From IMG/VR virus record IMGVR_UViG_3300033064_007458, positions 1-37,001 of that record: 37,001 nucleotides of DNA. The stretch is one strand, 5' to 3'. The first letter of the stretch is position 1. Each line of letters opens with the position of its first letter. The stretch is from a virus. Positions 1 to 37,001 of the stretch are shown here, piece after piece. The position numbers and the translations under genes are program-made. Below the pieces are notes generated by a model. That model was not told the origin of the DNA. It made no database searches and worked only from the letters and a program-made list of their open reading frames with translations.

Positions 1-2055
1 CACAAGCTCGGAGAGGTAGACTTCTCAGCAACAAAGAACATTAATGCTGCTCGGCAGATTGTTATAGATAAGGAAATTGGCAACTTGGATCTTAATGGTT
101 TCAAGTTTAAAAATGTAGGACACGTGCACTCCCCCGACGTTGTATCTCCAAAACCCCCAGGAGATGAGTATAGGTACCCAGTCTATGCCCATGGCCCTTC
201 GATGGGAGGAGTTGAACATGGGGGCATGGAAAACTGCTCAAGAGTGGGGCTAGAGTGCAAGTCTGGGCAAGGAACTAACACGTTATGCAACCCTGGGAAG
301 TGCATAATTGGGACTATTGAGCGGGTCAATAAAAACAAGTGGAAGTATACTTCAAAAAATGTGTATGGGAGCCCAGCTCGGCCAGTTGTATATTACCTAC
401 CTGCTACTGAGCGTGTTATACTAAAAACAATTTTAAGAGGGACATATGTAACCTACTCGAGTACTGGCTCGGCTTACTCAGTTGCGATTACACGGCCGGC
501 AAGTACCGCATCTATAATCCACCTCCCCCCAGTATTTTACTACTCTGAAGATTTTATAGAAACTGCAATTATAAAAACTGACGAGAGGTTGAGAAGTGTT
601 GCTAGAAAGCCACTAATTGATATTATTGGCGTGGAGAACAGGAAATCGAGGTTTGTACAAAGTATAATTATTTCTTCATATCCTGGGACCTCTGAAGGAT
701 ACCTGAATGATAGGTTATACACTACGGCGGAAAAAGAAATCAAAGATGTTTTGGTTAAGGGATTTGAGACTCTTGACAATGAGTGGGTAGAAAGAATAAA
801 TGAGATAATTAATGAGGAGTTTTTGTATAGATTCGCAAGAGTACATACGGGCCTCAATTTTATTTGTGCAGTATATGAGAGAATAAAAGACCTTTTTGAG
901 AGCATAGTTCAAGTCACCGGGAGCTCATTTGCTGAGCCGAAGCTTTCTTATAATAAAGCCACTGTATCTAGGCCCGTATACTCTCGGCTTCCTGGCCTTG
1001 CCGAAGCATATAGATCAGACCCAGCTTTCTCCACAGAGGAAACACCTGCTCAGTGGTTGACAAGCGGAATTGATGAGTTTCTCTCTAAGAAAAAAGACTC
1101 AGTTGCTTCTTTTTACTCGGATTATCTAGATCCTGACACTTGCAACCCAGCGCTGCTTGATTGGCTAGCTCAGCATGTGGGCCTAGCTGGGGATTTGTGG
1201 AACCCGCAGTGGGGCGTGGTGATCAAACGGGCGATGATAAAAAACGCGTTTGGGTGGTGGGATAGAGACGAAACCATCTCAATCCCTGGCTCGGAAGATG
1301 TTCTTACGGCGAAAGGCATTGCTCTTAGCCAGTTTCCTTTTACCCAGGATGAGTGGGCTGATGCTCCGACAAACGATGCCTGGGGAGTGGGGGACTTGGG
1401 CTGGGGGGATTTTGTAAGTTGGTCTGGGAACTATGACAACCTTCTCAAATTAAAACTAGATGAGATTGGGTCGGTGGAGTTAAGTTCGGCCACTCCTTTA
1501 GTATTCAAGGCTAAAACTTATTCAGAAACTACTCAAAAGGTGACGCTATTTTCAGTAAATCAGGCAAGAGCAAATAAAACTCTCTGGAATGGCTTAATAG
1601 AGGCTAAAGGTAGTTTATTAGGCGTCGTGTTTTTAAGTTCAATTTTTGGGTTAAAAGCGCATACCTCCTCAGAGTTAGAGGTTGTAGACTTGGACAAAAA
1701 AGTTTTTAGGCCGAGAACTGGGCTGAGAAGCGCTGAAATTCTTGCCCCACTTCTCCTCCCGTATAAGAGTGAGGTACTTCAGGTCGGTGGGTTAGCAGAC
1801 GCAAGTGTGGGTAATTATGCCAACCAGTTAATAGCTGGGGTGAGTAGAGTAAGTACTGTAGAGGATAGCAGAAACGTGTTTTTCAGAGTACCTTACTACT
1901 ACAATAGAGATGGTAAGTCTTGGGATAGGGTCGGGTATATTGCTAAAAACTGGATGCCTTCTAACTTAAATGTAAGAGTTCAGTACCCGTACCTCTCGGC
2001 TAATTTGTGGTCGGTAGGGGACGCATTTTTTGAACCAGTGGTTGAGGAGCAGTAG
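1..2055 (+). CDS. Baseplate/tail protein with P2 gpI-like segment (5' truncated)
   Basis: The frame is open from the first base, so the true start lies to the left of the window; the first ATG/TTG inside it need not be the start. At least 684 residues are present. A segment around bases 1060-1260 reads YLDPDTCNPALLDWLAQHVG followed by a Trp-rich stretch. That is the pattern of the P2 gpI tail-protein family, which sits at the edge of contractile-tail baseplates. A Cys-rich patch with four cysteines lies near bases 230-305. The rest is beta-rich and not recognised. It ends five bases before the spike/hub gene, so the two are probably co-transcribed and may act in one baseplate. The structural assignment is fairly safe; the gpI relationship rests on one motif. 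Confidence 0.75.
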   Translation, partial: HKLGEVDFSATKNINAARQIVIDKEIGNLDLNGFKFKNVGHVHSPDVVSPKPPGDEYRYPVYAHGPSMGGVEHGGMENCSRVGLECKSGQGTNTLCNPGKCIIGTIERVNKNKWKYTSKNVYGSPARPVVYYLPATERVILKTILRGTYVTYSSTGSAYSVAITRPASTASIIHLPPVFYYSEDFIETAIIKTDERLRSVARKPLIDIIGVENRKSRFVQSIIISSYPGTSEGYLNDRLYTTAEKEIKDVLVKGFETLDNEWVERINEIINEEFLYRFARVHTGLNFICAVYERIKDLFESIVQVTGSSFAEPKLSYNKATVSRPVYSRLPGLAEAYRSDPAFSTEETPAQWLTSGIDEFLSKKKDSVASFYSDYLDPDTCNPALLDWLAQHVGLAGDLWNPQWGVVIKRAMIKNAFGWWDRDETISIPGSEDVLTAKGIALSQFPFTQDEWADAPTNDAWGVGDLGWGDFVSWSGNYDNLLKLKLDEIGSVELSSATPLVFKAKTYSETTQKVTLFSVNQARANKTLWNGLIEAKGSLLGVVFLSSIFGLKAHTSSELEVVDLDKKVFRPRTGLRSAEILAPLLLPYKSEVLQVGGLADASVGNYANQLIAGVSRVSTVEDSRNVFFRVPYYYNRDGKSWDRVGYIAKNWMPSNLNVRVQYPYLSANLWSVGDAFFEPVVEEQ

Positions 2056-2060
2056 ATATA

Positions 2061-4985
2061 ATGGGATTTTTTAATGAACTCCAGCAGGTAAAAGAGCTCA
2101 GCTCCCGTAACTCAGAGGCGATGGGCGGAGTTTTTTCAGACCCCTTTAATGAAATAGCGGTGGTGGTGTCGGTATCTGATCCTAAAAAACTAGGGAGGGT
2201 AAAAGTAGAGTACCAAGACGGTACCTCGAGTGACTGGGCATATGTTCTTGGTGGGGGGAAGGGGCTTTTAAGCGCCCAGTTGATCGGCTCTAATTGCTTA
2301 ATTGGAAAGGCTCACGGGAACTCCGGCGATGCATTTATACTAGGGTTTTTTAATAAGAACCCTAATGCTATGTCGGGAGGGGCTCCGCTCCAGTTCCCGC
2401 TCCTTGACGAGCAGCTTGCAGCATATCCATCTCCTGCTTCACCGGGCGATCTTGGTATGAAATGCAATAAAGGAAATGCAGGGAGGGCTTATATTCTTCA
2501 GAATGAAATGAACCACGATTTGGTTGTTTGCATAAGAAGAAATAATCCGCAGGAAGAAGGTGAGGAGATCTGGAATTGGAAGTCGTTGACTGGAGGCAAA
2601 TGGATCGAGAAAGGACTTGATCCAGGTGCTCCTAAAAACTCCGGAGTAAAGGCGAGCCTCTCTGAGAAGAAGGGAATACCTGAGTGCAATGGGGCTACAG
2701 AAGGAGACCTCAGGGACTTCTCCGAAGACAGAAAATTTAGAACACTGCAGATTAAATGCAACAAGGATGAAAATGGCGATTTTAATTGGAAGCCGGCAGG
2801 AGCCACTCCAATTTTTACTAAAACTACGCTGCCCGACTGCACAGAGAAAATGCATGGGATGGAGGCGGTACTTGACGAAGGATTAAATTCTCAAAAGATT
2901 GTTTGCCTAAGATACCAAGGGGGGATGAAGTGGATAAATCCTGGTAAACGCGAGCCGGTTCAGTTCCACCGCCAAGACGCCCCCATCTCAAAACAAGACT
3001 TTTTAGACTCCAAAACTCCTATGAAAGCGCTGGCAGCAGCAGTTCCTGGAGGAATGGGGAAAGGAGACTTCGTAGGCAATTCTGTTTCAGAAGTAATATC
3101 AATGGCCGCAAAAGCAATTCCTGCAGCCCTACCCACCACTCCTCTCGGCGTAGCTCTTAAGGCTACTAACGCACTTTCTGGGGCTTTTGATGGGGCTAAA
3201 TTGCTCACAGATATTGCTAAAGTCGTAATAGTTAATAACGGTACGGTGCCGGTGGATAGCATCGTGTCCCAGGTTTCTACCGCTCTGAGTAATGCAAAAG
3301 TCATCGACCCAGCAACTCAAGGAGTTCTTAATACTCTAGGAGAGGTGGGCGACCAACTACTCCGAGGAGCAAAAAATAACACGGTTAACTCCACATTAAA
3401 AACAATAGGGCAGAAGGCCCTCAATCAAAGTATCCGCACTCTATCCCCCGAGCTTTCCTCCGTGTACTTTGGGTATATGGCCGGGGGGATTGCGGGGGCG
3501 CTCGACACAGCCTCTGCACTAAAGCTACCTCAGATACCCAAAGAACTCGCAGATATTATTAAACCCGCCCTGGCAGTAGGCTCAGCAATAGTCCGTGCGC
3601 AGCCAAAAGCAGTAGAGAAAGTCGTAAAAAGCTCGGTGGGGGAGAAAGGAGTCCCTCCTCTTAACGAAACAATAGCATCGTTAGAAAAGATAGTTCCGGT
3701 CACTGCACAAGTAGCCGAAGGAATACAGTCCGTTTTAAAATCCGGGGGGTTGGGAGAAATAGCCTCGACACTTTCCTCGTTCTCTAACCTACCCTCGCTG
3801 GCTAAGTTTTCTGGAGGAGGCAATATACCTCAAATAGCCTCTACAGCACTCCAGGCCTTGGGGGCCGGAGAGCAATTCATCAAAGCATTTGAGGGGGGGA
3901 TCGGGTTAGATTCTTTGGGGGAATTACTCGGCTCAAACCCAGTCACTGGGCTGCTATCTGGGCTAACAAAGGGGCTTTTTGGAGGTGGAGGTATAGGAGG
4001 TGGAGAGTGCCCTTGCGACCCTAAATGCCGGAAAACAAAGCACTTTGAGGACTCAGATGGGAACTCTTTGCTGGAGAAATGTGGCAATGTAATTGCCAAC
4101 AGCGCCAGCTCGTATTCTCCGGATGGTGACCCAACAAAAAACAATGAGAATATTGTAGCAAAAGTCCTTGACCTTATTCCTACTAAGCTCGGAGAAAAGC
4201 TTTGTATTCCCAACGAGTTGGATCTAACTCAACTGATACAAAATACAAAGAGGCTGGGGGAGATGGCAGATCGGCTCGATAGTGCTAAGAATGCCGATTG
4301 GCCGGAGCTCTGGACCGAGATGATGTACACTTTTGAGACTATAGAAAAAGCTTTCAAACAAGCAGATAATAATATTACTAAGGTAGAGTCGATAGAGAGA
4401 AAATTGATTGATGCTCAGTATAGGCTCGTAAACCAGCTCATGGTGGGCAACGGCTCGATCATATCCAAAACTCTTTTGAGTATTGTTACTACATCTAAAG
4501 CTATTAAGGACGTCTATGCGTATGTGGCTAGGCTTGATGCAGTGAAGATGGGAGGAGGGGCGGGTGTGGGAGTGACAGATAGCCTAGCTGGGGTATTTGA
4601 AAACATCCTCCGCATGGCCTCATTAAATAGCCTATCAAAAAAAGAGGCTAATTACATTACCCAGGGGTTCTTAAAACCTGCGGATAAGGAGTGGAAAGCG
4701 CTAGAGCCCGGGGGAGGAGTAGTTGATATAACTAGTTTTGTTCTTGGGCTTTTGCCAATAGACGTCCCTGCGGTATTTGAAAAATGTCTCACTAAGCGCG
4801 ATAAAAACAAAGCCCTAGAAGATTCTTTATTATCAAAAATTAACTCTCCCCTCCCTCCTTTACCGGAGTCTTTACTCTTTTCTCAACTTCCACCTTCGGT
4901 GGTTGAAGATCCATCTCTCTCCTCCCTACTTGATAAAATTACATATGAACAAGGTAGAAGTCAAAGCGGAGAAGCCTTATGTTGA
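2061..4985 (+). CDS. Baseplate spike/hub protein with gpV-like OB-fold N-terminus
   Basis: 974 residues from an ATG with GAGGAG about ten bases upstream, inside the end of the preceding gene. Residues about 29-95 follow the gpV/VgrG/gp5 OB-fold layout: DPKKLGRVKVEY, then a Gly-rich turn, a GSNCLIGKAHGNSGDAFILG-type stretch and a hydrophobic strand. This family forms the base of the central tail spike. The middle (about 310-640) is Ala/Ser/Leu-rich and probably helical. A Gly-rich hinge then leads into a CPCDPKC cluster (C650, C652, C656, with further Cys near 674) that could bind metal. The C-terminal third is helical with Pro-rich stretches. It is far longer than P2 gpV (about 210 aa), as is usual in large phages. 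I see no peptidoglycan hydrolase motif in this protein. Confidence 0.75.
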   Translation: MGFFNELQQVKELSSRNSEAMGGVFSDPFNEIAVVVSVSDPKKLGRVKVEYQDGTSSDWAYVLGGGKGLLSAQLIGSNCLIGKAHGNSGDAFILGFFNKNPNAMSGGAPLQFPLLDEQLAAYPSPASPGDLGMKCNKGNAGRAYILQNEMNHDLVVCIRRNNPQEEGEEIWNWKSLTGGKWIEKGLDPGAPKNSGVKASLSEKKGIPECNGATEGDLRDFSEDRKFRTLQIKCNKDENGDFNWKPAGATPIFTKTTLPDCTEKMHGMEAVLDEGLNSQKIVCLRYQGGMKWINPGKREPVQFHRQDAPISKQDFLDSKTPMKALAAAVPGGMGKGDFVGNSVSEVISMAAKAIPAALPTTPLGVALKATNALSGAFDGAKLLTDIAKVVIVNNGTVPVDSIVSQVSTALSNAKVIDPATQGVLNTLGEVGDQLLRGAKNNTVNSTLKTIGQKALNQSIRTLSPELSSVYFGYMAGGIAGALDTASALKLPQIPKELADIIKPALAVGSAIVRAQPKAVEKVVKSSVGEKGVPPLNETIASLEKIVPVTAQVAEGIQSVLKSGGLGEIASTLSSFSNLPSLAKFSGGGNIPQIASTALQALGAGEQFIKAFEGGIGLDSLGELLGSNPVTGLLSGLTKGLFGGGGIGGGECPCDPKCRKTKHFEDSDGNSLLEKCGNVIANSASSYSPDGDPTKNNENIVAKVLDLIPTKLGEKLCIPNELDLTQLIQNTKRLGEMADRLDSAKNADWPELWTEMMYTFETIEKAFKQADNNITKVESIERKLIDAQYRLVNQLMVGNGSIISKTLLSIVTTSKAIKDVYAYVARLDAVKMGGGAGVGVTDSLAGVFENILRMASLNSLSKKEANYITQGFLKPADKEWKALEPGGGVVDITSFVLGLLPIDVPAVFEKCLTKRDKNKALEDSLLSKINSPLPPLPESLLFSQLPPSVVEDPSLSSLLDKITYEQGRSQSGEALC

Positions 4986-4986
4986 A

Positions 4987-4992
4987 TATAAT
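4987..4992 (+). promoter_or_regulatory. Possible -10 box upstream of the HNH gene
   Basis: A perfect TATAAT lies in the 45-base AT-rich gap between the spike gene and the HNH endonuclease. No -35 match is present at normal spacing, so this is only a candidate. Independent promoters are common for freestanding homing endonuclease genes. Confidence 0.25.
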
Positions 4993-5030
4993 AGAGCTTT
5001 GATAGAGAAAAAATAGTTTAAATATAGTAT

Positions 5031-5882
5031 ATGAAATATGAAAAAATTTACTTCAATATAATAAGAAGAGCGAAACAACGCAAAAAGTGTCCAGTGCAAA
5101 TTTGTGAAAAACACCACGTAGTTCCTAAAAGTTTCATAAAAAACAATTTTACTGTTATTTTAACTCTTAGAGAACACTTTTTATGCCATGCACTAATTTA
5201 TAAGTTTTGCTTAAAAAGGTACGGAAAGAGTAGTACTAGAACACAAAAAGCACTTAGGGCTTTTTTCTTCATGTCTAATAGGTTAAACATTAAAAAAAGT
5301 TCAGTGTATGAAACTCTAAGAACAGAGTACTCTGCATGTATAACAGCAAAAAGGAAAAAAGATAGAATTTTCTATCATTGGCAGCATGGAAAATTTATTG
5401 GAACCATAAAAGAGCTAGTGCAAACTTACACAGACTTAAATTTTCCCAGTCTTTACATGGTTTTTAATGGCCATAGAATTCACCACAAGGGATGGACCAT
5501 TAGTTATGAATTATCAAAAAAAGTAGCTTTTTCTGAGCATAAAAATAAAAAAATATATGAGTTCATACATGAAGATTTCGGCATATACAGAGGTAGTATA
5601 TCCAACATGAAACTAAAATACAAAGAACAAAATCTAAGAGAAAATTATTTATATGCAGTCTCTAAAGGAAGTAGAAATCACCATAGAGGATGGAAAAGAA
5701 TTGACTACGTTAATCGGCCACTTAATAGGATTTTATGGAAACATGGTTCTTACGGGGAAGTTTCTGCAACAACAACCGAACTTTGGAGAAAATATCCAGA
5801 ATTGAGTTTAAATAGAGCACATTTATCTAGTGTTAAGAGTAAGAAACTAAAGTCCCATAAAGGATGGGAGTTATCCCCATGA
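5031..5882 (+). CDS. Freestanding HNH homing endonuclease with three C-terminal DNA-binding repeats
   Basis: 283 residues. The N-terminal HNH-type core shows EKHHVVPKSF (H28, H29), an Asn at 38-39, then LTLREHFLCH (H49, H53). This is the layout seen in phage-borne free-standing HNH nucleases. Three repeats follow at about 114-157, 175-223 and 234-281. Each has a W/F-x-H/E start, a G-S/T-x(n) middle and an ending of HHKGW, HHRGW or SHKGW, resembling NUMOD/IENR-type DNA-binding modules. Base composition is clearly more AT-rich than in both neighbours, which points to recent acquisition. Its stop codon overlaps the terL start in an ATGA, so it sits precisely between genes without breaking either. 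No intron or intein is visible. It would make a break in a related phage lacking the element and spread by repair. Confidence 0.85.
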   Translation: MKYEKIYFNIIRRAKQRKKCPVQICEKHHVVPKSFIKNNFTVILTLREHFLCHALIYKFCLKRYGKSSTRTQKALRAFFFMSNRLNIKKSSVYETLRTEYSACITAKRKKDRIFYHWQHGKFIGTIKELVQTYTDLNFPSLYMVFNGHRIHHKGWTISYELSKKVAFSEHKNKKIYEFIHEDFGIYRGSISNMKLKYKEQNLRENYLYAVSKGSRNHHRGWKRIDYVNRPLNRILWKHGSYGEVSATTTELWRKYPELSLNRAHLSSVKSKKLKSHKGWELSP

Positions 5883-7492
5883 ATAAAGCGGATTGCTTAA
5901 AAGAAAAAATTACTGTTAAGGAGATGGAGAAGAGAGTTAAGTCTCTCTCCGCCTCTGATAAACAAGAGCTACTTAGGTTAAAATGCCGTACAAATTTTCT
6001 TACTTTTGCGAGGTATATTACGAGCGAAGTGCCAATCGCTGGAAAGTTTACTCCGTTCAAAGTTCATAATATCATCGGGGACTTTCTTCAGAGGATTGGG
6101 GACGGGGAAGAAGGGCACAAGCAAAGTGCCATTTCCCTTCCACCAAGAACAGGAAAGTCTTTACTTATCTCCAAGATTTTTCCGGCTTGGCAGATGGGCC
6201 GAAGTCCTACCGCTCAGTTTATTATGAGCTCGTACGCGCTCCAGCTCACTAACGAGAACTCTAGGTCGGTTATTGAATATATCTCTCACGAGCAGTTTAA
6301 ATGGATTTTTCCTGAGTGCCAGATTGATCGGGACAAGTGTAACTTAAGTGCAATTCGTAATAACAATGGCGGGTTGATTAAGATTGCGTCGGCTGGAGGC
6401 AACGTAACTGGTTTTGGTTTTGGAGTAATTAGTGACGAAGAGTTGCCTGGAGTAGGTATTCTTGATGACCTTCTGGCAGATGGCAACTCCTCTACGGTAA
6501 TGGAGACAACTTTTGCCTGGACTCAGGCCCAGTTTCTTACCCGAGGCCTGCCTAACCACGCGATTATTTCGATGGGTACTAGGTTCCATGTCGATGATGT
6601 GATCGGCAGGTTGCTTAAGGCCGACCCTGAGGGCTGGAGGGAGCTTAATGTTCCCGCGTTGTGTGTAGATGAGGAAAATGATATTCTTAAGAGGAAACTG
6701 GGAGAGTCTCATTGGCCCGAGTTTTTTCCCGTAAAAAACCTAGAGGCTATTCGTAAGTCTATTGGGGATAGGGATTTTAACTCATTGTATCAGGGGAGGC
6801 CCGCTGGTGAGCAGGGAGCGATTTTTAAAGGGCCTTGGTTCCAATACCATCCAAAAAACCTTGGGAAGTATTCGTATATCTACGCGACGATTGACACCGC
6901 GTATAAGGCGGAGAGAATGCACGATTATACTGCTATTTGTATCTGGGGGTATGATAAGACCCAATCTAAACTCCATCTTATGCATTATGTATTGGAGAGG
7001 TTAGAGTTTCCCGACCTTGAAAAGATTTTTCCTGCTCTGATTAAGCAGTGGAAGATTAGATGCATTTATATTGAAGGCCGGGCGCAAGGAGTCCCGCTCA
7101 TTCAGACTCTTAAGCGGACAGTTAATATCACCATTAAAGAACTTATTCCGAATAAAGACAAAGTGCTTAGGGCTAATGCAATTGCCCCACTCGTAGAAGA
7201 TGGGCTGGTGAGCCTTTACGAAAACCTACCAAACCTAGCGGATAGACTCGCTGAGCTCACATCTTTTCCTTTTATTAAAAACGATGACTTCATAGATGCG
7301 TTTGTGTACGGAGTGACAGTGTACAGAGATGAGATTATGGGAGGAAAAGCAGTGCATGGAGGGAATAGAGGAAGATTGCCCAGGTTGGTGTATGATCCAT
7401 CCTATGAGCGTAGTAGCCGCAGAATATCGAGCAGTATTGGGATGATAGGCGCGAGGCATAAGCCTCCGTCCTCAACAACACAGTACCTATAG
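5879..7492 (+). CDS. terL: Terminase large subunit (DNA packaging ATPase and nuclease)
   Basis: I chose ATG 5879 because GGGAG lies eight bases upstream and it overlaps the preceding stop as ATGA; an in-frame ATG at 5864 lacks a spaced ribosome site. The product is 537 residues, normal for the family. The ATPase domain has a Walker A variant LPPRTGKS (about 87-94) and a Walker B VGILDDLLAD (about 193-201). The nuclease domain has an Asp in YATIDTAY (about 338), an acidic IYIEGRAQG strand (about 397-404) and a DDFIDAFVYG C-terminal acidic motif (about 470). This resembles the psiM2-type C-terminal nuclease group (TIGR01630) more than T4 gp17. It translocates DNA into the prohead and cuts concatemers. 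No small terminase subunit is recognisable in the window. Confidence 0.95.
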   Translation: MNKADCLKEKITVKEMEKRVKSLSASDKQELLRLKCRTNFLTFARYITSEVPIAGKFTPFKVHNIIGDFLQRIGDGEEGHKQSAISLPPRTGKSLLISKIFPAWQMGRSPTAQFIMSSYALQLTNENSRSVIEYISHEQFKWIFPECQIDRDKCNLSAIRNNNGGLIKIASAGGNVTGFGFGVISDEELPGVGILDDLLADGNSSTVMETTFAWTQAQFLTRGLPNHAIISMGTRFHVDDVIGRLLKADPEGWRELNVPALCVDEENDILKRKLGESHWPEFFPVKNLEAIRKSIGDRDFNSLYQGRPAGEQGAIFKGPWFQYHPKNLGKYSYIYATIDTAYKAERMHDYTAICIWGYDKTQSKLHLMHYVLERLEFPDLEKIFPALIKQWKIRCIYIEGRAQGVPLIQTLKRTVNITIKELIPNKDKVLRANAIAPLVEDGLVSLYENLPNLADRLAELTSFPFIKNDDFIDAFVYGVTVYRDEIMGGKAVHGGNRGRLPRLVYDPSYERSSRRISSSIGMIGARHKPPSSTTQYL

Positions 7493-7504
7493 ACTTTGTT
7501 TATA

Positions 7505-7513
7505 TGGTATAAT
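7505..7513 (+). promoter_or_regulatory. Extended -10 promoter upstream of thioredoxin/sigma genes
   Basis: The nine bases match the extended -10 consensus TGnTATAAT exactly. They lie just after the terL stop and 31 bases before the thioredoxin-like ATG. No -35 match is seen 17 bases upstream, which extended -10 promoters can tolerate. It could give separate expression of the thioredoxin, sigma and DUF3223 genes. Confidence 0.45.
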
Positions 7514-7543
7514 ACCAGTGTATTACTTGCAAGGATACAAATT

Positions 7544-7861
7544 ATGACAGAGAAGGAATTTAAACACAGGGTGGTATTTTTTCACCAGCCTGGGTGTGTT
7601 GCTTGCAACACAATGAAACCGGTATGGGCCGAAGCAGCTAACGAACTTACAGAAGACTATCCGCACTATGCCATAGGTTTCGGTGAGTGGGACGTGACTT
7701 CGGACGATTGGGTGTTTTGCGATCAGATTGAATGCGACGGGACTCCTAACTTCGCTGTATTTGACGAAGACTGCGAGCTTTTAGGGCTGAACATTGACGG
7801 GATTTTAGCTAAGACTCAACTCAAAGACTTTATCATCAGCTCGATTGAAAAATCTAATTAA
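7544..7861 (+). CDS. Thioredoxin-like protein (CxxC)
   Basis: I place the start at ATG 7544, with AAGGA eight bases upstream; an upstream in-frame ATG at 7496 would add 16 residues with no support. The resulting 105-residue protein fits a single thioredoxin fold. It has the redox motif GCVAC (C18-V-A-C21), a Lys-Pro after the second helix turn (K25-P26) and a GTPNF motif with the likely cis-Pro P68. CVAC differs from the classic CGPC, so the redox potential or role may be that of a glutaredoxin-like or assembly factor. Phage thioredoxin-like proteins can serve ribonucleotide reductase or virion assembly; nothing here decides between these. It sits between terL and the sigma gene and ends directly before the sigma start. 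Confidence 0.8.
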   Translation: MTEKEFKHRVVFFHQPGCVACNTMKPVWAEAANELTEDYPHYAIGFGEWDVTSDDWVFCDQIECDGTPNFAVFDEDCELLGLNIDGILAKTQLKDFIISSIEKSN

Positions 7862-8614
7862 ATGAACGTTAATCTTATTACAACGCCACGCCGTGGGTCT
7901 AAAAGAGAAAGTGAGCGAGATAAGCAAATTGTCTCGCAGATGTGGAAAGCTAATCAAGTTGCGAGAAAAATCTCAAGTTTTACTGGGTTGCCTTACGAAG
8001 AGCTTAGAGACGCGGCTTTAGAGTACATTGTGCGCATCTATGACTCGTGGGACCAAGGAAAAGGTGCTAATTTTTCAACTTGGGTGAATAGGTGTTTACA
8101 GTTTCACATGCTTAACTATCTCAGAGATAACTCTAGGCTGGTTAAAATTCCTCGTTCCTACTCCGACTTGTATTTGAAGATTCGCAAGTACATCATTGCC
8201 GATCCTAATGTCACCGATGACGAAATAGCAAATAAAACCCAGGTTGCTATTAAGAAAATCAGAGCGGTGCGCCAGGCTTTTGCAATGAGCTTTTCGCAAA
8301 TCACCGAGTACTCAAACGTAACCGAACCTAATTACGAAGCGGAGATCTCGGTCGGGGATCTGATGACATCGCATAAAGACATGTTGCTTAAAGTAACAGA
8401 TCTTGAGCCGGATGACGAAGCGTTTCTTACCGACCACCTTGTAAAAAAGAGAAGTGTATCTACTCTTCTCCGTAAAAATCCACATCTTCGTAACGCAGAA
8501 GACATTAGGAAATATTCCGAACAACTAATTGAGTTTATCTTATGCGACGGACCGTTACCATTAAAGAAACCATTTACAATAAAAGCAACTTCGAAAAAAA
8601 GTGGAGTGAGTTAA
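7862..8614 (+). CDS. Phage RNA polymerase sigma factor (late-type candidate)
   Basis: 250 residues; the ATG follows the thioredoxin stop with no gap. Residues about 28-92 match sigma region 2: a helix with EELRDAALEYIVRIYDSW, then GANFSTWVNRCLQFHMLNYL for the core-binding and -10 recognition helices. Residues 95-142 look like region 3 (IPRSYSDLY, then DPNVTDDEIANKTQV). A degenerate region 4-like segment at 183-227 (FLTDHLVKKRSVSTLLRKNP, then AEDIRKY) is poor compared with host sigma-70. This is the general layout of phage sigma factors of the gp55 type, which direct host polymerase to late promoters. Placement after terL fits late control. The sigma identity is secure; the late role is inferred. 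Confidence 0.88.
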   Translation: MNVNLITTPRRGSKRESERDKQIVSQMWKANQVARKISSFTGLPYEELRDAALEYIVRIYDSWDQGKGANFSTWVNRCLQFHMLNYLRDNSRLVKIPRSYSDLYLKIRKYIIADPNVTDDEIANKTQVAIKKIRAVRQAFAMSFSQITEYSNVTEPNYEAEISVGDLMTSHKDMLLKVTDLEPDDEAFLTDHLVKKRSVSTLLRKNPHLRNAEDIRKYSEQLIEFILCDGPLPLKKPFTIKATSKKSGVS

Positions 8615-9240
8615 CTGCTGCGACAGAGTGCAATTATTTTGTTCGTGGGGAGGATGAAGAGTTTGTTAATTGTGTAGTTGACCTTGTGCCGACTTGGAAG
8701 GCAATTAAGGATAGGGGGGCAGTGAGGTATAAGATTCGCAATAAAAAATTTCAGGCAAAGGCCGTGAGAGGAATCGTAATGATCACGGCTCGGTCAAAGA
8801 GGGAGATTTGGCTGGGGAAAGGAAAGGTTGTTGATGCACTTTTTCCTAGAGCAAAAGAAGTTCCAGAATATAAACAAAATAGAAAAGATGCGTTGGTTGC
8901 AATGAGGCAAATCATTGAGCCACAAATTAAGACGTTTAGAATAAGTGTAAATAGACAGATGAAGAAGAGGCCGATGCAATGCCCAGACACTGGAAGTTTT
9001 ATTGAGGCCGGAGAGTTTCATATTGACCATCGCTATCCATTTAAGAATTTGGTCGAAGAGTGGTGCAGGGAGGAGAAGGTAGATTTAGAGAGGATAGATG
9101 TGTATTGTCGAGGAACCAAATGCTATTTTAAAGATACAGATCTAGCCGAGAGGTGGTTTGACTACCACGCCATAAACGCTCAGCTTCAGGTCCTCAGCAT
9201 TGAAGCTAATTTAAAAAAAGGGGCAAAGTATTTTGGCTAA
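8542..9240 (+). CDS. DUF3223/DCL-like HNH-fold protein
   Basis: 232 residues, starting inside the sigma gene with a 73-base overlap in another frame. The start is supported by continuous protein-like sequence from the ATG, and translation is probably coupled. The C-terminal half has CPDTG (C147), then HIDHRYPFKNLVEEW with H160, D162 and H163, and later WFDYHAINAQLQVLSIEANL. This is the signature of DUF3223, the domain of plant DCL proteins, which looks like a beta-beta-alpha metal (HNH-like) fold. DCL affects chloroplast rRNA processing; a role in the phage is unknown. The N-terminal half (1-140) is unrecognised and basic. It could be a nuclease or a nucleic-acid-binding factor working with the sigma gene product. 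The family call rests on motif memory only. Confidence 0.65.
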   Translation: MRRTVTIKETIYNKSNFEKKWSELTAATECNYFVRGEDEEFVNCVVDLVPTWKAIKDRGAVRYKIRNKKFQAKAVRGIVMITARSKREIWLGKGKVVDALFPRAKEVPEYKQNRKDALVAMRQIIEPQIKTFRISVNRQMKKRPMQCPDTGSFIEAGEFHIDHRYPFKNLVEEWCREEKVDLERIDVYCRGTKCYFKDTDLAERWFDYHAINAQLQVLSIEANLKKGAKYFG

Positions 9241-9932
9241 CGTTTTTTCTTCCTAGGGGCTTTTGGCTTAGAAGCAAATCCTTTCCCGCTACTGCTACTA
9301 GATAGCTGTTTTGCGGCAATCTCCTCTCCCATCCCAGAGAAGTTGAGGGTGGCGATATCAGAGCTCAAATCTATATCATCAAATAACACCTCAAATATCT
9401 CAAGTGCAGCGTCTGCGATCATACTTTCTATCCCTTCGGAGGTTTTGGGTGAGCTTAACCACGGCTTTCTTTTATCAACATTAGCAGCGTAGCCCATACG
9501 GTTGAGCACCTCATAAACCCCCTGAGACTTGCGGTTGATGTAGTGTCCGGCATATAACCTTCCGGAGATTATTCGTATTCCTTCTTCATTATATCTCTGT
9601 TTTAAAAACTGAATTACCGCGCCGTCAGGGTTTTGAGCTTCCACCCACCCAGATAACTCTTCTACGGCCCATTCTGCTCTGGAGATGAGGGCAGCGCCAG
9701 GCTTTCCCACATACTCCACAGAGACGGAGGCCTGGCCTAATGCCCTGATATATTGAGAATAATTAAACTCTACTTCTTCTGTGTATTTTTCTACTACGTG
9801 GGAGAGCATGGCCTTACGCACACCCTCCATCTGGGCCTGCATAATCTGCCCTTTAGCAATTTCTAAAACTTCTTTTTTTGAGGAGGATAGTACGGCGCCC
9901 ATCACCGCAGCAGCTAGGGCTTTATAAATCAT
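9237..9932 (-). CDS. Unknown protein, last gene of the leftward hub operon
   Basis: 231 residues. The start codon overlaps the stop of the hub gene as ATGA, so translation is coupled. Its own stop overlaps the stop of the rightward DUF3223 gene by four bases. The N-terminus (1-35) is Ala-rich and helical but too weak for a clear membrane segment. The middle is mixed helix and strand. The last about 25 residues are Ser-rich and then strongly basic, ending in a run of Lys/Arg, which may contact DNA or RNA or be disordered. No family is recognised. Tail or baseplate assembly is a guess from its position beside the hub gene. No intrinsic terminator is visible after it. Confidence 0.75.
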   Translation of the reverse strand: MIYKALAAAVMGAVLSSSKKEVLEIAKGQIMQAQMEGVRKAMLSHVVEKYTEEVEFNYSQYIRALGQASVSVEYVGKPGAALISRAEWAVEELSGWVEAQNPDGAVIQFLKQRYNEEGIRIISGRLYAGHYINRKSQGVYEVLNRMGYAANVDKRKPWLSSPKTSEGIESMIADAALEIFEVLFDDIDLSSDIATLNFSGMGEEIAAKQLSSSSSGKGFASKPKAPRKKKR

Positions 9933-12900
9933 AGTGGCTTAGCGCACTTAATCTGCTTTACAATTTGTTCTGCAAATTGTTGCCTTTTGGCTATACCACC
10001 ACTAGCTACCTCATATTTATTCCTCCAGATCTCGGCCGCGGCTGATGCCGATTTTGCCGAATTCATACCCTCTACCAATCCGCCCCCTTGCTGTTTTATT
10101 TCTTGTACCACAAATTCAAGCTGGCATTGCAAAGTGCTTGTTTGTCCACATTTTGCTACGGCCTTAGTTTTACGTGAGCCTCCCCACTGTACTAGTCCAT
10201 AGCATTTCTCGGGTACTCCAGAGTCTGTAACGCAGGTAACTCCCTGGATTGGAGTATTATGTACATTAGGATCAAATCCGCTTTCCTCTTGAAGATTGCC
10301 AAGTGCCCCAGCAAAAGCGTTAGGAGTTTTTAACCCGGCAGAGTAAAAAGCATTTATAATCGCATCTTTTGTTGCGTCGCCCGTCTTGCAGTTAGCTGAA
10401 GGAAAGCTCCCTTGGGTGTTTGTGGGGGAGGTGGTGTCTGGGCCTTCGGACTGACTCGAGCTGAGCGCCTGGGCCTCTGGGCATAACACTTCGGTGGAGT
10501 CTTTGCCATCATCCATCTTCCAACTCAACCCTCCCAACGACCTAATATAATCGTAGTATGAGTTGCTAATTTTTATTTCCCCGCTCTTTTTGAGAGCTTT
10601 GATATAGTTTTCAAATGTAGGAACTTGGATAGAAGTATTTCCCCAGGCACTCACTCCTGTCACCCCAAGGCGTAAGTCCCCATCCCTCCATTTATAATCG
10701 CACTCAGTCACAAACCAATTCTTAAACCTTGACGTGATCCAAACCCCAGGATCAATACCAACATCCCTTCCACTATCCACCCACTCATCATACCCAGTGA
10801 CAAACGAAATCACCGTGCGGCCGGGGATGATACGCAGGGTTCTAGGCACGCCCTTAAACCCGGTTTCTATGCTAAGCCCTTGGGCAACTGGGGAGCCTTG
10901 GATAGTCGGCTTGACTTTACCCCCACCGGAAGAGGTTGTGAGGCCCGCGATGTTTGGTGGGATGGAGTCTTCTTGTAGGTGCGCCAGAATCATGTTACCT
11001 TCCGGCGTGCTTATTAGCACATTATTACCGAACCCTCCGCCGCACCCCTTGTCCCCAACCTTACATCCTCTTTGTGCATTTACAACCCCCGCTCCTCCTT
11101 GGATAGACAAAGGGACCCCAGTGGAGTCTCCACTAGCAGCTAAATCTATGCCCTTATGATCAGGTCGAGCGCTGCTTCTGTACGGAGAGGTAACAACTAC
11201 TCCACTCCCAAACTTAACATACTTACGTACTTCGGCCTCACTTATTGCCCTTCCATCTTCCCATTGAGCATGCAAATGAGCTCCTCTAGAGCTACCAGTA
11301 TTGCCAATTCGGCCCACCGCCACCTCACTACTTCCACCGGAGGTGGCTGAAGGTGCGTCACTAGCCGCAGCAGCACTCTCTCCCCCTCCTCTAGTTTTTT
11401 CGGAGGCAATGGAGCGCATCACCGGGTCCATAAGTTGTTTGTATAGGGCCTCCTTCTGAGCCGAAGAGCCACGGAGAAATGTTTGTGTAGTAGCTCCGTC
11501 CATCCTCCCTACCTCCAAAATAGTTCCTCCTCGGTTGGGAACTCCTAGGCCATCTCGGTGGTCTTTGGAAAAAGCCCCGTAGGATGATGCTAATGCCCCA
11601 TTAATTTGCCCAATCCCGCCCTTTCTTGGTGGTATTACTCCACTCGAGCCTTGTGCCCCGTCCAGGTGGATTTCTATTACTTGATTGCCTGCTGCTGTAG
11701 CCGCAGCGGTTTTGCTGTACTGGCTCTGAGCGCTCGAGGCAGCAACCTCCCCAGGAGGAAAATATACCTCGATGAAGTCCGAGACTCCATACCCCCCAGC
11801 GTTCCTTTGCGCCCATTTCACCAACTCTGCATTTAACTCCCATTCGTTAGGCGCGCCGGTATTCCGGGCATCAAAATGCCCTGCCATAAGCAAAACTTTT
11901 TTTGGCTTTGCAGTGGTGGTAGGTTTCCAGTCCTGAAGCTGTTTTTTAGGAGCAGGTGGGACTACTTTATCGGCTTGAGGACCTACGATCGCTGGAGTTT
12001 GAGTCTTGGGTATGTCTTCTTCGGGAAAGGCCCAGTCCCACACAAGCTTCGGATTTAAAGTGGTTTGAGCGCCGGCGTGTCCCAGGATAAAAAATCTCAC
12101 ACTCTCAGGATCTTTATCTGTAGAAGTGCCGATTTCTTGGCTAATAGCCACTTTGTCTTTAGCTTTTACCTTCACTGATGATAGCGAAGTTGATTCTTGA
12201 AAAATCTGCCTAAAGAAGCATTTTTTACTGCCTTCTTTTTCGCAAATCTGCAAAGAAAATTTTGTTTTTATTTTTACTCGGCCTTGCTTCTCATCGGCTT
12301 CATCTACGACCCCGCTCAGAAAAGAGATTGCAGTAGTGCCGTTTGGAGCAACACCAAAAAGACTCAGGCCACTCTTAGAGACTTTAGAGGCCTCCTCATT
12401 GATAACAACTGGGCCCACGTCCTGCCAAACGTACACACCCACAGTCCCAGCCGCACCCTTGATGTGCTTCGGCACCGGCTTAAACAGAGAGGGAAATTCT
12501 AATTTTTTAACCTTCTCCATCGCTTTTTTACGTTTTATCGGCACAACATTCCCAACAGTGTAAGTCGATGCTTTAAACGCCTCGGAGACGTACGGATCGG
12601 CATTATTCTCCACCCCTCCCAGCTCAGAATTTAGACCTATTGCGGTAATCTCTGGCTGGCCGCTAATCTCATAGCCTTCATACAACCCCTTACCGAGGTA
12701 AAACACCGAGCACCCCTGGTCTACTTCTCCTCTCGAGCACAGAGAGATTTGATTTGCGTACTCTCGGGTGGGCATCGAAAGCGAATTGCCATTTACAGAA
12801 GCCAGTACTTTTTTTATAGCTTCGTCCGTGGTTATTCCAGTGTATCGTACAGCACGTGGAAGAATACGCTTTTTGCTAGGGTCAGAATTTGTATTAGAGC

Positions 12901-13549
12901 AGAAAGAGGCGTTATACCCCATCTTCTCAACCAGGTTTTTGAGCGCTTTGTCAATATCCTCTCCTTCCTCTAAGGACATATTGATTAAGGACTGGTTAAA
13001 TATTACCGAGCGGGCTCCCACTCCTCGTATAGTTACCGAAGGATATCTTGATCCGTGAGATACAGAGAATCCGTTTACTCTGAAGTAGAAGTCGGTGCCA
13101 AATGAAGCTCCTTTGACATCGTACCACAGCGAGAGTAGGAGGAAGGGGTATATGCCACCCTGATCTACCGTACTATCCACCTCAGCATCAACGTATTTAG
13201 CACACTTATCAACTATAGGATCTTGGCCTTTTTCGCAAGAAGGAAGAAGGATGTTATTAGCATCAGAGATATTTGACTGAGTATAGAGTGCTGCTGCGTC
13301 AAAAAGTGCGGGCCATGCCAACCCAGTTAGATAAGGATCAGAGATTGTAACCGAGCAGGTTGATTGGTCCAAACCTGCCGTAAAAGCCGTGGCTTGAGTG
13401 GATTTACCCGCATTAGCAGAGCCCTGATTAGGTTGCCATTTTAACTTTATCGACAACTCCTGTATCTGTCTCTGTTCAAAAACTATGAGCTTTTGAGACT
13501 TTACTGGGCGATAACCTACGCGCGCTTTACAGCGATAAAGACTCGACAC
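9929..13549 (-). CDS. Baseplate hub protein with amidase, permuted M23 peptidase and tail lysozyme domains
   Basis: 1206 residues from a GTG start with AAAGG about six bases upstream. Residues 1-540 are hub-like: VNGFSVSHGSRYPSVTIRGV around 158-177 recalls gpD-type late-control/hub proteins. Residues 548-718 form a zinc amidase of the Amidase_3 type with H558, E569, H628 (EIHLDG) and E679 (TILEVGR). Residues 742-860 carry all M23/LytM metal and catalytic positions, but in permuted order: HLH (758-760) first, then HKGID (H798, D802), then AHL (H857). Residues 890-1015 look hub-like again (NWFVTECDYKWRDGDLRLGV). Residues 1055-1206 match phage tail lysozyme (GNLQEESGFDPN with catalytic-type E1089, then CYGLVQWGGSRKTKA). 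It would cut glycan and peptide bonds of peptidoglycan during DNA entry. No separate endolysin is seen in the window. Confidence 0.9.
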   Translation of the reverse strand: MSSLYRCKARVGYRPVKSQKLIVFEQRQIQELSIKLKWQPNQGSANAGKSTQATAFTAGLDQSTCSVTISDPYLTGLAWPALFDAAALYTQSNISDANNILLPSCEKGQDPIVDKCAKYVDAEVDSTVDQGGIYPFLLLSLWYDVKGASFGTDFYFRVNGFSVSHGSRYPSVTIRGVGARSVIFNQSLINMSLEEGEDIDKALKNLVEKMGYNASFCSNTNSDPSKKRILPRAVRYTGITTDEAIKKVLASVNGNSLSMPTREYANQISLCSRGEVDQGCSVFYLGKGLYEGYEISGQPEITAIGLNSELGGVENNADPYVSEAFKASTYTVGNVVPIKRKKAMEKVKKLEFPSLFKPVPKHIKGAAGTVGVYVWQDVGPVVINEEASKVSKSGLSLFGVAPNGTTAISFLSGVVDEADEKQGRVKIKTKFSLQICEKEGSKKCFFRQIFQESTSLSSVKVKAKDKVAISQEIGTSTDKDPESVRFFILGHAGAQTTLNPKLVWDWAFPEEDIPKTQTPAIVGPQADKVVPPAPKKQLQDWKPTTTAKPKKVLLMAGHFDARNTGAPNEWELNAELVKWAQRNAGGYGVSDFIEVYFPPGEVAASSAQSQYSKTAAATAAGNQVIEIHLDGAQGSSGVIPPRKGGIGQINGALASSYGAFSKDHRDGLGVPNRGGTILEVGRMDGATTQTFLRGSSAQKEALYKQLMDPVMRSIASEKTRGGGESAAAASDAPSATSGGSSEVAVGRIGNTGSSRGAHLHAQWEDGRAISEAEVRKYVKFGSGVVVTSPYRSSARPDHKGIDLAASGDSTGVPLSIQGGAGVVNAQRGCKVGDKGCGGGFGNNVLISTPEGNMILAHLQEDSIPPNIAGLTTSSGGGKVKPTIQGSPVAQGLSIETGFKGVPRTLRIIPGRTVISFVTGYDEWVDSGRDVGIDPGVWITSRFKNWFVTECDYKWRDGDLRLGVTGVSAWGNTSIQVPTFENYIKALKKSGEIKISNSYYDYIRSLGGLSWKMDDGKDSTEVLCPEAQALSSSQSEGPDTTSPTNTQGSFPSANCKTGDATKDAIINAFYSAGLKTPNAFAGALGNLQEESGFDPNVHNTPIQGVTCVTDSGVPEKCYGLVQWGGSRKTKAVAKCGQTSTLQCQLEFVVQEIKQQGGGLVEGMNSAKSASAAAEIWRNKYEVASGGIAKRQQFAEQIVKQIKCAKPL

Positions 13550-13561
13550 ATCTTACCTTTC

Positions 13562-14293
13562 TCAGGAAACTGTTACGACTTGGGCCAATGCGGCGGTTTT
13601 TTGTGTAGCTCCGGCACTCGCCGCTGTATTTACGTTAAGCGCAACAATCTGCCCAACTTTAAACCCTACTCCGGCAGTTGTAATTGCTCCCACCGCTGTA
13701 ATCTTGCCGGTTGTTAGAGTAGCCGTTGCCACTCCAAACGCATAACCCGAGGGATTAGTTGTTTCTGTAGATTCAATTTTGATGGATACTGTGCCAGAAG
13801 TCGTAGTGCCATCGGTTGTGTAACCGCTGCCTTGACGTTGCAGGGTTAGAGTAACCAGGCCACCTACTGGGGATTGTGGAGCAGGAACTACTTCGGCGGT
13901 AATTGCAGAGATTACTTCAGCGAGGTTGAAAGTAGCAACCATGAAGTGAAAGTCTTCTTCGCCGGTTAGGCCTGTGTACCTAGTGACGTTAACAAGCAGA
14001 TTATTTATCGCAGTTTTGTCCGCTGCGGGGACATCCGCGTTTGCATTAAGCGCTTCACAAATATACTCTAGAAGGCCATAGGCGGCTTTCTTAGCCTCAA
14101 AGCCCATAGTTGGGCCGGCTTTTACAAAACTATCGTAAAGAGCAATGCGATTTGCCGAGGTGTTAGGAGCTACACTATAGCCAGAGATAAGGCTGTCAGT
14201 ATAGGCCTCGTTTAGAAACTCTTGAAGTTTAATTTTATATTCAAACTGGATACCGAGAGTGCGGTGAAGGCCTAGGTTAAGGATGCTTGCCAT
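13562..14293 (-). CDS. Small virion protein with GSGY-type beta module
   Basis: 243 residues, ATG start, ending 12 bases before the hub GTG. The first about 140 residues are helical (LGLHRTLGIQFEYKIKLQEF, FEAKKAAYGLLEYICEALNA). The C-terminal about 100 residues are Thr/Gly/Ala-rich beta with the repeat pattern QRQGSGYTTDG, then TTGKITAVGAITTAGVGFKV, as found in many phage structural proteins. The same style of module appears in the 587-aa protein at 19977-21740. It is probably a tail or baseplate component co-expressed with the hub. No specific family is recognised. Confidence 0.75.
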   Translation of the reverse strand: MASILNLGLHRTLGIQFEYKIKLQEFLNEAYTDSLISGYSVAPNTSANRIALYDSFVKAGPTMGFEAKKAAYGLLEYICEALNANADVPAADKTAINNLLVNVTRYTGLTGEEDFHFMVATFNLAEVISAITAEVVPAPQSPVGGLVTLTLQRQGSGYTTDGTTTSGTVSIKIESTETTNPSGYAFGVATATLTTGKITAVGAITTAGVGFKVGQIVALNVNTAASAGATQKTAALAQVVTVS

Positions 14294-14329
14294 GATGAAG
14301 TAATACTTCTAAAAACTCTTTGATTATCT

Positions 14330-14902
14330 TTAAACACCAGGAATTAAATCGAGTAGGGCAAAGTCTACTGGAAGATTGAGGAGTTTGGTGTATGGTACGA
14401 GTGAGCGGGTTTTAAGGTAGTTATGCATGTAAGTGTAGTAGGCGTGATGCTCTGCTTCTCTTGCAAGAAGTTGATTCCTAATCCACCACGCGGAGGAATC
14501 CGGGTTGAGTAAGACAATTTCTTCAGTATGGTGGTCTTTGCACAGCTCCCACTCCCTCTCAATGAGAAACAGAGATACAGTGGTTTTTTTTAAAAAATAA
14601 GATTCTGCAGCATTGGCCCACTCCTCACTTAAATCTACTTGCCGCCGAAACTTCTCATAAAAACAAACTTCAGAAAATCCTCTGTCGCAGATAATAAACT
14701 CAGGGTGGGTTTCTAGAGCCTCGTCAAAAGGCTCTATATACTGCTCGATAGGGGAGGAGTGGTGGGGCTTGGGGCCAGAAAAGTGAAGAAGGGTGGCGGT
14801 GAAGTTATTTTGGGTAAGAGAGTATGCAGTGTTTTTGGCTAGAGTAGACTTTCCTACTCGGTCGGCTCCCAGCAAAACAACCGCTTTAGGAGAACAAGGC
14901 AT
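14330..14902 (-). CDS. P-loop nucleotide kinase-like protein
   Basis: 190 residues from ATG 14902. This start fits the strong promoter whose expected transcription start is near 14921; a longer frame from TTG 14956 would have to begin inside the -35 box and is rejected. The Walker A is VVLLGADRVGKST (G12-T20). A FIICDRGFSE motif (D73-R74) follows, the DRx pattern of the thymidylate kinase/deoxynucleoside kinase group. Arg/Glu-rich LIEREWELCK may form the lid. It would phosphorylate nucleosides or nucleotides for phage DNA synthesis, though the substrate cannot be told. It is the first gene of a leftward operon that otherwise encodes tail parts, an odd setting for a metabolic enzyme. Confidence 0.8.
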   Translation of the reverse strand: MPCSPKAVVLLGADRVGKSTLAKNTAYSLTQNNFTATLLHFSGPKPHHSSPIEQYIEPFDEALETHPEFIICDRGFSEVCFYEKFRRQVDLSEEWANAAESYFLKKTTVSLFLIEREWELCKDHHTEEIVLLNPDSSAWWIRNQLLAREAEHHAYYTYMHNYLKTRSLVPYTKLLNLPVDFALLDLIPGV

Positions 14903-14927
14903 ATGGAGAGGGCATTGTAATACTGCT

Positions 14928-14956
14928 ATTCTACCACAGAAACTGCTCGGTGTCAA
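14928..14956 (-). promoter_or_regulatory. Near-consensus sigma-70 promoter for the hub operon
   Basis: On the minus strand TTGACA (14956-14951, perfect) is followed by a 17-base spacer and TAGAAT (14933-14928, five of six), with a TG one base before the -10 box. Transcription should begin near 14921, about 18 bases before the kinase ATG at 14902. It should drive the kinase, the small virion protein, the hub and the last gene. The -35 box abuts a GC-only inverted repeat. Confidence 0.8.
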
Positions 14957-14986
14957 CTCCGCGAGCGCGCGAGCGCGCGGGCGGAG
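14957..14986. repeat. 30-bp GC-rich inverted repeat next to the -35 box
   Basis: The 30 bases read CTCCGC-GA-GCGCGC-GA-GCGCGC-GG-GCGGAG, apart from one T and one A in the outer arms. Two nested stems (six outer, six inner pairs) are separated by a GA/GG internal mismatch, with a two-base tip. Much of it is alternating purine-pyrimidine. It begins one base upstream of the leftward TTGACA. It may be a protein-binding site, a cruciform or Z-prone element, or an RNA hairpin blocking rightward read-through. Confidence 0.8.
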
Positions 14987-14990
14987 CAGC

Positions 14991-15024
14991 AGTAACAGTG
15001 AACAGTAACTATTCTACTGTTACT
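14991..15024. repeat. Three copies of an AACAGT/AGTAAC operator-like unit
   Basis: AGTAACAGT (14991-14999), AACAGTAAC (15001-15009) and inverted ACTGTTACT (15016-15024) lie within 34 bases. The first and third form a nine-base perfect inverted repeat, followed by TTT. This may be a set of binding sites in the divergent promoter region, or a weak rightward hairpin. Confidence 0.6.
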
Positions 15025-15036
15025 TTTAACTAACGG

Positions 15037-15065
15037 AATAAATAAATAACTATAGAGTTTAAAGT
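15037..15065 (+). promoter_or_regulatory. Possible late promoter and leader element before the 15099 gene
   Basis: Two overlapping AATAAATA copies (15037-15048) match the T4-type late box NATAAATA. They are followed by AGAGTTTAAAGT (15054-15065), a 12-mer that recurs in the leftward leader at 34962-34951. No sigma-70 -35 box is evident. The AT-rich 8-mer also occurs by chance elsewhere in the window, so this is weak. Confidence 0.3.
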
Positions 15066-15098
15066 CGTATAGAAATTGATTGCAACTAGAGCAGGACT

Positions 15099-15440
15099 AT
15101 GCCCTCAACTCCCACGCCTCCTTACCATCGTTGGGGAGTCAGGTTCACAGCTGACTCTACACATGACCTCGCCTACCTAACCACAGCTCATACAAACGAT
15201 CCAGCTTTTGCATATAGAGGGGAAGTTTTTCTCAACGAGGTGCTCGATGAACTGTATTATGTCGATGGAGGTGGGGTTACAAGGAGGTTTGGTGATCGGG
15301 CCTCTGTGCCTTTCTCCAGAATTAGTTTTACTGGAGTGAGGAATTTTGCTGACGATGCAGCCGCGAGCGCAGCCACTCCCCCAGTAGCAGTGGGAGGAAT
15401 ATATCGTACCGGCTCTGCATTAAAAATCAGAGTGGTTTAA
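15099..15440 (+). CDS. Small virion-associated protein
   Basis: 113 residues; the ATG has AGCAGGA a few bases upstream. The N-terminal part has RWGVRFTADSTHDLAYLTTA and LDELYYVDGG stretches of mixed strand. The C-terminus ends VAVGGIYRTGSALKIRVV, a short beta ending that I have seen at the ends of many tail-fibre or tail-associated proteins. It is a likely minor structural protein. It is alone in its unit: an intrinsic terminator follows about 60 bases later. The exact role is unknown. Confidence 0.65.
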   Translation: MPSTPTPPYHRWGVRFTADSTHDLAYLTTAHTNDPAFAYRGEVFLNEVLDELYYVDGGGVTRRFGDRASVPFSRISFTGVRNFADDAAASAATPPVAVGGIYRTGSALKIRVV

Positions 15441-15502
15441 AGAACATCAGGATACGAAAATATCATCGCATGTCCCTATCCGGCATCGCGCCTTACCACT
15501 TT

Positions 15503-15539
15503 AAGACCCGAGGAGCCTTAGCACTTCCGGGTCTTTTTT
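15503..15539 (+). terminator. Intrinsic terminator after the 15099 gene
   Basis: AAGACCCG (15503-15510) pairs perfectly with CGGGTCTT (15528-15535) across a 17-base loop, and the T run extends to 15539. It separates the small virion gene from PhoH. Confidence 0.85.
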
Positions 15540-15541
15540 CG

Positions 15542-15554
15542 TATCTAAAAGATA
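15542..15554. repeat. TATCT-AGATA inverted repeat in the PhoH leader
   Basis: TATCT, three As, AGATA, located 17 bases before the PhoH ATG. A similar repeat precedes the next gene, so the two may share a regulator. Confidence 0.4.
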
Positions 15555-15570
15555 AAACTGTAAATCTCCC

Positions 15571-16308
15571 ATGGCTAGAAAGTCTCGCAAGCAACACCAG
15601 CAACCCGATGAGCACTTAACCTTGGAACAATCAGCACCTTTAGCTAAGTTTGATGAGCACAGGCCCATCGTCCCTCGCAATCCCAACCAAGTCGATGCGA
15701 TGCGATACCTCCGTACACAAACTCTTACTTTACTCTCAGGGCCACCAGGCACAGCCAAAACCCTTCTGGCGGTATATATTGCCTGTGAAAAACTTCATAA
15801 GAGAGACATTGATAAGATCTATTACGTTAAGCCGGTGGTGAGCGTGCCTGGAGAGCAAGGGCTAGGCTTTCTGCCCGGTAACCTCGATGAAAAGATCGCT
15901 CCGCATGTTAGCCCCGTACGCGACGCCCTGGAGGTATTTATGCCAAAAGGTAAGGCTGAGTACCTTCTTTCAAAGAAACATATTGAGTTTATGCCCATCG
16001 AGCACCTTAGAGGCCGATCGTTACACCGCTGTGCTGTAATCGCTGACGAGATGCAAAATGCCACCACCCACTCTCTTATGACAATTCTCACTCGGCTTGG
16101 AGACGGGTCGACTATAGCAGTGTTGGGAGACGTGGTGCAAAGAGACCTGGCGTTTAGGTTCGGGGGCGATGGGCTATCTGATGCGATTAGGAGGCTTGGG
16201 CCTCTTCCTAATGTCGGCCATGTGGAGTTCGGGTTCGATGATATTGCAAGATCAGAATTTGTTCAGTCAGTGATTAGGGCCTATGCCGATCTTTACTCTC
16301 CTAAATAG
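15571..16308 (+). CDS. phoH: PhoH-like P-loop ATPase
   Basis: 245 residues, typical of phage PhoH-core proteins. Walker A is SGPPGTAKT (56-64). YYVKPVVSVPGEQGLGFLPG (84-103) is the conserved PhoH strand-turn region, and Walker B is VIADEMQNAT (156-165). LGDVVQRDL follows as the sensor region. The family is linked to RNA metabolism and, by name, to the phosphate regulon in E. coli, and it is very common in marine and cyanobacterial phages; its true phage role is not settled. No strong Shine-Dalgarno precedes the ATG. An intrinsic terminator lies upstream and a second TATCT/AGATA repeat lies downstream, so it may be a unit of its own. Confidence 0.95.
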   Translation: MARKSRKQHQQPDEHLTLEQSAPLAKFDEHRPIVPRNPNQVDAMRYLRTQTLTLLSGPPGTAKTLLAVYIACEKLHKRDIDKIYYVKPVVSVPGEQGLGFLPGNLDEKIAPHVSPVRDALEVFMPKGKAEYLLSKKHIEFMPIEHLRGRSLHRCAVIADEMQNATTHSLMTILTRLGDGSTIAVLGDVVQRDLAFRFGGDGLSDAIRRLGPLPNVGHVEFGFDDIARSEFVQSVIRAYADLYSPK

Positions 16309-16326
16309 CTCTAAGGAAGGTTTAAG

Positions 16327-16342
16327 GTATCTGTATAGATAC
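16327..16342. repeat. GTATCT-AGATAC inverted repeat in the 16359 leader
   Basis: A perfect six-base inverted repeat with a four-base GTAT centre, 16 bases before the gene start. TACAAT overlapping its right arm (16340-16345) could be a -10 box, but no -35 match is seen. Confidence 0.45.
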
Positions 16343-16358
16343 AATGTAATGCCCCGTT

Positions 16359-19300
16359 ATGGCAACTAGAATAGATAAAAAGGTCTCTCAGGATCTAAAT
16401 ATCTCGAATGACTATCCGGCTCTGCAATCTTACCTTTTACGTAGGGCCGGTAGGAAACTCAACGATACTAACTATGTCGGACTACTTAGAAGCAATGCTT
16501 TAAGCGACATAGAGAATCCAGGAGAGGCCTTAACAAATGTTCTAGAGTACATTACTAAAATTGAAGACGCGGGCGAGATCCGAATCTACGGGACTTATAA
16601 GGCTGAGGATTTTGAAATTACACGCGAGTTTGTTAATAATGAAATCACACCAGATTTCTTAACTCCGCTCAAGGACGTTAGTATTTCTGGAGGAGTGGCC
16701 GGAGCCACTGTGTCTACAACTCCGCGGGTTAGGGTGGAGGATCGTATTAATCAGATCGACTCGTTTACGGGGAAGGGAAGCTTCGATGGAATTCACGCGG
16801 GCCCCACTGCTATTTTTTACGGTACTAGACCGGGTATAGATCAGGAGTTTGGAACATTAAAATTTAACTCTTTTAATCAAACTACCGGCATCGTGGTTAT
16901 TAATTCCGCGGATATTGTTGTTAACGCGGCCCAGTTAAGCTCATATAATAGCCAGATTGCCACCCCTAATACCCTAGTGTGGACATTAAAGTCTTATACT
17001 AACATCTCTACGGGGCAAAGAGTATCCCTTGTGGGAACGGGAATAGCTATTAGAGGTATAGTAACTGGTTCTTCCGTCGTAGGTGGTCAAGTAGTATATG
17101 CTAGGCAGTTTCAAACTGCGGATAGTAATTCCCTAGCAAAATTGAATGCACTTAAGAACATAGTTGGGGCAACAAACTTTGCGCAAACTGTATTTACGTT
17201 CTCAAGAGAGTACTCTGCGCTAAATCCACCAAAATGGTTTTTAGAATCTCCGGGGGCTTCTGGTAATGCTATTGCGTACAGCGCGGATGATACAAATCCG
17301 CTTACAGCACAGAGCGTTCTTACGTTTAAAGAAGGATCATTTAAACTCTACTCGGAAAAAGAGTATTTTAGTACCGGAACTTACGTAGAAACGCGGGTTG
17401 TCCCTGCTGATAGAGAAGTGTATGCAAAAAAGAATATAGTCAAAGATTCTAATATGAGATTTTCTACCCCACCCAGGGTACTAATAGACAATCAGAGTAA
17501 TTGGGGGGTTAGATGGGATGGGTATTTAACACTGTATGATAATGGCATAGATTCTAAGTTTGTTTTTGAGATAAAGACTAACACAGCTATAAAAATAGAT
17601 GTAGTGAACGCGGGAACAAATACCGTTCCGCAGTGGACTGAGGTATTTAACTCTTTTGACCGAGTGGGTAGCGCTAAGTTTATTGCCGAGGGAGATAGAT
17701 ATATTTCTAAATCCAGCTTTAATCTGGATAATCTACCGAGTAAGTTTGTTCATAAAACCGATTTGTTGGGGACTACTGGGTATAGGTATGTGCCTATCTC
17801 TATAAGAATGTGGAATGGTGGCCCAGACAAAGCAGATGAGGGGCTTGTGATTCCGCCAGAGCAAGATCTATTTATTAAAGTTGGAACTTCCACCACGGCG
17901 CCTAACACCACAGACGCTTTTTACTCCGGAGACGTGGCCGTAGCTATATCGAGTGGCGGAATTGTAACTCCCGCCACTGACTCCAGCGTGGACTTGCTAG
18001 CAATACTTACAGACACTACCTCCTCATGTACTTACTCCGTAGTTTCTTTTCAGCAGTCAATTACGAGGGTGACTGGGGTAAATCCCGACGGTAGTGTTAT
18101 ACAGGAAACCATATCTTTTATCACCCCGCTAGCAACTCCACAAGCCCTTACTTTATCCGCTACTGGGAGCGTTATCACTGCTACCGCAATACCGACACAA
18201 GGAGCGGGCAATTACGTGCTTCGAATAAATCCTAATAATGGCAACTACTCCAGATCTGAGCTGTGGAGCTCTAAGATAGTCTCTCCCAAAGATGAGTACA
18301 ATGGCTATTCCGACCTAACATCTGGAGTTTTTGAGCCTAGCATTTACAAAAAAGAGTTTGATCTGCGTCCACAGTGGTGGAAAGTTAGCCAGGGTAATAG
18401 GTACTTATTCGACCAATCGATAGCAAAAAATAATGATCCTCTTGATGGGTTTGTAAATAATACCTTTAAAGGCACACTAAAATCCCTGGCGGAAGGGGCT
18501 GGAAAGTACGGAGACGGGGCAGGAACATACACAACTAGAGCCAACCTGATTCTAGGAGAGTCTAAGTACACTGGGACTGAAGACTCCTCTAACTATATTG
18601 GTATGAGACTCAACCCCAACCTTCTGGGAGAGGGCGGTATAGTTAAGTTTACTGGGATTCCAATAAACAACGCGCAGTTTGACTCAACGGATGCATTGGG
18701 CGCAAATGATCTGGGGGGTTCGCCTAACAATAAGACTATAGCAGGGACAAAGATATCCTCTAGAGTAGTTCTTATGAACTGGAATCTTCTCACATCCAGA
18801 TTCTATCTGTACTCGAGTTTTACCTCTATTACGGCATCGGACGATCCCACCTTGTACGGCTTTCCCGCTTTCTCAAGTGAGAGCGACTGGGCAAAACCTC
18901 TCATTATAAACGCCGTGGCAAGTGCTACTAACCTAGGATTTACTACCGGTGTCCAAGGATTCGTAGCCCCACTGGTTTTTAGTGTAGAAAGAATTAAATA
19001 CAACACCTCTACTGACTTATTTGGGGTAAATAATGACTCCCCCTTAGGCACTAATGAGATATGGTTGTTGGCATTTAACACAACTTTCACCCCGGCTCAA
19101 ACAGGAGCAGATTCACTTGACGGTAAGTACGTAAAATATTTCCCAGAGTCGGAAATTGCCTTCCAATTTGCCAACGTAGACACAGGAGAATCTATTAGTT
19201 TTTCAGACGTTCTAAAAATAACATATGTATACAATACGTCCGGTACAACATCAATAGTAAATAGCACAACTAGTACTTTTACTGGCACTTACGTTTCTGG

Positions 19301-19994
19301 AGGCGCCGGGGCCCCTGCTACTTCTCCACAGTTCCAGGTCGTTGTGAGCGGGACCGGGCAAATAACCGTGACTGTAACATACCCAGGCGTAGGTGTTATC
19401 TCAGGAATGGTATTTAGTGCACCCTCCGGGACCCAAGCAGCCACTAATCTCGGGGCCGGGTTTAGATTAACATTCAGTTTTGTTTCCTCGCTCAGCGAAG
19501 TACCTAAGGTGCCTTCTGAGAGAGTAACTCCGTTTGGCTATGACAACCCATCCTTGTACACAAACGGAATTTGTTATCCACCCTACTCGATCTCTGATGT
19601 CTTACTAAAAGACATTGCACGCACCGACTCCAACCTTTATAATACAACAACGTCCCCAGTGGGAAACTATGATGTTATTTGGGGAGATCATACACGGTCG
19701 GATATAGGTGGTAATAGGTTAAATATTGCGGAGAAGATAGAGTTCTCCTACTCGGTTACGGATAGTCCGGGAAGTATTATCACCACCTCCTCTAAAACTT
19801 TGGTTGACTCTGACTACACGCACAGAATCAAAGTCGAATTGCCTATTTTCAAGACCGACGGGAGTTCATTTGATGAGGACGTGTACGAACATATAGGAAA
19901 TCAAGAAAAGGTAAAGGACGCTTATTATCTCTTCGTAAATGCAAGGAGCGTGCCAACCACTCCCTCCTCCAGCCTATTACCCGGAATAGGCTAA
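16359..19994 (+). CDS. Large virion structural protein with PA14-like segment
   Basis: 1211 residues, ATG start without a clear ribosome site. The first about 100 residues are helical (LQSYLLRRAGRKLNDTNYVG), resembling an attachment domain at a tail or baseplate. Residues about 380-510 start NWGVRWDGYLTLYDNG and end EQDLFIKV, with LRxGTTGYRYVPI-type strands between. This is the outline of a PA14 domain, a beta-sandwich that often binds carbohydrate. The remainder is Ser/Thr/Asn/Gly-rich beta, including a FTGTYVSGGAGAPATSP stretch near 980. It is likely a tail fibre or baseplate-attached protein. The stop overlaps the convergent 19977-21740 gene by 18 bases within a hairpin. The structural role is fairly sure; the PA14 call is tentative. 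Confidence 0.75.
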   Translation: MATRIDKKVSQDLNISNDYPALQSYLLRRAGRKLNDTNYVGLLRSNALSDIENPGEALTNVLEYITKIEDAGEIRIYGTYKAEDFEITREFVNNEITPDFLTPLKDVSISGGVAGATVSTTPRVRVEDRINQIDSFTGKGSFDGIHAGPTAIFYGTRPGIDQEFGTLKFNSFNQTTGIVVINSADIVVNAAQLSSYNSQIATPNTLVWTLKSYTNISTGQRVSLVGTGIAIRGIVTGSSVVGGQVVYARQFQTADSNSLAKLNALKNIVGATNFAQTVFTFSREYSALNPPKWFLESPGASGNAIAYSADDTNPLTAQSVLTFKEGSFKLYSEKEYFSTGTYVETRVVPADREVYAKKNIVKDSNMRFSTPPRVLIDNQSNWGVRWDGYLTLYDNGIDSKFVFEIKTNTAIKIDVVNAGTNTVPQWTEVFNSFDRVGSAKFIAEGDRYISKSSFNLDNLPSKFVHKTDLLGTTGYRYVPISIRMWNGGPDKADEGLVIPPEQDLFIKVGTSTTAPNTTDAFYSGDVAVAISSGGIVTPATDSSVDLLAILTDTTSSCTYSVVSFQQSITRVTGVNPDGSVIQETISFITPLATPQALTLSATGSVITATAIPTQGAGNYVLRINPNNGNYSRSELWSSKIVSPKDEYNGYSDLTSGVFEPSIYKKEFDLRPQWWKVSQGNRYLFDQSIAKNNDPLDGFVNNTFKGTLKSLAEGAGKYGDGAGTYTTRANLILGESKYTGTEDSSNYIGMRLNPNLLGEGGIVKFTGIPINNAQFDSTDALGANDLGGSPNNKTIAGTKISSRVVLMNWNLLTSRFYLYSSFTSITASDDPTLYGFPAFSSESDWAKPLIINAVASATNLGFTTGVQGFVAPLVFSVERIKYNTSTDLFGVNNDSPLGTNEIWLLAFNTTFTPAQTGADSLDGKYVKYFPESEIAFQFANVDTGESISFSDVLKITYVYNTSGTTSIVNSTTSTFTGTYVSGGAGAPATSPQFQVVVSGTGQITVTVTYPGVGVISGMVFSAPSGTQAATNLGAGFRLTFSFVSSLSEVPKVPSERVTPFGYDNPSLYTNGICYPPYSISDVLLKDIARTDSNLYNTTTSPVGNYDVIWGDHTRSDIGGNRLNIAEKIEFSYSVTDSPGSIITTSSKTLVDSDYTHRIKVELPIFKTDGSSFDEDVYEHIGNQEKVKDAYYLFVNARSVPTTPSSSLLPGIG
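19971..19992. terminator. Hairpin at the convergent gene ends
   Basis: AGCCTATT (19971-19978) pairs perfectly with AATAGGCT (19985-19992) across a six-base loop. It lies exactly over the overlapping 3' ends of two convergent genes and contains both stop regions. No T run follows on either strand, so it is at best a weak or Rho-aided bidirectional terminator or an RNA-end stabiliser. Confidence 0.45.
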
Positions 19995-21740
19995 TATCAC
20001 CGGTGAGCGGACAATGCCGAGATGAACATAATCAAGTAACGGCCAACCTTTTACATTCTGAGATGTGTTAATATCTGGGGTAATAAGTACTCTACGATAT
20101 ACAAACCCCCCATTCCCTGCCACGGAAGACAGATTTTGTACTAAAGAACCGATGTTAGTATCGAATCCAACAACTACCTCACCACCGGGCCTTAAATAAG
20201 CGGTTGAGATGGAGTACTTATTTTCTCCAGATGAGGTCCTAGAAACAAAACCTCCTGTGGTGTAGGGATCTGCTGTGTTGGTAAGCTTGTCTATTAACGG
20301 GCTTATGAAGTTGTTTCCCCTGGAGCTTAAGAACGGTTTGTCGTCGGTGCTAAAGGCTCTTTTATAAACACCTCCGACATTTATGTACATTCCAGGGATG
20401 TGGTAAGAAGCGTTAAGACTTGGTATTGTTAACTCTACCTGATCAGGTTGTTCTAAAGATCTTATGTCAGTAAATGCAACTTGATCTTTATCTATAACAC
20501 CGTCAGGGTCTCTCATTATGAGCCTAAAACTGCTGTTAAAGTTTCTTCCATCGAAAATATTATATGAGGTTCCTAGCGTATTTTTCTCGTCTGTTACACG
20601 CCTTTGACGTTTGTTATTTTGCAACAAGTCTTTAAAAGAACCTTTTACGGTTTCTACAGACTGGCTCAGTGATCTTATCTGTGCACCCAACCCCTCCCCA
20701 ACACTAAACCCCCTATAGTAGTCAAAGAGATAAGATGTAGCATTAAGCGATTCCAAGTTTAATAGATTTAGTGATGTAATAGTATCGTATCTTCTTATTG
20801 TTATCAATGGAGACACACTACTTTGTACCACAAATATATTATTGTAAAAATCTCCAAGATACAACCACTTAGCAGTTCTCTCATCAAAAAGAAAAAACCC
20901 ACCCTCGTCGCAGTCCGCAGTTTTGTACAGGTACTTACTTTGAGCTAGCACAGCCTCGTACCCCAGAGTAGCTGTATTATAATTGATATTTTGCCCTGGC
21001 TGAGGAACTGTGTACTTGAAAGATTTGTGAAATAGTCTGTTTTCTGTGCTTGGGTAGTTTTTGCACTTTTGAAGCGCTGGGGTTTCCTGCTGACCGAATC
21101 TATTAACCCTACACTGCGTAATTATCGCCAGTTCTTCTTCTTCAAGATACCCAGACCCCCCGAATATTATAGACGGTGGGGTTAAGGTTGATACTGTTCC
21201 ATTAGCTAGGATTGTAATCTCAGCGATTGCATTTTCGGCTCCGGACTCTTTTCCTCTAACATTCACCCGGATTGCGTTGGATGCTCCTGTAAGAACCGCA
21301 TCTTGTGGAGTAATAATCTCGTACTGAGACCCAGCTCCTATAACCTCCGCATTGACCAAAGATCCGTTTCTTGAGACAACCACAGGGGCCCCTTCGGTAA
21401 AATCCGTTCTTTTGTCAAAAGTAAGTCCAGAGCTGGATATGGTGTTAAAAAACACTTTATTGTTACTCGAGTACGTGAGTTTATTAGTTACAAACTTGGT
21501 GCGGTTGACAACTACTCCGTTTTCCTTTGTAAACGGCACATTTATCAACCCATATATCTCCTTAAGAACTTCCGTAGCGTCGGCCTGCACCACCGCCGAA
21601 CTAATTTCAGAATATAAAGAATTAGAGAAGGCAAATAACCTGAGATCTTTTTCAATCCCTGGGTTATACAGCTTTTGAACTGCATCTTTTAGGTTTAATT
21701 GAACCTCTCCTAGGTTTTTTTTGTTATAAAGTCCGGCCAT
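19977..21740 (-). CDS. Virion structural protein, last gene of the tail cluster
   Basis: 587 residues, ATG start 32 bases after the LRR gene. A helical N-terminus (NLKDAVQKLYNPGIEKDLRL) is followed by beta-rich sequence. A GSGY-type module at about 120-215 (NAEVIGAGSQYEIITPQDAV, then IIFGGSGYLEEEELAIITQ) echoes the small virion protein at 13562. A Cys pair in QCRVNRFGQQETPALQKC is notable. The C-terminal part has long strands (YLRPGGEVVVGFDTNIGSLV). No named family is recognised; its place in the operon makes it a tail-fibre network or baseplate component. It is convergent with the 1211-aa gene. Confidence 0.7.
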   Translation of the reverse strand: MAGLYNKKNLGEVQLNLKDAVQKLYNPGIEKDLRLFAFSNSLYSEISSAVVQADATEVLKEIYGLINVPFTKENGVVVNRTKFVTNKLTYSSNNKVFFNTISSSGLTFDKRTDFTEGAPVVVSRNGSLVNAEVIGAGSQYEIITPQDAVLTGASNAIRVNVRGKESGAENAIAEITILANGTVSTLTPPSIIFGGSGYLEEEELAIITQCRVNRFGQQETPALQKCKNYPSTENRLFHKSFKYTVPQPGQNINYNTATLGYEAVLAQSKYLYKTADCDEGGFFLFDERTAKWLYLGDFYNNIFVVQSSVSPLITIRRYDTITSLNLLNLESLNATSYLFDYYRGFSVGEGLGAQIRSLSQSVETVKGSFKDLLQNNKRQRRVTDEKNTLGTSYNIFDGRNFNSSFRLIMRDPDGVIDKDQVAFTDIRSLEQPDQVELTIPSLNASYHIPGMYINVGGVYKRAFSTDDKPFLSSRGNNFISPLIDKLTNTADPYTTGGFVSRTSSGENKYSISTAYLRPGGEVVVGFDTNIGSLVQNLSSVAGNGGFVYRRVLITPDINTSQNVKGWPLLDYVHLGIVRSPVILAYSG

Positions 21741-21772
21741 AGTACTTTTTTTCTATTCTAAATAAACTTTAA

Positions 21773-24700
21773 TCAGGCGAGATCGGATAAACTATATCCT
21801 AACTCTAGCAGTGAAGCTTCCCGTGTTGTTGAATTGGAGTATGTAGTACCTGTAACTGTTGGTGAAGTGCTAGGTGATCGGTACGTAAAGCCAAGGTTTA
21901 TGCTCCAGACCCCCGTTTTCTTTAACTTAACTCCCAGCTCGTTTTCGATAATTTGTTGCCTAGTGCTCGTCTGCGTTTTAAAGTATTCTGAGGAGATAAG
22001 GGCACCTGGCACGGTGATATTCTTGGTTCCTACTAGGATTTTAGTTGGTGGATTTGGGACGCCCAGCTGGTTAAAAGTTGTAACTGTTCTATACACTTTT
22101 ACTGTTTCAATGCGTGTTAATGACACGGTTTGATTCGCCGCTGCTTGAATTGTAGTGGGAAACAGTTCCTCTTGGGTGTACTCTACGTAACTCCGAGCGG
22201 TAGAAGATAACTTTGTAGTATTTAGTCTGATAGTTATGTTGGTGAACTTTCTTTCCGCCTCGATATTAAGAAGGTCAGAAAGCATTCTTCTAACAGTTTC
22301 CGCCGAGAAGTTATTACTCGATAGATCAAGTGTAATTTTCCTATTATTACCGGAGAAAATTTTGTCGAATCCTGCTGTGTACCCAGTCAGGCAATTTTGA
22401 GACAAAATAACACACGCGTAAGCTCCATCAACAACTTTAGAGAACCCTGCTCTAATATCAATAGATCCACTTAGTCTGCAGTTTCCCATTCTTAATGTGG
22501 TGAGGTCACCGAACCCGTTCTGGAACCAGTTGATAATTGGCTGAGTATTTCTGGTGAAGACGTAGGTTGCTGGCGAAGAACCCGAAATATCCCTATCTAG
22601 GTAAATTATGCTAGCTTCAACACTAACCACCCTAGCCAGTTCTGCCCCTGTGGCCGTAGAGCGCACAGAGTCATTTACAAGAACTTTTCTATTAAAATCG
22701 CTAGCTCCTGTCATAAAGTAGATGCTATCATCTGTATTTAAAACTCTTCCTGGGGTTATAGAAGATAGGGATGAGGGAAGATCACCGTCAAAAATATAGC
22801 CTCCAGGGATTGCATTAGTACCCGTCCAGTTAGTGGGGTATGTTGAAGTTAAGCAACTTCCCAAATCAAGGTATTGGATTTTGGAGGGACTAGAGCCACC
22901 TAAGCCCTCTAGGGAGGGAAGCTTACACCCCCCATTGGCACTATTTTGCCCCCCTGCTGCCAAGCTTACCAAGTCTCTTGCTGTATATCTATTAGAAGCA
23001 GTTATGTTGAGATTACTCAAATCATAGAACCTACATCCCTCCTCTATGCTTATACTTATCCGCTTAGCTTCCTCCTTCTCTGGATCTTTCTTCTGTGGGA
23101 AAATAGGAAACTTTCCCCAAACTCCAGATGATCTAACTAAGCTAATTGCGCTCAGATCATACAAGTACTGGAAGTCATTCTCTCTCATCCTACCAACTCT
23201 TGCAGTATCGTTCATACCGAAAGAGACTAATTTATGCGGCGAAGAGGGGCGGTCTGGGGCGAAGTTATTAGGAAGAAGGTAAGCGTACCCGCCTTCTGAA
23301 ACGGTACTCATAGAGTTATTACCACCAAACTCTACCGCAGTAAGAACCGAAGTATGCTGAGTTGCGTCACCCCCCAGAGAAGGAATAGGCCCTGTTGATG
23401 GGCTACCGTACACGTTTAAACTTCTCAACTTAGGAGTTTTGAGAGGTGGGGAAGCTTGGCCAGTAGCCGCCGTAAAAGCAACTCCTCCAGAAAATGCCGT
23501 ATTTAGGCTCTGAAGCTCTGCCCATACATACCCTGTTGGCTGTAGCCCGATAGAAACGTCACTAAATAAAAGATCGATAGACTTTGTCTGATCAAACCAT
23601 GTTGTCCATTCACTGAAGCTTGCAGTAGCGATGCCACCGGATATCGCGGACCTTCTAAGCTCATATCCACTTAAATCAATAGCGTCAATTTTATACTTAG
23701 AGATATGAGTCGCGCCATTTACTGTATTTGCCGTGATTGTAGTAGATGTTCCTATATCTACGATATTACCTACCGCCCCAGAAAGAGGAATAAGGTAGCA
23801 ATCTATAACCTCCCCATGATTATTTATCTTAGGCGGAGTGCCTGTAATAGGCACTACTGCTCCCCCACGAGGAAAACCTCTCCACTCTAAGTATCTTAGT
23901 TGTGGAAACACATCATCTAGGCGTGGGTTAAGCCCTAAAAACCTATCTCCTATACGCAGTTTACGTAGAGCAGCAAATTGCCTAAAATCCGTTGTGGGAG
24001 TTCTACCGGTCGGTGCCGGATAAGTCACATCTGCATTCGTAGCAACCTGGGATTTTATGTAGTTCTCAAATTTAGTATCGTTCCAACCATTCGCGTTCTC
24101 GTTTATAATCGCGCCTTTCTTAGGAATTGTTAAGTAGCTAACAGCAGTGTACATTGGAGTAGCAGAAGTTGGAGTTTCTGCGGAGCGTCTGTAATCGAAG
24201 TACCCCATTAATCCATTTCTGTACGTATCTCCGTCATCAAGAACATCCAGCACTTGCAGTTTACTGCTCAAAGTTTTAAGCCATACAGGAAGTATTTTAA
24301 TTGATGTGCTTTTTAAAACTAATGACGTGAGATTATTAAATCCTATGAGCCCGAGGTCTTTACCATCGATAAACTCTGTAGCGTTTATTCCGCTTATCTC
24401 TATGGACTGAACCTTTTCTGGGTTTACGTATAGATATAAGTACAAATCATAGGCATTTTGATAACCAGTTTTGGTAATATCAATGTTTAAAGTGAAAGAA
24501 CTGCTTGCTTCTACTTGAGAAAAAGGCTCTACGGGTAAAAATGCTGGTTGTTGGCCCACCTCTCTTGACTGAGTAGGCTGCACCTGGTAACCAAAAAAAT
24601 ACACTCCTGAATCTACAAATGTAAATTTGACGGTTCCCGTAGCCATACGGCAAGGAATTTTAATCGGTGAGTTTTTTGTTGTTAACAGCTTTAAAGACTG

Positions 24701-25393
24701 CGTAGTACCCGTATTACCATTGTCAATGTAGCACAGTATTTCATGCGAGGGATTTTCTTTTACTTCAGCTCTAGGGATAAAAGTTAATTTGTTAACTGTG
24801 ATTCTGTTTACATGCGATCTGCGGCGGACTCTTACTAGAGAGGGGTACGAAGCGCTCTTAAAATATCCGGTATTTGACTCAGTATTTGTATACTGCTCTG
24901 AGTTAAACAAACTTGCTCTAGATGTTGAGATAGAAGTTAGTTTGTTCTCTCCACCCGAATACAGCCCTGTCCCTAGGACTTTTGTTCTGTATTGCACACC
25001 TTGGCACTGAATAGAGCCATTATACACAATTACATTGGGAACTTTTACTAAATTGCCACTAAGAGATGGGTTGATGTCTTTACCTATCTGCCTAGACGCC
25101 GTGGAGTATATTTCGTTTGTATACAAGTCAAGGTTAATTAGCTCGAATGTTTTGGACTGTAGGTCTAGAGTGGGTAGTAGAAGAGACGATAGACCGCTTA
25201 CGGAGCGCAAGTCCTCTCTTGAGATAACATCTGAAAGATTGTATATAGTATCCAGGATTTCTGGATTAAGACGTATATTTCTAAGCGCGGTTGGCTGATC
25301 TGAGGTAAAAATCTCCGCTAGGTTCTGTGAACCATCGGCAATTAGGCCGATACCTGGGCGGGTTAATTGTCCGAATCCTAAAAATTCTGTCAT
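21773..25393 (-). CDS. Giant leucine-rich-repeat virion protein
   Basis: 1206 residues, ATG eight bases after the upstream gene's stop. The N-terminal about 340 residues are beta-rich and unlike LRRs. LRR-type units then recur irregularly: NLTSLVLKSTSIKILPVWL (about 355), ALRKLRIGDRFLGLNPRL (about 480), KLRSLNVYGSPSTGPIPSL (about 660), KIQYLDLGSCL (about 840), LTTLRMGNCRLSGSI (about 965) and ITLDLSSNNFSAETVRRML (about 1025). Long inserts separate the units. The C-terminal 130 residues are beta and Thr/Ser-rich. LRR solenoids are binding surfaces, so a host-contact or tail-surface role is likely. It lies between two other large tail genes in one operon. The structural role is inferred from context. 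Confidence 0.75.
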   Translation of the reverse strand: MTEFLGFGQLTRPGIGLIADGSQNLAEIFTSDQPTALRNIRLNPEILDTIYNLSDVISREDLRSVSGLSSLLLPTLDLQSKTFELINLDLYTNEIYSTASRQIGKDINPSLSGNLVKVPNVIVYNGSIQCQGVQYRTKVLGTGLYSGGENKLTSISTSRASLFNSEQYTNTESNTGYFKSASYPSLVRVRRRSHVNRITVNKLTFIPRAEVKENPSHEILCYIDNGNTGTTQSLKLLTTKNSPIKIPCRMATGTVKFTFVDSGVYFFGYQVQPTQSREVGQQPAFLPVEPFSQVEASSSFTLNIDITKTGYQNAYDLYLYLYVNPEKVQSIEISGINATEFIDGKDLGLIGFNNLTSLVLKSTSIKILPVWLKTLSSKLQVLDVLDDGDTYRNGLMGYFDYRRSAETPTSATPMYTAVSYLTIPKKGAIINENANGWNDTKFENYIKSQVATNADVTYPAPTGRTPTTDFRQFAALRKLRIGDRFLGLNPRLDDVFPQLRYLEWRGFPRGGAVVPITGTPPKINNHGEVIDCYLIPLSGAVGNIVDIGTSTTITANTVNGATHISKYKIDAIDLSGYELRRSAISGGIATASFSEWTTWFDQTKSIDLLFSDVSIGLQPTGYVWAELQSLNTAFSGGVAFTAATGQASPPLKTPKLRSLNVYGSPSTGPIPSLGGDATQHTSVLTAVEFGGNNSMSTVSEGGYAYLLPNNFAPDRPSSPHKLVSFGMNDTARVGRMRENDFQYLYDLSAISLVRSSGVWGKFPIFPQKKDPEKEEAKRISISIEEGCRFYDLSNLNITASNRYTARDLVSLAAGGQNSANGGCKLPSLEGLGGSSPSKIQYLDLGSCLTSTYPTNWTGTNAIPGGYIFDGDLPSSLSSITPGRVLNTDDSIYFMTGASDFNRKVLVNDSVRSTATGAELARVVSVEASIIYLDRDISGSSPATYVFTRNTQPIINWFQNGFGDLTTLRMGNCRLSGSIDIRAGFSKVVDGAYACVILSQNCLTGYTAGFDKIFSGNNRKITLDLSSNNFSAETVRRMLSDLLNIEAERKFTNITIRLNTTKLSSTARSYVEYTQEELFPTTIQAAANQTVSLTRIETVKVYRTVTTFNQLGVPNPPTKILVGTKNITVPGALISSEYFKTQTSTRQQIIENELGVKLKKTGVWSINLGFTYRSPSTSPTVTGTTYSNSTTREASLLELGYSLSDLA

Positions 25394-25401
25394 GAGTTTG
25401 C

Positions 25402-28400
25402 TTATTGTTCGTCGTAGTTGAGTGTCATGTAGATCTCTTTTTCAGACCCGGAAGGATCATGATTGTTCAGACTTCTAGCTATAAATATAGTTGCTAGATT
25501 GGCATCGTCTGAATTAACTATCGATTCCGCGTCTATGTTAAAGATATCCTCTAATGAAATTTCAACTGATTGATTTTTTGAAACATAAAATGTTCCCAAC
25601 GGAAGCCCAGACGATTTATTAGTTAACCATCTGATAGGGTAGTCTGTAGGAGTTAATATACCGGCAGCGTTGGTTCCGCCGGAGGATAAGAAACTTCCGC
25701 ACTTTTTAGGACTGGTATGTATTGATTTATATGTGTCAAGTGCGGACACCGTGATGTTATTAGTGGGTGCGGTTGACTTTCCAAAAGTATCCGCCTGAGT
25801 GTAGGTACCTACAACCTTTATAGCACCGTCGGTCTTTGAGAAACTCTCCCCGTGGGTCTCTTCTCCGGAGTCTTTAATATTAACTGTAGAACGATGAGGT
25901 GTAAATGGGTCTAAGATGATGCCCTTTGTAGTTTTTTGTCCTATCCACATTCCACCCATCGAGGCTCCTTGCCTGGCCTGCACAAAGACTCTTATAAACG
26001 GAATGTTTCCTGGAGCGATCTTCGCGGCTAGGATAGAGACAACCTTAGATTGCTTATCTATTCTAGAGATGTAGATTATGTTGTAGGATACTTCAGCAAG
26101 GCCCATTATCAGTGCAGTTGGAAGAGAAGCTCCTATCGAAAGAAGATAGACAGTAGCTTCACCAACAGATCTTGTTATGGGGTTGTTTACTTGAATAGTA
26201 ACCTCATTTACCCCCTGAACTACTGTTACTGAGTAGGCTTGCCCCAAAGATGGCCAAGGAGAGGTATCTTGAAGATAATAAATATCAACAAAACTACCAT
26301 TCCCCTGCTCTTCACTATATTTAACAATAGAAGCTTTTTTAACTTCCCTACCAGCTTTGCACCCCAGCCCATTGCACGCACCGCCTTCTACTCCCGGCAC
26401 CGCTAGTCTACCATCATCGCCTAAAGTCCAAAACCTAGAGCCCTCCGCCTCTCCCTCACGTACTTCTAAATTATATGTGTTCTCTATCGCCCCAGTATTT
26501 GTCTCTATGTACAAAGAGTTTGATGAGTAGGGAATGTTTGTTGAAGGATCAGTGCCTTTTACAAAATCTACTGGAAGACCCTCGTAGTATTTTTGTTCAT
26601 CATATGCCACATGGTCAGTACCCGGGGTCGCTGGAGTTTGAATACCCCAAGTATCTTTCGGCCTGGATGTATGGATTAAGCTAGACGTGTTGGAAACATC
26701 CGGCCATATAAACCCAATTCTTATTGTCGAGGCATGAGTTGAGTCAATGCCACTTCTTGCCCCACCAACCCAGAAAATAAAAAATTCATCAGAGATAATA
26801 TCTACCGACGAGAGAAGAATCTGATCTCTTCTATAGTAGTCAAATTCTGCGTTGTATCCGAGCGCATAATCACCGATAGGAGCATAGGTAAACGGGAGAT
26901 ATACGTTATCAGTTTCTGCCGTTTGGTATATAGAAGAAAAATACCCAAATCCCTCAACTCTCTTTAACGCATATGCGTTATTAGTGCTAGATAGACTTTT
27001 ATTACTCACAGTAAGCTGGAATAAATCATCACCAACAACTCTGATTAGCTCGGTTCCAATAACCGGGTAGTTGGCAGAGAGGGTCGGAGACCTCCAGGCC
27101 CCACTGGATACACCTGAGTAGTTCAATGTTGCTGTGTGTGATGTGGAGTCAGCTGCTGTGATACCGAGTGTGGGCTCATTGGTGTTAAAGTTGTTAACAC
27201 TAAACTTAGCTTTTATTCTTCTGTTTTCGGGTAGTAGTTTCCAAACGTAACCCTCTTGGTGGCTATAGGCGAATTCTGGGCAGCCCTCTTGCCTTATGAT
27301 TTTTATCTCACAGTTTTCCTGGGAGTAGATAGAGAAGCTTTTAGGAAATATCTCTTTTTTATTGTAAATTTCTGTGCCAAATCTATTATACAAGTACTGC
27401 CTGGGTTTTACTCCCATGAGCGCGGTCCAGTCAATAGCATTGATATAAGTCTTAGACTCAGAGAACTTAGGGTCGATGAGTAAGCGCTCTTTAGAGTTAG
27501 CATAAGAAGAATATAGAGTTCCTTTATCGTACCCATCGATATAGTAAGATGCTCCAAATTTGTATAGATATTGGTTTATCCGAATAGTCGATGAATCGGA
27601 TACCTTAAGTCTGTACTTAAAGTAAAAGAAAGGGTCTCCTAAGCATGGTTGACCCAACTGGTTTTCTATTACTAGAGTGTGGAGAATAACCCAGCGGCAG
27701 TTATCATTACCCTCTGGAATATATGCATAAAATCTTGCACCGATGGCCCCATACCAACCAAATTCGATCTTAAACATAGTAACCGTATCTGGATTGAAGA
27801 TATATCCGCTTTCTCCCTCGCCACTGAGAGGGTCCCCGTTCATTTTCTTCTGCTCTATTGTAGTCTCGTATTGCAACTTTCCGTTAAAAATTACCTCTTT
27901 TGTATTTTCAGCGTATCCGGAGTTCTCTAGGAACAAAGTTTCTTCGAGGGGAACGATAGATCTCCTTATGATTGAGAAGTCGGCGCCGTCCTTTAACCTA
28001 AAGAAGTAACCATCTGTATCATTTTCTACTCCCCACTCGATTGTTGTGCCAGGGCCAGCTCCTATCTCAGATACTTTAGTTCCGTAGGTAAATCCACTGA
28101 TTCTTCCCGGCTGGTAGCGGAATGCTCGTACAGATTTAATTGTTATTTCTGAGCTAACTCCAGCCAAACCTCCGATCCTATTTTTTGTAGTTGGAAGGTT
28201 TATAGCCGCACCAAATTCCTCACTAGGCCACGATTCACTAAACAGACTGTTGGGATTAGCCCTTATAGGCGACTCTAAAACAAAATATGGCAGTTTTAGA
28301 TCTCTTTCTAGATTTGTAACGGCAGCGGCAGACGCATGGATTTTAAAGCTCCAGTCTTTGAGATCTTGGCGAATATACTGCCAGTTAAGACCAAAATACT

Positions 28401-29487
28401 TAGACCACAACTCAGGAGTAGGATTAGTTTTAATTCTGAAATGTCCTTTATCTTCCGAACTGCCAGAGGGATAGTATATTCTAGTTGTGCCAAAAAAGAA
28501 ACTGTCCCACGCGCAACTAATCGAATTTGGTACAGCAGCACCGGCTTCCGTGATGATTACGTTGGGGTTACCACCCTGTCCCCACAAACTTGCGCTTTTG
28601 AAGGGGTTTAAAATTAGTTGATTGGTTGCTGTTGAAATGAGGTTAAATGCCCTGCCAGTAGGAATAATGGGATAACTAGATTCTGGTCCAAATCGTGATT
28701 GGCTGATATCTAACCAGATTTTATCCCAGTATAGCTGATTAAACTCTAAAGAACCATTTGAAAGAACCTTAGGAGCATATTTCTCTAATAGATATACCAG
28801 ATTAAACTCCTTGAGCTGCTCGTTAGTAAAAGTACTTACCATGTACTCTATTAAGTATTGAGCAATAATGGAGTTTAAATACTCTCCCCATCCCTTGTAT
28901 CTTTCAGCGCCGCCAGGGTTAAGCAACTGATCCTGTAGAGACGGTTTGCCTGGGGGCGTATAAGGCGAGGGGTATACGGAAATGGCAAGTGCCGAGTTAG
29001 TTGTATCTTCCTCAAACTTTGTAAAGAAATAATTCCCGGAGGAAGATGGGCGATTGTACCAGTAAGACGGCCCTATTACCCCACTACCATCCACTCTCCA
29101 GTCTTTTTCATCAAGACCATAGGTACTAACGTTACCAAAAATCCCCTGTTGAGTTGTTGTTCTGTCCACACCGAGAAGAGACCTGGCTACTTCCGAAGTT
29201 TCCGCAAACTGCTCGACAATGGGCAAAGCAGCAGGACCCTTTTTGCTAAATTTATTTGCCGAACTGACACCATCGCTTAAATACGAGTCGCTATTTAATA
29301 CAACAGAGGGGGCATTATCAGCCCCGTACTCACTTTTAGGATACGATTGCTTTTCCGTAGTAAGCGCATTTCCCTCTTCGGTGGATAGGGGGAAGCCCCT
29401 AAAATCTACCATTTGCTTCCGCGAAACGGATTTTCTAGGGGGAGTTTTCTCCGCTCTTATAGAAGAACCCGAAGTATACTCTGGCAT
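25402..29487 (-). CDS. Giant tail/virion protein, paralogue of the 29489 gene
   Basis: 1361 residues. The ATG has GGAG seven bases upstream, embedded in the last codons of the preceding gene, so translation is coupled. Blocks shared with the next gene upstream are SEVARSLLGV with GIFGNVSTYGL (residues about 98-125), AFRYQPGRISG with EWGVENDTDGYFFRL (about 455-500) and TVTMFKIEFGWYGAIGARFY (about 570-590). The last block leads into CRWVILHTLVIENQLG and YKFGASYYIDGYDKGTLYSS. This family recurs in large structural proteins I associate with cyanophages. Several Cys-rich spots occur, such as GGACNGLGCKAG. It probably forms part of a tail-fibre or whisker network. The exact function is unknown. Confidence 0.8.
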   Translation of the reverse strand: MPEYTSGSSIRAEKTPPRKSVSRKQMVDFRGFPLSTEEGNALTTEKQSYPKSEYGADNAPSVVLNSDSYLSDGVSSANKFSKKGPAALPIVEQFAETSEVARSLLGVDRTTTQQGIFGNVSTYGLDEKDWRVDGSGVIGPSYWYNRPSSSGNYFFTKFEEDTTNSALAISVYPSPYTPPGKPSLQDQLLNPGGAERYKGWGEYLNSIIAQYLIEYMVSTFTNEQLKEFNLVYLLEKYAPKVLSNGSLEFNQLYWDKIWLDISQSRFGPESSYPIIPTGRAFNLISTATNQLILNPFKSASLWGQGGNPNVIITEAGAAVPNSISCAWDSFFFGTTRIYYPSGSSEDKGHFRIKTNPTPELWSKYFGLNWQYIRQDLKDWSFKIHASAAAVTNLERDLKLPYFVLESPIRANPNSLFSESWPSEEFGAAINLPTTKNRIGGLAGVSSEITIKSVRAFRYQPGRISGFTYGTKVSEIGAGPGTTIEWGVENDTDGYFFRLKDGADFSIIRRSIVPLEETLFLENSGYAENTKEVIFNGKLQYETTIEQKKMNGDPLSGEGESGYIFNPDTVTMFKIEFGWYGAIGARFYAYIPEGNDNCRWVILHTLVIENQLGQPCLGDPFFYFKYRLKVSDSSTIRINQYLYKFGASYYIDGYDKGTLYSSYANSKERLLIDPKFSESKTYINAIDWTALMGVKPRQYLYNRFGTEIYNKKEIFPKSFSIYSQENCEIKIIRQEGCPEFAYSHQEGYVWKLLPENRRIKAKFSVNNFNTNEPTLGITAADSTSHTATLNYSGVSSGAWRSPTLSANYPVIGTELIRVVGDDLFQLTVSNKSLSSTNNAYALKRVEGFGYFSSIYQTAETDNVYLPFTYAPIGDYALGYNAEFDYYRRDQILLSSVDIISDEFFIFWVGGARSGIDSTHASTIRIGFIWPDVSNTSSLIHTSRPKDTWGIQTPATPGTDHVAYDEQKYYEGLPVDFVKGTDPSTNIPYSSNSLYIETNTGAIENTYNLEVREGEAEGSRFWTLGDDGRLAVPGVEGGACNGLGCKAGREVKKASIVKYSEEQGNGSFVDIYYLQDTSPWPSLGQAYSVTVVQGVNEVTIQVNNPITRSVGEATVYLLSIGASLPTALIMGLAEVSYNIIYISRIDKQSKVVSILAAKIAPGNIPFIRVFVQARQGASMGGMWIGQKTTKGIILDPFTPHRSTVNIKDSGEETHGESFSKTDGAIKVVGTYTQADTFGKSTAPTNNITVSALDTYKSIHTSPKKCGSFLSSGGTNAAGILTPTDYPIRWLTNKSSGLPLGTFYVSKNQSVEISLEDIFNIDAESIVNSDDANLATIFIARSLNNHDPSGSEKEIYMTLNYDEQ

Positions 29488-29488
29488 A

Positions 29489-32400
29489 TCACTGCTCCTC
29501 CCAGGTTAATGAATTTACAATATCAACAGCGGTGGTGGGTACGGTGGATGAGGAGGTTGATTCCCAGAATGCATATACTCCGAGAATATCTACTTCATTA
29601 GTAAGTGGGAAAGAGATGTATTCTTTATTGTAAGAGAAGTAATCGGTTAGATTGTACTGAGACCCCCCTTTATTTGCGTATATAGAGAAGATATTGTTTC
29701 CAGTATTGGCAACAGGCGCAAGTTTAAAGTCCTGGGAGATTTTAGCGCCGGATAGAGAGGCGATAGATTCCCAAGTTCCAACCTCGTCAGCATCCCACTT
29801 CTTCTGGTTTTCATATTTGCTATGGTTGCCGGTGCTACTTCCCACGGTCCCGGTGAAGAGCTGAATTTCTCCCGCTGTGTTAAATGTATACATTTTAACA
29901 TACATTAAATTACCGAATAGGGTAACTTCTTCTGCTTGGGATTCATAATTTTGGACGTATATTTTATCGCTCTTTCTGAAGAATCTAACAAGCATTTCTC
30001 CCTCATCCACGCCCGGAGCCGCAGGAAAACCTCCCGCGCCAACATCGTTAGTTGGCTTTGATCTCATATAGGCATAGAAGTATTTTCCGCTAACATTTAA
30101 TACGCCGGTCAGAGTGGTATAATTAGCGGTGGAAATGTTCGTACCAGTGGTAATCAACTGCGGCACTGTGCCCGCACCTAAATTAAACCCCTCGTTTATA
30201 GTTGCTGCGCTTGTGGAATCGGAGTAGATTGGGGTGGATAGGAGGGATGCTAGGCCAGAATTGCTAAGATTGTTTGTGATAACAAGAGGATTTTTAATAA
30301 AATTAACCGATACTACATTATCCGATCCTGAAGTGTCGGTCATGCCCAGCCCGTACTTAATCGGATAAAGCTGAATTCTGTTTCTTACCGCAGCACCTGA
30401 AGTATTGATAACATTATCCTTTGCTCTTAGAGCCATCATTGCTCTTTGGCGTCTTGGAACGATTAACGCAATAGTATTACCGCTGGATAGAAACGCTACG
30501 CTTCTATTAAAATATAAGATGACTCTTCCAGAAGTTGCGCTATTCTCTACCCAAATAACTTTAGTAGTAGTATCTGATTTCAGGTAGGATCCGATTAACT
30601 GGTCTCTGAAAGTCTCAGTAAAGGTGATCTCAAAGCTATTAGAGGATGGGGCTGTAGCAACTGTGGTGCTAAGTACGCCATATTTAGTGCTCTTAGGATA
30701 ATCAGAAGCTTTAGAGAGCAATCTAACTGTTCCTTTATCCCCGCCGTCAATGTAGTAAGATGCTCCGTACTTAACTAGTCTATTTCCTTGTGTAATGCCA
30801 TTAGCTCTTCCGCCATGAGTCAAGTAAGTAATAGGGAGCGTAGCGTTGCCTAGAGACGCTACATCGAGTTGGTTAGAAGCTCTCAAGTGATGTACTCTTA
30901 CCCACCTTGCTTCACCATTCGCCACTGGAACATAGCACAGGAACAAAGCACCAACGGCTCCGTACCATGAGAAATCGATCTTCCACATAGTTACTTTAGT
31001 GAAGTCGACGTTATACACCGACTGGGCCGTAAGTTCCGTACCGTCTAGGATTACAGGATCGCCAGGGCGTTTTACTGAGATATCAGTTGGGTCGACGTTA
31101 GCCGTAGAAGTATCGCTCCAACGAACTACGTTGTTTCTGCCATTGAGTTGATCGCCAGAGAACATGGCCCTCACCGGTCTCCACTCGTACACGGCTCGGT
31201 ATTGCTTAGGCACACAGAGCCTAAACCATTCCTTCAGAGTTACGTTTTTCTTGCCAGCATCAGTACCACCGGAGCTAGGATCATATTCTTTACCAGCTGA
31301 ACGGTGCGAGTCAGAGGTATAAGCAGCTCTGAAATCAGTCTGTGAGATCTGAGCAGACCCTTGAACACTAACAAGAAGATTCCATACTTTCACGCCGCTA
31401 TTAGTCTCTGATGGATCCGTATCGTATCCGAATCTGGAGTCTGTTGTGTTAGCCACGATAGAGTCGCCAGAGATCGTAATCTGTGAGCTAAACGCAGATC
31501 CTTCTCCCCGGCTCAAGTTTGTAACCAAATCTTCCCACTTGCAGTGGGCGTCTAGGCGAATGTATTCAGAAGCCGGCTTTAAAAACAAACCGTCCTGCTT
31601 CCATCCAATATACTCAGTACTTGTCTTACTGACTATCTTCTGGTCGAATGGGAATTGGTAATGACGGCCGGCAAGATGCTCAACAAAAGTATTCGTAGTT
31701 GCTGAGCTCCTGTAGGCCAATCTTAAAGCATACCCCTCATCAAATTCGTAGTCATTCAAATCCCCGCCAGTTTCCACCGCTTGAACAGAAGCTGGAGAGT
31801 AGCAAAGACTTGGGTCGTGAATTGCTGCAGCAGTGTAGCAAAGGCCATTTCTAAAGATAATAGGATCTACTCCTACAACCCCCCAGTTCCCGGCCTTCAT
31901 GTTACTTTTTCCAGTGGAAGAGGTGGCAATTTTGCTCCACCCATCCCCAGTAGTTTCTACACCGGCCGGTTGGCTGTAAGTAAGAGCCTGGGTCCTTCTT
32001 ACGCAACGGAAGTCATTATCCTCGCCACTATTCTCGACCTCAAAGTAATATCCATCAAACTTATCAAAAATCCCCCACTTCTTTATCGACGGAGCACCTT
32101 TCATCTCATCGCGGTTGAGAGTTGCAACGTCGCTAGTATTAGCCGTTGTGTTCATCTTCACACCCATAGTGGAAGAGCTAACACGCCCGGGCTGATACCT
32201 GAAAAACCGCTTCGAGGTAAGAATAGTTGTTCTTCCGGTCTGCGCAACTAACTCACCCCCTGCCTCCTCGGCAAGGTGATTTAGCCCCGTGGTTTTGCCA
32301 GTTGCATCCAGGTCATTTTCTACCGGAAACTGAGACCATTCCGATGGATTGATGTCGTAAGTATTTACGTCCGCAAAAATACCCAGAGCCACCTCTGCTC

Positions 32401-32569
32401 TTGGAATACCAAGAAGGCTAAGAGCTACCTCAGATTGGATTTTATTTTGCTCCTCAACAGGAATGGGCGGTTGATCCTCAGCAAAAACAACTGGGAGAGA
32501 ATTAACAGCTTTTTGTTGACCCAGGGGTACTGGAGCGGTTTTTCCGATGATAGTTCTTTTGTTTGCCAT
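29489..32569 (-). CDS. Giant tail/virion protein, paralogue of the 25402 gene
   Basis: 1026 residues, ATG start with no clear ribosome site, 20 bases after the spike gene. It shares with its neighbour SEVALSLLGI and GIFADVNTYDI (residues about 47-73), FFRYQPGRVSS and KWGIFDKFDGYYFEV (about 120-180), and KVTMWKIDFSWYGAVGALFL (about 520-540). These lead into ARWVRVHHLRASNQLD and VKYGASYYIDGGDKGTVRLL. The order of blocks is identical, but the spacing differs because the other protein has extra inserts, so the two probably arose by tandem duplication. Both also end in Glu-Gln. It is a structural component of the tail or its fibres, with no enzymatic motif seen. Confidence 0.8.
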   Translation of the reverse strand: MANKRTIIGKTAPVPLGQQKAVNSLPVVFAEDQPPIPVEEQNKIQSEVALSLLGIPRAEVALGIFADVNTYDINPSEWSQFPVENDLDATGKTTGLNHLAEEAGGELVAQTGRTTILTSKRFFRYQPGRVSSSTMGVKMNTTANTSDVATLNRDEMKGAPSIKKWGIFDKFDGYYFEVENSGEDNDFRCVRRTQALTYSQPAGVETTGDGWSKIATSSTGKSNMKAGNWGVVGVDPIIFRNGLCYTAAAIHDPSLCYSPASVQAVETGGDLNDYEFDEGYALRLAYRSSATTNTFVEHLAGRHYQFPFDQKIVSKTSTEYIGWKQDGLFLKPASEYIRLDAHCKWEDLVTNLSRGEGSAFSSQITISGDSIVANTTDSRFGYDTDPSETNSGVKVWNLLVSVQGSAQISQTDFRAAYTSDSHRSAGKEYDPSSGGTDAGKKNVTLKEWFRLCVPKQYRAVYEWRPVRAMFSGDQLNGRNNVVRWSDTSTANVDPTDISVKRPGDPVILDGTELTAQSVYNVDFTKVTMWKIDFSWYGAVGALFLCYVPVANGEARWVRVHHLRASNQLDVASLGNATLPITYLTHGGRANGITQGNRLVKYGASYYIDGGDKGTVRLLSKASDYPKSTKYGVLSTTVATAPSSNSFEITFTETFRDQLIGSYLKSDTTTKVIWVENSATSGRVILYFNRSVAFLSSGNTIALIVPRRQRAMMALRAKDNVINTSGAAVRNRIQLYPIKYGLGMTDTSGSDNVVSVNFIKNPLVITNNLSNSGLASLLSTPIYSDSTSAATINEGFNLGAGTVPQLITTGTNISTANYTTLTGVLNVSGKYFYAYMRSKPTNDVGAGGFPAAPGVDEGEMLVRFFRKSDKIYVQNYESQAEEVTLFGNLMYVKMYTFNTAGEIQLFTGTVGSSTGNHSKYENQKKWDADEVGTWESIASLSGAKISQDFKLAPVANTGNNIFSIYANKGGSQYNLTDYFSYNKEYISFPLTNEVDILGVYAFWESTSSSTVPTTAVDIVNSLTWEEQ

Positions 32570-32589
32570 GATAGAGAAGTGTCGTGTAG

Positions 32590-34929
32590 TTAGTTAACGA
32601 TGACGTTGCCGTCGGCAATCTGGTAGTTCGAACGCTGAATGTAGAGCTGTCCTCCCAAAAAGTCGATTCCGTTCGTGCCAGGAGACAAGGTCGAAATTGG
32701 ACTGATCAGTAGAGAATTAGTATTTACATCTATACTAACGACTCTGTATGCTGAGTTTTGATCCCAGCCCCCAAGGTTGGTATTTGAGAACCCGGTAATT
32801 ACAATGTAATCATTTTCCGGATTACTCGTATCAAAGACCAAGAAAGAGAGTAGTTCAGAGGAGTTTTTTAACTTGATGGCAAGATAAGTATTGCCTCCGA
32901 TAGTGGCTTGTCTAATATTAACTGGAGTGTAACCTCTACCGGATGACCCCAGCCGTACAGTTGCTGAGATTTCGTACATGTACCCGTATTGGCTGGTGCT
33001 AGGGCTCAATAAAGAGAAGTTTGTTGTTGCTGGAACTATATTTCCGTCAATAGTAACGTTGGTTAGTCCGGGCAGTGTTACTGAGAATATCCCGGCCTCC
33101 AGCTGATCATTAGTCTGAATGACCTTAAATGATCCGATTTTATTACTTGTGCTCTTTCGCCCTGCAGAGTCCAGGCCATATATATCAGCAACAAGCGTAT
33201 CTTTCTTGATCGCAATTGACTCTCCGCCATTAGTCACGGTAAAGTAAATAGGTTCAAGAGCAGTTCCTCTACGGATCTCAATAGGGGCCCTGGAGTACTC
33301 GTTATTATACTGATCTACTGACCTAATAAGAGAATCGGAGTCGGAATAAGCAAGGTTGTTAGAAGCATTCCATTGATTAGAAGTCTCAAGAACAAGTCCT
33401 TGATCCCCACAAGACCTAATGATGTTATTGTTAATTGCAGAAAAATCTACGTTGAAGAAGTATGGCCCTGCCGTGCAGAATTCAAAAATATTTCCCTGGA
33501 TGATAGAGTTGGATGTTCCATATACTTCTACAGGACGGGCCTCAGGCTCATATGATCTTCCCAACTGGCTAAAGATATTATTTGTCATAATAATAGACGA
33601 GGAGGATTCGGCATGAATACCGCCTCCACCAGAGTCTATAAATCTGCACTCTGTAAATGAGGCGCTGTCAGAATACTTTAAGAAAATTAGAGTCTCTGCA
33701 ACGGGCCTTGAAGAATCAACCGACCCCGAAACAGGACCTATTAAAGAAGCCGTGGAGGATTTATTACCGTCAAATACTAAAGACCTGAACCTCACCCCCT
33801 CAATTTTGGTTGCCTCCCCTGCCCCCGTAAAATTTAACAATCCGGGATTCAACGATCCTGATATACTCGCTTGAAGGCGCTTGATTCTGGAGCCCTCACC
33901 GACACCTCTTAGCGTTACGTTGCTATAATTCGTAGAGGTACTATTAGTGAAAAAAGAATTTCTTATGTAATAAGTCCCGGCTGGAAAAAAGATTTCTTTT
34001 ATATTACCTTGAGCGGCAAGGTTAATTGCATTACGAACAGGCTGAGTGTCGTCAATGATAAACTTTACTGCATCACCAAACTGATACCCCGTGGCGTTAA
34101 CTAGAGGCACCGCTGCCGCCGCCTCACATTGCAGATAATTTGGCTGGGCCCCTAAGATCCTGGGCTTAACTCTCAGATGCTCTCTGCCGATGATCTTTTT
34201 CACCTGAGTGGGAACACCCCCCAACACTGAGATAACACCCTCCAGGAACTTCGGTGTCCAGTATTCAGGATCGTTATTCCAGCTCGGGATTTCCTTTAGG
34301 CCATAGTCTGTAAATTTTATAACTGACGCCCCGGAGAAGCCAATTTTAGCATTGCCTACCATCCCTAGAAACTCTACTCTACTTCCCCAAACTCTATAGA
34401 TGATAGGAACAACATAGCTCCCTGTTCTAGTAAAAGTAATATCTGCGTACTGATCCGCGTTCCATAAGTTCGGATCGATGATCTTGGAATATTCGCCTCC
34501 CGCCCCCACAATTTGCACCGCGTTAGGCATCCTCCCGGTTTCGGTATCGTAGCCAAAAATATAGTACTTAAGCGGTTTTAGTGGCGTTGAGCTTGCATTT
34601 AAACTAGAAAAATCTATGCCTTGGAGCGTAACTCCTCCTCCAGGCACCGAGATTACCGGAGATTCTGCTACGGTGCTATTTGCTCCTCTGTAAATATGGG
34701 CCTGAAGCTCTATCCCTGGAGAAAGAACGTCTATATACTGCTGTAAAGTACCAGTGCCCCCATCACTAATAGCATTAATAGACAACTCGGTTTCTGAACC
34801 GGAAGAAATGCTTCCGGTGAATATAGTACCGAGCCCCCTAGCCCTATAGTTTTTTACATTGATGTAGGAATTTTTATCCTCCGGGACTTGAAGGACAAAT
34901 TGTTTTCCTGTGTCAGGAATGTATCTCAT
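32590..34929 (-). CDS. Tail spike-like protein with right-handed beta-helix
   Basis: 779 residues. The first about 270 residues are beta-rich and may attach to the tail. Residues about 283-550 read GDAVKFIIDDTQPVRNAINL, then IKEIFFPAGTYYI, then many short strands with N-x-I and G-G-G-I-H turns (IIMTNNIFSQLG, SIIQGNIFEF, SAINNNIIRSCGDQGLVLE). This matches the pectate-lyase-3 type beta-helix of phage tailspikes and polysaccharide-degrading depolymerases. A 230-residue beta C-terminus follows. It likely binds or cuts surface polysaccharide of the host. No clear catalytic acid pair can be assigned by eye. Confidence 0.82.
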   Translation of the reverse strand: MRYIPDTGKQFVLQVPEDKNSYINVKNYRARGLGTIFTGSISSGSETELSINAISDGGTGTLQQYIDVLSPGIELQAHIYRGANSTVAESPVISVPGGGVTLQGIDFSSLNASSTPLKPLKYYIFGYDTETGRMPNAVQIVGAGGEYSKIIDPNLWNADQYADITFTRTGSYVVPIIYRVWGSRVEFLGMVGNAKIGFSGASVIKFTDYGLKEIPSWNNDPEYWTPKFLEGVISVLGGVPTQVKKIIGREHLRVKPRILGAQPNYLQCEAAAAVPLVNATGYQFGDAVKFIIDDTQPVRNAINLAAQGNIKEIFFPAGTYYIRNSFFTNSTSTNYSNVTLRGVGEGSRIKRLQASISGSLNPGLLNFTGAGEATKIEGVRFRSLVFDGNKSSTASLIGPVSGSVDSSRPVAETLIFLKYSDSASFTECRFIDSGGGGIHAESSSSIIMTNNIFSQLGRSYEPEARPVEVYGTSNSIIQGNIFEFCTAGPYFFNVDFSAINNNIIRSCGDQGLVLETSNQWNASNNLAYSDSDSLIRSVDQYNNEYSRAPIEIRRGTALEPIYFTVTNGGESIAIKKDTLVADIYGLDSAGRKSTSNKIGSFKVIQTNDQLEAGIFSVTLPGLTNVTIDGNIVPATTNFSLLSPSTSQYGYMYEISATVRLGSSGRGYTPVNIRQATIGGNTYLAIKLKNSSELLSFLVFDTSNPENDYIVITGFSNTNLGGWDQNSAYRVVSIDVNTNSLLISPISTLSPGTNGIDFLGGQLYIQRSNYQIADGNVIVN

Positions 34930-34964
34930 GTCTAAGGTCTACTTCTAGTTACTTTAAACTCTTT

Positions 34965-35168
34965 TTATGAGGACATATCGCGATCATGCTCGAACTGCTC
35001 AATTTTTTTTAGGATGTTTGGATTTTTGTCTAAGCCTCCTAGTCTCATAGCATTGACCACTTCCTGCTTACGGTCCTCAGGAGTATTCTTCAATACATCA
35101 AGTACTCCATAAGGATCTAGGTAGACTCCGTCAACCTTATACACTGAATGGAAATAATCGTGGGACAT
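34965..35168 (-). CDS. Small unknown protein in the tail cluster
   Basis: 67 residues. The start shares its A with the stop of the preceding gene (TAATG), so re-initiation coupling is likely. The N-terminus is aromatic (DYFHSVYKVDGVYLDPYGVL) and the C-terminus a charged helix (NILKKIEQFEHDRDMSS). It is too small for a main virion part and could be a chaperone or assembly factor for the adjacent spike. No family is recognised. Confidence 0.65.
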   Translation of the reverse strand: MSHDYFHSVYKVDGVYLDPYGVLDVLKNTPEDRKQEVVNAMRLGGLDKNPNILKKIEQFEHDRDMSS

Positions 35169-35572
35169 TATACTGTGTATGGGGTGTTAGGAACATGGAG
35201 GGTGTAGGAAGCTACCACATCAATAACATTACTCGAGGTGGAATTATGCCAAACGTAAAGACTATCGCCCTCTTTAAGAATAAATTTATTACCCGTGATA
35301 ACCTCAAAGGCCGTTCCTGCAGGAACGCTTACGCCGTAGAGCACGTAGGCTGAAGCCAGGCTATTTACGATTTTTGCATTTATTTCAACCGATCCTAGGG
35401 TCTTGTTGGCTATGATTAATGAGGTAACAAGGATGAAATTACGTTCTGCTACGGTTAATGCATTAGTAGATGCAGGAACCACGATTATACGGTTTGCCTC
35501 TGCGGCCTCAATGTTCGTCGGAGAACGCAATGAGTTAGAAGAGACGTTTGATGGAAGGAGGATATTTGCCAT
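35168..35572 (-). CDS. Small beta-rich virion protein
   Basis: 134 residues, ATG start, in the leftward tail cluster. Alternating hydrophobic strands (RNFILVTSLIIANKTLGSVE, FILKEGDSLYVWHN, VVASYTLHV) suggest a single beta-sandwich, as in many minor tail or head-decoration proteins. It has no cysteine and no catalytic motif. Its position between another small virion gene and the spike region supports a structural role. No family is recognised. Confidence 0.7.
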   Translation of the reverse strand: MANILLPSNVSSNSLRSPTNIEAAEANRIIVVPASTNALTVAERNFILVTSLIIANKTLGSVEINAKIVNSLASAYVLYGVSVPAGTAFEVITGNKFILKEGDSLYVWHNSTSSNVIDVVASYTLHVPNTPYTV

Positions 35573-35592
35573 GGGTGAGAGAGAGAGAAAAG

Positions 35593-35901
35593 TTAGTTCC
35601 AGATGAGGTTGTTGATGTGCTGCTGAGCTCTGACCGCGTGGATATCACGCCTACGCACGGCCGAGTTTACGGAAACAGGCTCGGCTTCCACCTCGATAAG
35701 GTTCCGTGAGAGGACTAGGGGGATGGGGGTACCGAGGCCATCCTGCAGCCTCCCTTGTGTTCGGAGTTGTGCGTATCCCTCGAGCAGTGAGGGGATGGAG
35801 ATAGTAGGTACTCCGTCAGTATCCGGTGATCCGGTAACCGTTGTGAGAATAACGTTATTAAACGTTTTTGATATTTCAAAGTCTTTGATACTCGAGGCCA
35901 T
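35593..35901 (-). CDS. Small virion protein, first gene of the long leftward tail operon
   Basis: 102 residues from ATG 35901, about 20 bases after the predicted transcription start. Strand-rich N-terminus (FNNVILTTVTGSPDTDGVPT), then LLEGYAQLRTQGRLQDGLGT and a basic C-terminal helix with RRRDIHAVRAQQHINNLIW. It is likely a minor tail component. It heads a cluster of eight genes running to 19977 with gaps of 35 bases or less. No family is recognised. Confidence 0.65.
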   Translation of the reverse strand: MASSIKDFEISKTFNNVILTTVTGSPDTDGVPTISIPSLLEGYAQLRTQGRLQDGLGTPIPLVLSRNLIEVEAEPVSVNSAVRRRDIHAVRAQQHINNLIWN

Positions 35902-35927
35902 GGGATAAATAAACTCCGAAGTTTCAG

Positions 35928-35957
35928 TTTATAGAACTATGATAGGTCTTTAAACAA
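35928..35957 (-). promoter_or_regulatory. Candidate promoter for the long tail operon
   Basis: On the minus strand TTGTTT (35957-35952) is followed by an 18-base spacer and TATAAA (35933-35928, five of six). The predicted start near 35921 leaves a leader of about 20 bases before ATG 35901, similar to the other leftward promoters. The -35 match is poor. Confidence 0.4.
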
Positions 35958-35978
35958 TTTTACAGGATAAAGAAACCC

Positions 35979-36158
35979 ATGACTAAAGCTGAACTTGCCC
36001 AACTAATTGACGCTTATGCCGATTCTAAGGCCTCTGGAAATAAGTATCTTGTTGCGAAGATGATCGAGGAGCTAGAGCAGGCACTTAATCAAGTGTGCGG
36101 AGAGCAGAAAGAAGACGGAGAGGGCCTTGAGATGGCCGCGGGCGATGAGAGTTACTAG
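35979..36158 (+). CDS. Small acidic unknown protein
   Basis: 59 residues, ATG start with AGGA about eleven bases upstream. It reads MTKAELAQLIDAYADSKASG, then KYLVAKMIEELEQALNQVCG, then a Glu/Asp-rich tail ending in DESY. Helix-forming throughout, with one Cys. Its last 14 bases overlap the next gene's start, so they are coupled. It is diverged from the leftward tail operon. No family is recognised, but the amphipathic pattern and overlap make it a likely real gene. Confidence 0.6.
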   Translation: MTKAELAQLIDAYADSKASGNKYLVAKMIEELEQALNQVCGEQKEDGEGLEMAAGDESY

Positions 36159-36531
36159 GCTTCGTGGAGGCAACTCTCAGTTCCCCGAAGCAAAGGACAT
36201 TGGGGATGTGGTTGTGCTTGCGCTTGGTGATATGTTCTGCTGGGATGGGAGGATTTGGCAGCTCTTAGGGGGGAGGTTTATTCCCGCTGCGATAAGAGAT
36301 GAGTTTTTAGCCTATGTGGCTAGCGGCTGGCCAGATTCAGCTAGTGCACTTTTCGACCTTCCCGAGCTCTTGAGCATAGAAGGGTTTACGAGGTATGCTT
36401 GCTATGACACCACCCCCGCCGATCCGAAGTGGATTGGGAAGCTAATTAGCAGAGTGGCGGAGGTCGCAGATAACTGCGAGAAGAGTAAAAAAGAGGGCCT
36501 TATGACCCTCTCTTCTACCCCAACTGCTTAA
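36145..36531 (+). CDS. Unknown small protein
   Basis: 128 residues from ATG 36145; the frame is open to a TTG at 36127, but the ATG coupled to the previous gene's stop is more likely. It contains DIGDVVVLALGDMFCWDGRI followed by WQLLGGRFIPAAIRDEFLAY, a Trp/Phe-rich mixed fold, then a helical DPKWIGKLISRVAEVADNCE. Two Cys near the end. Its stop overlaps that of the convergent coiled-coil gene by four bases, and its last codons contain that gene's terminator. No family is recognised. Confidence 0.65.
   Translation: MRVTRLRGGNSQFPEAKDIGDVVVLALGDMFCWDGRIWQLLGGRFIPAAIRDEFLAYVASGWPDSASALFDLPELLSIEGFTRYACYDTTPADPKWIGKLISRVAEVADNCEKSKKEGLMTLSSTPTA
36487..36511 (-). terminator. Intrinsic terminator of the leftward coiled-coil gene
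   Basis: On the minus strand AGAGGG (36511-36506) pairs with CCCTCT (36497-36492) across an eight-base loop, followed by five Ts. It begins 17 bases after the stop at 36528 and lies within the coding region of the opposing gene. Confidence 0.7.
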
Positions 36532-36749
36532 ACCACTTCTGTTTCGGAAAGAGGGGGGGTTTCTTCACCGCCTCCTTCTTCTCCTCCTTCTTCCTCATTG
36601 GGGAGTTGAATGGTCATGGCTTCCACAGCGCCCTGGAGCTTGAGCACAAGCGCCTCGCGTTGAGAGAGGGCTTGGCGGACCTGGGCGAGTTCGTTCTGAG
36701 CTTTCTCGAGCTGGGAGATAAAGTTATCTTTGAGTTCTTTGGGGTCCAT
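36528..36749 (-). CDS. Small coiled-coil protein with acidic Gly-rich tail
   Basis: 73 residues from ATG 36749. The first about 48 residues form heptads (FISQLEKAQNELAQVRQALS, LVLKLQGAVEAMTIQL) typical of a short coiled coil. The rest is Glu/Gly/Pro-rich and probably disordered. It has its own promoter candidate and terminator, so it looks like a one-gene unit. Such small coiled coils are frequent in phages, often as accessory or scaffold-like factors; the role here is unknown. Confidence 0.7.
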   Translation of the reverse strand: MDPKELKDNFISQLEKAQNELAQVRQALSQREALVLKLQGAVEAMTIQLPNEEEGGEEGGGEETPPLSETEVV

Positions 36750-36781
36750 AGGAAAAACAAATACGTGTTGTGTACATATCT

Positions 36782-36811
36782 ATCTTAAACCATAAGTGGT
36801 GGTTTTGTCAA
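36782..36811 (-). promoter_or_regulatory. Candidate sigma-70 promoter for the coiled-coil gene
   Basis: On the minus strand a perfect TTGACA (36811-36806) is followed by an 18-base spacer and TAAGAT (36787-36782, four of six). The predicted start near 36775 gives a leader of about 26 bases to ATG 36749. The -35 box directly follows a ten-G run. Confidence 0.5.
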
Positions 36812-37001
36812 CCCCCCCCCCTGGGGAGGCGATGGCCCAGGTGGTGGTAGTGATAGGTAGTAGCGTTGACTAATCGAGCTAGCTCCGTGCAAACTCCCCG
36901 TGCAATTCCTTCTACGCTGTTTTGCCAGCAATAATCGCGGTAGTCAATGGGGTGAGATCTTCTGTGGTCCAGAAATCTTTAGTAATCATAATTTCAAGAT
37001 G
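36812..37001. other. Right-edge region: ten-C tract and possible gene ends
   Basis: A run of ten C (36812-36821 on the plus strand) is followed by about 180 bases with no confident gene. On the minus strand a frame open from the window edge ends at TAG 36914-36912 and may be the last 29 codons of a gene outside, or a 25-residue peptide from ATG 36989. A second minus frame (36978-36808) of 56 codons contains HPIDYRDYCWQNSV and ELARLV stretches but has no usable start codon. Confidence 0.3.

Follow-up and report, generated by a model that had tools for sequence, protein, structure and literature searches.

Promoters that are phase-variable through homopolymers are known, for instance, from Bordetella and Neisseria. 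Regarding phages, excerpts of one study (PMC2984593) describe the T4-type late promoter as TATAAATA, with NATAAATA in S-PM2, and report that some genes of RB49 and cyanomyoviruses possess an early as well as a late promoter, and in excerpts of another (PMC5780444) host-type promoters throughout are suggested by the authors for cyanophage Ma-LMM01. In a superficial search of the literature, no account of S-TIM5-lineage promoters was found, and nothing on point regarding promoter-terminator overlap, TIM5-like phages or the motif GTTTAAAG, which is introduced below.

Two sites of a viral DNA fragment, located near 14.9 kb and 36.8 kb, are compared here with these systems. Both share the -35 box TTGACA with host sigma-70 (SigA-type) promoters, and the 14.9-kb site features in addition the N17 spacing and a TAGAAT box, whereas the 36.8-kb site departs from this type by a weak -10 box and a G-run touching the -35 box. 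As in the genes of RB49 and cyanomyoviruses with early and late promoters, a host-type element and a late-type box precede a single gene at 36.8 kb; unlike there, the two boxes would occupy one short stretch, and a G-run precedes the -35 box. A long homopolymer in the promoter region is shared with the phase-variable promoters of Bordetella and Neisseria, from which the site differs in that the tract is situated upstream of the -35 box and not in the spacer. The S-TIM5 group as a whole resembles the T4-type late system, since a single box is found about 26-57 nt before many gene starts, a -35 box is lacking and a phage sigma factor is encoded.

The window and its two TTGACA sites

The stretch of DNA that was analysed, hereafter the window, comprises 37,001 bases and constitutes the whole IMG/VR virus record IMGVR_UViG_3300033064_007458. 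Because reading frames continue beyond its left end at least, the window is a genome fragment, namely a 37-kb piece of an S-TIM5-like cyanomyovirus, with a terminase that shares 69% identity with its counterpart in cyanophage S-TIM5 and relatives and a gene order that parallels S-TIM5 in reverse. A near-identical record (L146/G036, hereafter the twin) shares 99.9% identity with the window over 2,900 bases, but on the relevant side its contig extends for about 9 kb from the PhoH gene and stops short of the 36.8-kb site. A sigma factor is encoded in the window (Table 1), and S-TIM5 gp108, near the terminase gene of that phage, is annotated as a sigma factor as well. Between the terminase and sigma factor genes of the window lies a thioredoxin-family gene (7496-7861), while the ORF at 5031-5882, which adjoins the terminase gene, matches an I-HmuI NUMOD-like domain weakly and below the cut-off and possibly encodes a homing endonuclease. 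At the end of the window, a coding-like frame on the minus strand (36912-37001, stopping at 36912) is probably the 3' end of the gene upstream of the phrog_580 gene.

Table 1. Positions of promoter elements, motifs and genes in the window
Feature	Position	Strand	Remark
Phage sigma factor, phrog_351, Sigma70 region 2	7862..8614	+	Candidate reader of GTTTAAAG
Kinase-like gene, S-TIM5 gp113 ortholog	14330..14902	-	Matches to thymidylate kinase (weak) and AAA (below cut-off)
Host-type promoter TTGACA-N17-TAGAAT of the kinase-like gene	14928..14956	-	-35 box at 14956-14951
GC-rich imperfect inverted repeat CTCCGCCCGCGCGCTCGCGCGCTCGCGGAG, directly 5' of the kinase -35 box	14957..14986	-	
GTTTAAAG motif of the divergent gene at 15099	15057..15064	+	
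73-aa gene, phrog_580, S-TIM5 gp125 ortholog	36528..36749	-	Gene served by the 36.8-kb site
GTTTAAG, -10-like or late-motif-like box	36784..36790	-	15 nt after TTGACA
TTGACA, -35-like box	36806..36811	-	From sequence; preceded by G10
G10 run (C10 on the plus strand), directly 5' of the -35 box	36812..36821	-	From sequence

Judging from the sequence, it is credible that both TTGACA boxes sit in promoters. The predicted leaders of about 26 nt (to the ATG at 36749) and 19 nt (to the ATG at 14902) agree with the short leaders of 18-26 bases proposed in the initial annotation. Its claim that each box abuts a GC-only tract holds for the box at 36811-36806 with its ten Gs, but the tract next to the box at 14956-14951 is GC-rich only: the repeat (14986-14957) contains 26 G or C among 30 bases, includes A and T, and ends in GAG.

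The 14.9-kb site is an ordinary host-type promoter with a GC-rich flank of its own that is locally conserved. The promoter differs from TTGACA-N17-TATAAT by a single mismatch, and in relatives the kinase-like gene is accompanied by an ortholog of the divergent gene at 15099. Among 28 distinct kinase intergenic sequences, a GC-rich block (73-87% GC in 30 nt) touches the -35 box in seven, i.e. in the window with its twin, L147, L148, L149, L150 with L151, L159 and L179, of which L149 and L150 differ by few bases; L172 and L174, whose 100% GC refers to a single base, were not counted. All seven feature a promoter within one mismatch, as opposed to none of the 21 others, and the block is absent upstream of the S-TIM5 kinase-like gene. 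A conserved hairpin at this promoter was considered and rejected, as the fold did not go beyond composition in the five relatives tested, GC content alone being conserved, in a subset; the tract of the window itself forms a somewhat more stable fold than shuffled sequence (z -2.1 over the 30 nt, -2.5 and -3.4 when longer stretches are taken, and -1.6 in a separate folding run).

Elsewhere in the same intergenic region, a hairpin formed by AGTAACAGT and ACTGTTACT and followed by TTTT is located at 14991-15028 (plus strand), just 5' of the GTTTAAAG motif of the gene at 15099. Hairpins beyond composition were also detected in this region of L179 and L156, and not in six other relatives folded. 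A short form of the region exists in S-TIM5 (104555-104638), L162-L166 and L168, where CTTTAAAC of the divergent motif doubles as the -35 box, so that the kinase promoter reads TTTAAA-N16-TATAAT and two divergent promoters have one box in common.

A conserved box and a probable late motif

At 36.8 kb, a perfect -35 box is combined with a -10 box that shows two mismatches at best (TAAGAT at N18 or TTTAAG at N16). A search for orthologs of the phrog_580 gene yielded 18 IMG/VR loci as well as five records that belong to four phages, and 17 orthologous upstream regions were tabulated, with L132, L136, L138 and L124 dropped as duplicates or near-duplicates and S-TIM66 left out. About 40 nt before the ATG a GTTTAA-type box is conserved in these regions, namely as GTTTAA in 8 of the 17 and as a close variant in six (GGTTAA in five, GTCTAA in one; all counted by eye). 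Two more distant, T4-like relatives (L144 and L145) have TATAAATA at the equivalent position, and L143, whose locus begins just 125 nt upstream, contains neither type of box. The -35 position is occupied by exact TTGACA in one region (L141), by TTTACA in S-TIM61 and S-TIM5 and by TGTACA in S-TIM54, and in none of the 17 does a G-run touch a -35 TTGACA. Hence, the conserved element of the site is the downstream box.

This box resembles the motif GTTTAAAG, than which it is one A shorter, and lies 41 nt before the ATG; exact GTTTAAAG is absent shortly 5' of the phrog_580 start. S-TIM5 contains 36 copies of GTTTAAAG, compared with an average of 8.5 over the 560 orderings of its letters, and the window ten (among them 14335 on the minus, 15057 on the plus, and 34959 and 35955 on the minus strand), compared with a permutation mean of 1.6; at least four of the ten are situated just before gene starts. 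In S-TIM5, 27 of the 36 copies are positioned 20-100 nt before an annotated start on the same strand, 25 of these at 26-57 nt, while the same placement applies to 316 of 4744 sites when all permutations, GTTTAAAG included, are pooled. No -35 box is associated with the motif: the best match has a mean of 3.22 mismatches versus 3.08 at random, and exact TTGACA occurs at just 4 of 175 late-motif sites, all of them at the gp064-type gene treated below. Since many genes behind it are structural, GTTTAAAG is probably the late promoter motif of the S-TIM5 group, which in this respect, as enrichment and position suggest, would differ from T4 by using GTTTAAAG in place of TATAAATA. The motif would be read by a phage sigma factor, for which the protein encoded at 7862..8614 is a candidate.

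Gs before the -35 box within and beyond the clade

The ten Gs form the longest G/C homopolymer in the window. GC-only tracts of ten bases lie immediately upstream of 0.05% of window positions, and the chance of finding one beside any of the 11 TTGACA boxes of the window amounts to about 0.6%, an estimate made post hoc, after the sighting. In S-TIM5, none of 60 TTGACA boxes is preceded by at least eight G or C within ten bases.

The initial annotation had suggested a promoter architecture common to both sites and, as a check, a search for GC-tract enrichment upstream of such promoters. For this purpose, 12 records of the clade were analysed after removal of near copies, with a promoter defined as exact TTGACA plus a good -10 box, or plus GTTTAA 12-16 nt on, and with TTGACA whose best -10 box has at least three mismatches as control, those with two being left out. 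In these exploratory tests, which were run after the sighting, GG directly precedes TTGACA at 9 of the 29 distinct promoters versus 9 of 305 non-promoter boxes (p 2e-6), and GGG in 5 of 29 versus 0 of 305 (p 3.5e-6; 4/28 versus 0/305 by derivation when the window is omitted). CCC precedes 2 of 29 promoters versus 1 of 305 controls (p 0.02), and four G or C precede 5 of 29 versus 10 of 305 (p 0.006). As CCC is nominally enriched as well, the flank effect is not cleanly restricted to G. Before near-copy removal and with all other TTGACA as control, GGG was counted in 10/41 versus 0/403, and among 52 distinct promoters with one mismatch per box allowed GGG occurs six times, CCC three times, AAA never and TTT once. 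Enrichment is therefore seen, but 20 of the 29 promoters lack even GG, and the five with GGG serve four genes, gp096 being counted twice (S-TIM5 and G036 orthologs). The habit of placing a G-run before the -35 box is thus partly supported for clade promoters. While Gs touching TTGACA do recur in the clade, the tracts at 36.8 and 14.9 kb are not one element: the former is a G-run absent in orthologs, the latter a mixed GC repeat present in a quarter of the kinase intergenic sequences, hence they represent different things.

A search for GGGGTTGACA in the whole records behind 30 group loci returned 12 places in 10 of the 30, compared with five places for the backward control. Four of these belong to the gp064-type gene (S-TIM5 gp064 type, MTTV..), four precede gp096-type genes (G025, G029, S-TIM54, G036), one belongs to a TATAAT promoter in G014 and one, in G029 (L409), lacks a promoter; two in G031 were left uninspected. 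The gp064-type layout of G4-5, TTGACA, N14 and GTTTAAAG is similar to that at 36.8 kb (N15, GTTTAAG). A G-run, TT[GT]ACA, N14 and GTTTAAAG precede the gp064-type gene in G010, G019, G018, G012, G014 and G022, and the S-TIM5 gp064 promoter reads GGG-GTGACA-N17-TATAAT. Four of these cases stem from the G4-TTGACA search, and G014, G022 and S-TIM5, which were added by orthology alone, agree with them. In total, GGG or more directly precedes a TTGACA-like box in 7 of 7 gp064-type orthologs (TTGACA four times, TTTACA twice, GTGACA once), as identified by tblastn over the 12 records and four 2-kb stretches, G010 and G019 being near copies; tblastn gave no match in G013, G016, G020, G036 and the window. 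The G-run at gp064-type promoters varies from three to six among orthologs, and that of gp096 comprises three Gs in S-TIM5, four each in S-TIM54, L407 and L410, and five in the twin G036; nine other gp096 orthologs have no TTGACA at that place.

Outside the clade, no GG excess at promoters was found in unrelated viral contigs (3/33 versus 14/264), in bacterial loci (1/25 versus 16/267) or in contigs picked for G8-TTGACA with the seeds left out (6/59 versus 27/353), the last of which show a weak GGG excess (6/59 versus 9/353, p 0.012). In IMG/VR, G8-TTGACA occurs in at least 119 stretches and the permuted G8-TTAGCA in 18, and among the matches listed good -10 boxes accompany 33 of 52 intergenic G8 sites versus 41 of 128 other intergenic TTGACA of the same loci. 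Nonetheless, G-runs before TTGACA were dropped as a general promoter mark across viruses, because TTGACA itself outnumbers TTAGCA 1.6-fold across 99 further viral loci (547 versus 336), because C8-TTGACA occurs in 81 stretches and has a similar -10 rate (9/20 versus 24/41 intergenic, p 0.41), and because G5-7 runs followed by TTGACA occur once in 117 bacterial loci.

Among the IMG/VR matches listed, CCC and then TTTT follow the box at 8 of 77 distinct G8-TTGACA sites versus 2 of the 610 remaining TTGACA of those loci, and at none of 44 C8-TTGACA sites. The eight viral contigs concerned (L030, L034, L035, L105, L013, L027, L069, L071) display a G-run, TTGACA, a C-run and a T-run, mostly together with a -10 box, an arrangement that by its sequence is a predicted intrinsic terminator with a promoter -35 box in its loop. 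Stems of at least 4 bp enclose the -35 box in 7 of 41 clade promoters versus 36 of 402 controls, which is not significant (p 0.10), and stems of at least 5 bp with 4 GC in 4 of 41 versus 5 of 402. Inverted repeats of 5-7 bp around the -35 box, possibly operators in some clade promoters, were observed at S-TIM5 36526 (L125) and 143538 (L127), at the G020 kinase promoter and at 14945-14966 of the window.

Interpretation of the 36.8-kb site

With a probability of about one half, the 36.8-kb site is a composite early/late promoter of the phrog_580 gene with a G-flanked -35 box. In such a promoter, the GTTTAA-type box, common to relatives, would be read by the late sigma factor of the phage itself or as a weak host -10 box, and the host-type TTGACA would lie 15 nt upstream of it. 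The ten Gs would be an extreme instance of the inclination of this phage group to place Gs immediately 5' of TTGACA, and, in a promoter that is predicted to fire, might affect -35 recognition or melting. In promoters of two relatives, the G-run could also pair with a C-run after the box, similar to a terminator stem for the upstream gene. A doubtful extension holds that G-run and TTGACA form an extended -35 element fused to a GTTTAAA late box, which would create single-site early-late promoters at a small number of genes; a phage-altered RNA polymerase or sigma region 4 would make contact with the G-run.

It is quite conceivable that the ten Gs are neutral intergenic sequence touching TTGACA by chance while the GTTTAA box works alone; their absence from every tabulated phrog_580 ortholog, the presence of three G/C runs of at least seven in the window and none in S-TIM5, and a surrounding fold not beyond composition (z -0.59) point that way, whereas the GGG enrichment of clade promoters other than that of the window and the G-run in all gp064-type orthologs argue for a preference. 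An overlap of terminator and promoter, where the G-run would form the 5' arm of a terminator that serves the upstream gene, the -35 box would sit in its loop, and a C-run followed by a T-run would complete it, is suggested by S-TIM5 gp064 (TAA, GGGG, a -35 variant, CCCC, TTTC), by the G014 ortholog (GGGGGG-TTTACAGAT-CCCCC-TTTG) and by the G8-TTGACA sites with CCC and TTTT listed above. For the window it is improbable, as the -35 box is followed neither by a C-run beyond CCACC nor by the T-run of an intrinsic terminator, and the excess of 4-bp stems in the clade is not significant.

Of similarly small probability is a coding origin, with the ten Gs as the 3' end of an upstream gene (Arg-Gly-Gly-Gly-stop) and the TGA of TTGACA as its stop codon. 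This stop ends 58 nt before the ATG, several relatives have upstream stops at 58, 57, 56 and 53 nt (the whole range being 11 to 151 nt), and L141 reads GGT TGA CA as well. A coding origin is nevertheless not supported: across its 56 codons the frame has a codon score of -9.8 bits, against +4.8 at the 5% low end of in-gene windows, no relatives of it were found in phages (one chance-level match, E 1) or IMG/VR, and it contains no ATG, GTG or TTG start. A phase-variable role, raised in the initial annotation, would imply that slippage in the tract alters expression; ten Gs are long enough for slippage, and the run length at gp064-type promoters does vary among orthologs. Such a switch is most improbable here, since the tract lies outside the -35/-10 spacer, so that slippage would leave the spacing unchanged, and since the tabulated phrog_580 orthologs are devoid of it. 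A scan by exact pattern for a further record containing the adjoining box gave none. Nothing was found in support of the insulator and activator-site roles proposed alongside it. Within the proposed composite early/late promoter, the ten Gs look like a modest, lineage-specific feature and not like a proven switch.

Taken together, the analysis provides a testable late motif, GTTTAAAG, a regularly varying divergent promoter region at the kinase-like gene and a lineage-specific G-flanked -35 box. If the G-flank matters, it would offer these phages an additional way of setting promoter strength while the boxes themselves stay unchanged.
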